DNA of 64,000 nucleotides from Galerina marginata (taxonomy: Eukaryota > Basidiomycota > Agaricomycetes > Agaricales > Galerinaceae). The position numbers and the translations under genes were made by a program. This document shows positions 1-64,000 of this stretch, piece after piece. The stretch's first letter is position 1. The number at the start of each line of letters is the position of its first letter. Under the pieces are notes generated by a model. That model was not told where the DNA came from. It was given only the letters and a program-made list of their open reading frames with translations, and did not search any database. Location: the NCBI GenBank assembly GCA_023014335.1, contig JAECYW010000008.1, positions 930,001 to 994,000 on the forward strand. The letters are read 5' to 3'.

Positions 1-3000
1 TGATGTTATGCCAAACGTCGGTGGTAGTGGAATGAAATGTCGGGGCCCTTTTTTCTGCTCATATTATCTTTGTCTTGAAGGTAAGCACCGATCCTGCGTA
101 CAGGCCGGACTTACATGACAGGCAGGACCAACCAGACCAACCATTGAACCAACCATGAGTCATTCTTCAGTGCCTGTTTATGAGCGATGTCGACGGTCGC
201 TGAATTTTGTTGGAACTTCGTACACTCGACACAGGCAATGATAGCACGCTATTTGCAATAAGAAATGAATAATTTGCAGAAATACTATCGCAATGACGGT
301 AGTGGTACAAATGGTTACCGAAGACTGTCAACTTTTCCAACTGCTTCGCCACATTCCAGACCCTCGTACGGTCCCACATGTTCATGTTGTTGCTGCATTG
401 CTTGCGATAAAGAAGAGATGGAATTGTCGTGTCCATGTCTGTCTGCATCACCATCAGCCCACAGGGCCTTCCACCAATTGACCTCCTCGCGGACATGCTT
501 CTTGTTTCCGAAGTCGAAGGGTCAAGCTGGGAGGTACCAAGGCTCATCTTCTCTGAGTCTGTGATAAGCGATCGAGTCTGCATGGGGTAACACGACAGTG
601 CGGACCAGCTTGCAGTTAAATATGTATAGTCCTGATGGGTGTTTCATTGCAGATGTTCAGGCGAATATCGAGGGTGTGAGACCTGAACAGAGCCGTCTGC
701 TGAATAATTTTCTCGTTACGACAAAGCCAGCAAAGGCTGAGCGGAAATAGTTTTCGCTGTAGGAAATCTGTGCGACACGTTAGACATACCGAACCTTGAT
801 CATGAACGACAAATGAAGCGATTACCTATCAGTTTAACGAAGATTCACGTATGTCCAAGTCCCCAATGGGCATCGTGTATGTAAGATCTCGTCTGTTTTG
901 TTCTTTTGGTCAAAAAGTCCTTCCAGAATTTCGACTGAGCCCATTCAGCATGGCCAGAAATAGGGACATTATCATGTCCATAGGACCATGATCTACTCCA
1001 GCAATATGGCCACTAATCCAAACCGAGCAAAGTATGCGGCAGCGTATGGTCCATGTGGTGTGATTCACGGTGCGGCTAAGAAACGCAATGTACGCACGCA
1101 ACGGAAAGCTGGATCCCAAACCAGCCAAGCAGTAATCTCCGCCGTACTCTAGGCGTTTGGGTGACCGGTTTCTTCGTTGGCGTAGTCCCGAATTTCTGGA
1201 TATGATCCTGGGACGACATTAAATATTTCAATGATAGTAGATTCATGTCCGTGAAAGGCCTTAAATAATCAAAAAGAGTCAATGAGTGGTCCAAACGGCA
1301 AATTCATTTTTCAACAAACCTTTACAGCGGCCTGGGCTGGTGTCCGGAAAAATCGACATCGTTCGTCGATATGGTATGGGCAGACAACGGTGAACTTCGA
1401 TAACGACTCTACATCTTCCTCAGTGTAACACAGGCCAACTTTGACTATGGGCCCTGGGGGATACAGTTTTGTGCGAGGCGTCGTCTCCCTGGAGGTTGAC
1501 TAGCAATCTTCGAAAATAGCATCCATAAACGGTAGAAATGCATTAACTCGTTTGGTCGAGCACAGGACAGGCGGCAGTCCAAGACATATTCGTAGACAAT
1601 ATACTCGAACCTCTTCGCGAGACCAAAAATACCGGGCCCCAGAAACCTACATGTTAGGCTATGACATCCAACATTCGAGACATCGCAGCAACCTCAGCTA
1701 TCAAGCCTACCAAGCAAAGAGAATCAGGACCAGCCATATCAGACAGGTCTGTAGACTTGTGAAGTCGTGTAATTTTCTTCCGGGGCTAGGGTAGCATTTG
1801 GTTTGTGGTGAACGGTAGTACTATAGTGGACGTTTGACGCAGGTTTGACGGAGGTTTATCCGCTCGGATTGGCATGGATAACATCGTCGGACTGTGAATA
1901 TTTGAATATTTATCAGAATTACGCCAAATGAATTCTTGCTTTCGACCTTCACCACGACCACTTTGTGCACACCCCATGTCAAATGATCCATCTATCTTTG
2001 AGTTTTATGTGGTTTCTTTCGGCCTATCCAAAGCTCAAGTGAGAAAAAACTATTAGAGAAGGCCGCGGATAATTGAGAGGAATGTCCATGCAACTCGTTA
2101 TCCTCCTGATTTCCAAGGTATGGATCAATCATTTTCCGTAGAAGCGACTTGGGTGCGTATTTATTGACTCACTTCCTGCCTTCCAGTGCATTGACCACGG
2201 GTCCAACCTTTTTCCTGTTCGTAGTTATCTGAACAATGACGCAAATGCAAGCTGTTGTGCTTCGGAAGGACCTCATACGCCAACCTTATGCGCATATGCT
2301 GACCAGTAACATGGGGTTCATCATGGCATGATTGCGTCTGCAAATTGACCATCACAGTTTCGAGCTTCCCATTAACCTGAAAGCACGGATATTGCGAACA
2401 TCAGGTCATGTGTTCAATTGTCTTTTCGAGGTCCAAAATTAGCGGCCCACTGCCCGAGGGTCGAACTCGGTCGAAGTGGCTGAAAACTCCTTATCCATTC
2501 CCAAAGAAAGAAATGTAGCAACGTGTTCGCCGCCTCGAGACCCTACGGAAATAGGCAAGCTTTTATCCGTACAAATTTTCAACTATCTCCGAGTGAATTG
2601 ATCTATTGATTCGCAGTGCAATTCATTTCTAGCTTAGGGTTCGGTCGAATGCTCAAGTGCTCATGACCACGAAGCTACTGTCGGACACCCAGAGTTCTCT
2701 AGATTGGCAAAAAGGCGACGTCACTTGTGATAAAAGCTAAAAGCACTCTCCTCCAGTGCGCCAGTGGAGACCAGAATCACCGGGTTAGACTCGGCTGATT
2801 CGGTGGATTATCTCACATTTCACGCGACCCAAGTCCTATCTTAGAAGGCGTACCAAAGTAGGTCAGCACCCTGCCTTTCTTTGCCTGGAAGTTTTCTTCA
2901 CTGATATTTGGTTTTTCCTAGTCTTCCTGTCTCCTTCTCTGCTCTGCATACATGCGACGTCCAAGCATCGTTTGACCAGGTGACTACAAACCTTCGACCA

Positions 3001-3248
3001 GAACTGCTTCCATGTTGCAATCCATACCGACGCTGAACAAGCAATCATGTCTTTTAGTCGATCCCTGACTTGACCTTGGGACCAACGGACTCGGATACGC
3101 GTACCTCTGTCGGGTTTCCTTTCCGACTTGTCTTGCGCCATCATGTGCAATTGCGTCTTCCATCCTGCCGTTTCAGCATTCGGCAAATGACCAGGAGAAA
3201 TATCTATAAAGCCGCGATTCCGTCCTATCGAGTGCATCATCGACCACG
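1..3248. other. Gene-poor left end
   Basis: I see no chain of exons that joins into a credible protein here on either strand. Only short unlinked open frames occur (the longest about 135 codons), with no recognisable motif and no splice-compatible partner. The last 50 bases are the promoter of the glucanase gene that follows. Confidence 0.5.
3205..3210 (+). promoter_or_regulatory. TATA box of the GH55 gene
   Basis: TATAAA lies 39 nt upstream of the ATG at 3249. That distance suits a TATA element with a very short 5' leader. This is inference from motif and position only. Confidence 0.45.
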
Positions 3249-6200
3249 ATGTTTTCATTACCCTCAATTAGCAGGGCGATAGTCGGCCTTGCTCTTGCTA
3301 GCCTGGTTTCTGGTCTTGGGACGTCATGCACAGCCCCACTAGGAGCTGGAACGTCTGGGGCCAATGATCCTTTCTGGTTGGAAACTATCAAGCACCAAGG
3401 AAAGTCGGCCTTCAATGCTAATCCCAGCACCTACACTGTATTTCGAAACGTGAAGGTATGCAACCCGTTTGTCCATGGGTAGACATATTTTAACCTGTTT
3501 TCTAGAGTTACGGTGCGGTCGGCGATGGAGTCACCGACGATACTGCAGCGATCAAGTAAGCTAATTAGATTACATGAAATGAGGACTTGCAAGTAACATA
3601 TATCTTCTAGTGCGGCAATCACTGCTCAAGGTCGATGCGGTGGAGGAAGTTGTCATTCATCAACGTACGTTTTGAAAAGCACATTGGTTCTATTTATCAG
3701 TTGGTTGATGATGGGAATTTCTATCAGCGTTACCCCCGCCGTTGTGTATTTCCCCAAAGGGTGCGTACAATGGTTCTCTAAGTAAAGTCTTCCCTCATTC
3801 CCGACGTAGGACTTACCTCGTTTCCTCCCCGATTATCCCTTACTACTATACCCAACTTATCGGAGACGCCAAAAAGCCGCCGACCCTGCTCGCATCTGCT
3901 TCATTCAGCGGGATGGCCGTGATCGGTAAATACTCCGCCGCAGCATGCATGTAGATCTTATTGAAATGAATATTCACTCACAGATGCCGATCCATACATC
4001 CCTGGCGGAGGAGGCGCCCAGTATTATACCAATCAAAATAATTTGCAAGTACACTGGTTCTTCATTGGTGATTTGTTAGCTGATGGATTTTGGTTAGCTT
4101 CCGGTCGGTTAGAAACTTCGTCATCGATGTTACACGGTAGGCTTTCTCTTCAGCACTCTGTCAAGGAAGTTCTTAATCCTTTTCACCCAGCGTTGCTGCG
4201 ACGAATTCACAAGGAACAGGACTTCATTGGCAGGTGGCGCAAGCCACGTCTCTGATAAACATCGTTGTTCAAATGTCCACTGCCTCAAACACGGCGCATC
4301 AAGGTACGTACGACATCCCTTACAATAGCTCTGTGCGCTGAAGGCAAGAATGCCAGGAATCTGGATGGAAAATGGAAGGTAATGTTGCTTATGACGTTCT
4401 GAATTTTGTTCAACAAATTTACTTATCATTTTGTCCATAGTGGTGGCTTCATGGGTGACCTTGTGTTTAATGGAGGTAAGTCGAGAGAGTTTTTGTGGGT
4501 TTTTCTTTTGACTGACTTGTCGTCCTTCCTTGCAGGCAAATTCGGCATATGGGGCGGAAATCAACAGTAAGCCTGAGGAAAACTTCCTCGTTGCCCCATG
4601 CTAAAAATTCTCCAGATTTACAGTTAGAAATGTCACTGTTAACAACGCGCAAACCGGTGTCTATAGTTCCTGGAACTGGGGTGAGTCCTTTGGCTTAGAA
4701 GTTATAAACTGTTTTCATGGGTCATCTAGGCTGGACCTACCAGGGAATAACGTTTAACAACTGCCAGGTAGGATTATATCTTCATCGTGATTTTTCCATT
4801 TCTAATGCTGCTGCAGGTTGGGTTTGATATCGCGACAGGAGGGTTAACCACAGGTACCCAGGTCCGTGTTTCCCATAGTGAAATCGATATCATGTATTCA
4901 CGAACGATTTGCTTCTACTATCAGACCACCGGCGCTCAAGCTATAATCGACGCTGTGGCCACCAACACACCCATTTTCCTTCGAACTTCCCAGCCGAGCA
5001 ACGGAAAATTGGGAGGTTCACTTGTATTGAATAACGTGAAATTGAACAATGTCCCTGTCGCTGTCGGCGTCGTCGGTGGAGCTGTTGTTCTCAACGGAGG
5101 CACGACCACGATCGCGTCTTGGGGACAAGGAAACGTCTTCCGAGGAACGAGTCCGAATGCCGTATTTACCCAAGGAAACATTCCTGCCCCCAATAAACCT
5201 TCGGTCCTCCTGGATAGCGCAGGCCGAATTGTCAGCAAAACTCACCCGCAATACGCCGCTTATGCTGTTAGCCAGTTCGTCAGCGTGAAAGACAATGGTG
5301 CTAAAGGAGACGGCGTCACTGACGACACTGCTGCTCTGACCAGCATCTTCAACAAGGTTCGCCACAAGCCGTTTTCTTGATAATTTACTCGATGCTCAGC
5401 GTTCATTACGACAGTTTGCTGGATGCAAGATCATTTTCTTCGATGCTGGAACTTACGTGGTTTCGAACACTGTCACCATTCCTGCTGGCACCCAGATGGT
5501 CGGCGAAGCGTGGACTGTTCTCGCTGGAAAGGGTTCAGCATTCCAAGACCAGAATAACCCTAAACCCGTTTTCCAAGCTGGCGCCGCGGGATCGCAAGGT
5601 ATCTTAGAAATCACCGACATTCTATTCACGACTATTGGACCTAGTACGTGACAACCTCCCACAGCCAGCTTTAAACTTACAAGTTCTTCTTATACAGCTG
5701 CTGGCGCAATTATTCTGGAATGGAACGTTAAACAACCGTCTGGCGTACAAGCAGGCGCTGGAATGTGGGATTCCCACATCAGGTATTTTTTTTTGAAAGT
5801 CATCCAGTTTGGGCGCTCGCCGATGCTCCTTTTTCAGAACGGCTGGAGCTACAGGAACGAACCTGGAAGGGAACAAATGCCCTTCGAGTGGCTCTGGAGG
5901 ATTTACCAACTGTTTTGGATCATTTTTAGACCTGCATCTTACTTCTCAGTCGACTGCTTATCTCGAGGTTAGTCAGAGTGACTTTTTTTCCAACAACAAA
6001 ATCGATTAATATGCTCTCGAATAATAGGGTACTTGGGTGTGGGTGGCTGATCATGATCTTGATCTGGCTGGCGAAGGGCAACTCTCAGTCTATTCAGGAC
6101 GCGGTATACTGTCGGAATCTCAGGGCCCGGTATGGTTGATTGGGACATGTAAGTTCGTCACTTTATTTGATTTTTCTCCTGCTAACGACTTCACTTTGTT

Positions 6201-6837
6201 TTTCAGCATGTATGACTTCCTGTCCAGTATTCCTGAGTATGCTCAATTGACGCGTACTTTTGCAGCTGAGCACCACGTCATATATCAATACAGTCTTGTC
6301 CACGCCGCCAACCATTACATGGGATTGATACAAACCGAATCCGTCAGTACTACTCAACTGATTTCTTTCTTCTTGCTGATGGAAAGTCGGTCATCTAGCC
6401 CTATTTCCAACCTAATCCGGTTTCTCCTTCACCATTTACCATCAGTTCTACGTTTAAGGACCCTACACCGTACTCTAGCAACCCATCCGCATGGGCGCTT
6501 TCAATCAACAGTTCACAAAATATCCTCGTATTTGGTGCCGGTCTATACAGCTTCTTCATTGTGAGCAGGAATATTTCCTTGTCGCATAGGAGCTATCCTG
6601 AACCAAATATACTCACTTAAAATGCAGAACTTTGCACAGGCATGCGTCAACGGCGGAGCCAACAACTGCCAGTCACAAATCGCGAATATCGACACGGCAT
6701 CGACTGGGGTGAACATTTATAGTCTGTCCACTGTGGCAACGACTTTCCAAGTAAGTGTCAACGGTGCTGGCGTTGTCAACCAAGCCGGCAACATAAATGG
6801 GTTCGCATCGACTGTTACGAGTTGGAGTCAGAGTTGA
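3249..6837 (+). CDS. Glycoside hydrolase family 55 exo-beta-1,3-glucanase, secreted
   Basis: Predicted to release glucose or short units from beta-1,3-glucan outside the cell, for wall turnover or substrate use. I join 22 exons: 3249-3455, 3506-3555, 3611-3664, 3728-3760, 3810-3925, 3984-4044, 4098-4136, 4191-4303, 4357-4378, 4441-4475, 4536-4566, 4616-4680, 4730-4767, 4817-4861, 4925-5356, 5415-5643, 5698-5782, 5838-5967, 6028-6148, 6266-6342, 6399-6560, 6628-6837. The product is 784 residues, the usual GH55 length. A signal peptide is visible (residues 1-22). Two pectate-lyase-like beta-helix halves each open with a GDGVTDDT motif (about 75-82 and 431-438), the tandem arrangement typical of GH55. 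The intron at 4045-4097 must use a GC donor (GCAAGT) to keep frame. The 117-nt intron 6149-6265 could hide a small extra exon. The family call is firm; exact substrate is inferred. Confidence 0.93.
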
Positions 6838-6969
6838 GAAATGTAAACGTGAACTGAGGATCATATGTATTAGTACTCCTTTGGTCTTGGCATAAATATT
6901 ACCCAATTTCTTTTTTTCTAGCAGTGGGCGTCGTGTCTTCTCAAGGACCCAATGGGGGCAATTACCAGC

Positions 6970-7051
6970 GTTGGTATCGATTAGGGGTTAAATCACTTCG
7001 TTGTGGTACTAACGTTCCGAAGAGCCGCTGGTTCGATTCCAGCTACCGACA
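6970..7051 (+). tRNA. tRNA-His (anticodon GTG) with a 10-nt intron
   Basis: The acceptor stem pairs GTTGGTA (6970-6976) with TACCGAC (7044-7050), with one U-G pair. The D stem is GATT/AATC. The anticodon stem is CTTCG/CGAAG (6996-7000 and 7018-7022). The T arm is GCTGG-TTCGATT-CCAGC. The anticodon GTG is at 7003-7005. Between position 37 and 38 sits a 10-nt intron (7007-7016, TACTAACGTT), the canonical site for nuclear tRNA introns. The B box GGTTCGATTCC is at 7030-7040. Base 7051 (A) is the discriminator. Length after splicing is 72 nt. Confidence 0.95.
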
Positions 7052-7057
7052 GCTATA

Positions 7058-7063
7058 TTTTTT
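7058..7063 (+). terminator. RNA polymerase III terminator of tRNA-His
   Basis: A run of six T residues starts 7 nt after the tRNA 3' end, the usual Pol III stop signal. Confidence 0.8.
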
Positions 7064-7172
7064 CCCTTTTTTCCTTTTGAAGATCGCTTTTTTACAGCTT
7101 CACTGGACCTCCAGTATAGAATGATAGTCCCCATTTACAAGTACTAATACAACATTAAAGTAACCAAGATAT

Positions 7173-10100
7173 CTAGATATGAAGTTCATGATGTCCTCCG
7201 GAGTGCAGCAAGTGTTGTTCAAGTTCCTAGAAAAATCGTTCACATAAAGACAGGTTAGAAAGGAATATCGAGAGGCTCACCGAAATAGTTGAGAAGACCT
7301 CACGACAATCACCAGTCTCGGGGTCGTCATGCGATCTCCATTGACACCGGTAGACAAATTCATGCCCATTACTTGCATCGGCGCTTTCATCGTGGGGGCC
7401 AGCCCTGCCGATTCTATCCAGTTTGATGTTGGCTTCATTTAGCTCGACAGTCAACCTCGCTGTCACTCTCTTCCATTGCTCCAGCTCCTGGTCGGACGCC
7501 TGCAGGGCCTCCGTTTTTGTTTTCAACTCTTCCTCCATTTCATCTAACTGCTCCTGCTGCCCTTCGAGTGCACCTTCTTGACGATAACAACGCGCTCGGA
7601 GCTCGGGGGCTTCCGCCGCGTTCCGCCTCAGTTCGTCGCCATTCGACCGTCGGTCCTTCTCGATAAGGAATTCCGCCATCTTACGCCATGCCTTGAGGTC
7701 CTCATCGAGGGTCTTGATCCGCTGCTCGAACGTAGCCTTGATAAGAGCTACGCCGGCTTGTGCCTGACCCTCAGCTACCTGGACTTGCTTCTCGAGCTCT
7801 CGGTTCTCGTCACGGACAGAGGTTACATAGCCAGATGCCTGGCTGTATTGTTCGCGGAAGAAATCCCGATCCTTCTCGGCTTCCATCTTGCCCTTTCTAG
7901 CCGCCTCTGTCTGGGCAACGAACTGGGCTTGCTCCATCTGCCACTCCGACTTTTCAGCAAGATGCTGAAGGTGTTGTGCTTCCAGGTTTGCGAGGCGTTT
8001 CATGGCTTCCTCATCCTTGCCCGACTCTAGTTGAGTTAAGTGGACGAGCTGTGGTTGGAGTGCGAGCACTTCGTGCTGTAGTCCTTCGTTCTTGGCGCGT
8101 TCGGATGCGAGTTGAGCATTAAGTCTTGCGATTTCCTCGGATTTAGAGTTGAGAAGGTCAAGAGCGGCGTTGAGCTGGAGCTGAGTGATGTTATCGTTCT
8201 GGTGTTATTATTTCAGAATCAATTTGGGGAACTTCATTAATAAATGCAAGAAAAGACGACTTACAGGTGCTAAGGATGATTGCCTAGAAGATCCTCCTTT
8301 ACTCTTAGTTGTTGCAAGAGGCTCGGACTTTTTCTCTTTCGCGTTGCTCCTGTGACTACCAGCAACAGAAGGTGTGTTCGATCTTGATCTCAACCTTGAG
8401 CGGATAGGCAGGTCTGGAGGTGATTCTTCATCCGGTGAATAGGGTCGAGCGGAAGCGGCTCGACTGGCACCCTCTATGACAATCTAGACACAAAGCAGGG
8501 TGCTCATTAACGAAAGCTCCACTGGGAGTAGTTGGTATGTACACACCGTTGGAATATCCAGGTCCCCCATGGGATAGTCGAGATCGAGATCCGGAATCGA
8601 ACCCTCCATTTCTTTGCCCATGCCCAAACCCTTATCCAGTGGTGCTTGAAGAGCAGGTGCCGGAACTGGAATTTCATTCTGACCCTCTGCAGGCCCTAGA
8701 TCCCATCCGTTTCGTAGATCGACGTCGTTCATCCGTCTTTGTTGCTGTTGGACGGCCTGAAGCTCCATCATGAGGTCCTGGGTGGACTCTTCCTCCTCCT
8801 GCCGCACCAGCACGGGATGCCGCACAATCTGAGGACTGTCAAGGTCGGTACCGTCATCGTCCTGGTCCTGGCCTTCGGGGTCGCCTACACCACCGCTAAG
8901 ATCAACATAGGCATGCTCCATTTCTTGAACCACCAAACTTTCCACCTCCGGTGCAGTCCGTGGTCCCGATGTCGGAGGAGCAACGTCTGTTGAGGCGTTT
9001 TGTGTCTCCTCGTCGCCTTCAGCTTCTTTTTGCTCTTCGACTCTGCCAAGACCTGGTTGAGCTGAGCCATTGCCCCTAGCTGAGCCGTCGCTGGCGTGGC
9101 TGGTAGCAGTGCCACTCCGACTCCTAGTAGTGCGTGTAGCTCGTATGTCCGCGATCGTCCGCTTCGTCCTCGGCGGCGAGCTGCCCAGACGGCCCTCATT
9201 CATCTCCCTCCGCTTCTTCGCAGCTTCTGCGATCTCCTGGCCACGTTTGACGACGTCCAGTTCCGCGATAGTCATAGCAGTCTCAAGCTGCGTGGGCTTT
9301 TGTTTGTCCTTAGCAAGCAAGATTTTCTTGATCTTCGCCTTGCCCTTCTCAGGAGAGTCGAATTGCTCAATTGAACTCATCGGCGCGTCCTCCTCATCAT
9401 CGTTATCGTTCTCAATATGAGAACGAGAGTTCCGCCGCTGACGGTCTGAATCTACCTCAATATTCTCAGGCAGAGAGGACTCTGGCTCGGCTATGGCCGA
9501 TAAATGTGGATGGAAAGTCGACGGCGAGAGCATGGGTATAGGATGCAGCACTTTATCTCTTCCAGACTCAATGACGGACGAGGTCCGGGACAAAGGTGTC
9601 CTCGGCTTCATCCTTGAGCGGAGTGAATTTTTGGCTCCAGGTGTCTGCGGTCGCGATGGATATGATGGCAGCACTGTAGGCGCTGTCGGAAGATCGAGGT
9701 CCTGCGATCGCAGCTGTGGTTGCGATTGTGAATCTGGCTCTGGATCCGTTTCGGGTACGATGTCGGTGTTGTATGAGCTGGGAGGGGGTTTCGGGCTGAG
9801 CTGTTGTTGCAGTTGTTGATGTGCTGGTTTGGCGATAGAGGCACTCGCCGTCGTGGTTGTAGAAGACGTAGACCTTGGTTTTGATATTGACTTCGACTTA
9901 GAGAACTCCGAGTCTGATTTACGGTCGTCCTTGTGCTTTGATTTCGAGGTCTTGGAAGTGGAATGAGTCGAACGCACTTCGGCATCCGCTGCTGGTACAT
10001 CTTCTCCTTCCTCTGTTGCTGCGTCAGAGGTGTATTCGAGGCCAGAGCCAATGATGAGCGCAGATGAGGCGTTCGGTCTGAACATTGGCTTTTTCCTCTT

Positions 10101-12281
10101 CGGCTTTGGCGGCTCCTTCTCTTTCTCCTTCTTTTGTTCCACTTCGACTTCTGACTCAGTCTCAGCGGGCTTGGAATTGCCAGGCTTTGGCGCAGAGGCC
10201 TGACGTTCTTGTTGAGGAATGTCCGTCTCCACCTGTTGTCCTGTCGCCCGAGCCGCGTTCAAAGCCTCAAGGTCATTATCAAACTCCTGCAACCGCTTCA
10301 GAGCAGCAGGCGAAAGCGCCCGCTCAGGTTCAGGCTCAAGTTCAGGCTCAGGCGGGTACTGCAGCTCGCCGTCCACTTCACCTTCATTATAGTCTCCTCC
10401 CTGGTCAACAACCAAAGGAGGCACCCCGCCATCCCAGAACACAGAGCGCTCCTCCGTCGGAGCACGGTGTCGTGTATCAGCACCAGGAGGAGCAGACGCA
10501 GACGCAGCAGGCCACTCCAGGGGCGGAGGACCTCCATCGTCGCTGTCCGAAGCCGAAGACGACGACGAGTCGGCGACTGCCCTACTTCGGGTACGGCTTT
10601 GGGTTTGACGAGACTCCGGAGGAGGTTCCTTGATAGTTGGTTTCGCGGTGAGTATTTCTGCGTTGTTTTCGTCGTCTCTCACGACAGACGCGGATTTAGA
10701 TTTAGACTTGACGCTGGACTCTGGTTTCCCGTTGGCGGTGGTGGAAGGACCAGCCGCAGAGATTTTCGCAGTACCAGAGCCCACGGTAGCCACAGAGCTC
10801 TCCTTGGAAATGGGCTGAGAGTTGGCCATTGAACGTCTTTTCGGTGGTCCGACCTTGAGTGGTGGTGAATGTGGACGCGGAGAGGAGGGCGGAGCGATGA
10901 TGCTTGTCGGAGGGTTCGGGTTAAGTTTTGGCTTTGGTTTTAGGGAAGCTTCCGTTCCGGTTGTTGTCGACGTTGCTGGCAATTTGGTGGTAGCTGCCTT
11001 GCCGGTATTCGTACTTTTGGATTTCCCGTTGGTTTTCTTTACTGTCGTCTCCAGGCTGGGTTTAGTTTTGCTGGCCTTCGTAGATTTGGTTCTGGTAGTG
11101 GGAGGCCGTGGTACGACAATCACGTCCTCGACTTCGAGTTGGTCTACCTCTGATTCGCGTTCGCTCTCAGACACTTCAACTGCGCGTCCTTTGCCCTTGT
11201 CCGGTTTCGGTGGAACATCGACCTCCATTCCTCCCGCCGGTGCATCATAGTCGTCATAATACGGGCCATCCTCCTCAAAATGGTCCACTGGGGGTGGGCT
11301 GTGCATGCCCTCGGAAAGCGCGTCTTCCACAGTGCGCTCTTCCTCCTCTTCCTGGAGGAAAAGGCTTTGGACGTGACCCTGGGGTGGGAGAATATCATAG
11401 TCCTCCTCTTCTGCTTCTGGCTCGGGCTTGACGACTTCCACCTCGATCTTTCTCTTCTTCTTCGGATGGCCTGAAGCGAGTTTGGGAGTAGGGTCTCGAA
11501 CATTGACGTCCACAGGACCAACACCTGTGCCGCTGTTCGCAGACGTGTGTGCACTCTCGGTTTCTGCCAGTTTACGCTTCTTGCCTTTCGCGTTAGTAGG
11601 TGCAGCCTCAACTTCCGATTCCAATTCGTCTTCTTCGATAATGTGCGTGGTGGCATTGGAAACGCGTTTAGATTTCGGTTTCGGTTTCGTCCGGTTGGTG
11701 GTGGGTGTGATCGTCGACGTTGAACGCCCAGTCGCGGCACTCGACTGAGCGCGTTTTGCTGTCGTGGCATCGTCAGCCTTAATCGTGGATGTTGATCGGC
11801 GCGAGTTTTGCAGCTGCGATTTGGACGTCGAGGCTTTGGATATGGCTACGGTCGCGGTGGATACACGCGCCGGTTTCCTGGACGCTGTAGATTCACGTCC
11901 GCGTTTCGAGGTCGTCGCTAGAGATTAAACACTTTTGTCAGCACAAAGTGTAAGAAGTTGACTATAAAAAATCCATAGAAAATAAGATAAAATGAATAGA
12001 ACCAAGAGCATACATTTTCGCCTTTCTTTCTCCTTTTTCTTCCGCTTCCACTCAACTACAAGGTCGTCTGTGCAATCCTTCTTCGGAACCCAGCTCAGAG
12101 GCCACGGCTTCCCCGTACTTGGGTCGATGCCTTTCCATCGTACTTTATACTGGTCACCCTTCTCCGAGGTAATCTCTATGACTTCCCATAGCGTTTCGTC
12201 GTCGTCTTCATGTGGTTCGAAATGCTGGGACTGAGACGAGACAGAACCAACAGATTCGGCATCTGAGTCGCTGGTAGCCAT
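7173..12281 (-). CDS. Chromodomain protein with long disordered middle and C-terminal coiled coil
   Basis: Probable nuclear chromatin-binding protein, 1609 residues. Exons (minus): 12281-12014, 11917-8547, 8483-8265, 8198-7281, 7226-7173. The first exon carries a chromodomain (about residues 31-79: LWEVIEI, YKVRWKG, then a W-x-P-x-x-C stretch and LVVEWK), the fold that reads methylated histone tails. Exon 2 is an acidic/basic, Ser-Pro-Lys-rich low-complexity region of about 1100 residues with basic patches that look like nuclear localisation signals. Exon 4 is a heptad-rich, Glu/Gln/Lys-rich coiled coil of roughly 250 residues, so the protein probably oligomerises. An in-frame ATG 39 nt upstream (12320) could add 13 residues; I prefer 12281, which starts MATSDSD. 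The last 17-residue exon is the least certain. No catalytic domain is visible, and the exact role is unknown. Confidence 0.85.
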
Positions 12282-12864
12282 TGGAACCTCTCGAGTGGTC
12301 CCACAAAAGTTCCTGAGCAACTATCTCGGTAAGTAACTTTGAAATTTCGCATATTGCCTTCTGGAATACCTGGAATCGCCCTCGGGGCCAGAGGAAAGTA
12401 GAAGTTGAGTTCAGAGAGAATTCCAAGCCGCAATTGTTGAATGGGAAACATGTGTGATAATTAGGTAATCAATGTTTTGTCACTGTGTGGTCCATTGTTT
12501 ATGTAATGTGCTCCAATATCCTCATTTGAGCTTCCAACTTGCCTTGCTCTTCGACCACTTTCTTATACTCGGCAGAACCTCAGAATTATTCGATTTCGTC
12601 TCTGGTAGACCTAGGCTGTGGCTCTAAATTTTCACCCGGAACTGGTGCTCCAGGGAATTTGACTGCAATCTTTACAACCTTGACGACACCAACAACAGAC
12701 ATTGCACCTGGCTTCGTCCAAATTACCAGCTCTCGCAAGACCCACCGAAGATTTGGGCCCATATTCCTACGTGTACTCCTTGCAGCAGCCTTCTTGGGAT
12801 TTTGGCCAAAGCGTGCCGATTTCGGTCTAACTATTTCACTGTGGAGTTCGCTGTATCTCAAAAG
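12282..12864. other. Divergent intergenic promoter region
   Basis: This stretch separates the chromodomain gene (-) from the Kre9-like gene (+). It must hold both promoters. I see no RNA gene or repeat in it. In-frame ATGs exist within it for each neighbour (12320 and 12802), so either leader may be shorter. Confidence 0.45.
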
Positions 12865-14058
12865 ATGCCTAGAACCCTGGCCCGAGATTCTCTGAACCTC
12901 TTGAACATCCCAAAGCAAAATACACGACTCAGGCTTCCAGTCATCCTCATACTGCTCGTCATATTCTCTTTGCTCAGGACTGTCGACGCATCTTTGTATC
13001 CCACCAAACCCGTTGCAAGCACGGTATATACGGCTGGTACACCCGCGCAGGTCGTGTGGATGGAGGATGGTAAAAAGCCGTTTTTAAATGGGACTTATGG
13101 CGTGCAGATCGACCTTTATGCTGGGAATAATGTGAGTATTTTGCGCTGCAACGGCTTGGGCTCCAATGAGCCTCATACGGCCAATTACTGGGCGACAGTT
13201 TGCTACCTGCTCTCGACAGTTAAGCGTTGAGCATCTCTGTGTTTAATGCTCTTCCTGCGAAACTGCGATTTTACCTTGGGGCTACCACCGCCGTCATTGC
13301 ATTTTCGTGTTGACATTGGCTCTCGGATCTGTATATTGAGGCAACTCGCTGACCCGCCTCTTTTCCCTCTTTTCTTCGCTATACTTTGTCTTTCTGCTGC
13401 CATTTCGGACTCTTTGGTTGCCTACAGACATACATAGCAACGCTCGTTCGCGACCTCCAAGCCACCGTTTTGAACACAACAGTCTACATCCCGGCCAACA
13501 TCCCCAAGAACTACCGGTCCTAGTACGTCTCTTCTTTCTTCTCTCCCTTCTCTCCTGCTGAACATAACCCTCAGCACTCTCCGCTTCATATCCTCGCAGC
13601 CGCCGCAAATCATCTACTCGTCATCTTTCGCCGTCCTACCATCTCCCTTTTCTCTCGCGCCGCCCTACGCATCTTCCACCACCACCGGATCCCGCACTTC
13701 AATCTCAGGTTCAACTTCTCCCAGCGGGGTTGTTGCTACTACGACGGTGACCGTTACCTCCCGAGTTTCAGACTCTGGCGCAACTGGTAGCACCGGGGCG
13801 GCAGGGGGAAAGGCAAAGAGTCAGAGTGGGAAGGTCGGGTGGAAGTTCGATGGGACCAGCAACATTATGAACAGTCGATGGAAAGCCAGGGAACGGGGGG
13901 TTGCGGATGAAAACACAGACACAGACGTCGGTGGTTTTGGCTTTGGGCGTGCGCTTGGATTTGGAGGGGGGCAGATGGATATTGATTTGGAAAAGATGAA
14001 GTTCCGGTTGGTGTTTATCGTGTGGCCGGCGTTGGTCGGGCTTTCTATGGCTTTTTGA
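12865..14058 (+). CDS. Kre9/Knh1-type Ser/Thr-rich GPI-anchored cell-surface protein
   Basis: 281 residues from three exons: 12865-13131, 13428-13522, 13575-14058. An N-terminal hydrophobic segment (LPVILILLVIFSLL) acts as signal sequence. It is followed by a domain of about 95 residues with the landmarks of the Kre9/Knh1 N-terminal family: YPTKPVASTVYTAG, QVVWMEDG, IDLYAGN, YIATLV, VYIPANIP, YTLRFISSQP, IIYSS. Next comes a Ser/Thr/Gly-rich region likely to be O-mannosylated, then a C-terminal hydrophobic tail (FRLVFIVWPALVGLSMAF) fitting a GPI attachment signal. Relatives act in beta-1,6-glucan and wall assembly. The basidiomycete members are mostly uncharacterised, so the role here is inferred. 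The first intron (296 nt) is long for this window. The upstream in-frame ATG at 12802 would spoil the signal position. Confidence 0.8.
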
Positions 14059-14477
14059 ATTTCTATTTGTACACGGTTTCCCTCACTAGGATTTATTTGA
14101 TTCACAAGATGTACATGTATTCCTACCTCACAACTTATCGTGATATCAAATTGTACAGGAGACGCAGCGTAAATGTTTGACTTTGAACTTTTGAATTGTT
14201 GTGGTTCATCCACTAATTTTTCTTTGCGCCGTTCTTCATAGATCTACAATTGAACAATCCCGATGATCCCGCCCTTTGGTTAAGACCTGACCCGCCCGAC
14301 GCCTTCCCGAGTCCCGACCAAAGCTTAGCAGATGACTTAGCATTATTAATAATTACCACACGTGATACTGCCATATGTTGGATCCGAAAAATCCATTTGA
14401 CGCTCCTCCAAACGTCTCTCTCAACTTTCATCCCTTCAAATTGCTGTCGCTGTCGCCGTCGTCGTCATCGAGCAGCA
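14059..14477. other. Intergenic, 419 bp
   Basis: 3' region of the wall-protein gene and promoter of LPD1. No gene, RNA or repeat is apparent. It includes a pyrimidine- and TCG-rich stretch just before the LPD1 ATG. Confidence 0.4.
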
Positions 14478-16379
<1,902 letters not shown>

Positions 16380-16920
16380 AGCGTCCCGCCCTTTACATGT
16401 TTGTGGTGACCCCCGACATCCAAGTCGACTGGGTATATTGCCACCGCCGTCGTTACCCTCTGCCTTCGCATGGTTAAGTATCATCTCACTGTCATAACTC
16501 TTTAGATGCTCGCTCTTCGCACGACTTGAATACCATATGTCGATAACGAACTTCCTCTTATCATAAATTTAATACACTTTCCTCTTGATTGATATTACTC
16601 TCCGAGCTTCTGAAAGTGCTGTAGAAACGTTAGGCATCATCATCGTGGATATATTTGAGTGCGGGTGCCTAAAGCTAACGAGAATTTCTGAACGTTACTG
16701 GACGCAACACATCCACTTCAAGTGATAGTATAATTCGGCTTCGCTTGAATGGAAAAGAGCCTGTCTTATGCCTTCGTACTTGCGAAATAACCGCCAATGT
16801 ACCTTTAGGCGTCCAGGCCACGACACGGGAAAATATTTTCACACATTTTGCATTACACACGAAAACTTTTTGATTGAGTACAGTCAGCAGTAGTCAACTT
16901 GAATCCCAGATTGGTTAATT
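16380..16920. other. Convergent 3' regions, 541 bp
   Basis: Tail-to-tail space between LPD1 (+) and the F-box gene (-). Nothing recognisable beyond untranslated sequence. Confidence 0.4.
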
Positions 16921-18371
16921 CTACGATTCTGAGCATATGGATGGAAAGTCAATCATTAGGCCACTCGACTCCCAGGTGCTCATTCCCCAATCACCGCGCA
17001 AGAAATTGGTAAACTTTTCTGTTCGCTTTTGCCTCATGCCGCAGGTAATCTGTTCCAGCTCGGGGATTTCCCAGAGCTTGGACAACCACCACGCACGCTG
17101 AGCTGGTGCAACAGGTGCGTGCAAGGAAAATACCGCAATCCATCTATGTTTGCGTTCTTCGAGTGCTTCAGGAGGTTTCTTTAATCTACCCCACCATGTT
17201 CCGGCTGCAACGACAAATGAGTCGAAAAAATCGAGGGTAATACCGAGATTCTACTCACAAGGCATCTGACATATGTTCAGGTTATCGGCTACCTCAGACC
17301 AACGCGATAAGATTTCCTGTTCCCGTTGGAGATGTTGCCATGATATAGGGTAGGAAGGCGTTGACCTCAGTTCGATTTTTTGAAGGTGTGGCACTTTTGG
17401 GAGCATTTCGGAAATCCACTGATACAAGTCCTGACAGGTGAAAATTCTCAGCAATGTATTTAGAAGTTAATCGAAACCTATGCAAACAAGTACCTTTGAA
17501 CCAGGGGAAGCCATTAATATCACCTCGGTCATTTGGACATTAAAAACGCGTAGGCGTGGTAGATGGTCGGATATTTCTTTAAAGAAACCCTCTGTGACAA
17601 GGGGATAAGTGATGGTTAATGAGGTTATTGGCGTGTTGGTCCTGCCCAGAGCCCTAGCGACACGCATGCACAGAAGGGGGTTAATAGATTCAAGCTGACA
17701 CGAAAGGATCGCGACATTGGATATATACGACCCCGGAAGCATAAACTCAACGAGTTGGGGAGGTCCGGTTAATTTAACCAGGCGGGGCATGATTGCGGTA
17801 CGTCTTTCGAGCCCGCGTTCGTATGCGTTGAATCCAATGTTCCAGCGGCCGTAAACCTCAAGACACTGGACGTTGAGACCTCCTGTTATCCAAGAAATCA
17901 AACCGAGCCCAGTGGGAAATGCAGTTGCCAAGTACACGAGACAAGGGAATTTGATTACTCCAACTTCCTTGATTGTGTCTCTAGTTCGGTCTTCAAACGA
18001 GAGGTGAGTCAAGTTTCCAGAAACGATAGTAAGCCCCGTGCGGAGTATCTCATAAAAGGCTGGACTCGGTGCCTCTGGGTCCCTGCACAACGACCAATGA
18101 GACAAATGGCAACAAAAAAAGTTGAACCAATCGATACTCGCCTAATGTCGATTCTCAATTTGCGGACGGTTTGAGCTGTGCCGCGATTACATGTGAGGCT
18201 TTGAAAGCAACTTGAAATTTGATCGTGGCCTTTGAGTACAATGTGGTGATAGAGAAGTTCCATTGCGATGATGTTGAACTGCCGAGAAACGCGAGCAAGT
18301 TTTGAAAGCGGATCTTGAGGTAGTAAACTGAAAATCTCGTAGAGGATTTCAGGAGGAAGATTTCTGGTCAT
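16921..18371 (-). CDS. F-box domain protein
   Basis: Probable substrate adaptor of an SCF ubiquitin ligase. 424 residues from four exons (minus): 18371-18142, 18082-17494, 17430-17259, 17204-16921. The N-terminal F-box reads LPPEILYEIFSLLPQDPLSKLARVSRQ..., the usual Leu-Pro start and hydrophobic spacing. The remainder resembles the degenerate leucine-rich architecture of basidiomycete F-box proteins (repeated LTHLSF, LVKLTG, LTSLTI-type segments), one of their largest and fastest-changing families. I chose the ATG at 18371, directly before the F-box; an in-frame ATG at 18479 would add 36 hydrophobic residues. Intron 1 keeps frame with a GC donor (GCGAGT, 18141-18083). An alternative GT donor three nt downstream with a later CAGAG acceptor also keeps frame. 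The target is unknown. Confidence 0.75.
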
Positions 18372-18786
18372 GACGGTAGAGAAATCCGAGGAGTATGAAT
18401 GATAACGGATGGCTGCATGCCCTAGAAATGCCACAAGAAGAGAAAAAGTCGTCGCCAGACTTGTTTGGGCGAGTGGCATGAAAAGGCTCGACTCGGAGAG
18501 AGGATCTCAGAGGAAAAATAATATCCAATGGATACATTTTATATCGACCAGATAATGGGCCACGACAGCAAGACAAAAGAGACAAAACCAGCAAGAACCT
18601 TCCCACTCATAAAATCCACTGTGGTTGTCAACAGAGAGGCATTGTCGTGATTTAAATCGAAAATATTTTATTATTACGTAATGCACGCATGGCCATCGCA
18701 TTGTTGTCGGCCACCGTGCCTCTCAACCTCCACTCATTCTGTTCTTTATTTTCTTAATCGCTCTGCTACACATTTCCTAGGCAACA
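18372..18786. other. Divergent intergenic promoter region
   Basis: 415 bp between the F-box gene (-) and the SNARE gene (+). It holds both promoters. No RNA gene or repeat is seen. Confidence 0.4.
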
Positions 18787-19239
18787 ATGTCTACCTCTAG
18801 AGGACGTGTAGAAGATGTCTACGAATCTCAAAATGACCAACGCCTCGATGAATTGCACTCAAAAATACGGACATTACGTGGGGTACGCAGCTCAGCAGAT
18901 TGCCGACTGCATGAAGCACTCATGGGGAATGACGTTTGGCGCAGATAACCACAGACATTCACGGGGATGTCGAAGCGCAGAACCTAATACTAGACGACAC
19001 AGTACGTCTCAAAATACTCGATATCTCGTTTCAACCTTTACCTGTTCTCGCAGGGTGACCGTTTCTCTGCATTTGGCACATCTTTAATGCAAACCTCGCG
19101 AAGAGCGGGGCAGGCATTTGGGATTGGGACCGGCAGCTTGAAACCCTGGCGAATTGCCATGCTCATCGTTGGAGTTTTCCTCGCGTTTTGGATCATTTCG
19201 AAGGTGCTATCGTGGTGGTGGGGATCACCAGCAGTATGA
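18787..19239 (+). CDS. BET1: Bet1-type SNARE, ER-Golgi transport
   Basis: Small tail-anchored SNARE for vesicle fusion between ER and Golgi. 112 residues from three exons: 18787-18882, 18945-19001, 19054-19239. It contains an amphipathic SNARE helix (about residues 15-70) with heptad hydrophobics, running through LDELHSKIRTLRG, the I-H-x-D-V-E-A-Q-N segment and F-x-x-F-G-x-S-L. One C-terminal membrane segment (about 84-103, IAMLIVGVFLAFWII) is followed by a short Trp-rich lumenal tail. Length and order match Bet1/Sft1 proteins. I cannot separate Bet1 from its Golgi paralogue Sft1 by eye. All introns are canonical and phase 0. Confidence 0.85.
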
Positions 19240-20537
19240 CGCAGCTGGGAGCTGTATTCTTCATATTTGGGTTTTTGATTTATCTAATGTACAAGTTAGT
19301 CAAGCCCTTTTTCTTTTCTTTGACGTTTCCTGACCGACATTGGTTCTACAGCTCGGGACTTACTGTTATTACTTACATTATCCATACCATCATAATTTCA
19401 CGGACAAAGAATTGCACTACCATCGGTAGGGTAATTATTCTGGTATCTGCAAAGAATTTCATGGAACGGAATGCCCAATCAGCTGTACATCCTTGCAAGA
19501 CGATGCTTGAAGTTTTGGTTATAATGATTCGTCCTGGTTTTCTTCTCGGTCTAAATTTGTTGAAAGCTTTAGCCCTTTGTCGCTGTAGACTGAAAATGTT
19601 GGCAAGTGTTTCCATCGTAATTAAGGAGCGTCCTGAGGTGTTGATATTCCTTCTTATATGTAGCATTTCCTTGTGCTTTACTGAGCCAGAGAGTCTGACG
19701 ACGCAACATTAGATTACCAAAGAGTTGTTCCTTCAAAAACCTTCTAGGTACCCTCCTTGCTTTTCATCCACAAAATTGAGAGCCAAATCACGTCCTCGTT
19801 TCCACAGAGGTTTTCTATGTGTTTCCGGATCTCCTCTTCATTGTTTCCCCCTCTCGGACAACTACCCTCCTTGAGCGTCATCTACCGTTCATGTACTGAT
19901 AATCCGTGATTTTGTGGTCGAAAATTGGATGCCTGGAAGCCTTCAACCTCGATTATATATATTTGCAGAACCATGAAAGAACATGTTGCCATTAACTAGT
20001 TCGATTCAGACTGTCTAGGAAGCATGCGGAGTCCCTGTGAGCATCATTGCGCATCGTTGTTTTGATTGTCCTCCTCAATGTAACCTGGAATTCTACAGCA
20101 TGCTTTTGTCGACGATATAGGAGGTCATGGTGCAAATCCAAAGCGGCTTCCGCGAGTTCCTGCGATATTCAGGACAAGGGTACTGATCCGAAGGTGCTTG
20201 TCCTTACTGGAAGGGTGGTGCAGGGAGGAAATGCATGACCACCCATACAGCTGCGGTAACGCGTCCAACAACCAGGGTATGAGATGTCGAGTAATCCGAT
20301 GAAGAGGGACCGACCTTGCTCTGACTAACCCAGAGGCGGAAATGTCCTTGAATTCCCTTCCCGCGTCGTTCCGTTTATCCTAATACTTTGTATCTCAAAT
20401 ATCTTGCTTGATACAGATTTTTAAATAATAAACATTGTTCTTGCGAACATCAACTGGAAGAAGGAATACATACGACGACAACGAGGGGCGGTAAATAAAA
20501 TCGTGAACAGACGATAAATAAGTGATTCCATTTTCGT
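19240..20537. other. Intergenic, 1.3 kb
   Basis: Between the SNARE gene (+) and GTPase gene A (-). A 174-codon open frame (19188-19712) starts inside the SNARE exon. It is hydrophobic and T-rich, lacks any motif, and I take it as chance. No RNA or repeat is seen. Confidence 0.4.
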
Positions 20538-22516
20538 TTACGCATCACGCCCACGGTGCTGCTTGATGAGCTCTATAACCTTCTCCTGCGCCTTGTTGGA
20601 CTGCAAAATCTTCACAAAAGTCGCGTTATTAGCATATTCTCGAATGGCTCGATGAACCTTGGCCGCCTCTGAGATCTTATAATGTTCTAATGCCATAGTG
20701 ACTTGCTCTTCAGTGACCACCCGATGGGGCGGTTTGATGTGTAGGGTGTCTAAGAAAAGCTGATCCATCACGAGCGTCAGGTCGACTATGTAGCCCATGA
20801 GACAACGGAGGACCTCTGGGCTATAAACAGCGTGTAAATGGACATGCGTATGGGTGAAGTGGTAGTGTCATACTCACGACTTCTGATAGACGTGAGTAAT
20901 CCAATCTATAAACATGGCTGAAAGCCCGATGGCCGCAATGGCTGGAGCCGCCGCAGCGGCCAAGGCTGTCCCCACACCGATAAGACTCTGAATACGTTCC
21001 AGATTTTTGCTGGTACAGGGTTAATATGTGGATAGAATCCAAGCTTAGTGCTATATTGATACGCACAACCACGAATGATATTCCGAGGGGTCCAGGGTGA
21101 CCAGCTGTGCAAGAATCTTGATTTTCTCCTGAAAATCGGCGCTATTCAACAACTAGAGAAAAATGAGATCGGCACAACAATCGATCGGAAGTAGCATAGC
21201 GAGCGTACGTTGTCTGGATCGTTGAAGTTCCAACTTGAGGTGATATCGACGTGAATTGTGGCCAAACTTTGCGCAAGGGTAGATCCCGAAAGTTTAGCAC
21301 TCGACGCGAGACCCTGCCAGTATTCTAGAGAGTAATGTGAGTAGTATAGTTCCTCGAGCTTCAAGAACAGACAAGTTACGTTTCATGCCAACTCTATAGA
21401 CCGCAGACAAAGGTCAGTAAATCACAGTGGGATGACGAGAACAGCGACCTACTCAATGGAGGAATTGATTTTGGCTCGAGCGCTGGCTCTCTGAGCCGTT
21501 GCAGAAACAAGCCAGACATCCCCTTCCACGTTGTTCTCGACCAGACCTTGAGTGAGGTCGATAAGATTTGCCAAAGTCGATTGGTATGGTGGGTCCACTA
21601 GACAGGAGGTCATAAACGTCAACAAGGCTTAGAAAACAGGCTATCCAACCAGATATTTTGGCGTAAGAAGGCTTATGCTTGATCTTTTCGAGAGGAGCAA
21701 CGCATAGCTTCTGAAATTCGTCATCGGCTCTCTGTAAACAAAGGCGGTCGATGTCTTCACTGGACTTCTCCAACTCGTCATCAGTCAGATTTTCCTCCAT
21801 ACGACTGACTAGTTTATCGAACTTTGTAAAGACAACAACTACGGGTACTGTAAGCGGCATAATTCGTCAGGTAAGTTCAATCAGAGAGGGCTCGTGGATT
21901 TCACCTTTCGAAGCAAATTTAAGGAACTCTTCGTCACCAGTCTCAAAAACTCGACTACCGGCATAAGGGACTTCTATACAGAGCCTAAATTCAACGCCTT
22001 AGGTGGTAGGGCCGTGTTAAAATGAAAAACTCACCAAACAGCGTGAACTCTATCTTTGAGAGCCACGTCTTCACCATGCGACTTGATAAAGTGTTTCACC
22101 TTTTCCAAGTTCGCGATTTCGCTTGGCTCGAAACCTTGAGAATCGTGAAGTACAAACCGCGGATTCTGCGGGGAAATAATTTCGGTATTGATATCGCATA
22201 TTCCATGCTCTTGATGTGATACTGTCTATCGCGAGTCTCAACGGTGATTGTGGTGTGAGAGGGGAAGGATTTTACCGCAATGTCGACATTGAATGCATGG
22301 TTAATGAGTGAGGACTTTCCCACTCCAGACTAGGCATCTTTCTTAGGTTGGACATCGATGACAATGTGGAGCGTCCCACCTTTCCGACTAACAAAATTCG
22401 GAATCTATCAATTGTAAGTACTCAACAATGACCTGCACGTGCGATCGGAACAGATCGCACCTTGGACATTGCTCCAATATACCTTCAAACGTAGGCGGTA
22501 GAGTACGGGTGTCCAT
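20538..22516 (-). CDS. P-loop GTPase (G-domain protein), gene A
   Basis: 459 residues from 12 exons (minus): 22516-22461, 22404-22380, 22329-22276, 22225-22035, 21984-21905, 21847-21650, 21597-21453, 21393-21380, 21324-21209, 21152-21067, 21009-20878, 20820-20538. G motifs are in order: G1 GKSGVGKS (residues 26-33), G3 in VLHDSQGFE, G4 in VFTKFDKL. A hydrophobic helix follows (ALAAAAAPAIAAIGLSAMFI), possibly a membrane hairpin, then a charged helical tail. Exons of 25 and 14 nt are needed to keep frame. It belongs to the G-domain family expanded in Agaricomycetes (Era/AIG1-like fold); function is unknown. It lies head to head with paralogue B, 361 bp away. The first four exons are short but join into the continuous motif FRILLVGKSGVGKSS, which supports the model. 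Confidence 0.85.
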
Positions 22517-22877
22517 AGTGAGGAGGTGAAAAGTCAAGACGCAGGTGTTGGACGCGGATGCGCGACCGCACTGACTTTGACGGAAGCAGGAAGCAACCTC
22601 AGGAAGGTTTCAGCGTCTTTGTGTGCAGGTGACATGTTATGTGAACTAAAGGTGTTTATCAGCAATCTAGGTTACGTCGGATTGGATAGCCACCTGATCT
22701 TTCAGTTGCGGCTCGGAGGCGAAAGTAGGCAGGACCATCTCCGACCTATGGAAGGAAGGAGGGAAGGGAGGTCCTAATTAGGAAGAGATCTCCAGGCCGT
22801 TCGAGACTTCCCACGAAGTGCAAAGTGGCGATGCTTCAAGTTCCACGATCTCTTCCCCGCATTGTCTACCGCTCCCC
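22517..22877. other. Shared promoter of the two GTPase genes
   Basis: 361 bp between divergent ATGs at 22516 (-) and 22878 (+). No in-frame upstream ATG was found for gene B. The two paralogues may be co-regulated; this is inference. Confidence 0.45.
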
Positions 22878-25800
22878 ATGAACAGCGCTATCGACCTCAG
22901 AAGCAAATGTGGCCATTTTCGCATTCTCGTCATTGGGAGGGCCAATGCCGGCAAGACAACCATCTTGAAGAAAGTATGCAATTCGATCGATGATCCTAAG
23001 ATCTTCAGTCCATCCGGCAAAAAGGTAATCAAGTTAGCGCTTGAAAGCGACCAGTCGGCTAAAAAGGATTTGTTGCAGCTCAATCTCGCAACCGTTCAGG
23101 GATCATCAGAGGTTCGACTTACTGTCTCTTTCAAATTCACCTCAACTTAACATAACACAGCGTGGATTGCATAACATCAAAAACCAGCTGATATTCAAGA
23201 GTAATCCGCAGTTCATCTTCCATGACTCTCGCGGATTCGAGTCCGGCTCCGTGGATGAAATGAAGATAGTACACTCTTTCGTCACCGAAAAAGCACAAAG
23301 CAGGGAGTTGTCTAAACAGCTGCATGCTATTTGGTGCATATTTATTGCTTTAAACCAAAGATGAAAACACTCATTGGATAAATGGCAGGTATTGTCTCCC
23401 CACGGACACAGACCGGCCACTGTTGGAGGCCGACAAGAAGTTCTTTGACAATTATGGTAGTGGAAGAGGTCAGTGACTGTTTTTAGGTACAGGACCTGTG
23501 CTAATTGTGATATTGAAGTACCCGTGGTTGCAATCTTCACAAAATTTGATGGCCTTGTTACTACAGCATTCAACGAGCTTCGAAAAGAGCATAAAGACCT
23601 TGGTATCAAAGAAGCAAAAGATAAAAGGTTTGGAAGAGCAAAAGAGAAATTGAACACAAACTTTATAGAACCACTTATGGCAACAAAATACCAACCATCT
23701 GGCTATGTCCGACTGGATGGTTAGTCAATTGGTACAATATGGGCATTCTGATAATTTTGTCATGATGTGGTCAGATATGCGAGATGTGGCCAGTAACTGC
23801 ACTGAACTCATTGAAAAGACAGCAAGTGTACTCAATGATGACACACTGAAGCTATTATTTGTGTCTGTACAAGAAAATAACATCAACCTTTGTATTCATA
23901 AAGGAGTACACAAGTGAGTGACTTCTTCTTTTGTTTGTGCTTATTTGCTTATTAGTGGACTGTTGGAATTCATAGAGGATTGTTAGTGAGAGAAAGAAAA
24001 TGCAAGCTTGATATTTTGCATCTGATGAATTCTGATATGCAATGAAAAAATTCTAGATCATAAGATACCGCTAGAAGCACTTGTAAGAGCAGTTCTATCA
24101 TGGTTCCCCCATGTCTGGGTAGGTGATGCTATACTTTCATGCCAGAAAACACCATTCTGACAACATTGGTCCAATTGGGAAAATGCAGAAGGTATATTTT
24201 TTTATAGGCTTTGGAATATGAATCACAAATATTGACTACTGACTTGATACTCTGTAAACAGGATGTGAGTTTTCAATAATTTCTATAATTTTTTTTTTTT
24301 TAACTTAGTCCTTCAGTTTGTATGATGTTTTATTTATCTTCCCTCAATGAAGGTACTGACAGACATACTAGAAGGTCAGAACATATTATTTACTTGTTAT
24401 GGATATACTAAGTATTGGATTAAAAATATCTAAAATTAGTATGTAAGTGATACAAATTGTCCTTTCATGTTAATGGCAACCATGTTGATAAAATGATGAC
24501 TGTATAGGATGTGAGTTCAAATTCCAATCTTGGAGTTAATGACTAAGTGGTGTGTTATTGGCTTCTGTAGAAGGTAAATACAAGTTGTACTATTGACCTT
24601 TACAAAATGTCTCATCTTACTGCCCTCTGGTGTGCCATCTTATCAGGAGGTGAGTATCAATATGATGCCAATCTGTTTAATTCAGTGAATGATCTCTGCT
24701 TTGTTGCTACAGGAAGTGAGTGTCAATTTGGTGCCATAAAATCTGCATTATTTTGCTGAATGACCTCTGCTTTGTTGCTACAGGATGTGAGTGTCAATTT
24801 GGTGCCATAAAATCTGCATTATTTTGCTGAATGACCTCTGCTTTGTCTCTACAGGAAGTGAGTGTCAATTTGGTGCCATAAAATCTGCATTATTTTGCTG
24901 AATGACCTCTGCTTTGTTTCTACAGGAAGTGAGTGTCAATTTAGTGTCATAAAATCTGCATTATTTTGCTGAATGACCTCTGCTTTGTCCCTACAGCCTG
25001 TGAGTGTCAATTTGGTGCCATAAAATCTGCATTATTTTGCTGAATGACCTCTGCTTTGTCTCTACAGGTTGTGAGTGTCAATTTAGTGTCATAAAATCTG
25101 CATTATTTTGCTGAATGACCTCTGCTTTGTCTCTACAGTTTGTGAGTGTCAGTTTGGTGCCATAAAATCTGCATTATTTTGCTGAATGAACTCTGCTTTG
25201 TCTCTACAGTTTGTGAGTGTCAATTTAGTGTCATAAAATCTGCATTATTTTGCTGAATGACCTCTGCTTTGTCCCTACAGCCTGTGAGTGTCAATTTGGT
25301 GCCATAAAATCTGCATTATTTTGCTGAATGACCTCTGCTTTGTCTCCACAGGTCGTGAGTGTCAATTTAGTGCCATAAAATCTGCATTATTTTGCTGAAT
25401 GATCTCTGCTTTGTCTCTACAGAAAGTGAGTGTCAATTTGGTGCCATAAAATCTGCATTATTTTGCTGAATGATCTCTGCTTTGTCTCTACAGAAAGTGA
25501 GTGTCAATTTGGTGCCATAAAATCTGCATTATTTTGCTAAATGACCTCTGTTTTGTGTCTACAGAAAGTGAGTGTCAATTTGGTGCCGTAAAATCTGTAT
25601 TATTTTGCTGAATGACCTCTGCTTTGTCTCTACAGAAAGTGAGTATCAATTTGGTGCCATAAAATGTGCATTATATTGCTGAATGGCCTTTGCTTTGTCT
25701 CTACAGTATGTGAGTGTCAATTTAGTGCCATGAAATCTGCATTATTTTGTTAAATGACCTCTGCTTTGTCTCTGCAGAATGTGAGTGTTAATTTCATATT

Positions 25801-26419
25801 TTTTAGTATACTTTGTTGTGTTTTACCATGTCTGCAGATAGTATGTATTATTATTATTTAGGCCCTTGCAGATCATTTTAGTGCTTCTGAATTATTGTTT
25901 TTCTCTGGTTTTCAGTTTGTGAGTTTGTCACCCAACATAATCTATAGTTTCTTCCTCCACCATTAATGATTCACATTTTTTAATCTAGGATGACAACATC
26001 AAATTCTGCACTCAAGTTTTCCTCAACAAATTTCCTGGTTTGGTGTGTACACCAATGGTTCAGTACAAATTTATTATTTATTTTTGTATTGTTCTAGGAG
26101 GATTCATTACAGACACTCTCAGGCTGGGCAGAGCTAATTGCTGGTATGCAGCTGTTCATTTTGATACCTTACAAGTTGCATCTCATTCTCTACAGCACTA
26201 TCTATTTGTGCTGAGCAAACATTTACACAAGCATCTGCAAAAGAACAGGGGTTTTCAACTGCATTTTCAACTGTCTTCAGTGCTTATATAAAGTCCACCA
26301 TCATGGAGGATGTTAACAAAGCAATCAGGGACTTGGACCCAAAAGAATATAGGAAACAGCTGGTGCACATTATCAGAAAACATCCAATTCGTTTGTGGTT
26401 TTTCTTTCAATGTCAATAG
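22878..26419 (+). CDS. P-loop GTPase (G-domain protein), gene B, with 26 single-codon exons
   Basis: 438 residues if all exons are used. N-terminal exons: 22878-23111, 23161-23333, 23389-23468, 23519-23719, 23775-23913, 23956-23981, 24057-24118. Then 26 exons of exactly 3 nt (24189-25918, listed in the array entry). C-terminal exons: 25989-26042, 26098-26143, 26196-26419. G1 is GRANAGKT (residues 20-27), G3 is in FIFHDSRGFE, G4 is in IFTKFDGL. The part after the array (DDNIKFCTQVFLNKFPGLEDS and on) is helical and Leu-rich. Phases agree at every junction: N-terminal part 915 nt, microexons 78 nt, C-terminal part 324 nt, all multiples of three. From exon 4 on, codon use is much more AT-rich than in the first exons or in gene A. 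Function of the family is unknown. If the array is instead one 1870-nt intron the protein would be 412 residues, still in frame. Confidence 0.8.
24119..25988 (+). other. Array of 26 three-nucleotide microexons and 27 introns
   Basis: Each unit has the form ...AG, three bases, GT.... Codons and first bases: AAG 24189; GAT 24262; TTT 24317; AAG 24372; TAT 24440; GAT 24508; AAG 24571; GAG 24647; GAA 24713; GAT 24784; GAA 24855; GAA 24926; CCT 24997; GTT 25068; TTT 25139; TTT 25210; CCT 25281; GTC 25352; AAA 25423, 25494, 25565, 25636; TAT 25707; AAT 25778; ATA 25838; TTT 25916. There is no stop codon. The encoded stretch is acidic, then Pro/Phe/Val, then four Lys and Y-N-I-F. Introns are 52-75 nt, the normal range here, with GTGAGT, GTAAGT, GTATGT or similar donors and pyrimidine-rich YAG acceptors. 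Units 1-8, 25 and 26 are not copies of the tandem repeat, yet show the same 3-nt spacing; that argues against chance. Splicing itself is inferred, not shown. Confidence 0.72.
24713..25780 (+). repeat. 71-bp tandem repeat: 68-nt intron plus one codon
   Basis: GTGAGT recurs at exactly 71-bp steps from 24716 to 25781 (15 full periods). Each copy runs GTGAGTGTCAATTTGGTGCC, then an AT-rich centre, then a TGAATGACC branch-like element about 20 nt before CTCTGCTTTGTCTCTACAG. Copies differ at only a few positions (for example TTGGTGCC or TTAGTGTC). The three bases after the acceptor vary far more: GAA, GAT, CCT, GTT, TTT, GTC, AAA, TAT, AAT. A diverged 66-bp copy precedes it (24650-24715), and a 60-bp copy sharing only its first part follows. 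Confidence 0.97.
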
Positions 26420-26655
26420 CTGTGCTCACAGCAGGATTAATTTTGTAGGCATAAATACTGATACTGCATAATGTCAATGGCACTTGGAATTCATCATGAT
26501 TGTATTTGTATCATGTAACATGGGCTATAAAAACCCTTTGGTTGATTATTTTTCATGCAATGCCCAAGCTGAGACTTCGGACAAGCTGCACACAAGCTAT
26601 AGACACCAGTTTCCAAAGAGTTGTAGCATATCATCATTTCCCCCTGGAATACTTA

Positions 26656-27038
26656 CTGTCCTTGCATGTAGGGAAGCAACCAAGGGGGGCACCGTGACTG
26701 AATTTTTGTGGTCAAAGTTAGCAACTGGCCGTCTGTGAGCTGTGACCGTTGCTTAAATTAGCAACCTGATAGGCCACTGTTCTGAGGCATGGGCCATGGC
26801 CAGTCGCCTTTAGTCACAAGTAATAGCACATTGTTCAATTTTCTAGTGCACATAAAGCGACTGTTCTGTGAGAATTGATGCAATTTTGTAGTGATTTTAT
26901 TTCAATTAAATTTGAGATTTTATATGTCACAATTATCACTAGCAACTCGCCCTCCGTGAGCCGTGACCTCCCTTCAAATTAGCAACGCAACCGGGGGTCT
27001 GTGATCCGTGACGGTTGCTTCCATACATGCAAGGACAG
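26656..27038. mobile_element. MITE-like non-autonomous DNA transposon, TA-flanked
   Basis: 26-bp terminal inverted repeats at 26656-26681 and 27013-27038 match at 25 of 26 positions (outer part CTGTCCTTGCATGTA). Both ends abut TA (26654-26655 and 27039-27040), the target duplication of Tc1/mariner-type elements. The 383-bp interior has no coding capacity. It holds subterminal repeats of the type GTGAGCYGTGACC and AAATTAGCAAC on both sides. The rest of the 26420-27200 gap is AT-rich and otherwise featureless. Confidence 0.82.
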
Positions 27039-27200
27039 TATAACCAATGACAAGTATTTCAGGGGCCCTGACAATCAACCAGCAATGAAAGAGAAAAGAA
27101 TAGAAATACACATGTTAGAAAAGACCAAATAACTATAGATAGTAATTAAAATATGCAGTCCACATTGTCCCAATCACAAAGCAATAGAGAACTGAACCAA

Positions 27201-29489
27201 CTACTCTTCAATGAGAACCTCAAAAATTTCCAGCAACAGGTGCCAATCCTTCTCTGTAAACACCTCCCAATAATTCAGCCACCACCTTTCTCGAAGCAAC
27301 ACAGCAGCTGGGCCACCCAGTGTGGCGACATGAACCTCCAATGCACGAAGGAGGGACAAAGCTTTGGACATGTCTGGACATATACTCTCCAGCCACACAA
27401 GGTTGACAGAAGGCGGGAAGAGTGTCAACATCCCCTCGGCGCAGAGCTTCACCCTGTCCCAACGACCGATCTCCTTGCCGCGCGTTATCCACTGCTCGAA
27501 CTCTTCAAACATTCCACAAGCCAGTTTGAGGTGGTCAACATTGACACCTGCGCCTAAGCCTAAGCCTACGCCTCGGTCCTCTTGAGACGCCATGAGGGTC
27601 GGCGAGAGGAGCCGGTGGAGGAGCGCCCAGGCCACTACAATGTCGTGCGTCTGCAAGCCGTATTTCCGTGGCATGAGCATCTTCACGCTGAGCAGGAGCT
27701 GCACGTTGATTTCAGGGTTAAGAAGAGAGAGCGAGGCACTGGCATTCGAGGACGATGGTGACGTCGATGCGAGTTCTTGCAGGATCTCGGAGAGCCAGTC
27801 GTAGAACGGCTGCGGTACTTCTTGCGAGTTGAGGATACGGATTACGGCTTCGATGTACGAGTTTTTGAGTACGGGGTGGGCATCTTGGTGTAGACGAAGG
27901 TAGTAGGCGGAGAGGATGTCGCGCTTCTGTTCCTCTGCGGGGGAAAATCGATCATCTAGCATTACTCGAAGAGTGGCGTCGTCGATTTGGCCACCCAGGT
28001 AGAAACCTGAGATGGTCGTGGCCGCAGTCGAGACATCCAAATCGGCAAGACCATGGTATATAGGGTATACAGCCTCGACACTCTGCGAAAACGTGGTGTT
28101 GATCCACTGAAGGCCATGCACCAGGTCGTCGGAGTCTTTCAGCTTCCTCGCCGTGCCTCTCGTCACCTCATCCGCGTCTCTGAACTGCCTCCACCGCATG
28201 TCGAATGTCATCCAGTTGAGGTCACCTGCGGATTTGAGCAGTCGGTGGAACCGAGGGGAGTCAAATTTTGACCATGGCAGTTCGAACGAGTTGAATATCC
28301 AAAAGAGGGTGTGGCCTGTACGGTAGAATAGCCAGGATTGAGGGGATTTATAGGGGCACTGTTTGACTCGAAGGTACTTGTCCTTGGTAAACGCGTGCTG
28401 GAGAGCTGGAAGCGCAGTCGTAGCGGAGAGAAAGAGCATGACGACCCCCACAGCTACAGTGACACACCCAGCCACCAGCGTATGCCGGGCCCATAGAAGA
28501 TCGAGCAGTCCGATAAAGAAGAGAATGAGGGACGACTGAAGGAGTATGGGTAGGAGCGAAAGAATATCGGGCACGCGCCAATATAGCAGTCCTTCGTATC
28601 GCATTTGCCGAAGAGCGACGGCTTCTTTGTGGGGAAGGGCCGCGTCTCTTTGATATTCACGGAGCCATTGGAGGCAGAGAATACCGATTAGCACTGTGGT
28701 TAGGCCGAGGGTAAGGCTGAGGAACCACGCGGCGTTGATTCGGACGTCGGAGGCGGAGACGGAAAAGGGCTGGAGGAGTAGATTGGAGGGTACGGAGGAA
28801 TTGGTGGCTTGGCTTGCGAGTACCCCGAGAAGGCGAACTGAAACGTCGTTGGGGTCCTCTGACAGCCATTTGTACGATTCTATCGTGAAGGATGTAATGG
28901 TCGCCGAGAATAAACCAGCCTGTGAGACGTTGGTATTGGTTTGTTCAGATTGACCGCGAACAGTAAGAAAAAATACGCACGAAAATAAGGAGCTTGTCGA
29001 CCTCCTCCTTCCAGGCATAGCACATCTCATTGTCGTACTTCTCCGTTAATTCGTTGCACTTTTGCCAGGCGTCTCCCTTCTTGGGAGCACCATACCGATG
29101 AGGGTCTCCACAGTGCCAAGGTCGGTCGCCGAACTACATAGTGGTCTCGGTAAATTTTTTGCCATAACGATAACGGCAAGGTAGGACCCACCTGTTCTTG
29201 AAATTCTGGCTGTGAATTTGGAATGGGCGACGGGCCTTTCAGGTTTGGGTTTCTACTTTGGCGCCGGGGTGCCTGATGAGGGGTAAGTCAGAGGATAGGT
29301 CGTCCATGACGTGAATCCACTTACAGGGTTATATGGATTATCAGGTAACGATGCCTGGTTGAAGCTAAACCTGGGCAATTTTTCTGCGGAGCCATGGTTC
29401 AGAGAAGGGCCATCGAATTCCTCCTCGGCTTCAACTTTCGTGGCCTGGCTATCGAGTCGTGCTGGCCGCCTTTCTAGGTCGACAGACAT
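27201..29489 (-). CDS. DUF6535-family membrane protein
   Basis: 705 residues from four exons (minus): 29489-29325, 29272-29192, 29133-28981, 28919-27201. After a hydrophilic N-terminus, the segment YDNEMCYAWKEEVDKLLIFAGLFSATITSFTIESYKWL marks the DUF6535 domain: a charged helix, then the first membrane helix ending in ESYK. Two or three more hydrophobic segments follow (INAAWFLSLTLGLTTVLIG; ILLQSSLILFFIGLLDLLW; LVAGCVTVAVGVVMLFLSATTALP). The C-terminal 350 residues are soluble and helical. The family is known mainly from Agaricomycetes, occurs in many copies and has no assigned function. All junctions are canonical and in phase 0. Confidence 0.86.
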
Positions 29490-31700
29490 GTAGTCTCGGT
29501 ATTCCAGGAGGTGAACGTTGAGGATATGCGCTGAGCATGGCTGTGAGTGTCAGGGTCCTGCTTAATGCGCAACAGCCACACGTGAGAAAGCTCGAGCGCC
29601 TCGCCCATCGGAGTCAATTTAAGGAAGCTCTTGTCTATAGATTATCAGAGCGTCAGTGCTGCAGTGGTTGTATTGAAAGATTAAAGCTTTCAAGGCGAGC
29701 AAAGTACATTTCAGACCTTGTGCTTCGTTTTGACTTGCCATGGACACCAAAATAGTTCAACCACAGTACTAGTTGGAGTTAGAACCTCCTTCATTCCAAG
29801 TTTTTCTTAGCTCTGGATGCATATGGCCGCTGACGTGAAGTATGAAAAGGCAAAGTATCGCATAAGCGTGCTACAACATCACCATGGTGGTAAGAGATAA
29901 AGGAGGAGAAATGAATATGTCGACGATAAAGAATCCAATGATAACACGAGTAAATACCCGAATCGGGTTTGCGAACTTCAACAAATTGCTGGAAAGTTCT
30001 CTTTCTGCCCTACCCGCACTCTCGATTTCCCTCCAATCGAATCCTCGGCAAAGATCCTGCTCAAATCTTTGTAGACTTGGACAGGACACGGGACGGAAGC
30101 AAACTGGTCCACGACTATTCTTCCACTGGCATTTCCAGGAAGGTGCTTATTGGGTGCGTGTGGAAACTTCAACGCGGAAAAACTTCTGTGACCTCAGGCT
30201 GTATTCTTATTTTTTTTCTAGAGCGTACCGTGGCTCCACCTGCTGGGTATATTTTTCGTACCTTATAGCAATTATAGACAATTGACCCTCGAATTAATTG
30301 TGAAACCCCTAATAGGTTTCCTTCTGCTTTGTCGCCTTTTTTTTAAACGTGTTCGTCAGCCAATGAACCAAGCGACTATTTTCAAAAGGCCATTGACAGT
30401 AAGAATTCACGGCTGATTCAAGTTCTGTTCTCGTAATTTGGAGGCTCGCCGCTCCCGAGTCCCCTCTCCGAGTCCTTGCGCCATGTCTTTTGACCTTTCT
30501 CTCGGGCCATCGGCTCTGCGCTCGCCCGCACTCCTCAATTTCAACATTAGCCATACGATATTCCGGCGTTAAAAATTTCAAGCTCCAGCCCCGGGGTTGT
30601 GCATTTTTCAATTGCAATTTCAAGTGAGGTCCCCACATTGTGGCGCATTATTCCAAATTGAGACTCTGATGTAGGTTCAGATCATAGATGGACGGCCGAC
30701 GGATCACCCAAGCCAGGTACGCGTTCAATGCACACCGACGGCCTCCGTATATGAAATAATTCCATGATTTAGGTCCTTGAATGGGTTGGCTTCTGGGCTG
30801 CGCGACTTGGAGTCGGAGGCCCGTCCGAAAGTAGTACGTCATCTTAGTGTCATATTTCGTGGATGGAGCTCTCTGAAATGTGCACAGTTCGGGACCTATG
30901 AAATGGAACACCCACGATTTTCGCCCTTCTTCGCTTGAAATACAGTTCGTTCACGGTTCAGCCATGAATCTCTCAGTATTACCATCTACGTTATCGGTAA
31001 TTTCTGGCCCCGGGTGGAGTCCATGCAAAAATTGATTAGTATGCGTATAAGTAAACAGACTGTCAGTGAACATGCACGTCAATCGCCAATCACCGAATTC
31101 TTGGGCATGTCAATCATCTGAGTATTAGCATACGAGATGGTTTCACCCAGGAGGTGCCAATTCTGTCTGACCAGGACGGATACCAATAGTAGCCGACCTT
31201 TTGAATAGTGGAGACCGTGGAATTGAGCTCCTCCGAGCACATGTCGTCTCCATTTCTGCTTGTCCAGCGGTACGTATGCCCATGTGCGAGTCGCCGGTTC
31301 TACGTCGCCTACTCGAGCAGCGTTCTACTCGTCAATGGTCCTTGTTGTGTTGTACCTGCGATACTAAGCAGGTCCCATGCCCGCGCAAGCTCAAGTCGTC
31401 ATCACGATGAAATAATATGCCCGTCAGGCTGCAGACTGCACGTCAGGATGATTGATCATCCCCGCCCCGCTCATGACCATGGGGATACTATGTATAATCC
31501 ATACTTTTACTGTCAGGAGCTGTCAACTTGTACCAGTGGTATTTCGGATCGTGGTATGATGTATGTAGGTAATTATACACTAGGCATGCGAGGAAGAAAA
31601 ACTGTCCATATCGTCGTCATGAATGTGATTATGCATGAAGTCTGAAAGGAAGCACTGTCATGATAGGTGTTAGGCATCGAACGTCGAACTGCGGCGTCGC
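29490..31700. other. Gene-poor stretch, 2.2 kb
   Basis: No exon chain could be joined on either strand. It carries one copy of a degenerate interspersed repeat (29881-29975). Remaining open frames are short and unlinked. Confidence 0.45.
29881..29975 (+). repeat. Degenerate interspersed repeat, copy 1
   Basis: The start CATGGTGGTAAGAGATAAAG and the later TAAATACCCGAAT match, in reverse complement, the sequence at 36600-36695, with scattered differences between. It is probably a relic of a transposable element; the family is unknown. Confidence 0.5.
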
Positions 31701-32556
31701 TTATACGCTTGCTTTTTCGTGATGGGAGACATCTTCCTTCTCTGTCATAGAAGGCGCGGACGTTTCCTGTGCCATCGCTGTTTTTGGTGCGGATGTCCGC
31801 GATCGCGATGAAGCAGCGAATAGGGTTCCGACGGCGATGAAGGAGAATAAGAGAGAAAACCACGGGATAATCGCGACAAGCTTGACTAATAGATAGTAAG
31901 GGATCTTTGTAAGTGCACCTGGGGTAGCGGTAATTGAGTAGAGTATACGCACGGTAATGGATGTCTTTGTAGACTCTCGTGGACCCCGATGAAGCCTCGA
32001 CGCCCCTCACGATGGCATCGGGGAGCTGAACGCCGTTGATGAAAGCCTTGACACTGGCCTCGCGGTTCACGAAGAACACCATGTACGGGACCATCGCTCC
32101 GAATAGCAGGAGACATGCTAAAGTGAGAACGATCGCTTGAAGGCGCAGAGTGCGCGCGACGAGAGCCTTGGTTCCGGGGATGAACATCCCAGCCAGAAAG
32201 TTGAAGACGAGGAGAGATATCACGAGTGAGGCTACAGTCGCAAGGACACCGACATCGAAGATATCTTAACGATTTGATCTCAGCGATTTTAATGGATTTT
32301 GGGATTCTGTGCGGGCTCACCACTGGTGTCGATGTCAACGACTGCTGGAGGGGGAGCGAGTTTCTTCAACCTCGTCTTGTCCTGATTGGACTTGATCAAC
32401 GCATTCAGACCTGGTAATCAACGGGGAAAGTCAGTGAAAAAAGTCGGGGAAAGAGGAAACACACTCACCGACAGAGGCCGCAACGACGGCGATGCACCAT
32501 GAAAGACCCAGAGTCACAATACGGGCGGTTCTCAAAGGACCTGCGGAGGACGACAT
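31701..32556 (-). CDS. Four-helix membrane protein, unknown function
   Basis: 224 residues from four exons (minus): 32556-32469, 32410-32321, 32264-31953, 31885-31701. Four hydrophobic segments are clear: IVTLGLSWCIAVVAASVG, VGVLATVASLVISLLVFNFL, LQAIVLTLACLLLFGAMVPYM and LVAIIPWFSLLFSFIAVGTLF. Both termini are probably cytosolic. The C-terminus is hydrophilic (Ser/Thr/Glu/Lys). The topology resembles tetraspan or MARVEL-like proteins, but I do not recognise the family. All introns are canonical and all four exons join in phase 1. Confidence 0.75.
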
Positions 32557-35500
32557 CGTTCACGGAGGACGTTGGAGGAGGTTGCGGTAAGGTGGGGAAA
32601 GAGTCCTGAATCGTGAAGCCACGGATCCCGTCCTATTTAATTCAAAAATCCATGGCCCTGAAGCGCCGCCCCAGTGCCCCGAGAGATTAATTTTGAAATG
32701 AAAAGAACTCGCACACGACAGGACAACTATGGTTGATCGGGGTGGATCTGACGATTGACTTCTTGGGAGCCATGTGGACCTTGAAAAGGAAAATTCGGAG
32801 TACCACATGACATTTGATTATTCTGAACGGCGCGCGAGCAATCCTGCAGTTTTTCGGGATGAGCAATATTGCCGACGCCAGACGCTATCTGACCTCTTGT
32901 TCGGACGTTCGGACGTTTTCATTGAGGGCGCTGTCGTTGTGCTATAGGCGCTAGTATTCCAGTTGTTCAGACTGTCACCTACTACTTACTTAGTAGTAGA
33001 TGAAGATGTAAAAGATTGCTGTCGGGGCGTCGGAGCATCCGTCTTGGGGCTTCGGCGGAACAAGCTATCTTTGGCGTGGCAACATCGATGAATGCCCTGA
33101 GATGCCATATTTGGTGTATTTACCCCTTTAGGGACTTGGATCCGTTCCTCTGCCGACAAAAATAGACGAGAACTCGAACGTCGTCGTACCTATGATTTTA
33201 AGACCATTCACTTGAGTTCGAACTCTTAAATACGCGGCCGCGGTAGACTTTTGAGTTCACGTTTGGTTGGCTTGCTTCCAATGAAATCGCTAATTGGACA
33301 AGGTCATTTTTTAGGAGGGACGTCGATGAATATTCGAAAAACATTCGTGTTCTTGGCGTCGCGGTCCCGAGCTCCCGAATCGGTGACCAATTAATGAGGT
33401 TCAGCGCTGCGTCACCCCGCGCGTCGCTATCTGGTATTTCCCATCACCTAATATGCCCGCGTCCCCGGGTGGTCGGCCCATGGGGCTCCATGGTACCGAC
33501 CCCATTTGGTCACTATGTTTATGTATTCAAAAATTCTGAGGTTTTTCTGAGGTTTTGTCTAATACGATATCTTTCTGACGACAAGTCTCCGCGACATGAA
33601 TAAAGTTCTCCAATATTAAAGCGGTAAAGCTCAATCGCTTGGAAAGAATAAAATTGGTAGTAATTACTGGGTGTCACTGCGTTTTCTGCAAACAATGCAC
33701 CCCCTAGATAATTAGGATAAGTCGCTTTTCCAAGATGTCCAGCTGTGAATACGTCAGTGTACACCAAATATCCTGTCACCGGGATTTGTCGAATATACGA
33801 GGGATAGACTTGTGGGAAACATGACAAATCCTAAATATCCATAGGTGGCTTTCTGGTGTGTCACAATTTATCTTTACTCGAAATCTTTCACCCATCTCAC
33901 CATGTATTGTTTCGGCTCACTCGTTTATCTTATGCTTTCCAACCTGGACAATCTGGTTGTCCTATCTAGCCTAAATATCCATGGCTCACCACATATTTAA
34001 AGGGAACCTTCTGTGTTTACTTTCAAGTCAAAGGTTAACTCTTTCTCCTAAACCAAGTCTGGCTTCGTGAGTGTCCATTTTATTTCTTCTAAGTTGTTCT
34101 TCAGCTTATTGAATAAAACAACGACGTATGTTCCCACTGTGGCGACAAATTTATCACTAGAACACATTTGTGCCTTCGCCCTGTCAACGACCCCCAGGCA
34201 GACCGCGAAGTTTTCGAGTTCGCTCAATACGGCAGACCCTCTTTGATCCACCCATACATTGCAAATGACGGAACATCTTCAGGCCGGCATTTTGTGCAGT
34301 GCGTCATGAAAGAGGTGCGTCTTCGTTCAATTGTAACCGCAACTGTTCCGTATTGATTTTTACCCTTCCTTCATTTTTGTCAGACCAACTGCACAACGCG
34401 GGTCCCAACAAATGTCGAGCATCAGACAGCCAGCCCAACGCCGTCGCCTCAACATTTGCCCAGTCTCCATAGAAGGCTATCGTCGTAGCCAGTAATAGCT
34501 AGCTACATACATAGAATAAAAAATACCAAATTTATGATTTTTGCTGTCTCATGTCGATACTTAGGAAGCCCATTTCTGAGTTCTAACGACCTGAATATCC
34601 CGAATTTCCGGGCATGTGGACCTGAAGACATACCTGTGATCCTACTTATCTCATGTGGGATATCGTAGAAACAATACATGGCTACATGAGAATATTTAGA
34701 GTAGGAAGCCATGGATAAGTAGGAATATGCGGGGCATCTCTGCCATGGACAAGTGGGGAGCGTGCAACAATGTCGAACATGTCTAGGGCTAGATACGTGA
34801 AATATCCATGGCCCGGGATATCTTGGGAAAGTGCTATATCCAGGTCAATATCCTGGGGTAGATAATTTTGAGGAAACGCAGTGTGTATGGTCGACAGAAA
34901 TCTGCGCAGCAGAATTGACCCGAGAGGAGTCATGGTGAATCATCAGTCGTTCTCGAGGCGGCGCGCGTACTTGTAAAGTCTAGCTCGAAGTGAAGAATAC
35001 GGAGTTGTAGAACAACAACAAAAAAATTCCGGTACTTAATATTTTCCTCTGTACCGAATTATGGTGATCGGCGATCGACGACGCGTTCAATTTCAACTCG
35101 GAAAACTTCCAAGGGGTGCTTATACACGCCATAGTCGAGTATGATGAAAGCGCTCCAGCCATAGAATTTCTGTGAGTAAACTCGCATATTCTGGACCTCT
35201 GTGACGACAGGCACCCTGAGGATCATTGTAAAAAAAAAAGTCCTAGGTCACCTCAGGCTCCCAGAAATTCCTCCGAACGCTGAGCTCAGGCTCGTCTATC
35301 TCGGGGCAATTCAGCCACTGGCAGATTGGCCTTTTGAACTTATACAAGTGGACTCCGTTTATAAAATCTGATCTTGTCTTTTAAAACTTTAATTTAGAGT
35401 ACATGTCAGTTCAGGCGCGAATCGCGATGGTGCCTCGCGCCCCTACAAATAGAATTAGTGTTATCCGCAGTGGCGAATTTCTGATATTTGCCACTGATTT

Positions 35501-36280
35501 TCGAGTTTCTTTGAGTCGAGAGGTGGCCGATACCGATACGGCCGATACTTACGCATCGTTCTAATCGGGCATCGGATTTTCTCAACTTTAGTTGCGGCAA
35601 GGAGCACTTATATAGGACAACTTAATTTGGGGTTGTAGCTGGCTGCTCTCTGGCTGCAGGACATTTTACATAGTGGTAAGCATCAATGTCGTCACGTCCT
35701 TGGCCTCTTGTGTTCCTGACTGGAATGCTCACTAAATCCTTGTATATCCGTAATACTGCCGTTTCCGCTCATTGCTTCCTATGGTAGGTTCAGGTCGGTC
35801 AGCGGTGCACTGGCAGTCGCAGATCACAAGTGATTCAAAATAAATTGAAGGAGAGACAGGCAAAGCTAACCACAACGCCTGTTCTCGACGTTTTCGGAGT
35901 CCACCTGAATTTGAAAAATAACGGCGATAAACAGAGATGGGGGATTAGGGAGGACATGAATTTACTTGATTTATCTACCGCGCAGGATATACCAGTCCTC
36001 CACATATCGGAGAAGCTCACGGGGCCAGCTGGGGTTGTGTGAGGCTGTGAGCCATACCGATGATTATCACTGTCAGCGCTTAAGGGCCACACCACAGGCG
36101 TCCTCTACGGATTCATATCAAACCAGTCAAGTAGTTCAGCCGCTATCTACTCACTGCTCAGTCACATCAGGATAAATGGCTTGGTTGAATTATATTAAAT
36201 GTGGTTGAAGACCTTCCGTAAAACAGAGCGGTTATATTAATATATTCCCAACGGCGGTACTTAACAAGTTAACCGCTGGC

Positions 36281-36417
36281 GTTTTCATGACTTGCGTGGA
36301 ATGTCGACGGTGTACTTGCTAAAATCCGCCAAATTCCAGGCGGGGGATTGGAAAATTGCTAGGCACCCTCTGTCGTCTTTCAGCATCACTGGTTACTCGA
36401 TTCCTGGTCCTGGAAGA
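36281..36417 (+). repeat. Direct repeat flanking the kinase gene, left copy
   Basis: From GTTTTCATGACTTGCGTGG through GGTCCTGGAAG it matches 38976-39113 in the same orientation, with scattered substitutions and small indels. Weaker similarity extends about 75 bp further upstream in both copies (TTGAAGACCTT...). Confidence 0.75.
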
Positions 36418-36599
36418 CGCGCGGGAACAAGAAAATTACCGTGCAGTACCGAGCACGACATTGATTCACTGTGCACTGCGTGCAGCGATCACCGTGCAAG
36501 ATTTAACGGTAACTGCACGGTAGTTGCCCAAGCCGCAGGGTACATGCACGCTGGTCACTCGCGAAAGTTTCTGACAAGGCCTTTAGTACTGTGTCCGGA

Positions 36600-36695
36600 G
36601 TTGGAGTTCCCAATTCGGGTATTTACACTTGTTGTCATTAGACTCATCATCTCCTTCGTCGTTAGATTTCCTTCTTTATCTCTTACCACCATGTC
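36600..36695 (-). repeat. Degenerate interspersed repeat, copy 2 (inverted)
   Basis: Reverse complement of the element at 29881-29975. The best match is at both ends (CTTTATCTCTTACCACCATG and ATTCGGGTATTTA), and the middle is diverged. Confidence 0.5.
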
Positions 36696-37102
36696 CTATG
36701 CGTTACATCGCCCTTTCATACTCCCTTTGTGGTCTTGCGAATGAGATAGCAAGTTGCTTGAGGTTGTGGTTGAACGTTGAGCGCGTTGCGGCCCCCTACA
36801 GCCGCTGCAACTGAATATCACGTGTGGCAAAAGTGCCATTACAAGCGCCGTACAACCTCTTACCACCGTACCGTACTGTCGAGCATCTGGCTTTGCACTC
36901 TACGATACGGCTACAAAATTTTTTGTGGGCTTTGGGGGGTCCTCGAAGGACCAGCAAGAAGGCTGTCTGCCACACGTTGGGCGAAGCAGTGCTAAATCCG
37001 CGACCGAGACGCGCCGGCTGCATAGTTATTCCCAAACCATATCCTCCTCGCCGCACATTTTCACTTTCCAATCTCTTGCGACGACCACATTCCCAGAAGA
37101 AG

Positions 37103-38740
37103 ATGCCTGACAAGTTACAAGAAACAGCGCAGTCCTTTGAAAAGGAGGTCAAAGCAATCGATCCAAAAATTCTCGCTGCTGCAATGGGCGGAAACGACCA
37201 GCCTCCGGAAGAGCCTTTGCTCGCTACCTTCGAGGAGGGTTTTGGGTACTTCACTGATGCGGCAGTTGGGCGTTCGCTAAAGCAGTACAAGTTCGCCCGC
37301 AAGGTCAGCGTGCAAACTTGTTTTTCACAATCGTGTCTAAACATCGATCACAGCTTGGTTGGGCTGGTTCCTCCTCCGTATGGCTTGCACTGTGAGCTTC
37401 TCGTCAATCCGCAGTACTCTAGAGTTGGCCTGACTTTCACATCAATGCAGAGACACATCAGCGAATATCAGAACCTATGTCGCCATGAAGGTCCTGACGA
37501 CGCAGGCAACTGCACAAATCGTCTGCGGCAATTCACCAGAATATGATGTACACAAGAAGATCGAGTCTACAAATCCTAAAAGCCCCGGATTCAACCACTG
37601 CTTGACCGTCCGACACTGCTTCATTACGACGAGCGCGGCTGGCAGTCATATCTGTTTCGTGACGGACGCTCTAAGCACAAGCCTAGCAACCCTTCGGCCA
37701 CCTGAACAGAACCGGTTTACTGTGCCCATCGCAAAGCGCATAACGAAGCAGGTCCTCCTTGCTCTGGACTATCTGCATCGCGAATGCGGTTATATACATA
37801 CCGGTTCGTCTACTATCGTCATGCGCATTCTTAGTATCACGCATGCTAATGGCTGCATCCTTCAGACCTTAAATCCGAGAACATCCTCGTTGACATACCT
37901 CAACCAACAATGCCACGAATAGACGACTACATCCAGTCAAACCCTGCAGCTATCTATGGCCTTCCCCTCAACCTGAAATCATTATCTCTACCTCTTGTGT
38001 TCTCGCATTCGCAAGCTCTCCCATATTTCGACCTCGGTGGAACCCTAGAGGATATCTCCGTACGCTTGGTGGATTACAGTGAAGGTGAGGAAGGTCTCAC
38101 CTTCTTTCTATTTCTATTCTTACTGACAAGACCAACAGCAACACTCGCCGATAACCCCCAACGGGGTAAGGGTGAAATATATCGTCAGCCGTCCATCCTC
38201 CGCGCCCCAGAAGTCACCCTCAGATATCCCTGGTCTTCCGCCATCGATATATGGACAGTCGGCTGCCTTGTACGTTTTACTATTGCGCTGCCCCAACCAC
38301 ACCCCGCTGACGCCGAAACGCATTCTCAGTTGTTCGAGCTTCTGACCGAACGCCAAATATGCAACCAGGACACTGAAAACTACTCCCATGACCTTCATTT
38401 GCAGTATATAGAAGAGGCCTTGGGGCCGTTCCCGCTCGAGTTCCTCCAAGCCTGCGAGGATCGAGACAAGTACTTTGACAAGGAAGGCGAGTGCACCTCA
38501 GCGACTGTTATACGCACGATGAAACGAAGACGAAGCTAACGCGTTTAATTACTAGGCAAGCTTCTTCGAACAACCAGCGATTTCGAGCATATTTCCATCG
38601 AAGCGGTCTTGCAAACTCTTGGAGTTGTGGATGAAGGCGATATCCCGGGTGCCGCTGCGTTCATGCGCAGGTGTCTGACTTTGGATCCGAAGCTGCGACC
38701 AAGCGCACAAGAGCTGCTGAACGACAACTGGCTGGTGTGA
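37103..38740 (+). CDS. SRPK-like Ser/Thr protein kinase
   Basis: 427 residues from seven exons: 37103-37303, 37354-37391, 37451-37803, 37866-38084, 38139-38269, 38330-38486, 38556-38740. Kinase landmarks are in order: a degenerate glycine loop LGWAGSSSVWLA (68-79), VAMK with Lys93, the catalytic loop HTDLKSEN with Asp198 and Asn203, the metal-binding VDYSEA (Asp267 in the DFG position), APE (293-295) and the C-lobe W-x-x-G-C, ending LRPSAQELL. The catalytic loop has Thr in place of Arg before the catalytic Asp, and DFG reads DYS. The long insert before the activation segment resembles SRPK-type kinases, which phosphorylate SR splicing factors. Substrate is inferred only. Intron 6 needs a GC donor (GCGAGT at 38487). 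An in-frame ATG at 36824 could add a 93-residue presequence-like leader. Confidence 0.85.
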
Positions 38741-39397
38741 ACTTGATATGATATACTCTCTTTGGCGTGTCGTTGGCGTGGTATAGGTGGAGACTCGGAA
38801 GTAAGCTGAGTGACGGATGGTTGCGTGACCCGACGCGTCTGCCCACGCCAGTGTCCATTCTGGTGTCTTGGGTCGATATACCTCAACTTGGTTGCCAATC
38901 TTGTTTTGTGTCAAAACCGTTGAAGACCTTTCTTAAAGCGGGGAGTTTATCTTCCAACGGACCTAACCTTTGGGCGTTTTCATGGCTGGCGTGGAATGTC
39001 GACGGTGTACTTGCTTAAAAAAAATCCGCCAAATTCCAGACGGGGGATTGGACAATTGCCAGGACCCTGTCGTCTTCCAGCATCACTGGTTACTAGAGTC
39101 CTGGTCCTGGAAGGTGCCCGTACGTTGCATTTTCACTTATACGTTTGAGAATTCTTTAGACAGATCAAAGATATTGCAAAACATTCCCTATAGTAGAGTC
39201 CCTTTTATAATACACCAATATTATTCAAGCAATTGGCCAATTGGTTCGCTCATGCAATGACTGGAGGTGGTAGGGGATACCATGCCCATGTCAGGATAAC
39301 GAGGAGGGCTTAATGGTCCGCGCGATTTACGATTCTAAATAAATATCATGGCCAACGATGACCAACTTTTATTGGCACGAGGAGAGCGTTCCATGTA
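38741..39397. other. Convergent 3' regions, 657 bp
   Basis: Between the kinase (+) and NDC1 (-). It contains the right copy of the direct repeat (38976-39113). Otherwise nothing is recognisable. Confidence 0.45.
38976..39113 (+). repeat. Direct repeat flanking the kinase gene, right copy
   Basis: Same orientation as 36281-36417, sharing for example GGAATGTCGACGGTGTACTT, AATCCGCCAAATTCCAG and CAGCATCACTGGTTACT. Confidence 0.75.
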
Positions 39398-41779
39398 TTA
39401 CGAGTAATCTAGAAATGCCTGCAACTTCTGGGCTATTCTCGGAGGAAACTTGAACGCCGTGAGCTTGTCGCCAAAAGTGCGCACGATTCGCCCAATCCCT
39501 TCTTTCAGTCCTGGGGTTGGTCATGTAAGCGAAATGAAGAGAGAAAATGAGTTGACCAACGCACCATCCCCAATGAAACATAGAATCTCTTGGGACTTTT
39601 CATGTTCCATTATTAGTGTTTGCCTCTCGCTGTCAGACAAGTGGCTGGAAGAGGCTGATTTTTGTGAGGCCGTGAGTTCGACCTGGTATTCTTCAACGGC
39701 CGACAGATATGACACCATCGCTTCTAATATTCGAGGTATATCTCTTTGGACAACTCCATATCGATCTTCGGTCAAGGAGGCACACGTGAGGTTTGAGAGA
39801 ACTATACGAGTCATAAGCAAAAAGATCAAGCATAGTAAGAGAAGAATATACCATCGATCACAGCAACGTCCAACTCTCGGTATGGCAAAGTTGCCTCGAC
39901 GATCTTGCTGGTCCGCTCTTCGGTACACCATCTCAAAAACATCGTAAATGCCTCTCTGAGCGATTCGGGGGCGTAATGCTTCCACACCGATGTTGTATAC
40001 CGAATGGCATTGTGATTCAGCCGACTCCCGAAGCTGGTCGCGCTTGCGACGCTTTTCTTTGCTTCTTCAGCAATAGGAGATGTGACTTTTGTCTCCACAC
40101 TCCTAAATAACTCAGGCACGTGGGATGCGTCGGCGCCTACCTCGACGACCTTCGCGATAGGCCCGTCAGATGCCAGTGCATCAAGGGCTGCATGTACAGG
40201 AGATTCCTGGGCTGTCTTGAAAACTCTTTGTCGAAGCAGTGGTGTCGGGGTAGCGATTTTTGGGGTAGGAAGAGCGATGCGTTTCACTGGTGTGGCCGCG
40301 GGCGGCGGAACAGGTCGGCCTCGGCGAAGGAACAGTTGATAATCTTCTCCTAGTAGAAGGAGACTCTCCCTTAAGAGACAAGCCCATAAGTTGAGCGCTG
40401 TTTTCTGATCACCGAAAATGGCCATCCTTCGTGCCGTAGCGCTGGCGGAATTATCGGTTGACAAGTCTTTCAGTTCAGCGTAGGCAAAAAATTTGAATAT
40501 TCTATCTGCTGACGTGACACCCGAAATAAGAGCCGTATTAGGATCTGCAGAGAGGCTGGATACTGGTGTTGTCTGTTATTCTAAAGTCAATTGCAGGAAC
40601 AATCACCCAAGAAGAAAAAACTCGCCTCTGATGATACGACATGTTCGAAGAGAGAATCTGAAATCTCCGCAGTCAGAAATGTGCTGAAAGCCAAAAACCA
40701 AGCCCTAAATAGCAAAGGAAGATGGCTGAAAGGCAGGATCATCGTCCATTGCCCTTTGAGAAAATGAGCTGTGAAGGGTCGTAAAATTGGGGAGAACATG
40801 GGTATCTTGTAAAGTATGGGCAAAGGCATGCGCGCAGATGCGAATGCAATGGCTCCCATGAGGACAGCAAGGGTTGTAAAAACGGCAGAGGTCAAGAAGG
40901 ACCCCAAGATAACCAAGTATTTTGACGAGTCCTTTCTATGCAGCTGGTTGGTTGCGAGACTGAATGTAGGTTTCAATGAGAAGTTGACAGACTTACTGCA
41001 AAGTTCCATCGGTACACAAAACGATCGGCCATAGCACCATGCACAGAAAATCCCAAAGCAGAAAATATCTGAGTGAAGCACAAAAACAACAGTCGGCCGT
41101 TGAGGTAGTGAGGGTGTTTCCTAATATACAAGGTCAGTGAAACAAAGTAAAGAGTGCAATCGTACGGACGCACTTGGATTTCACAAAGAGGGAGAGTTTG
41201 GGATCACCACGAGCCTGCACTTCATGTTGGTATGCCATAATTGTGTGAATTGTGAGCGAGGCAAGCGCAGACAGCGAGTATGTGAGCAAAGCAATTTTAG
41301 TGCTATTATTCGCAAATGCACTTTTGACGATGCCAAGAGGTGAAGTCGCGCCAGAACGCCGTGCTAAAATTCATATATCTGTTATATTTGAGACTTCGTC
41401 ACTAGAAATGGCAAAACTTGCCTGTTAAGAAGGTTTTACGTAGAATTATCGCTGGAAGGGCAACAGCCGTCCAATTTAGAAAACTCATGCATAGGATTGA
41501 AGGTGAGAAGGGAAAGGAAAGAGTGGCCAAGAATCCAATGTTCTGGTTTCCTCCCACTTGCCACCACACCCATGAGCCGTTGATGAACCAAGTAGATAGT
41601 GCAGAAGCCAATAGAATGAACTTGAGTCTGTGGCGAAACAGCGATTTGACCAGAGGTTCATATGCTTGAACGGCAGGAGGAATTGAGGGCGCAGATCTAC
41701 TGGCTATTGTGGAGGTGATCGCCCTAACGGGGGTCGTTCCAATTCGTGAGCTCGATGCATTTGCCACTGTCGCCGACAT
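39398..41779 (-). CDS. NDC1: Nucleoporin NDC1, pore-membrane and spindle-pole protein
   Basis: Anchors the nuclear pore complex, and in yeasts the spindle pole body, in the nuclear envelope. 686 residues from seven exons (minus): 41779-41422, 41363-41174, 41120-40997, 40943-40626, 40572-39852, 39801-39565, 39510-39398. The N-terminal half carries about six membrane helices (for example FILLASALSTWFINGSWVWW, FLNWTAVALPAIIL, VFTTLAVLMGAIAFA). The C-terminal half is soluble and helical. It ends in the conserved-looking stretch DGLKEGIGRIVRTFGDKLTA and a short Arg/Pro tail. Two introns keep frame best with GC donors: 41421-41364 (GCAAGT) and 40625-40573 (GCGAGT). The start is the first ATG of the frame (MSATVANASS). 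Family assignment rests on topology and my memory of fungal NDC1 ends. Confidence 0.87.
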
Positions 41780-44099
41780 CGAGCTCGTGGTGTGTTCCAA
41801 ACCGCGTCAGTCACGTCACGACCATCACAGCAGGCTGGCTTGATTTCCCAGCACGTGCTTTCGAATTTTGAATCGAGTATGCTGGGGTTGATGATAGTTG
41901 ATCTTGACCATAACCTTTGCATAACCCCTACCTGTCGACGGCGTTTGTTACACAAAGTAGGGTCCACAGACACAGAGTGGGAATCGCGGACTATAACACT
42001 GTGGTATCATTACTGCGCTCTGCTGTCAACCTTGTTTATTACACCACGGCGGGCCAAACCATGGGCAGAGCGAGAAGTAACGGTCTCCGCAGCTGCATCC
42101 AAGACTCTAAACTCTTCTGTCATCTTCTAGGACTGATTCTCGAAACCAGGTCTTTTCTCAGTCTTGCGGCTTCATAAATTCTTTGTCAAATGACCCTGTA
42201 CGTCTTCCTTGAATTTCATCGTCCTATAAAGGAGATAACGGAACCAGAGCAGACATAGATTCACCAAAGATGTTCTGGGACTTAATTAAGTCAATTTGCT
42301 CAACTGGAGACTACAGGACACTGACTGCAGTTTCTCAGTGGCTGGCTACTAAGTTTTGCTTGACGGATGTGATCCTGAGCGGTGGGTCGTTCCTACACTC
42401 GGAAATTTACATCCCACCATGGGCATTATCGTGCTTAACTTTCTCTCATGCTGATTCGCTAAGGTGATCATGAGGTCTAGGCAGTGTTTCCTCACCAGAT
42501 AATTAGGTCAGTCAACTGTCAGTCAACCATCTGGTCAATTTGGACTCTAAAATGCAACCTGAGGTAGGGAATGTCAGGCGCATTAATATGTTTCTGGACC
42601 ACCGCACGAAGCAGAAGAACAAAACTTTGCGCACTTCGGTGGCATAAATTAGTGGCACCTTGTTAACTCCATTCAAAGCGCGTGCCGCTCTTATGGAAAC
42701 CACTCTCGAAACCAATCGCCGCAAGCTATGTTTCTAGAAACTAAACTTAAATTCCCACAACTTCTTGAAGTTGGAGGAGGAAATTCCGTTCCACACCCGC
42801 GAATAATTTTAGTTGTTTTTCCCAACGACCTCGTTCACGGTACCGCCAGACTCTTCCCCTGACAGCGATAAGCCCATCAAACACGGAACCCAATGTTTGT
42901 TGGGAATAACTTGAGCCATTCTCATCCACTACATATCACACCTGATCGCGGTACCGGCCGCCCTGCGAAAATGCCACGAACTTTGAAGTGTTGTCTCCGC
43001 GGCAAATATTTTCTTTCAAGTTGTGAAGACGACACGACATCCCCCAGAGGCCACAGAAATAATACTATCACCTGTGCCCACACGCTCGAATTTCATGCAC
43101 TTCGGATGCTACTGTCTTTCCAGGTCTTTCCCCTCAGATTCCTCCGACCAAGCGTAGGTTTTTGCGACTTCTAATAATTTAAAAGGGAGAACTTCGGCGC
43201 CTGGAGAAATTGGATCCAGAACTTTTACTTCTGTACTGGTTATATCTTTCTGCCTATCGAGAACACTAATTATAAATACCTGGACAAATTCTTTTTATAA
43301 ATTGTTCCAACGCCAGCGGACATGTCCTAATTTAGGGCCCATAATCCACAGCAATATCCATGAACTGTCCCAATTTTTACACGGTGTAAGGGAAATGCAC
43401 TCAACTTGCGGCACTCCCAAGGGCTCCCAGGCCTATCGAAATATTCACTCCGATGCCTCCTTTAGGATAATTTAGAAATTTAGATCACATTGTACTGGAT
43501 TCTGTAATGTTCCAAACCGTGTTCCAGTCTCCGCCGTGCGTGGTGCTCCAGGTTCTGAGCTTGTTGCAGCGACTTCTTTGCATGCTGCATGCCGCGAATC
43601 GGCACCGACCTCACCTTCTTTGATCGGTGTGTACCTTTAGGAAGTTCTCTGAACGACGGACGGACTTAGGCTGGAAGACCTAAATATAGAGCAAGGTATA
43701 AATGAGATTCAATTCCTCTGTGTCCCTTAGAGCTAAGAGGAGAACGAACAGGGAGGTACCTTGATGGTGCTCACGAGCGGTGCCAAATGCCACGAGGTAC
43801 GCGATCAAGGGAAAGCCTATCAATTTTGTGGACGACCCTTGACTTGACTTTGGGATCAAACGCCTTTCACGCACCGTCTCCAAAAAGAATGTTTACACCT
43901 TGCGGAACGCTTCCAAAGATAAATTGCATTGCCCCTGGGACCCAATGGAAATGTATCGGGTATCTCCTTTCACGACGCGGACATCTAATCAAAGTTTTTC
44001 AACTTCAGTAACACTGATATACTTGGGTTATGAATGCTGCCCGCTTACACGCTTTCTGGAGCCCTGGCTTTCTTCCAATAGTACCACTACCACCCCACT
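41780..44099. other. Gene-poor stretch, 2.3 kb
   Basis: Divergent space between NDC1 (-) and the FAD oxidase (+). No exon chain, RNA gene or repeat could be supported. Confidence 0.4.
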
Positions 44100-45935
44100 A
44101 TGCGCTTCCTTAGTGCCCACCTTCTCATTGCTAGCGCCCTCAATGCTACTTTTGGCCCAGTCCTGGCGACGAACTCGACTACTCAACGTGCTTTAAGTGC
44201 TCTACGGACGTGCACGCTACTTCAAACGAGCCTAGGCCCTGAGATCGTACAGCTATCCGGGGTGGAATTCTTGGCCAGCACTACAAATGCCTGGAGTTTG
44301 TTCAATACCGAACTCAGACCGACATGCACAGTGTTCCCCCAGCAGGCGTCCCACGTGCAGACAGCGATGGCCGCCATATTTCGGGATAAGATTCACTATG
44401 CTGTCCAGGCAGGTGGCCACACTGCCATGACTGGGTGGAATACGTGCGTGTCTTTAACTCTTAGCTTATGCTGCGGAGGCCTGTGTTATTGAGCCCCTTT
44501 TTAGAGTTCAAGATGGCATTCTGTTCTTCTTTTCTCACATGAACAGTGTTTCGTACGACTCTGTAAAAGATACCATCACTCTGCAGCCTGGAATCCATTG
44601 GGACGACGCTTTGACGCAGCTCCAACCCCTTGGCGTTGCACCGCTAGGAGGAAGACTTGGGTGAATTCCTTTTTTTTTATTTACCGTGGTTAGTTTATTG
44701 ACGTTCAAAACAAACTATTAGTGACGTTGGGACGGGCCTTCTTCTCGGTGGTGGACTCAGTTATCTGTCTGGGGAGTTTGGGTTCTCTTCCGACGCTTAC
44801 GTCGAAGTGGACGTCGTCTTGGTCACTGGGAAACTTGTAACGGCTAATGCGACCAACCAATACGCGGATCTCTTTCGCGCGCTAAAAGGAGGCGCTAACC
44901 GTTTTGGCATTGTCACTCGCTACGAGGTTCAGGCCATACATACAGGGACTGATGCAGATAAAAACTTTTTCGGAGGACTCATTTTGGTACGTGCTCACAG
45001 AAGCCGCCCCGCTGCCAAAATAGCTTAATGTCATGTCAGTATCCAAACTCTTCCGCAGAGGCGCTTATTAACGCCACACATAAATATGTCAACACTGTCA
45101 GCGATCCCAAAGCGTGTAAGTAAACTCATGTGCGGTTTTATGGCTAATTTCTAACTCACAAAATCCTTAGCAATTCTTATGGCCTTCTCAAATACAGTGA
45201 ATGGCAGCGTTATAACCCCAAGCCATATTCTGACGCTTTTTTATAATGGCCCTTCCCTACCTCCCAGTATTTTTGGAGACTTCTTGTCAATCCCTGCGTC
45301 ATTCACCCAATTGTCACCTGTAAGTTACGTGGAAGCGAACAACGTACTGGGGTCCGGGGCGGGTCGTGGCTTCGGGCAACTTTTTGGCGCTTCCGCGTTT
45401 AATGGCGGTGTTGATCAATACATGAACGCGCTTCGAAGCTGGAATGTGTATACCTCCACTGTCCAAGGCTCGTTATCTGGAGCGGTGCTCGCTTTTACTC
45501 CAATTTTGCGATCCCAGATACTGGCAGGAAGAGCACGAGGTTCAAATATTATGGACCCGCCGCTGGAAAATTATGCAGCCGTGCAAATTCAATCCCAAAT
45601 GCTCAGTGGATTGACCACCCTCTCAAATCAAGTTGAGACCGCCAGGCAGACTCTTTTTTCCAGGTGAGTGGAAATTTTTACCACTCAAGTGACTCTAAGC
45701 CATTAAGCGCCCATAGCATTCCTCGTTCTCCGGGCTTGCCACTATACATTAATGAATGTGATGCGACCCAGAACGTTTTCGCGACCTACGGCAGGTTTAA
45801 CGAAATGAGAAATACCTACGCAAAATATGATCCTACACGGTAAACCCAGTTTTCGTCATCTTCCGCTCGGCCTATCTAAAGTAAGAACGCCTTAGATTCA
45901 ACATGCGATTCACAGATGGACCAATAGGCCTTTAA
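44100..45935 (+). CDS. Secreted FAD-linked oxidoreductase (PCMH/BBE-like)
   Basis: 484 residues from seven exons: 44100-44443, 44547-44660, 44722-44986, 45040-45115, 45171-45663, 45717-45839, 45896-45935. It has a signal peptide (MRFLSAHLLIASALNATFGP). The FAD-binding PCMH domain follows: PTCTVFPQQASHVQTAM, then AVQAGGHTAMTGW with His107 as probable covalent FAD attachment site, then GDVGTGLLLGGGLSYLSGEFG and FRALKGGANRFGIVT. The C-terminus is short and lacks the clear berberine-bridge motif, as in many fungal oligosaccharide or secondary-metabolite oxidases. Substrate is unknown. No biosynthetic cluster surrounds it. Splice sites are canonical GT-AG. Confidence 0.91.
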
Positions 45936-46467
45936 GTTATAATAATAGATGGGATCCTTGAATTTTATTTACGACCCTTTATTTCTAATATTTAGACAAA
46001 CTTATTTCACGGAAAGACGGTCTGGAAATAGTTGACATTAGCAGAAAACCCCTGGTTACTCCATTAGACATAAGATATTTTAAAGAAGGAAGAAGCCTAT
46101 CCGTGTAGTTGTGATGCTAATTAAGTACTTGTAGCGCAGATGATAAAAGGGTGAAATTAGGTGGAATATCGGTGAATAAATTACTTCACGTGATAAGGCT
46201 TGAGGACCTTCCTCTGTTCTTCCAACCACACACGCACGTCGCCATGATATGAGCCAGTATGAACCCGCAATGGCACTCAAGAACTCGAGAACTCAACTGC
46301 TGAGGATGGTCAGAATTTACGCTTCTTGGAGGATTTGATCGGTTTGGCCGATCGTTGGCGAGCTTGGGGCCCGTCCTTGGGTCAGCCACCTGCACTGGGT
46401 CCACATTTAATGACTTATTGGTCACTTTCGGCCCTCCTTCTTGGTCTGATACACGTACTCCGCTCCA
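45936..46467. other. Intergenic, 532 bp
   Basis: 3' region of the oxidase gene and promoter of the next gene. Nothing recognisable. Confidence 0.4.
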
Positions 46468-47640
46468 ATGATTCAAACCTCAGAATCGCCTCAAGGTTTA
46501 CCATCTAGGGTCCCGGTTACGCCAATGCGACGATTCTTTTCCAAACTCGAGTCCACTGCCCGCCCAATCTTAGCTCTGGGGAAACGAAATAGGGAACTCT
46601 CTTATGGACCGTCTACTGAGGGCTTGTGCTTACTGGCTACTGCGGCTGAGGCCACTCTTACGAGGCTTCCAGAGACTACTTCGTCAAGCAAGTCCTTGGA
46701 ACCTGGGACTTCCCCTTTGACTACCCAAAACGCGTCAAATAACAATGATCCTCCTGAAGTCTCTAACGCTCAGGATCAAACGAGTCTACGTGCCTGCCTT
46801 GCTATCCAACAACATGACCAACCTCTCGACGCCATTGTAGTCACGACGCTTCCCCGCTTCCCTTTCTGCTGCCACGAAGACTTGTTGACGATGCCGCGCG
46901 ACCAGCTCGTTGAAGTGGCCACTCTCTTCAACTCTCATCTCCCGCATACCACGCAGATAGATCTCTCAGAGTCAGCAACAGATGCACATATACGCCATTG
47001 TATCGAGTCCTTGGTTGGCATCGTTCCTCAGACTCCTGGCGCGCCGAAAGCCATTAAATCCCGATCGATAGCTCCCAAGCACCATAGAACCTTGCCGCCT
47101 CCATCTAGCCCATTGGCCATGCGATTGTCAAGAAGACGAGGATTATCCCACATTTCGAGCCCCTCCGGCTTGCTCGAGCGTCTCGAAGAAGAAGACGAAG
47201 GCGACTTCTTTACCGATCCTAGGGTCCCTAAAAGGCGAAAGGTTTCCGAGAGCGCGACCGCTCCTGTCCGTTTTTCGTATGAGGGCAATAGCATGGACGT
47301 GGATTTCGCAAGCTCTCGGTCGTCGTCATATTCGGCCAGCTTCGAGATGTCGTTTTCTCCGGTCAATACGTGGTCATCAGATCTGGATATGGCGGCATCG
47401 TCACCTCTCCAAAACCGTGGGCCGACGAGTTTCACATTCGACACAGGCTCCTCCTCCCTGAAGCAAGGCGGCGGATTTCTAGGCTCCAGGTCGCGATCTC
47501 GCTCGAAGTCAAGTCGAGGGAGCGCGTCGAAAGATACACGAACTCAACAGATTTGTCTTCCAATGGACATGCTTCACATGAACTCCGTATCACCCGTGAG
47601 GCGCAATATTGAACGAAGAATGCGTAAGGACATTTCTTGA
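46468..47640 (+). CDS. Intronless hypothetical protein, largely disordered
   Basis: 390 residues in one exon, the only unspliced gene in the window. A central part (about residues 105-195, with FPFCCHEDLLTMPRDQLVEVATLFN and a helical stretch) looks folded. The rest is rich in Ser, Pro, Arg and Glu with an acidic patch (LEEEDEGDFF), a basic nuclear-signal-like KRRK and SR-type repeats (SRSRSRSKSSR). Nuclear location is likely. I do not recognise the family. The stop codon sits inside a short tandem duplication. Confidence 0.65.
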   Translation: MIQTSESPQGLPSRVPVTPMRRFFSKLESTARPILALGKRNRELSYGPSTEGLCLLATAAEATLTRLPETTSSSKSLEPGTSPLTTQNASNNNDPPEVSNAQDQTSLRACLAIQQHDQPLDAIVVTTLPRFPFCCHEDLLTMPRDQLVEVATLFNSHLPHTTQIDLSESATDAHIRHCIESLVGIVPQTPGAPKAIKSRSIAPKHHRTLPPPSSPLAMRLSRRRGLSHISSPSGLLERLEEEDEGDFFTDPRVPKRRKVSESATAPVRFSYEGNSMDVDFASSRSSSYSASFEMSFSPVNTWSSDLDMAASSPLQNRGPTSFTFDTGSSSLKQGGGFLGSRSRSRSKSSRGSASKDTRTQQICLPMDMLHMNSVSPVRRNIERRMRKDIS

Positions 47641-47670
47641 ATCGTGTGCGTAAGGACATTTCTTGAATCG
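47621..47670 (+). repeat. 26-bp tandem duplication across a stop codon
   Basis: A 24-bp identical unit beginning TGCGTAAGGACATTTC starts at 47621 and again at 47647. The TGA of the preceding gene (47638-47640) lies in the first copy, so the second copy is untranslated. Confidence 0.85.
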
Positions 47671-48220
47671 CTCCGCCATTCTTTCCCTTGAGCACACCGT
47701 GCTGGTCTTTATTCTCAAATTTCTTTCTTGGTTAAAGCATCAATTTCATACCTTTGTAAATTGTTGGTAAAAGGTTTTATGCATGGTTTGCTAGTCGAAT
47801 CTTTAAAGAGAGGAAAACTTACGTCAATGCATATAAAGTTTGATACAGATCTGATGTTCCATTTCTGTTCCACGGTTTGACCATTCTGATTGGTGAAAAC
47901 AAACACTCATCTATCCATTCTGAGAGGAAGATGGGCCAAAAATCTCAGGACGTTTCATCACGGACCAAATTTTTGCAAGTTTCTATTGGCGCCGACTAAA
48001 TGGTGAATCGTGATGCCTTTTCGCCTACGAGATGCAGGTTTACCCCGAACCACACACTCCTCGCTGGAAGGTCCGCTCAACCAACAGCTCTGATCGTGGC
48101 TAGGACTGCCAGTGCCAAGGAGCGAAGGAAACCTGGATTCAGTACTCGTCTTGCCGTCAACTGCGCGGCGCCATTGTCATTATCTGAACCCACGTCACCA
48201 GGTTTAATGACGGCAAGAAC
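47671..48220. other. Intergenic, 550 bp
   Basis: No supported gene. An open frame from 48000 overlaps the uncertain 5' end of the next gene. Confidence 0.35.
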
Positions 48221-49562
48221 ATGAAAGAGGCCCACCTTTGGAGAGCTCGTGCATTGCAAGACGAGGTTTTTGGTCGGAATGTTTCATCATGTTGGTATTG
48301 CAGTGATTTGGGCTGGTTTCCCTGATTGATTGCATTCCTCGTCTTCAGTAGGAGCCCTTGTCTGGTTGATTTGGGAGTGCATCATTACTGGCTACAATGA
48401 ATACCAACATATCTGGAGGTGTGTGCATCCCCGCTAAATGGGAAGGCCCGCAGACATTGACTGAGATATCGACCAGAGGACCAATGAACCGCGTCAAACT
48501 GCTATATTTGTTCTCTCGGTACCTTGCCATCTGCACTCAAGTGTGAGCGGTCGTCGAATCAACGCATAGGCTCCATGACTTCTAACGTTAATGTTTACAG
48601 GGCAAATACATACATTGTTTTCTTTCCATTGTCAATTCTCCCAGTTCCGAGGGACGAATGCCAGACCTGGTTGATATTCCTGACTGTGTGTGCATGCCTT
48701 CTTCTGGCCGCTGTTGACCTTGTCATCATGCTCAGAGGTGAGCCTGAATCACTATATGAAGATATTTGCCAATAATGCCGTAAATAGTTTACGCTCTCTA
48801 CAATCGCAGCCTCAAGCTTGGTCTTTTTCTTGCTTTCCTCCTCCTTATTCAGGCCGCTGTGGTCACTGCATGTACTCGGATGACGGTTCCTCATGTGCCA
48901 TTTGGACCCAGTTGCGATGCTCTTGAAACACCTGCTGATGTCGTTTATTTCATGTGGGTCCATTTCTTTTTTAGCATTGTCGACGCCGATTTCTCACTTC
49001 CAGCTACGCAGGGCGACCGTGGTATTCTCTCAGACGGTTTTGCTGATTCTGACAGTCAGGAAGCGTAAGGTCGCTTTCGGACAATCCCCACTTATTGATC
49101 TCGTGGTACGAGACGGGGCCTGGGTGTTTGTTCTCATCGTTTGTACGTTTATTATACCTCTCATGGTCGGTCTACTTTTTCACCATTATTTTTGTTAGCT
49201 ATGTTTGTGGCCATCATTCCTTATTCGTTTATTGTCCAAGTGTTCAAACCCCACATTATATTTGTGTACGCCTTTTTCATTTCACCCAACGCCGACTCAT
49301 CCTCATCTATGGTTGCAGCTGGCCAATTACCTTACTGTCCGTCACGGCCTGCCGCCTAATACTGAATATGCAGAAAGTCACTGTAACTCCGGTTGCAGGT
49401 CAATTTTCTGGTCACGCATCCACTAACACTAATATCGCTTTTACGAGCTATATCGATTTCAATGACGAGGGATCTCCATCATCGACTTTCAACAGTCGCG
49501 CGAGAACGCCTGTCAATCCCGATTCGCAAGTCATCACCCTAGACGAACTGGGAACATCATAG
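48221..49562 (+). CDS. DUF6533-type multi-spanning membrane protein, copy 1
   Basis: The core is secure: exons 48349-48418, 48477-48542, 48601-48737, 48788-48957, 49004-49142, 49199-49265, 49319-49562 join in consistent phase. The segment ALVWLIWECIIT...EYQHIWRGPMNRVKLLYLFSRYL is the DUF6533 signature (helix, acidic loop ending in IW, then K-x-L-Y-x-x-x-R-Y). About seven membrane helices follow. LRVYALYNR closes the third helix region and the tail is Ser/Thr-rich and cytosolic. The topology recalls 7TM receptors; function is unknown. The 5' exon is uncertain: ATGs at 48221 or 48279, with a donor near 48269 or 48298, both work. Intron 48958-49003 uses a weak GTCCAT donor. Confidence 0.75.
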
Positions 49563-49784
49563 CACTGCTGAACAGACTACATCGTTATGTAGCGTTATGT
49601 AACAAGGGTTCCGCGGGCCATATCAAGCAACTTTGTTGTCAGTCTTTCGACCAACTATAGCAATTTGGCGGATACCTGTCTCTCTAACGAATTAATGAAT
49701 CGTAATGGAAATGTACAGTATTACACATTGCTGTAACTTATCAATGTTTGGATTAGATGCAACAGAATGGATAGTCGCATGGGT

Positions 49785-51482
49785 TTATGGCTCGTTCCAG
49801 AACCGTCTCATCTCTTCAGAATTCAGGCTTGAACTCGCGTGAAGGCTCCCGATTTCGATATCTCCTCCACCCAATTGGATGGACGTGTTCTGCGAGCTCT
49901 CTTCCGCGAGACTTGTCATGGCAGTCGTGACAGAATGGTGCGAAGCATTGCTGTCTCCGAACATAGTTGGGTACAATGAAGGCCCTTGCCGCGAAGAAAC
50001 ATATGATATGGATGTATGGTGGCCATGGGAAGAGACAGGAACCATGGGGTTTGACGAACGATTTTTCGAAACAACCTGCACTTCCGGAATGGCTTGCGGC
50101 TGCTTTTGTGGTAATCGTTGCTGCTGCGGTGACCTGCTCCGATAATCAATCCGAATTCTGGGGTCAAGTTCCCATCTTTCCTGGGTGCGTTCTTGTTCGG
50201 CGCGACTTTGTTTCGCTGTGTTCAATAACATTCGACATGTCTGCCACTCCCGTCAGCGCTAATATATGTTAGCCTTCTGCCGGAGAACTCACTCCTATTG
50301 AGAGAATGGTTGGTGGCCAACTTCATCAAGCCCAGGATGTCAGCTCACGAGGAATGCATGAATAGAACCTTTGCTTACGAAAAAAAGATCAGATGCGGCC
50401 ATACAAATTGGTGGACGAAGGCAGTAGGGACTATTACCATGAGCATAGCTTCAAAGGTTGGATAACGTGAGCCTGGCGCAAATGATCGTTCTGAAAGTGC
50501 AGGACTCACTCAAGATTATGAGCCATGACCACCTCCCGTCTCCGAGGATAGCCGTCAAACTGGACCGCTTCCTCCCTCTCCCTACATCCCTCTTTATGAA
50601 GGTCAATACCCAGAGTATGAATTGAGAGAAAATAATTGTAACGCTAAACCCGATTGCACGTGAATATAAATACCCTACGAAATCAAGGAGCACATACACA
50701 ATGGCAATGACTTCTCGGGGAACGGTATAGGCGCTGTTGCAGATCGGATCGAACCTCCCATAGTCGAGCGTGTGCCAGCAACATATGCTAACAACAAGCG
50801 TTTCCGCGACGTGGAGTAGGACCAGGCCAAACCCAATTCGATGTGATTGCTGATAGAGGTCATAAACTGGTTTGAAGCTCGTTAGCGAAGTGTCCAGTGA
50901 CAATAGAGGAGCAATGAACCCCGCATCATAAGGACGATATCACTTGGGGCGTATACAGCCCAAAATCTCACAGCTTCGAAGGCATACCACCCTGCACAAG
51001 CGGTATGCGAGACTGGGAGGTGTGAAAATCGTGTAATGGAAAGTACGAAGTTAGCACTAAGAATTACATGGGTCAGCTCTCAAATTCAAAGAGCATGAAT
51101 ACGGTTGTTGACATACAGTTGCAATGCGAGACCAAAATATCGGATAACTAGAAACAAGAACTTGCTTGGATTTGACGGTTGGCTAAATGCTAGATCAACG
51201 GAGGTGACATTCATGGAGCCATATATGTTACGTACCTCCATATTAGTGAAACTTCGTCAGCGAATGTAAGGGCATAATCCCAGGCAAGTAGAGTGAATGC
51301 AGAAACTAAAGAGATGCTCGATGGATAGCTGGACGAAGTTTAAGTGGGTAGTACGTACGACAGGAATAATTCTGCCAGCTGACCATCTTCGTCATTTCGA
51401 GCAAGTTCCACTCATCCTCTGCACTGCGAGAGATGAACATTGTGGAGACAGAAAGAAGTTCCCTGCTTATTATTTCGGCCAT
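49785..51482 (-). CDS. DUF6533-type multi-spanning membrane protein, copy 2
   Basis: 417 residues from nine exons (minus): 51482-51359, 51305-51236, 51182-51117, 51056-50920, 50866-50698, 50643-50510, 50448-50379, 50320-50293, 50240-49785. The signature reads SAFTLLAWDYALTFADEVSLIWR followed by KFLFLVIRYFG. The remaining helices (GFGLVLLHVAETLVVSICCW, IIFSQFILWVLTF, MLMVIVPTAFVHQFVW) match copy 1 in order, including the V-W-P near the last helix and the arginine-containing end of helix 7. A 150-residue Ser/Gln-rich tail is cytosolic. It is tail to tail with copy 1 (222 bp between stops). The intron 50697-50644 is also an open frame, so it could be retained. Confidence 0.85.
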
Positions 51483-53807
51483 AATCAGGGATGGCCACGG
51501 AGGCAAGGACGAGAGGCATTTCCCCAGATATAAGATATCTTTAAGCTAAACATAGTTCAGGGTTGTCGTAGAGAAAAAGAGCTTGGGAACGTCACCGTAA
51601 AGTGCTTCAGATCCCGGTCCACTGTCAAGGCACCGGCCCACCGGCAAAGAAAATATCCCATAGGTCCATGAGATGAGGTGGAGGTAATGGGTAGTCTACC
51701 ACCATCGACCGACGACCACGAGTTCAGGATTGTGATGCTTTCGCCGTTACGGATCAATTCAATGCAATGCGAGGAGAAGGAGGAAGTGGTCACAACACCA
51801 ATTGAGTTGAACAAAAATTCTCAGATACTCTCAGCTTCTCTCAGGCTTTGAAAAGGAACGTCGGGCTTCGGACCCCGAGACAACGTTTGATCGACATGGG
51901 ACGGAAGTGCCTACCAACGATCCCTGGATATCGGTCCAAGTTATTGAAGGAAGATATCCACAATGGTCGTGTTGGAAACGTTGTGGAAACAATTCAACGA
52001 CAAAAAGCAGTAAAGCCGTTCGAGCTTATAAGAATTTCCTGTGTCAAGTTCAGTGCTGAAGAGAATTTCATGTTAGAAAAAAGGTTTACAAGGTAGGGCG
52101 GTGAAGAGTATTGAGGTTGTCGTATAACGTAACTATAGCGTAAGTAGGTACTCAGTGGTGTCAACTCCGGCGGAAAACATACCATATTAATAGACCAGGT
52201 ACTTTCTTCCGTCGGTAAGGAAGTCTAGGGAAGTCTGAACAAAATATTTAAGATTCAGCTGCCGAAGATTGTGTTAATTAACGCTCGGGGCGAAGATGAA
52301 TCAGAAAAACAACATATTTTACCGCCCACGCCTATAGAACGCCGATCAGAGCACGAATGCGAACGGCACTGGAAGCGAGCGGTCCCTTATCGAATAATTA
52401 ATTTGCGATAAGGAGGAGCCTTGGTAATGCGTTTTTCAGGACAGGGTCAGAGTCGCATAATTGAGCACAAGTTCGGCAGGAGGGTATTTTTCCTGGGTTG
52501 TGAAATTTAACCAGGAACATGGCGGAAAAACACCCAGGAAATATGGCTTCGATAATCCTCACCCGTTGAGTAGATAGCGAAACTCGATTTGATGTCTGTA
52601 AACTTGAACCCAGCTGAGCATTCTGACAGTACTGGGACAGTCAAGAGGGAAGTAAGGTCAAAGATTTTAGGCTTTACGAATGACGACAAGAGTACGGCTT
52701 TCCCGAGGACGAGGCGCTCGAGTTCTACGACGGTTTCCCGGTCATGTTTAAACTTGCGGGCAGCTTTCCAGACAAGGCCTCCGGCCCCTGATGCCAGGTA
52801 GCCGTCCTCAATGCGCCAACCAATAGCTCCAAGACATTGGCGACGACAGACAGAACCTAGAACTGTAGACAGAAGCTTTCTGAAGGGTCGACGGTAGTTA
52901 ATCCTGATTCCTGTAATGAACATGTCAGGCCAAAATTAATTCTCGGCGTTTGATTCTATCTTTATGGAAAGGCTTTCCACGCATGAAGGAGATTATAGAA
53001 GCCCTCAAGCTTTCTCGTCCGAACTCCTGGTTCCACCAACCGGTAAGGATTGATATCATCTCTTTGGTTGCCCGTTGTGGGGTTGGCCAGTGACAGGCTT
53101 GGACTTGGTGACTGAACGGCGAACTGCTGTCGACTATACTCCTGGGTACCTCATGATCATTAACGGGCAACTAAACGGGATTCTTGTGTAGATTTTCTCC
53201 GTGTGCCATTACATTTTCAAAGTTTGACCTGTAAAGCCAATAATAAGAAGTCTAAAGTTGGCAAATGAGGAGTTTTCTTGCCTTCGTCAATACCTATCTA
53301 GAAATACTCTGCCTAGCGCATCGCGTCACATCAATCGCGAAGGCCTTTGATTGTGAGGTGCAGGTTCAAGCGACGACTTAGTCTGCGAGTCGTTGTTTTT
53401 GAATCTTTCCCAGGCAAACGCGACAACTCACGGCACGTGGGCTCCGTCACGATCGCGTCTGAAATCGCCCTTTAATGCTTTCCCGTCATTGTCAAGAATT
53501 GATGCACCGCTTAAAATGCTGAACTCGAATGCCTCAAACAGTCCATGAGTTCAAAAAGGCTTGAAGAAACTTGTAATTATTACTTAATGTGCTGTCGACG
53601 AAAATGGTAAACGGAAATTGCGTATGCGTTCTACTAATGTCTATGAGATGCAAATAGGTCCTTTGCTGGAGTGCTAGAAAAAAACTGGGGTAATTTGCGA
53701 GGGATGATGTTACGAATAAATGAGAATAAATGAAGGCGGTGACCTTCTGCGCGGCTTGATCCACAGTCATGAGATACGTAAAGAGAAATGGGAAGGAATT
53801 TTCGTGT
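51483..53807. other. Sparse region, 2.3 kb
   Basis: Between the DUF6533 gene and the transporter gene, apart from the possible gene fragment at 52507-53170. No RNA or repeat is seen. Confidence 0.4.
52507..53170 (-). pseudogene. Possible gene fragment, unknown family
   Basis: Two adjacent minus-strand open frames (53170-52925 and 52923-52507) have protein-like composition: ILTGWWNQEFGRESLRASI, and GWRIEDGYLASGAGGLVWKA with ERLVLGKAVLLSSF. They can be joined by removing about 72 nt (donor GTGGAA, acceptor TTACAG). The upstream end begins at a TTTAG acceptor-like site with no ATG, so at least one 5' exon is missing or decayed. I do not recognise the family. Either a partial gene I failed to complete or a remnant. 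Confidence 0.32.
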
Positions 53808-56051
53808 CTATGGTAATGGCAATGCTTGAGACTTCTTTTCGTCTTCACTGGCAGCCTCCAGCTTCAATTCTTCCGCGATTCGAAGGTCCTGTGTATCACA
53901 AAATGAGTAACACATCTGGAGGTGCAACAGCCATAAAACTTACAATGCATGGGGCAAACTTACTGTGGCCGCGAATCCGAGGGCCGAACTTTTTGAACAG
54001 GAAGGGACATGGTACAAACAGAAGGGAAATGAGCCCGAGGAGAGTGCATGCCCAGTTGACACCGAGCTATTTCATTATAAATAAAGAAACAGAAATTATA
54101 GTACACGTGTAACGCACCTTGGTAAACATCTGAACTGTGAAGAGTGGAAAGGCAGCCGCCACCGCAGAGCGAATAACGGTGTTCGCAGCGAAAGCAGACG
54201 CGCTGTACATTCTAGAAGAAATTTGTGAGAATCGTTATAACTTCAGAACGCAGCACAAGACTCACAAATAGGTATCGACCAGATAACTCTGTCATGAGGA
54301 ACGAAATTAACAAAATTTGTTGGAATAGGTATAGTGAACATACCAAGAATGACATGAATATTAAACTGATTCCCGCGCCGACGACAATAGTGCTGAGCGC
54401 AGGAACATACCATGGGATGCTGGCGTACTGACCAGTCCATCCCAGCCAGAATATCCCAACCACAAGTGCCGGGCTGCCAATCATGGCACCGTAAAGCCTG
54501 TCCTCGGGAGGTGGGAAACCTTTCCATTTTTTGATGAGCTCCGGGTAGTGGGACGTTGTCCAGTAGTTAATAAGAGAGCCAATGGTTGTCCCAATACCAA
54601 CCCCGATGAAGATGAGTCCGTCCTGAGATATCTTTAGGCCGCGTTTCTCGATGAAAACAATGGGGAAAGCCTGGAACACTGAGATAATTCGCAAGGCGAG
54701 TAAGTACATTTTAAACGGTGCCATAAATGCAGATGAAACTCACAAGCATAAAGCAGGCCATAGACAACGGATATGTAGATTGTAATGAGAATAAGGATAG
54801 GTTCCATCGCGAGCATTTTAACAGGTCGAAGTAATGTCCGGTTCATGAGTCCCTGGTAGGACCAATCCTCTTTTTCATGTTCCGCATATAGATTCTTGCT
54901 CCCGACGGGATCCTCTCTTCGCATCCTCTGAGCCTTCTTTAACAGGATGACGGGTGCGTAGGTCTCCGGTAGAGTGGGAATCGCGATCAGGGTACAAGTA
55001 CCCGCGAAGATGAACATAACCCAGAAAACCCATCGCCAGGATACAGAGCTTTCGACGATGCTAGAATTTTTGGTGATTAGAAAGACATTCAGACGGTGTG
55101 AGGAATGTGATGCCGTACAATCCAGAAGCTATGGGTCCAAGGACAGGGCCAACGAAGACACTAGCGGTGAAAAGACTCATCGCAGGTCCACGTCCGATGG
55201 CTGGCCAAATATCCGCGATGAGACCTAGCAAGAATTAGAACCGCATTGCACTACTTAGAGGATTGAAGAGAATCGTCGACTAACCACCGGCGTTGTTCAA
55301 TGGAGCTACGGCGAAGAAACCAGAGAAGAAGCGAGTGACCATCATTGTCGTTATATTATTGGCGAGGGCTTGACCCAGAATGAAAAGCGTGTATAGGACC
55401 ATAGTCACCAAGAAGATCGGCCTCCGTCCTATAAGCTCGCTGCCTGGTCCCCAAAACAGAGGCTATGATCGCAGATTAGACACTAACTGACAAAATAAAC
55501 AAGGAGGAGCATACTCCAACGACATAACCCAGAAGAAATGCCGTCGTGATTAAATCCGCTACCTCTTGCGTGACGTGAAACTCCTCGACTATTCTTAGAG
55601 TAGCTGAGGATGGGGCAGACGAGGCAAAAGTCCTGTATTACAAAATCAGATTCAAATAAACGACGCATCGATTGCCAACATACACGTTAACCGTCATCAC
55701 GATACACACCAAAGTGGTCAACCATTTGCGAGCAATCGACCAATTTTGAGGATTTTCTGGATCGTCCGGGCCGTCCCAGTTTACCATATTTGTATCAAGG
55801 GTAGGACCTGCAGAGGGAGTGTCTTGCATAGGCGCACGCTTAGCAGGTGGTTCGTGAATATAGTCTCCTCCATAGCGTTCAAGCTCATATTCGTCTCGTT
55901 GAGCGATGCTTTCGAGATTGGTCCCTTGTGTTGATAGCGGGAGATTGTCTCGGAAGTCATGAGAAGGTAGTGTATTGTGCTCGAGAACTGTCAATGAAGA
56001 ACGGGTGGAGCCCACTGCCGTCGGGGCGTCTGGAAATTGTGCATGAGACAT
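53808..56051 (-). CDS. MFS transporter, DHA1 drug/polyamine-type
   Basis: Plasma-membrane proton antiporter of the 12-helix DHA1 group, likely exporting xenobiotics or polyamines. 580 residues from ten exons (minus): 56051-55684, 55632-55515, 55462-55285, 55224-55119, 55060-54744, 54678-54344, 54288-54266, 54211-54118, 54066-53944, 53888-53808. A hydrophilic N-terminus ends in DPENPQNWSIARKW, typical just before helix 1. The loop motif G-S-E-L-I-G-R-R-P lies between helices 2 and 3. SVSWRWVFWVMFIFAG marks helix 6. The C-terminus reads KFAPC, then an amphipathic DLRIAEELKLEAA. One 23-nt exon is required. An in-frame ATG at 56093 could add 14 residues. The substrate cannot be read from sequence. 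Confidence 0.92.
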
Positions 56052-57311
56052 CGCAAAGGGAGGGAGTAGACTTTGAACCAGGCCGACCCACATTTATAGG
56101 TTTCTAAAAAAAAAGAGGAGGAAGAACGCAACGGCTATTCGTCCGGTAATAATGCCAACGGGTCCTGACCTGAACAGATGCGGCAGATCTTGCCCCCGTG
56201 GTTTTCAAAATGGCGATTATCATGGTGATGGCCGAACCCGATGACGGATTTCTTGTCCTAACATTAAGTGGAGAGCCAACGCTCAGGCTCCAACTTGGAG
56301 CAAAGCAGTCGGAATTTGTGCCCCCGAGCATACCTTTGTTTTTTATGTTTTTAGCGAAGAAAATGTCGATGAACAGTTGAGACTTTTTCGAATTCCAGGT
56401 GAAGTGTTTTCGGTAATCAGAGTAATAGTGGATTTGCCTTTATCTTTGTGCCGATATGCCGTTGCAGATTGTTATTCCGGATTCAGTTCTCTGTTCTCCT
56501 CTGTCAAGCAAACATAGCAAAGAGACTGCAGACACAAGTGGAGTCGTAGTCGTATGGCGAATATTTGTTGGTAATATCCCCGGCGCTGATTCTCCTACAG
56601 TGACGTGATGCAATGAAACGTGGCTTTCTTGCTAAACCCACTATCCAATCTGCGTCCGATGTGAAGCGCCCGCTGACTATTTGGGACAAGCCGGCAAGAT
56701 TATAACCGGTCCCGGTAGCTTGGCATTTGACACAACTTCAAAAGCTTATCAATGATTTGAAATCTGCCCGGTCCATATCCCAATCGTTGTAATTTTCAGG
56801 CAACCTTCATCAGGCTATAGACCTGTAAATGGGAAGACACCACTCTCATGTCAGAGCAGAACATACTGTGAAGTAACCGGGAACTGGTGGTGCACCTTCG
56901 CCCATTTCCACCTCTCGTTCATAAATAACACTGTGGGGAATTAGTCAGATACTAGAAGTTGTACATAGATAATGGTCGTACTATTCCAGTATCAGTAATT
57001 CAATCCTTGAATACACGCTCTATAAACCGGTGTAAAGCGGCAAAAAACCTTAGTAAATCGTTAGTGATAAGGTTCTTTAAGACCATATGGGTTCGTGTTA
57101 CACGCCCCAAAGGAAACGTTCTTTGAATAATTCTCTCTGAAAGTTTAAAAAAATAACTATCTTCGTTATGTAGTAACATAGTCATCGAAAATCACGAATC
57201 GAGTTCCCTGAGCGAAAGGTAAGTACTTAGCCAGAAACGTGAAGGCAAAGAGAAGAAGCATACTGTAACGAACAATCACCAGGCGAGAACGGCGAATTCA
57301 TGTCTCTAAAG
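56052..57311. other. Intergenic, 1.26 kb
   Basis: Promoter of the transporter and 3' region of the Sae2 gene. No supported gene, RNA or repeat. Confidence 0.4.
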
Positions 57312-59660
57312 TCACCTCCTGCGGTATCGTCCGCCTTCAGCAGCTGCCTCTTTGTCAACGTCGTCCTTCTTTCGTTTATGAATCTCCTTGGCTTGGTCAT
57401 TGATATCCCCGACCTCCTGGGTATCCGGGAAGCCGATGTTCCAGTATCCAGGGGGTGTAGTAGCACGAGCCCACGCGTGTCGGTGCCTCGAAATAGCTTT
57501 CTTATGCAATTCGATATCTGACTGGCGCCGCACTGATCTTGAAGGCGACGGACGTGTACGGTCTCTGTGATCCTCATTGGGGTTAGAGAGAGGATGACGT
57601 GGGCAAGGCTTGACTGGTGTGGCGGGCGGTGAACGCCATAAGGGCTGCTGCAGCCGGCTTGGAAGAGGTCCGACACTTTCGTAGTACTGCAAAGCGTTAG
57701 AAAGATATCTTTTGGTTTACAATCAATGATTGTACCTCTTTGCAACACTCGCAATCTCCAGCATCCATCTTGCGCCTTTCATCTTTGCTTCTCACAACTT
57801 CGTCATATTGGTAGGCGAGCCCACCATTTCGGGCGGGATCGATGGTGTACAAGGCATTTATCGTCGACCTGAAACTCGACTGAGTACCAGACAAGTCACA
57901 CAAAGCGTGATTAGACGTACTGCTTCGGGTCTTGGGTCGTCTTGCCATATCTTCCTCTACCTTTGAAGGCCGAGTAGTCTTCGCTACGTTTCTGCCCCAT
58001 GTTTCGAGCGGTCAAAGGTGTGAGAATGTCGTTCTGAATCTCGCGCTCTTTTCCTTTGGTGGAAGCGCTGCCGGGTCGGAGCCGTGGCTCAGAGGTGGAC
58101 GAAGAAGAGACATCGGCAATCGAAGAGATGTGAGAACGATCGCAGCCATTATCACTCAGCCTCCGCATCTTCGCAGGTCTGCCGGACTCTCTATCTCGAT
58201 TCGCAAGCTGGAGAGGCTCCGTTGTCCGCATTGGCTCTGCTATGGCCGAGTTTCGTCTGAGCTCAGGCGAAGATAGGGGAAACAAAGGCCGAGATGGGAG
58301 ACTAGGATGCGGCGTGTTTGCATTCTGATGACTCGGGTCTGCTTTCGGAGGAGGGGCAGGAACCTTGAAGACCACAGGCTTTCCAGTACGAGGGTTTGTT
58401 GAAGGAAAAAATACAGCTGCAGAAAATGAGAATTTCTCTAAAAACGGTCTGTAAAATCTGACCTTGTGAATCATCCTCTGTGTCTGAGGAACATGGTATA
58501 TGTGGTCTTGATAACGGAGAGCTATGCAGGGTATCGTTATTCTGCTTAGTGGTATTGATTGGACTAGGGGTGCATCTATATTGTTAGTCAGTACGATTTG
58601 AATCGGGAAAGGGTTGATTCTTACGATGGCTCCTCAGGTATATGAATGGTATCGGGAATAGGTTGAAAAGAAAGAGGGACACGGGTCGTTGAGGTTGTTT
58701 GAGAATTTAAAAAGACGGTGGGGGACGATGAAGGTGGAGCGATGTTGATGACAGATTTCAGAAGGCTGTTTCGGAGAGGAATGGGAGTGACAGCAGCTGA
58801 AGAATGCGAGCCCTTAGGCAAAATGGTAGCATTTTCAGACGGGATGCGACGTCTCTTAGGCGGTGGCATCGGCGTTCCGTCATTTTCTTTGTCGCATGCT
58901 AAGCCTTCACGAGAAAAGGGAGTTGGTTGAGTGAGCATCGCTGATGCGTCTGAGGGCAATATGAATCAAAGAACAGGTGTGGCAGGAACAAAGTATACCT
59001 TCGGAGATATCTGATCCCCCTACTAATTCAATCGCCTTAGCTCTGTTGCGCAGGAGTAGCTTCTCTCTGGCCAACTTCTCTTGCGGGGTAATTCCAGGCT
59101 CGTTCTCGTGCTTGCGACTTTTCTTGTCATCAGAAAAGAGCCACGCTTTGAGCTCCCGGTACTTCTTGTAATCAGCCTTATATCGCTCTGCAGCACGCTC
59201 TTTCTTGTCTTTAAGGTCATCGTACTGCACTTCTAGGGCTCTGGTTCGATTGTCAGTACCACTTAGGTCTGAATGTCAAAGATACTGACCGTTTCTCCTT
59301 GGCTAATTTTTTGTTTTCTTGCTCTTTTTCATGAAGTTTCGCCTGGAGTATTTGTACATCCTTTTTCTCAACGCTGAGCTGGGCCTCGGCGATCTGAAGA
59401 CGCTCCAGGCATTCTCGATAAGTCACGGAGTGTTCCGCAGAATCAATCGCCACCTGCGCGTCGAAGACATCGTTAAACCCCAAAGATTCTGCTAGTCGAC
59501 GGCCACGATTTGAAGCTTCAAATAAATTCTTCGAAATTTCGTCAGCAGAGTATTTCAGCCGCCAAAACTTGGCTTGAAGTGCGTTTATCTCCTCTTCGTG
59601 TTTCTCGAGGATTAATTGGTCCCTTTCCCGTAGATGAGAGCCAGAATAAGATGGATTCAT
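57312..59660 (-). CDS. SAE2: Sae2/CtIP/Ctp1 DNA double-strand-break resection factor
   Basis: Cofactor of the Mre11-Rad50-Nbs1 nuclease that starts DNA-end resection for homologous repair and meiosis. 684 residues from seven exons (minus): 59660-59290, 59240-58999, 58949-58625, 58575-58463, 58416-57921, 57868-57736, 57686-57312. The N-terminal about 170 residues are coiled coil (tetramerisation region). The middle is Ser/Pro-rich with many possible CDK/ATM sites. The C-terminal family domain is complete: a Cys cluster GDCECC (554-558) followed by KEYYE, then SRHRHAWARATTPPGYWNIGF with the RHR motif at 627-629. Those two motifs are diagnostic. The start is the first ATG of the frame. It is divergent from RPP1 with 206 bp between them. 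Confidence 0.91.
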
Positions 59661-59866
59661 GATAGAGTCAGGATAAAGCACGCCCTGGTAGATTTAGGTG
59701 CCATAAAGGTTGTGGTCGTGAGCACCAAGAAGCAGCAAGAAGCGGTAGTGACGACTTCAGCTGTTTTGTCACTGTCATGTGATCGCGCTATCACTGACTG
59801 TCACGCCCCCCCACCGTGACGTCCCAACTTCCGCTCGATTGTTTCGAAAAATTTGAACAAATCTTG

Positions 59867-61300
59867 ATGTTCTTTGACCTCAATTTCCCTGTTCAAAAAT
59901 CCCCCCAGAGGGTAAATGTCTCCAAGAAGGGGAAGCAACCCCAGCAGGAACCAACAGTGGCCTGGACAGCCTCCGAAATATCAACAATTGAAGGACGGAT
60001 AGATCTTTTTGTTCACTGTGAGTTGTTCTGATATTTTACGGTTTACTGGTCATTTACTAAGTAAATCAAGTAGGATATTCTGTTATTGGATTCTCGCAGA
60101 CTGTTAACAAGAAAGTGGATTCGAAAACCCACATAAATTATCTGGATAGTATGCTAGGTCGACTGCGTCCGAGACCTGGAATCCTTTATCTGAAAAGATT
60201 AAACATCATCCTTGACTCGGATAGCGAAAAGGGATTCGGTCTGGTTAGTATTTGTTTTCTGGTCAGAAGGGCAAATTGTTGAATTTTCTAGATAAACGCT
60301 AGCCTTTCTTTATTCAGCGGTTACGATTTGATCGCACTCGTCCCGACCACCCACAACACTCTTTCTCTGGCATGCCTCACACACAGTCAACCTTCGCCGC
60401 TTACGGCTCATATAATCTCGCTTCCTCTAACGCTGCCACGGCTACCATACCATTTGAAACACACTCTTATCCGCACTGCGATTAAAAACGGGGCTGTGTT
60501 TGAAATTAATTATGTCGGTGCACTTGGAGGCGAGAATGACGTCGTCCTCGTCGAAGCTAATGCAGCTGAGAACGGGCCTACTGCCAAGCGTAATTGGTGG
60601 GCCTCCACGAGGGAACTAGCTCGCGTGACCAAGGGGAAAGGCCTGATAATTAGCGGTGGTGTCGTCGCTGAAGCGGATGTCCGAGCACCACGAGATGTTT
60701 CCAATTTGTGATTATTATCTTATTTATCCTTTTTTCTGTGTTAATAACGCCGATCTTAGAATTAAAATCCTAGGATTGGCCCAGGACGCCGCTCATGAAG
60801 CTTTAACCAAAACACCGAAATCACTTGTTATTCGAGCAGGTACGGATTTTTTATACTCAACACTGATATAACATACTAAAAGCACTTTATAGAGACGCGG
60901 AAAACGTACCGAGCGGTATTGTCAGAACCGAAAGTAGTTTTTCCTGAAGCGTCGACCTCCTCTGAAGCGATGTCCATCGAACCAGCTCCGCCGCTTCCTT
61001 CGCTTACAGGTGTTAGCGACGATAAGCAAGACATGCAAGTGCCTCCCAAACGCTCGCACAACGATATGCCCAGTACGACGAATGTCACGCCGCAGTCTGC
61101 AGGCTCAGGGTCGAAGAAGAAGAAACGGAAGCTGAACCAGGAGGGTAGGACCTTAACTTGATGCCTGTCCCTTCTTCGTTCCAGAAATCGAATTTTTTTT
61201 ACCTCCTAAATCCACGTGTCCTGGTCCCGAAGTTATCCCTGAACTCTTCGGACCGCTGACACCCGTCGGAAGGACTCAAGAGCTCTTTCCCAATCACTGA
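59867..61300 (+). CDS. RPP1: RNase P/MRP protein subunit RPP1 (p30)
   Basis: Shared protein subunit of nuclear RNase P (tRNA 5' maturation) and RNase MRP (pre-rRNA cleavage). 395 residues from six exons: 59867-60017, 60071-60243, 60292-60707, 60760-60839, 60893-61144, 61185-61300. It has the TIM-barrel-like p30 pattern: MFFDLNFPV, LGYSVIGFSQTV, RPGILYLKRLNIILD, GYDLIALVPTTHNTLSLAC, FEINYVGALG, GKGLIISGG, and LVIRAETRKTYRAVLSEPK. A basic Lys-rich tail follows. I start at the ATG preceding the family's N-terminal MFFDLN; an in-frame ATG at 59816 would add 17 residues. The last intron (61145-61184) is only 40 nt. Without it the frame ends at 61161 and the last 38 residues are lost. Confidence 0.88.
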
Positions 61301-61302
61301 CC

Positions 61303-62603
61303 ATGTCGAGAGATCTAGAGACACATCGTGGTACTTTACGCAACAACGAATGGATCAAGAACACTGCTTCGTGCTATACCGCCGCACAGGCCATGCAGTG
61401 GTTGGCCTGCATGAAAGTCGATCTCGGTCAGAATTTGGCAACAGAATTGCCTGGAACGTCACTAGAGACCCTATCGCTCTTAATGAAACACCACCTGCTA
61501 ACGTTCCCCTTCGAAAATACGTCAATGCACTAGTCCGTCGCTTGCTCTATCTGTCTGAAACCCATGAAGCTAATGTAACTCGATATTTCATACGGTAGCT
61601 CGCCGCAACATGCGATGGACATCACAACGGAAGGGCTTTTCCAGCGTTTGGTGGTGGATAGAAAGGGGGGTTCCTATTGTTTCGGCTTGAATGGTCTGTT
61701 CTTGGGCATGTTGCGTGCACTTGGCTACAGGTCCGTTCTTCATCAGTCAACAATCCTGACCGCGATCCTAATCGATCTTGATAGGGCATTTTCTGGTGCT
61801 TCCAGGGTAAATGAAGGAGATCCTTCCGGCCCGCCGAACCACAGACCACTCCTTCATCAAGTCATCTTTGTGCAGCCAGTAGTCGATAGTACTCAGACAT
61901 ATTTGGTTGACGTGGGATTCGGTGCAGGCGGACTAGCAAGACCAATCCGACTTTCTAACGAGGCTGGTAATGTTATCCCAGGTATTGGACCTCGTGAGAA
62001 GCACAGGCTCACAAGAACGGCTATTCCACACTCAAGCGTTGGTTAGTCAGTTTATTCAGAAATAAAATCAAGGCTAACTTCTTAACATCACTAATGCGAT
62101 TCTCAGAAACCTCCAAGGATTCTGGTGTTCTCAGTGAAGTTAGGTGGAACCTCGAAGTTCTCCACGAAAAGAATGGGGTCACCGATACCACGCCGTGGAG
62201 AACGCTTTACACCTTCTCTGAGGAAGAATTCTACCCGAAAGACTTCCAGTGTTCCTCGTTCTTCGTGTCCATGATGCCAGATCTTCAGGGGCTGTTCTGG
62301 AGCAATGTAATATGTGTCAAGAACTTCGTCCTCGAGGATGATCACGTAGTTGCCTGCGGCATGTCTGAAAGCGTTACATCAAAAGAGATCATTTATCGGA
62401 TGGTCATGATCGGAAAGGAGGTGAAGAGGAGCGACGACGCCGGAAATACGGAGACAATAAGGTCGATGAACACCGAACTTGAGAGGATAGAAGCTCTTCG
62501 CGAAATTTTCAGCGTCAATTTGCATGATGATGACGCTCTTCATATTACAGGACGAGTGGCGGGTTTTTCTTATAATCATTCGACGCCTGCTGTGTCAATC
62601 TAA
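61303..62603 (+). CDS. Arylamine N-acetyltransferase
   Basis: Transfers acetyl (or malonyl in some fungi) from CoA to aromatic amines and hydrazines; cytosolic detoxification. 371 residues from four exons: 61303-61532, 61599-61730, 61785-62041, 62107-62603. The Cys-His-Asp triad is complete: Cys104 in GGSYCFGLN, His145 in PLLHQVIFV, Asp163 in YLVDVGFG. The N-terminal helical bundle includes LLTFPFENTSMHY, where family members have a conserved F-E-N. The C-terminal part adds a beta domain and a lid. The ATG lies two bases after the predicted RPP1 stop. The family is often horizontally acquired in fungi, but nothing here marks recent transfer. Confidence 0.93.
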
Positions 62604-63315
62604 CATCGTTTTTTATCTCTTACCACGCCGTGGCGCGTTTACCAACTTATATGATCACCTAAACCTTGTGTTGGCGTGCTGGAAACACCAATTCACATAT
62701 CTCGGAGCCATCGGCACGCGTTCTAGTTCTCTAGTAAGGAATGACCTTTCCCTCCGCTCTGCGAATTCATTAATGGCTGATCGGTACGATAGTTAGAATT
62801 ACCCATTCATGGGCCCAAGTAAGTATTTGCGTAAATCCGGGGTCGTTCATTGGCTGCGCCTTGTGACAACCTATCTATAATCTTATTTGGCCACCCCTTG
62901 ATTTATCCTCACCAAAGCCATGCTGGGGTTCTGGATGCGATTTCAAAATTAGGCATTCGTCGTCTTCAAAGCGAACTCCACAGTGCAGCCTGTCCAGGTG
63001 ACTCTAGTCCCCAAGCGACCCTGCACCCTGGATGGCTGCCACTGAATGGAGGGCATAAACCCCGTGCCACATGTCATCCTTTACCGATCTTCGCTCTGGA
63101 CAAACGTCGTAGGCCAAGAGTAAAGGGATCTCGCAACATGTCCCGGCGTTCAAAGGTTACGTCTAAATCCACTAGACTCGACTTCGTATTATTCGGAAGG
63201 CCCATCCCAGCCCTGCTTCGAGAAAATACCCCTCTCCAAAAACACGCGGCGAAGCGCCTTGATATAACATGTAAAGCCCAATCTTCGAACTAAAGGACCG
63301 CCCCACTTCGATATT
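62604..63315. other. Intergenic, 712 bp
   Basis: 3' region of the acetyltransferase gene and promoter of the last gene. A 147-codon open frame (62850-63293) has no motif and no splice partner, so I do not call it. Confidence 0.4.
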
Positions 63316-64000
63316 ATGTTGCTCTTCAAGTTCCTTGCACGACTCTTCCACAAAAAGGATCAGGTTTCAGGCCGAGAAGACATACCTGAAGGATCAAACT
63401 CGCCCCACGATACCCTCGTCTTCGATGACATCAAAGGTGCTTTAGATTCTATTCACCCCGACTCCCGAAAATCGAACGCTTCCTCTCCGCAACCAAAACC
63501 GCACGCTATTTACGATGGCGGCTACGAAAATTCCAGTCGCGGCGTGTGTCTCCGCATTGCCAATGGCGGGGCTGGTCAGACAGGCTTGATCCAAGCCTGG
63601 GCCGATTCGTTCATTCAATATATGGTGGTGACCAAAGGTCTTGAACCTTTCCAGGTGTGTCGAGCCTCCTTAACTAGCTGCATGCAATTAATACATCTTC
63701 AGGTTGCTTGGTATCTCGGAGATACGACTGAAAGTCTCGCTTTCTTGGCTTCTGGAGTCGTCGATGTTGCCTTAACCTATAACTCCGCTGCTGAAACACA
63801 GCTCCTTCGTTCTGGGGCCGCGACTGAGCGTGTCTACGCATTTCGTGTAAGCCCTTTCTACCTAAGACGATAGAGAGGCCTCTGACGCCGACGACTTTAG
63901 GACCACTTCCTCCTTGTTGGACCAAAATGCAATCCTGCTAAACTTACAAATGACGACGACATCTTGACAATGTTCAATAAAATCGTTTCTTCTGGCAACG
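63316..64000 (+). CDS. Periplasmic-binding-protein-like (PBP/TupA-like) protein, partial
   Basis: Runs off the window end. Exons: 63316-63654, 63703-63846, 63901 to beyond 64000. 195 codons are visible. After a hydrophobic N-terminus (MLLFKFLARLF), the chain shows LRIANGGAGQTGLIQAWADSFI, then LGDTTESLAFLASGVVDVALTYNSAAE and DHFLLVGPK-C-NPA. These match the order of anion-binding PBP-like domains (TupA/PstS type): a Gly-rich phosphate-like loop, D-V-A-L-T-Y, then D-x-F-x-L-V-G-P-x-x-N-P-A. In bacteria such proteins feed tungstate or phosphate ABC importers. Fungal homologues lack a known transporter partner, and the role is unknown. The N-terminus may be a signal anchor. Both introns are canonical and phase 0. 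Confidence 0.77.

Follow-up and report, generated by a model that had tools for sequence, protein, structure and literature searches.

The question raised by this locus is how a predicted GTPase gene is read across a run of 26 sites of the form AG-NNN-GT. The gene lies in the window, that is, the whole stretch of 64,000 nucleotides of Galerina marginata DNA that was analysed (contig C42, positions 930001-994000). A sequence-only reading had proposed that the sites delimit 26 consecutive exons of one codon each. Our preferred explanation is that positions 24119 to 25988 hold 26 consecutive single-codon exons, which would give the protein a variable loop of 26 residues behind its GTP-binding domain; taken as a whole, this account is a probable one.

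Gene model and protein family

The exon model places the predicted GTPase gene on the forward strand from 22878 to about 26419. It consists of seven ordinary exons (915 nt), 26 exons of three bases and three further exons (54+46+224=324 nt), with the stop codon ending at 26419 (Table 1). The array is in phase 0 throughout because the coding parts on its two sides are 915 and 324 nt long.

Table 1. Positions of the predicted coding exons, the array and the tandem repeat in the window
Feature	Position	Strand	Basis
Coding exon 1, P-loop GRANAGKT	22878..23111	+	exon model, relatives; start codon not certain
Coding exon 2	23161..23333	+	exon model
Coding exon 3	23389..23468	+	exon model
Coding exon 4, TKFD	23519..23719	+	exon model
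Coding exon 5	23775..23913	+	exon model
Coding exon 6, 26 nt, least certain	23956..23981	+	picked so frame holds
Coding exon 7, ending in ...SWFPHVW	24057..24118	+	exon model; conserved in relatives
Array: 26 predicted single-codon exons and 27 introns	24119..25988	+	site listing, exon model, shuffles
Predicted single-codon exon 1, AAG (K)	24189..24191	+	site listing, exon model
Predicted single-codon exon 2, GAT (D)	24262..24264	+	site listing, exon model
Predicted single-codon exon 3, TTT (F)	24317..24319	+	site listing, exon model
Predicted single-codon exon 4, AAG (K)	24372..24374	+	site listing, exon model
Predicted single-codon exon 5, TAT (Y)	24440..24442	+	site listing, exon model
Predicted single-codon exon 6, GAT (D)	24508..24510	+	site listing, exon model
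Predicted single-codon exon 7, AAG (K)	24571..24573	+	site listing, exon model
Predicted single-codon exon 8, GAG (E)	24647..24649	+	site listing, exon model
71-nt tandem repeat, 15.6 copies, 92% matches, contains units 9-24	24686..25794	+	repeat analysis, site listing
Predicted single-codon exon 25, ATA (I)	25838..25840	+	site listing, exon model
Predicted single-codon exon 26, TTT (F)	25916..25918	+	site listing, exon model
First coding exon 3' of array, DDNIKFC...	25989..26042	+	exon model
Second coding exon 3' of array	26098..26143	+	exon model
Last coding exon including stop; exact gene end not certain	26196..26419	+	exon model

G-domain GTPases are characterized by two motifs, the P-loop GxxxxGK[ST] and [NT]KxD. 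Both are present in the predicted protein, as GRANAGKT and TKFD. The window protein itself matched no Pfam family at 1e-3. Among its relatives, P0037 passed the MMR_HSR1 cut-off of 21.9 bits with 26.2 bits, and P0003 (20.3 bits, its best Pfam match) and P0021 (18.7 bits) fell below it. A NACHT-ankyrin make-up was not found: the window protein gave no such match at 1e-3, and P0003 scored 12.4 bits for NACHT against a cut-off of 26.7 and had no ankyrin match. The GTPase family is large, with 1,105 database relatives at E<=0.001 in a protein search; among the best 120 of these 1,105, the closest named relatives come from Galerina marginata, followed by other mushroom-forming fungi. Structural neighbours mainly cover the G domain and say little on the helical part. 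The prediction is a disordered loop that separates two helices in the C-terminal helical region.

The array in the window

All 26 sites were found at the positions given by the sequence-only reading, along with the 27 introns of 52-75 nt, the absence of stops and the phase 0 arrangement. The 26 triplets translate to KDFKYDKEEDEEPVFFPVKKKKYNIF, which gives the predicted peptide ...SWFPHVW-KDFKYDKEEDEEPVFFPVKKKKYNIF-DDNIKFC... across the array. Units 9-24 follow one another with a 71-nt period from 24713 to 25778 and read E D E E P V F F P V K K K K Y N.

A chance run of motifs was ruled out. At a spacing of 45-80 nt, the longest AG-NNN-GT chain in the region has 26 units, compared with a maximum of 5 in 500 dinucleotide shuffles; for the first eight units alone, which are outside the repeat, the maximum in 2000 dinucleotide shuffles was 4. 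On either side of the region the window holds chains of 2 and 3. The tandem repeat as the sole cause was also ruled out, since ten units lie outside it and paralogous arrays have other intron sequences. Recursive splicing, in which AG and GT directly adjoin, was ruled out by the three bases that separate the sites in 26 of 26 units. The stretch 24050-26000 contains 35 AG-NNN-GT sites, nine of them outside the chain: eight lie four bases 3' of a unit (seven TGA, one TAT) and the ninth lies eight bases 3' of the last unit. Under stricter splice-site rules the longest chain in the window is 19 (units 8-26), because units 1-7 have weaker splice sites. The weakness of these seven units is a point against the splicing reading.

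Arrays in paralogous genes

The genome (69.3 Mb, 43 contigs) was searched by translated comparison, which gave 39 matches. Nineteen stretches around these matches were taken, together with one control beside the window (L065), and were scored with a strict rule (YAG-NNN-GTRNK, 45-95 nt apart). Arrays were present in 13 of the 19 related stretches, so that with the window there are 14 array genes in one genome. Strict chain lengths were 14 (L046), 17 (L047), 17 (L048), 14 (L049), 24 (L050), 24 (L051), 13 (L052), 38 (L053), 25 (L054), 26 (L055), 27 (L056), 24 (L057) and 9 (L058). No array was found under this rule in L059-L064 or in the control, where chains did not exceed 2. The proposal of consecutive single-codon exons in a GTPase gene gained strong sequence support, extended to 13 further genes.

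About four intron types were distinguished among the arrays from consensus introns, and the introns of the paralogous arrays are 44-108 nt long. Judged by eye, both ends of the array are readable in five paralogs (L046, L047, L051, L053 and L056) and one end in some others; in these five the array lies between an SWF-like exon and a KDVACAHFN-like exon, as it does in the window. This shared place suggests that the position of the array is probably older than the split of these subfamilies.

Are the triplets translated?

No stop codon occurs in the 348 triplets of the 14 genes, where 14.9 were expected from pooled position-wise composition (P ~2e-7) and 13.9 when the expectation was calculated gene by gene (P ~5e-7). 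Triplets of the form TAN are TAT in 36 of 36 cases, whereas the third bases of each array would predict 13.4 TAA or TAG (P ~8e-11, independence assumed). A purine is the third base in 75-83% of the other triplets of L046, L051 and L053. The window contributes 19 of its 26 units to the statistics on 348 triplets, as units 1-7 score too low. Of the 350 triplets of a relaxed chain, two were stops; they belong to L058, and each lies four bases 3' of a strict unit. L058 was therefore counted with its strict nine-unit chain, which gives 348.

The variability table covers 13 arrays, each with five or more similar units; L058, which has three core units, was left out. Diversity at codon positions 1 and 2 was 0.48-0.80, compared with a flank mean of 0.06-0.19. 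In 10 of the 13 arrays both positions rank among the four most variable of 53 columns, and in L051, L054 and L055 one of them ranked fifth or sixth; some intron columns equal the codon columns in variability. Position 3 was less diverse than positions 1 and 2 in 11 of 13 arrays, the exceptions being the window and L055, and in L050 and L054 it was invariant though positions 1 and 2 vary. In pairs of introns that are identical letter for letter (n=49), the codon to the left differed in 55% and the codon to the right in 43%.

Counterparts of the 5' end of the array were found in unbroken frames from elsewhere. In P0041, P0009 and P0003, which come from JGI contigs of 1.0-1.7 kb, HVW is followed by KDTEYD, ANFEYD and TNAEYD, to which the first six separate codons of the window, KDFKYD, correspond. 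These frames are probably cDNAs, as judged from their lack of introns, because an unbroken reading of a many-intron gene requires spliced RNA or a copy without introns. After the motif P0041 continues with VSE and P0009 with VC, which is consistent with, and does not prove, a retained GTGAGT-like or GTATGT-like donor right after the D codon, as read from protein letters only. P0003 continues after TNAEYD with LDPRPPDRLHRPRRDPRPLRRDPLLCF and then LDNVDTC, and the LDPRPPDRLHRPRRDPRPLRRDPLLCF stretch resembles what splicing of an array would yield; the insert of P0003 comprises 33 residues (279-311), and residues 281-298 were modelled at pLDDT <50. The motif [DN]xxYD occurs in three of the seven JGI proteins read that reach HVW and is absent from the other four (P0004, P0008, P0071, P0121). 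As a protein query, the array region of the window gave a single match, P0001, whose model is without the HVW exon, and the end of P0041 gave five matches including P0041 itself.

These observations bear on the possibility that 24119-25988 is removed entirely as non-coding sequence, either as one large intron or by skipping of all units, the AG-NNN-GT sites being relics of an intron that was duplicated in tandem. The reading frame would survive such skipping, and the splice sites of units 1-7 are weak. In addition, the models of P0020, P0021 and P0072 join HVW or HVY directly to the following exon, which counts against translation. Homologues lacking residues at this point had been named in advance as evidence against the microexons, and some were found in this form; they are automatic gene models, which could hardly hold exons of 3 nt. 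Against complete removal stand the lack of stops in 348 triplets with TAT in all 36 TAN, triplets that vary more than the introns, the counterpart of KDFKYD in unbroken frames elsewhere and the phase preserved on both sides of the array. We regard complete removal as improbable, and on these sequence data the array triplets are very probably translated single-codon exons.

The sequence-only reading had also proposed that the triplets are ancestral coding sequence. At the edges this proposal found support: on the 5' side in the likeness of KDFKYD to KDTEYD, ANFEYD and TNAEYD, and on the 3' side in the last F, which has its match in the F of F-[DE]-x-N or F-L-D-N at the corresponding position of some relatives (P0003, P0052 and P0072). 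It did not hold for the middle of the array, which is a variable, expanded zone, and the K-K-Y-N-I-F motif that this reading ascribed to relatives of the family was absent from the relatives read.

Splicing signals

Scored array introns (n=330) end in CAG in 307 cases and in TAG in 20; they start with GTGAGT in 245 and with GTAAGT in 35. The branch-site motif CTRAY was present 12-50 nt before the intron end in 284 of the 330, compared with 38 in shuffles, and occurs in three intron types. It was found in none of the 18 scored introns of the window, most of which have CTGAATGAC; this is a further point against the splicing reading. It also counts against this reading that there is hardly room for two splice complexes over 3 nt at the same time, so that the introns would need to be spliced one after another. 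Each short intron would be recognised as a unit, and with every intron taken out one codon would be added. Any subset of codons would remain in frame because every codon is in phase 0, and alternative inclusion of codons is predicted from this arrangement. For alternative splicing of single codons in these genes, the sequence suggests about an even chance.

How the arrays change

Upstream of their arrays, genes L051 and L053 share 99.0% identity over 1,295 nt; downstream they share 96.8% over 595 nt. The arrays themselves have 26 and 40 codons and differ from the sixth codon on, except for the last two. A six-unit block in L053 is duplicated with 100% identity over 355 nt, and three-unit duplications at 98-99% occur in L046, L049 and L057; no duplicated block of at least three units was found in seven arrays and the window. 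L048 and L056 have one consensus intron in common and different codons. Identity values of 1.00 between introns were disregarded where L055 or L050/L053 is concerned, as they arise from short end overlaps. The block duplications and the differences between arrays suggest that codon and intron are copied together in blocks and that the arrays change more rapidly than the remainder of the gene. Diversification of the arrays by block recombination, as read from its end products only, is therefore likely in our judgement. Part of the codon diversity could be old and have been kept while the introns were homogenised, which would still need selection on the codons.

The intron types were also traced through the genome. 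For the intron pattern of the window, 15 of 15 genome matches lie in its own array. A second pattern had 166 matches, and 99 of the 100 listed are in known array genes; a third had 99 of 99 matches in four array genes on contig C40, and a fourth had 25 of 26 matches in one array gene. The motif T.CAG...GTGAGT occurs at 393 sites genome-wide, compared with 99 for the reversed pattern, and 251 of these sites are in the 14 loci. Some 40 motif sites in excess of the control level have no explanation, and there may be further arrays; among the first 100 of the 393, those on contigs C1-C17 appear isolated by eye. The same genome contains at least 87 NACHT matches.

A different history would be that copies of one mobile, introner-like intron were inserted between all neighbouring codons of a formerly uninterrupted coding sequence, and that the codons are simply this old sequence. 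Different codons flanked by near-identical introns would fit this history, and introner-like elements are reported in fungi (PMC4457414). However, codon and intron are duplicated jointly in the six-unit block of L053, two genes whose upstream flanks are 99% identical carry 26 and 40 codons, and the three intron types tried hardly occur outside the array genes. Such an invasion is highly improbable.

Function of the predicted loop

In our preferred explanation of an array of single-codon exons, unequal recombination would use the near-identical introns as homology arms and so add, drop or reorder single residues with the frame intact, and selection for protein change would keep the codons diverse. 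The exons could also be spliced while the loop is a passive, fast-drifting linker, with units multiplied by slippage or recombination and selection that only removes stops, so that there would be no role in recognition. Several arrays are of low complexity (rich in D, G, Y or A), disorder is predicted and arrays grow and shrink, all of which a passive linker would explain. Neutral drift, however, is not expected to raise codon positions 1 and 2 so far above the adjoining introns, with position 3 lower than both in 11 of 13 arrays. A passive linker is, on balance, rather unlikely.

A role of the loop in the recognition of nonself or partner molecules, suggested by analogy with Tuber NACHT-ankyrin genes, has in our estimate a little less than an even chance. 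More tentative is a single-residue diversity generator, in which intron arms would, over generations, shuffle one-codon cassettes within and between GTPase genes and in-frame skipping would produce many loops per gene. This would amount to a combinatorial immune or self-recognition repertoire outside the NLRs.

Known systems and significance

Fungal NLRs carry repeats of the WD40, ANK and TPR kinds. Hypervariable repeats of these proteins, as described in PMC4986451 and PMC10197012, resemble the arrays in that repeat number changes and chosen residues vary. Here, in contrast, each coding module is one residue, and what is conserved in the repeat is the intron.

The sequence-only reading knew of no described case of such a structure, which did not stand. 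Codon-sized (3-bp) microexons are mentioned in three papers (PMC4986451, PMC3689799, PMC10197012, citing Iotti et al. 2012), where the expanded NACHT-ankyrin family, or its sensor domains, is diversified in Tuber melanosporum by alternative splicing of these exons. Thus, this kind of exon is already known. Both systems have an expanded fungal gene family with tens of tandem 3-bp exons (here as sequence architecture) and a proposed diversification of sensors. The Tuber genes encode NACHT-ankyrin proteins of an ascomycete and their alternative splicing is reported, whereas the present arrays belong to a G-domain GTPase family of a likely mushroom-forming basidiomycete and are known from sequence alone.

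Two other systems can be compared. In the micro-exon genes of Schistosoma (PMC10526429) exon lengths range from 3 to 81 bp, introns reach 5 kb and the products are secreted. Both systems have very small exons, with a minimum of 3 bp, in families of variable proteins, but here every array exon measures 3 nt and the introns are short, at 44-108 nt. Fungal introner-like elements (PMC4457414) also form near-identical intron sets, but the copies here stay in the array genes of one family, head to tail, with one codon each.

The literature search found no report of such arrays in GTPases or in basidiomycetes, most subscription papers being outside its scope, and no prior report of hypervariable codons against conserved introns in the literature searched. 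As far as was searched, what is new is the protein family and probably also the phylum. Among the best 120 of the 1,105 relatives, the best local alignment covered at most 72% of the query in 108, and several of the models read turn non-homologous right after HVW. For these reasons public annotation may miss such arrays widely, which is a guess made from proteins and not from DNA.

If transcripts confirm the exon model, there would be about 350 single-codon exons in 14 genes of one fungal genome. After the Tuber case, the smallest whole-codon exon would then be seen as a module in another protein family and probably in another fungal phylum. Testable questions would arise about how the spliceosome handles dozens of consecutive 3-nt exons and about whether introns can act as recombination arms through which a protein loop evolves residue by residue. 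A large GTPase family would, if this is true, become a set of candidate recognition proteins.

Composition and irregularities of the arrays

Triplets of the form TGN were not found among the 348 array triplets pooled from the 14 array genes, against approximately 12 expected, and codons for Cys and Trp are absent from the same set. Of these triplets, 93% end in A or T. In the paralogous array genes L046 and L053, a candidate two-codon exon directly precedes the series of single-codon units (Table), and these hexamers, AACTAT and AATCAT respectively, are possible exons of two codons.

Several copies depart from the regular pattern. In paralogue L049, approximately 660 bases of different sequence (~3400-4060), perhaps an insertion, break the array-like region. 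In L058, read on the minus strand of the fetched stretch, only 9 strict units were identified across approximately 1.2 kb of array-like repeat, which looks degenerate. The related stretch L059 is a copy of the 5' part of L053 (97.5% identity over 1,497 alignment columns) in which the array is absent, and it looks truncated.

Table. Candidate two-codon exons, and the gene and open frame flanking the window's array gene
Feature	Sequence	Position	Strand	Context
Candidate two-codon exon AACTAT	L046	2729-2734		between AG and GTGAGA
Candidate two-codon exon AATCAT	L053	2453-2458		between AG and GTGAGA
Second G-domain gene	window	21450-22421	-	head to head with array gene
609-residue open frame	window	27201-29030	-	downstream, tail to tail with array gene

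Neighbouring genes

NACHT matches number at least 87 in this genome, many of them on contig C34.

Within the fetched upstream sequence, 4 of the 14 array genes (those of the window, L050, L051 and L053) have a head-to-head G-domain neighbour, which in the three paralogues lies within 1.2-1.5 kb. The array-less L059 also has such a head-to-head gene upstream, within 1.2-1.5 kb. A co-oriented G-domain gene is located 4-5 kb upstream of L047 (L064) and of L048 (L063). As a lead only, the array gene and its G-domain neighbour may resemble paired sensor and helper genes.
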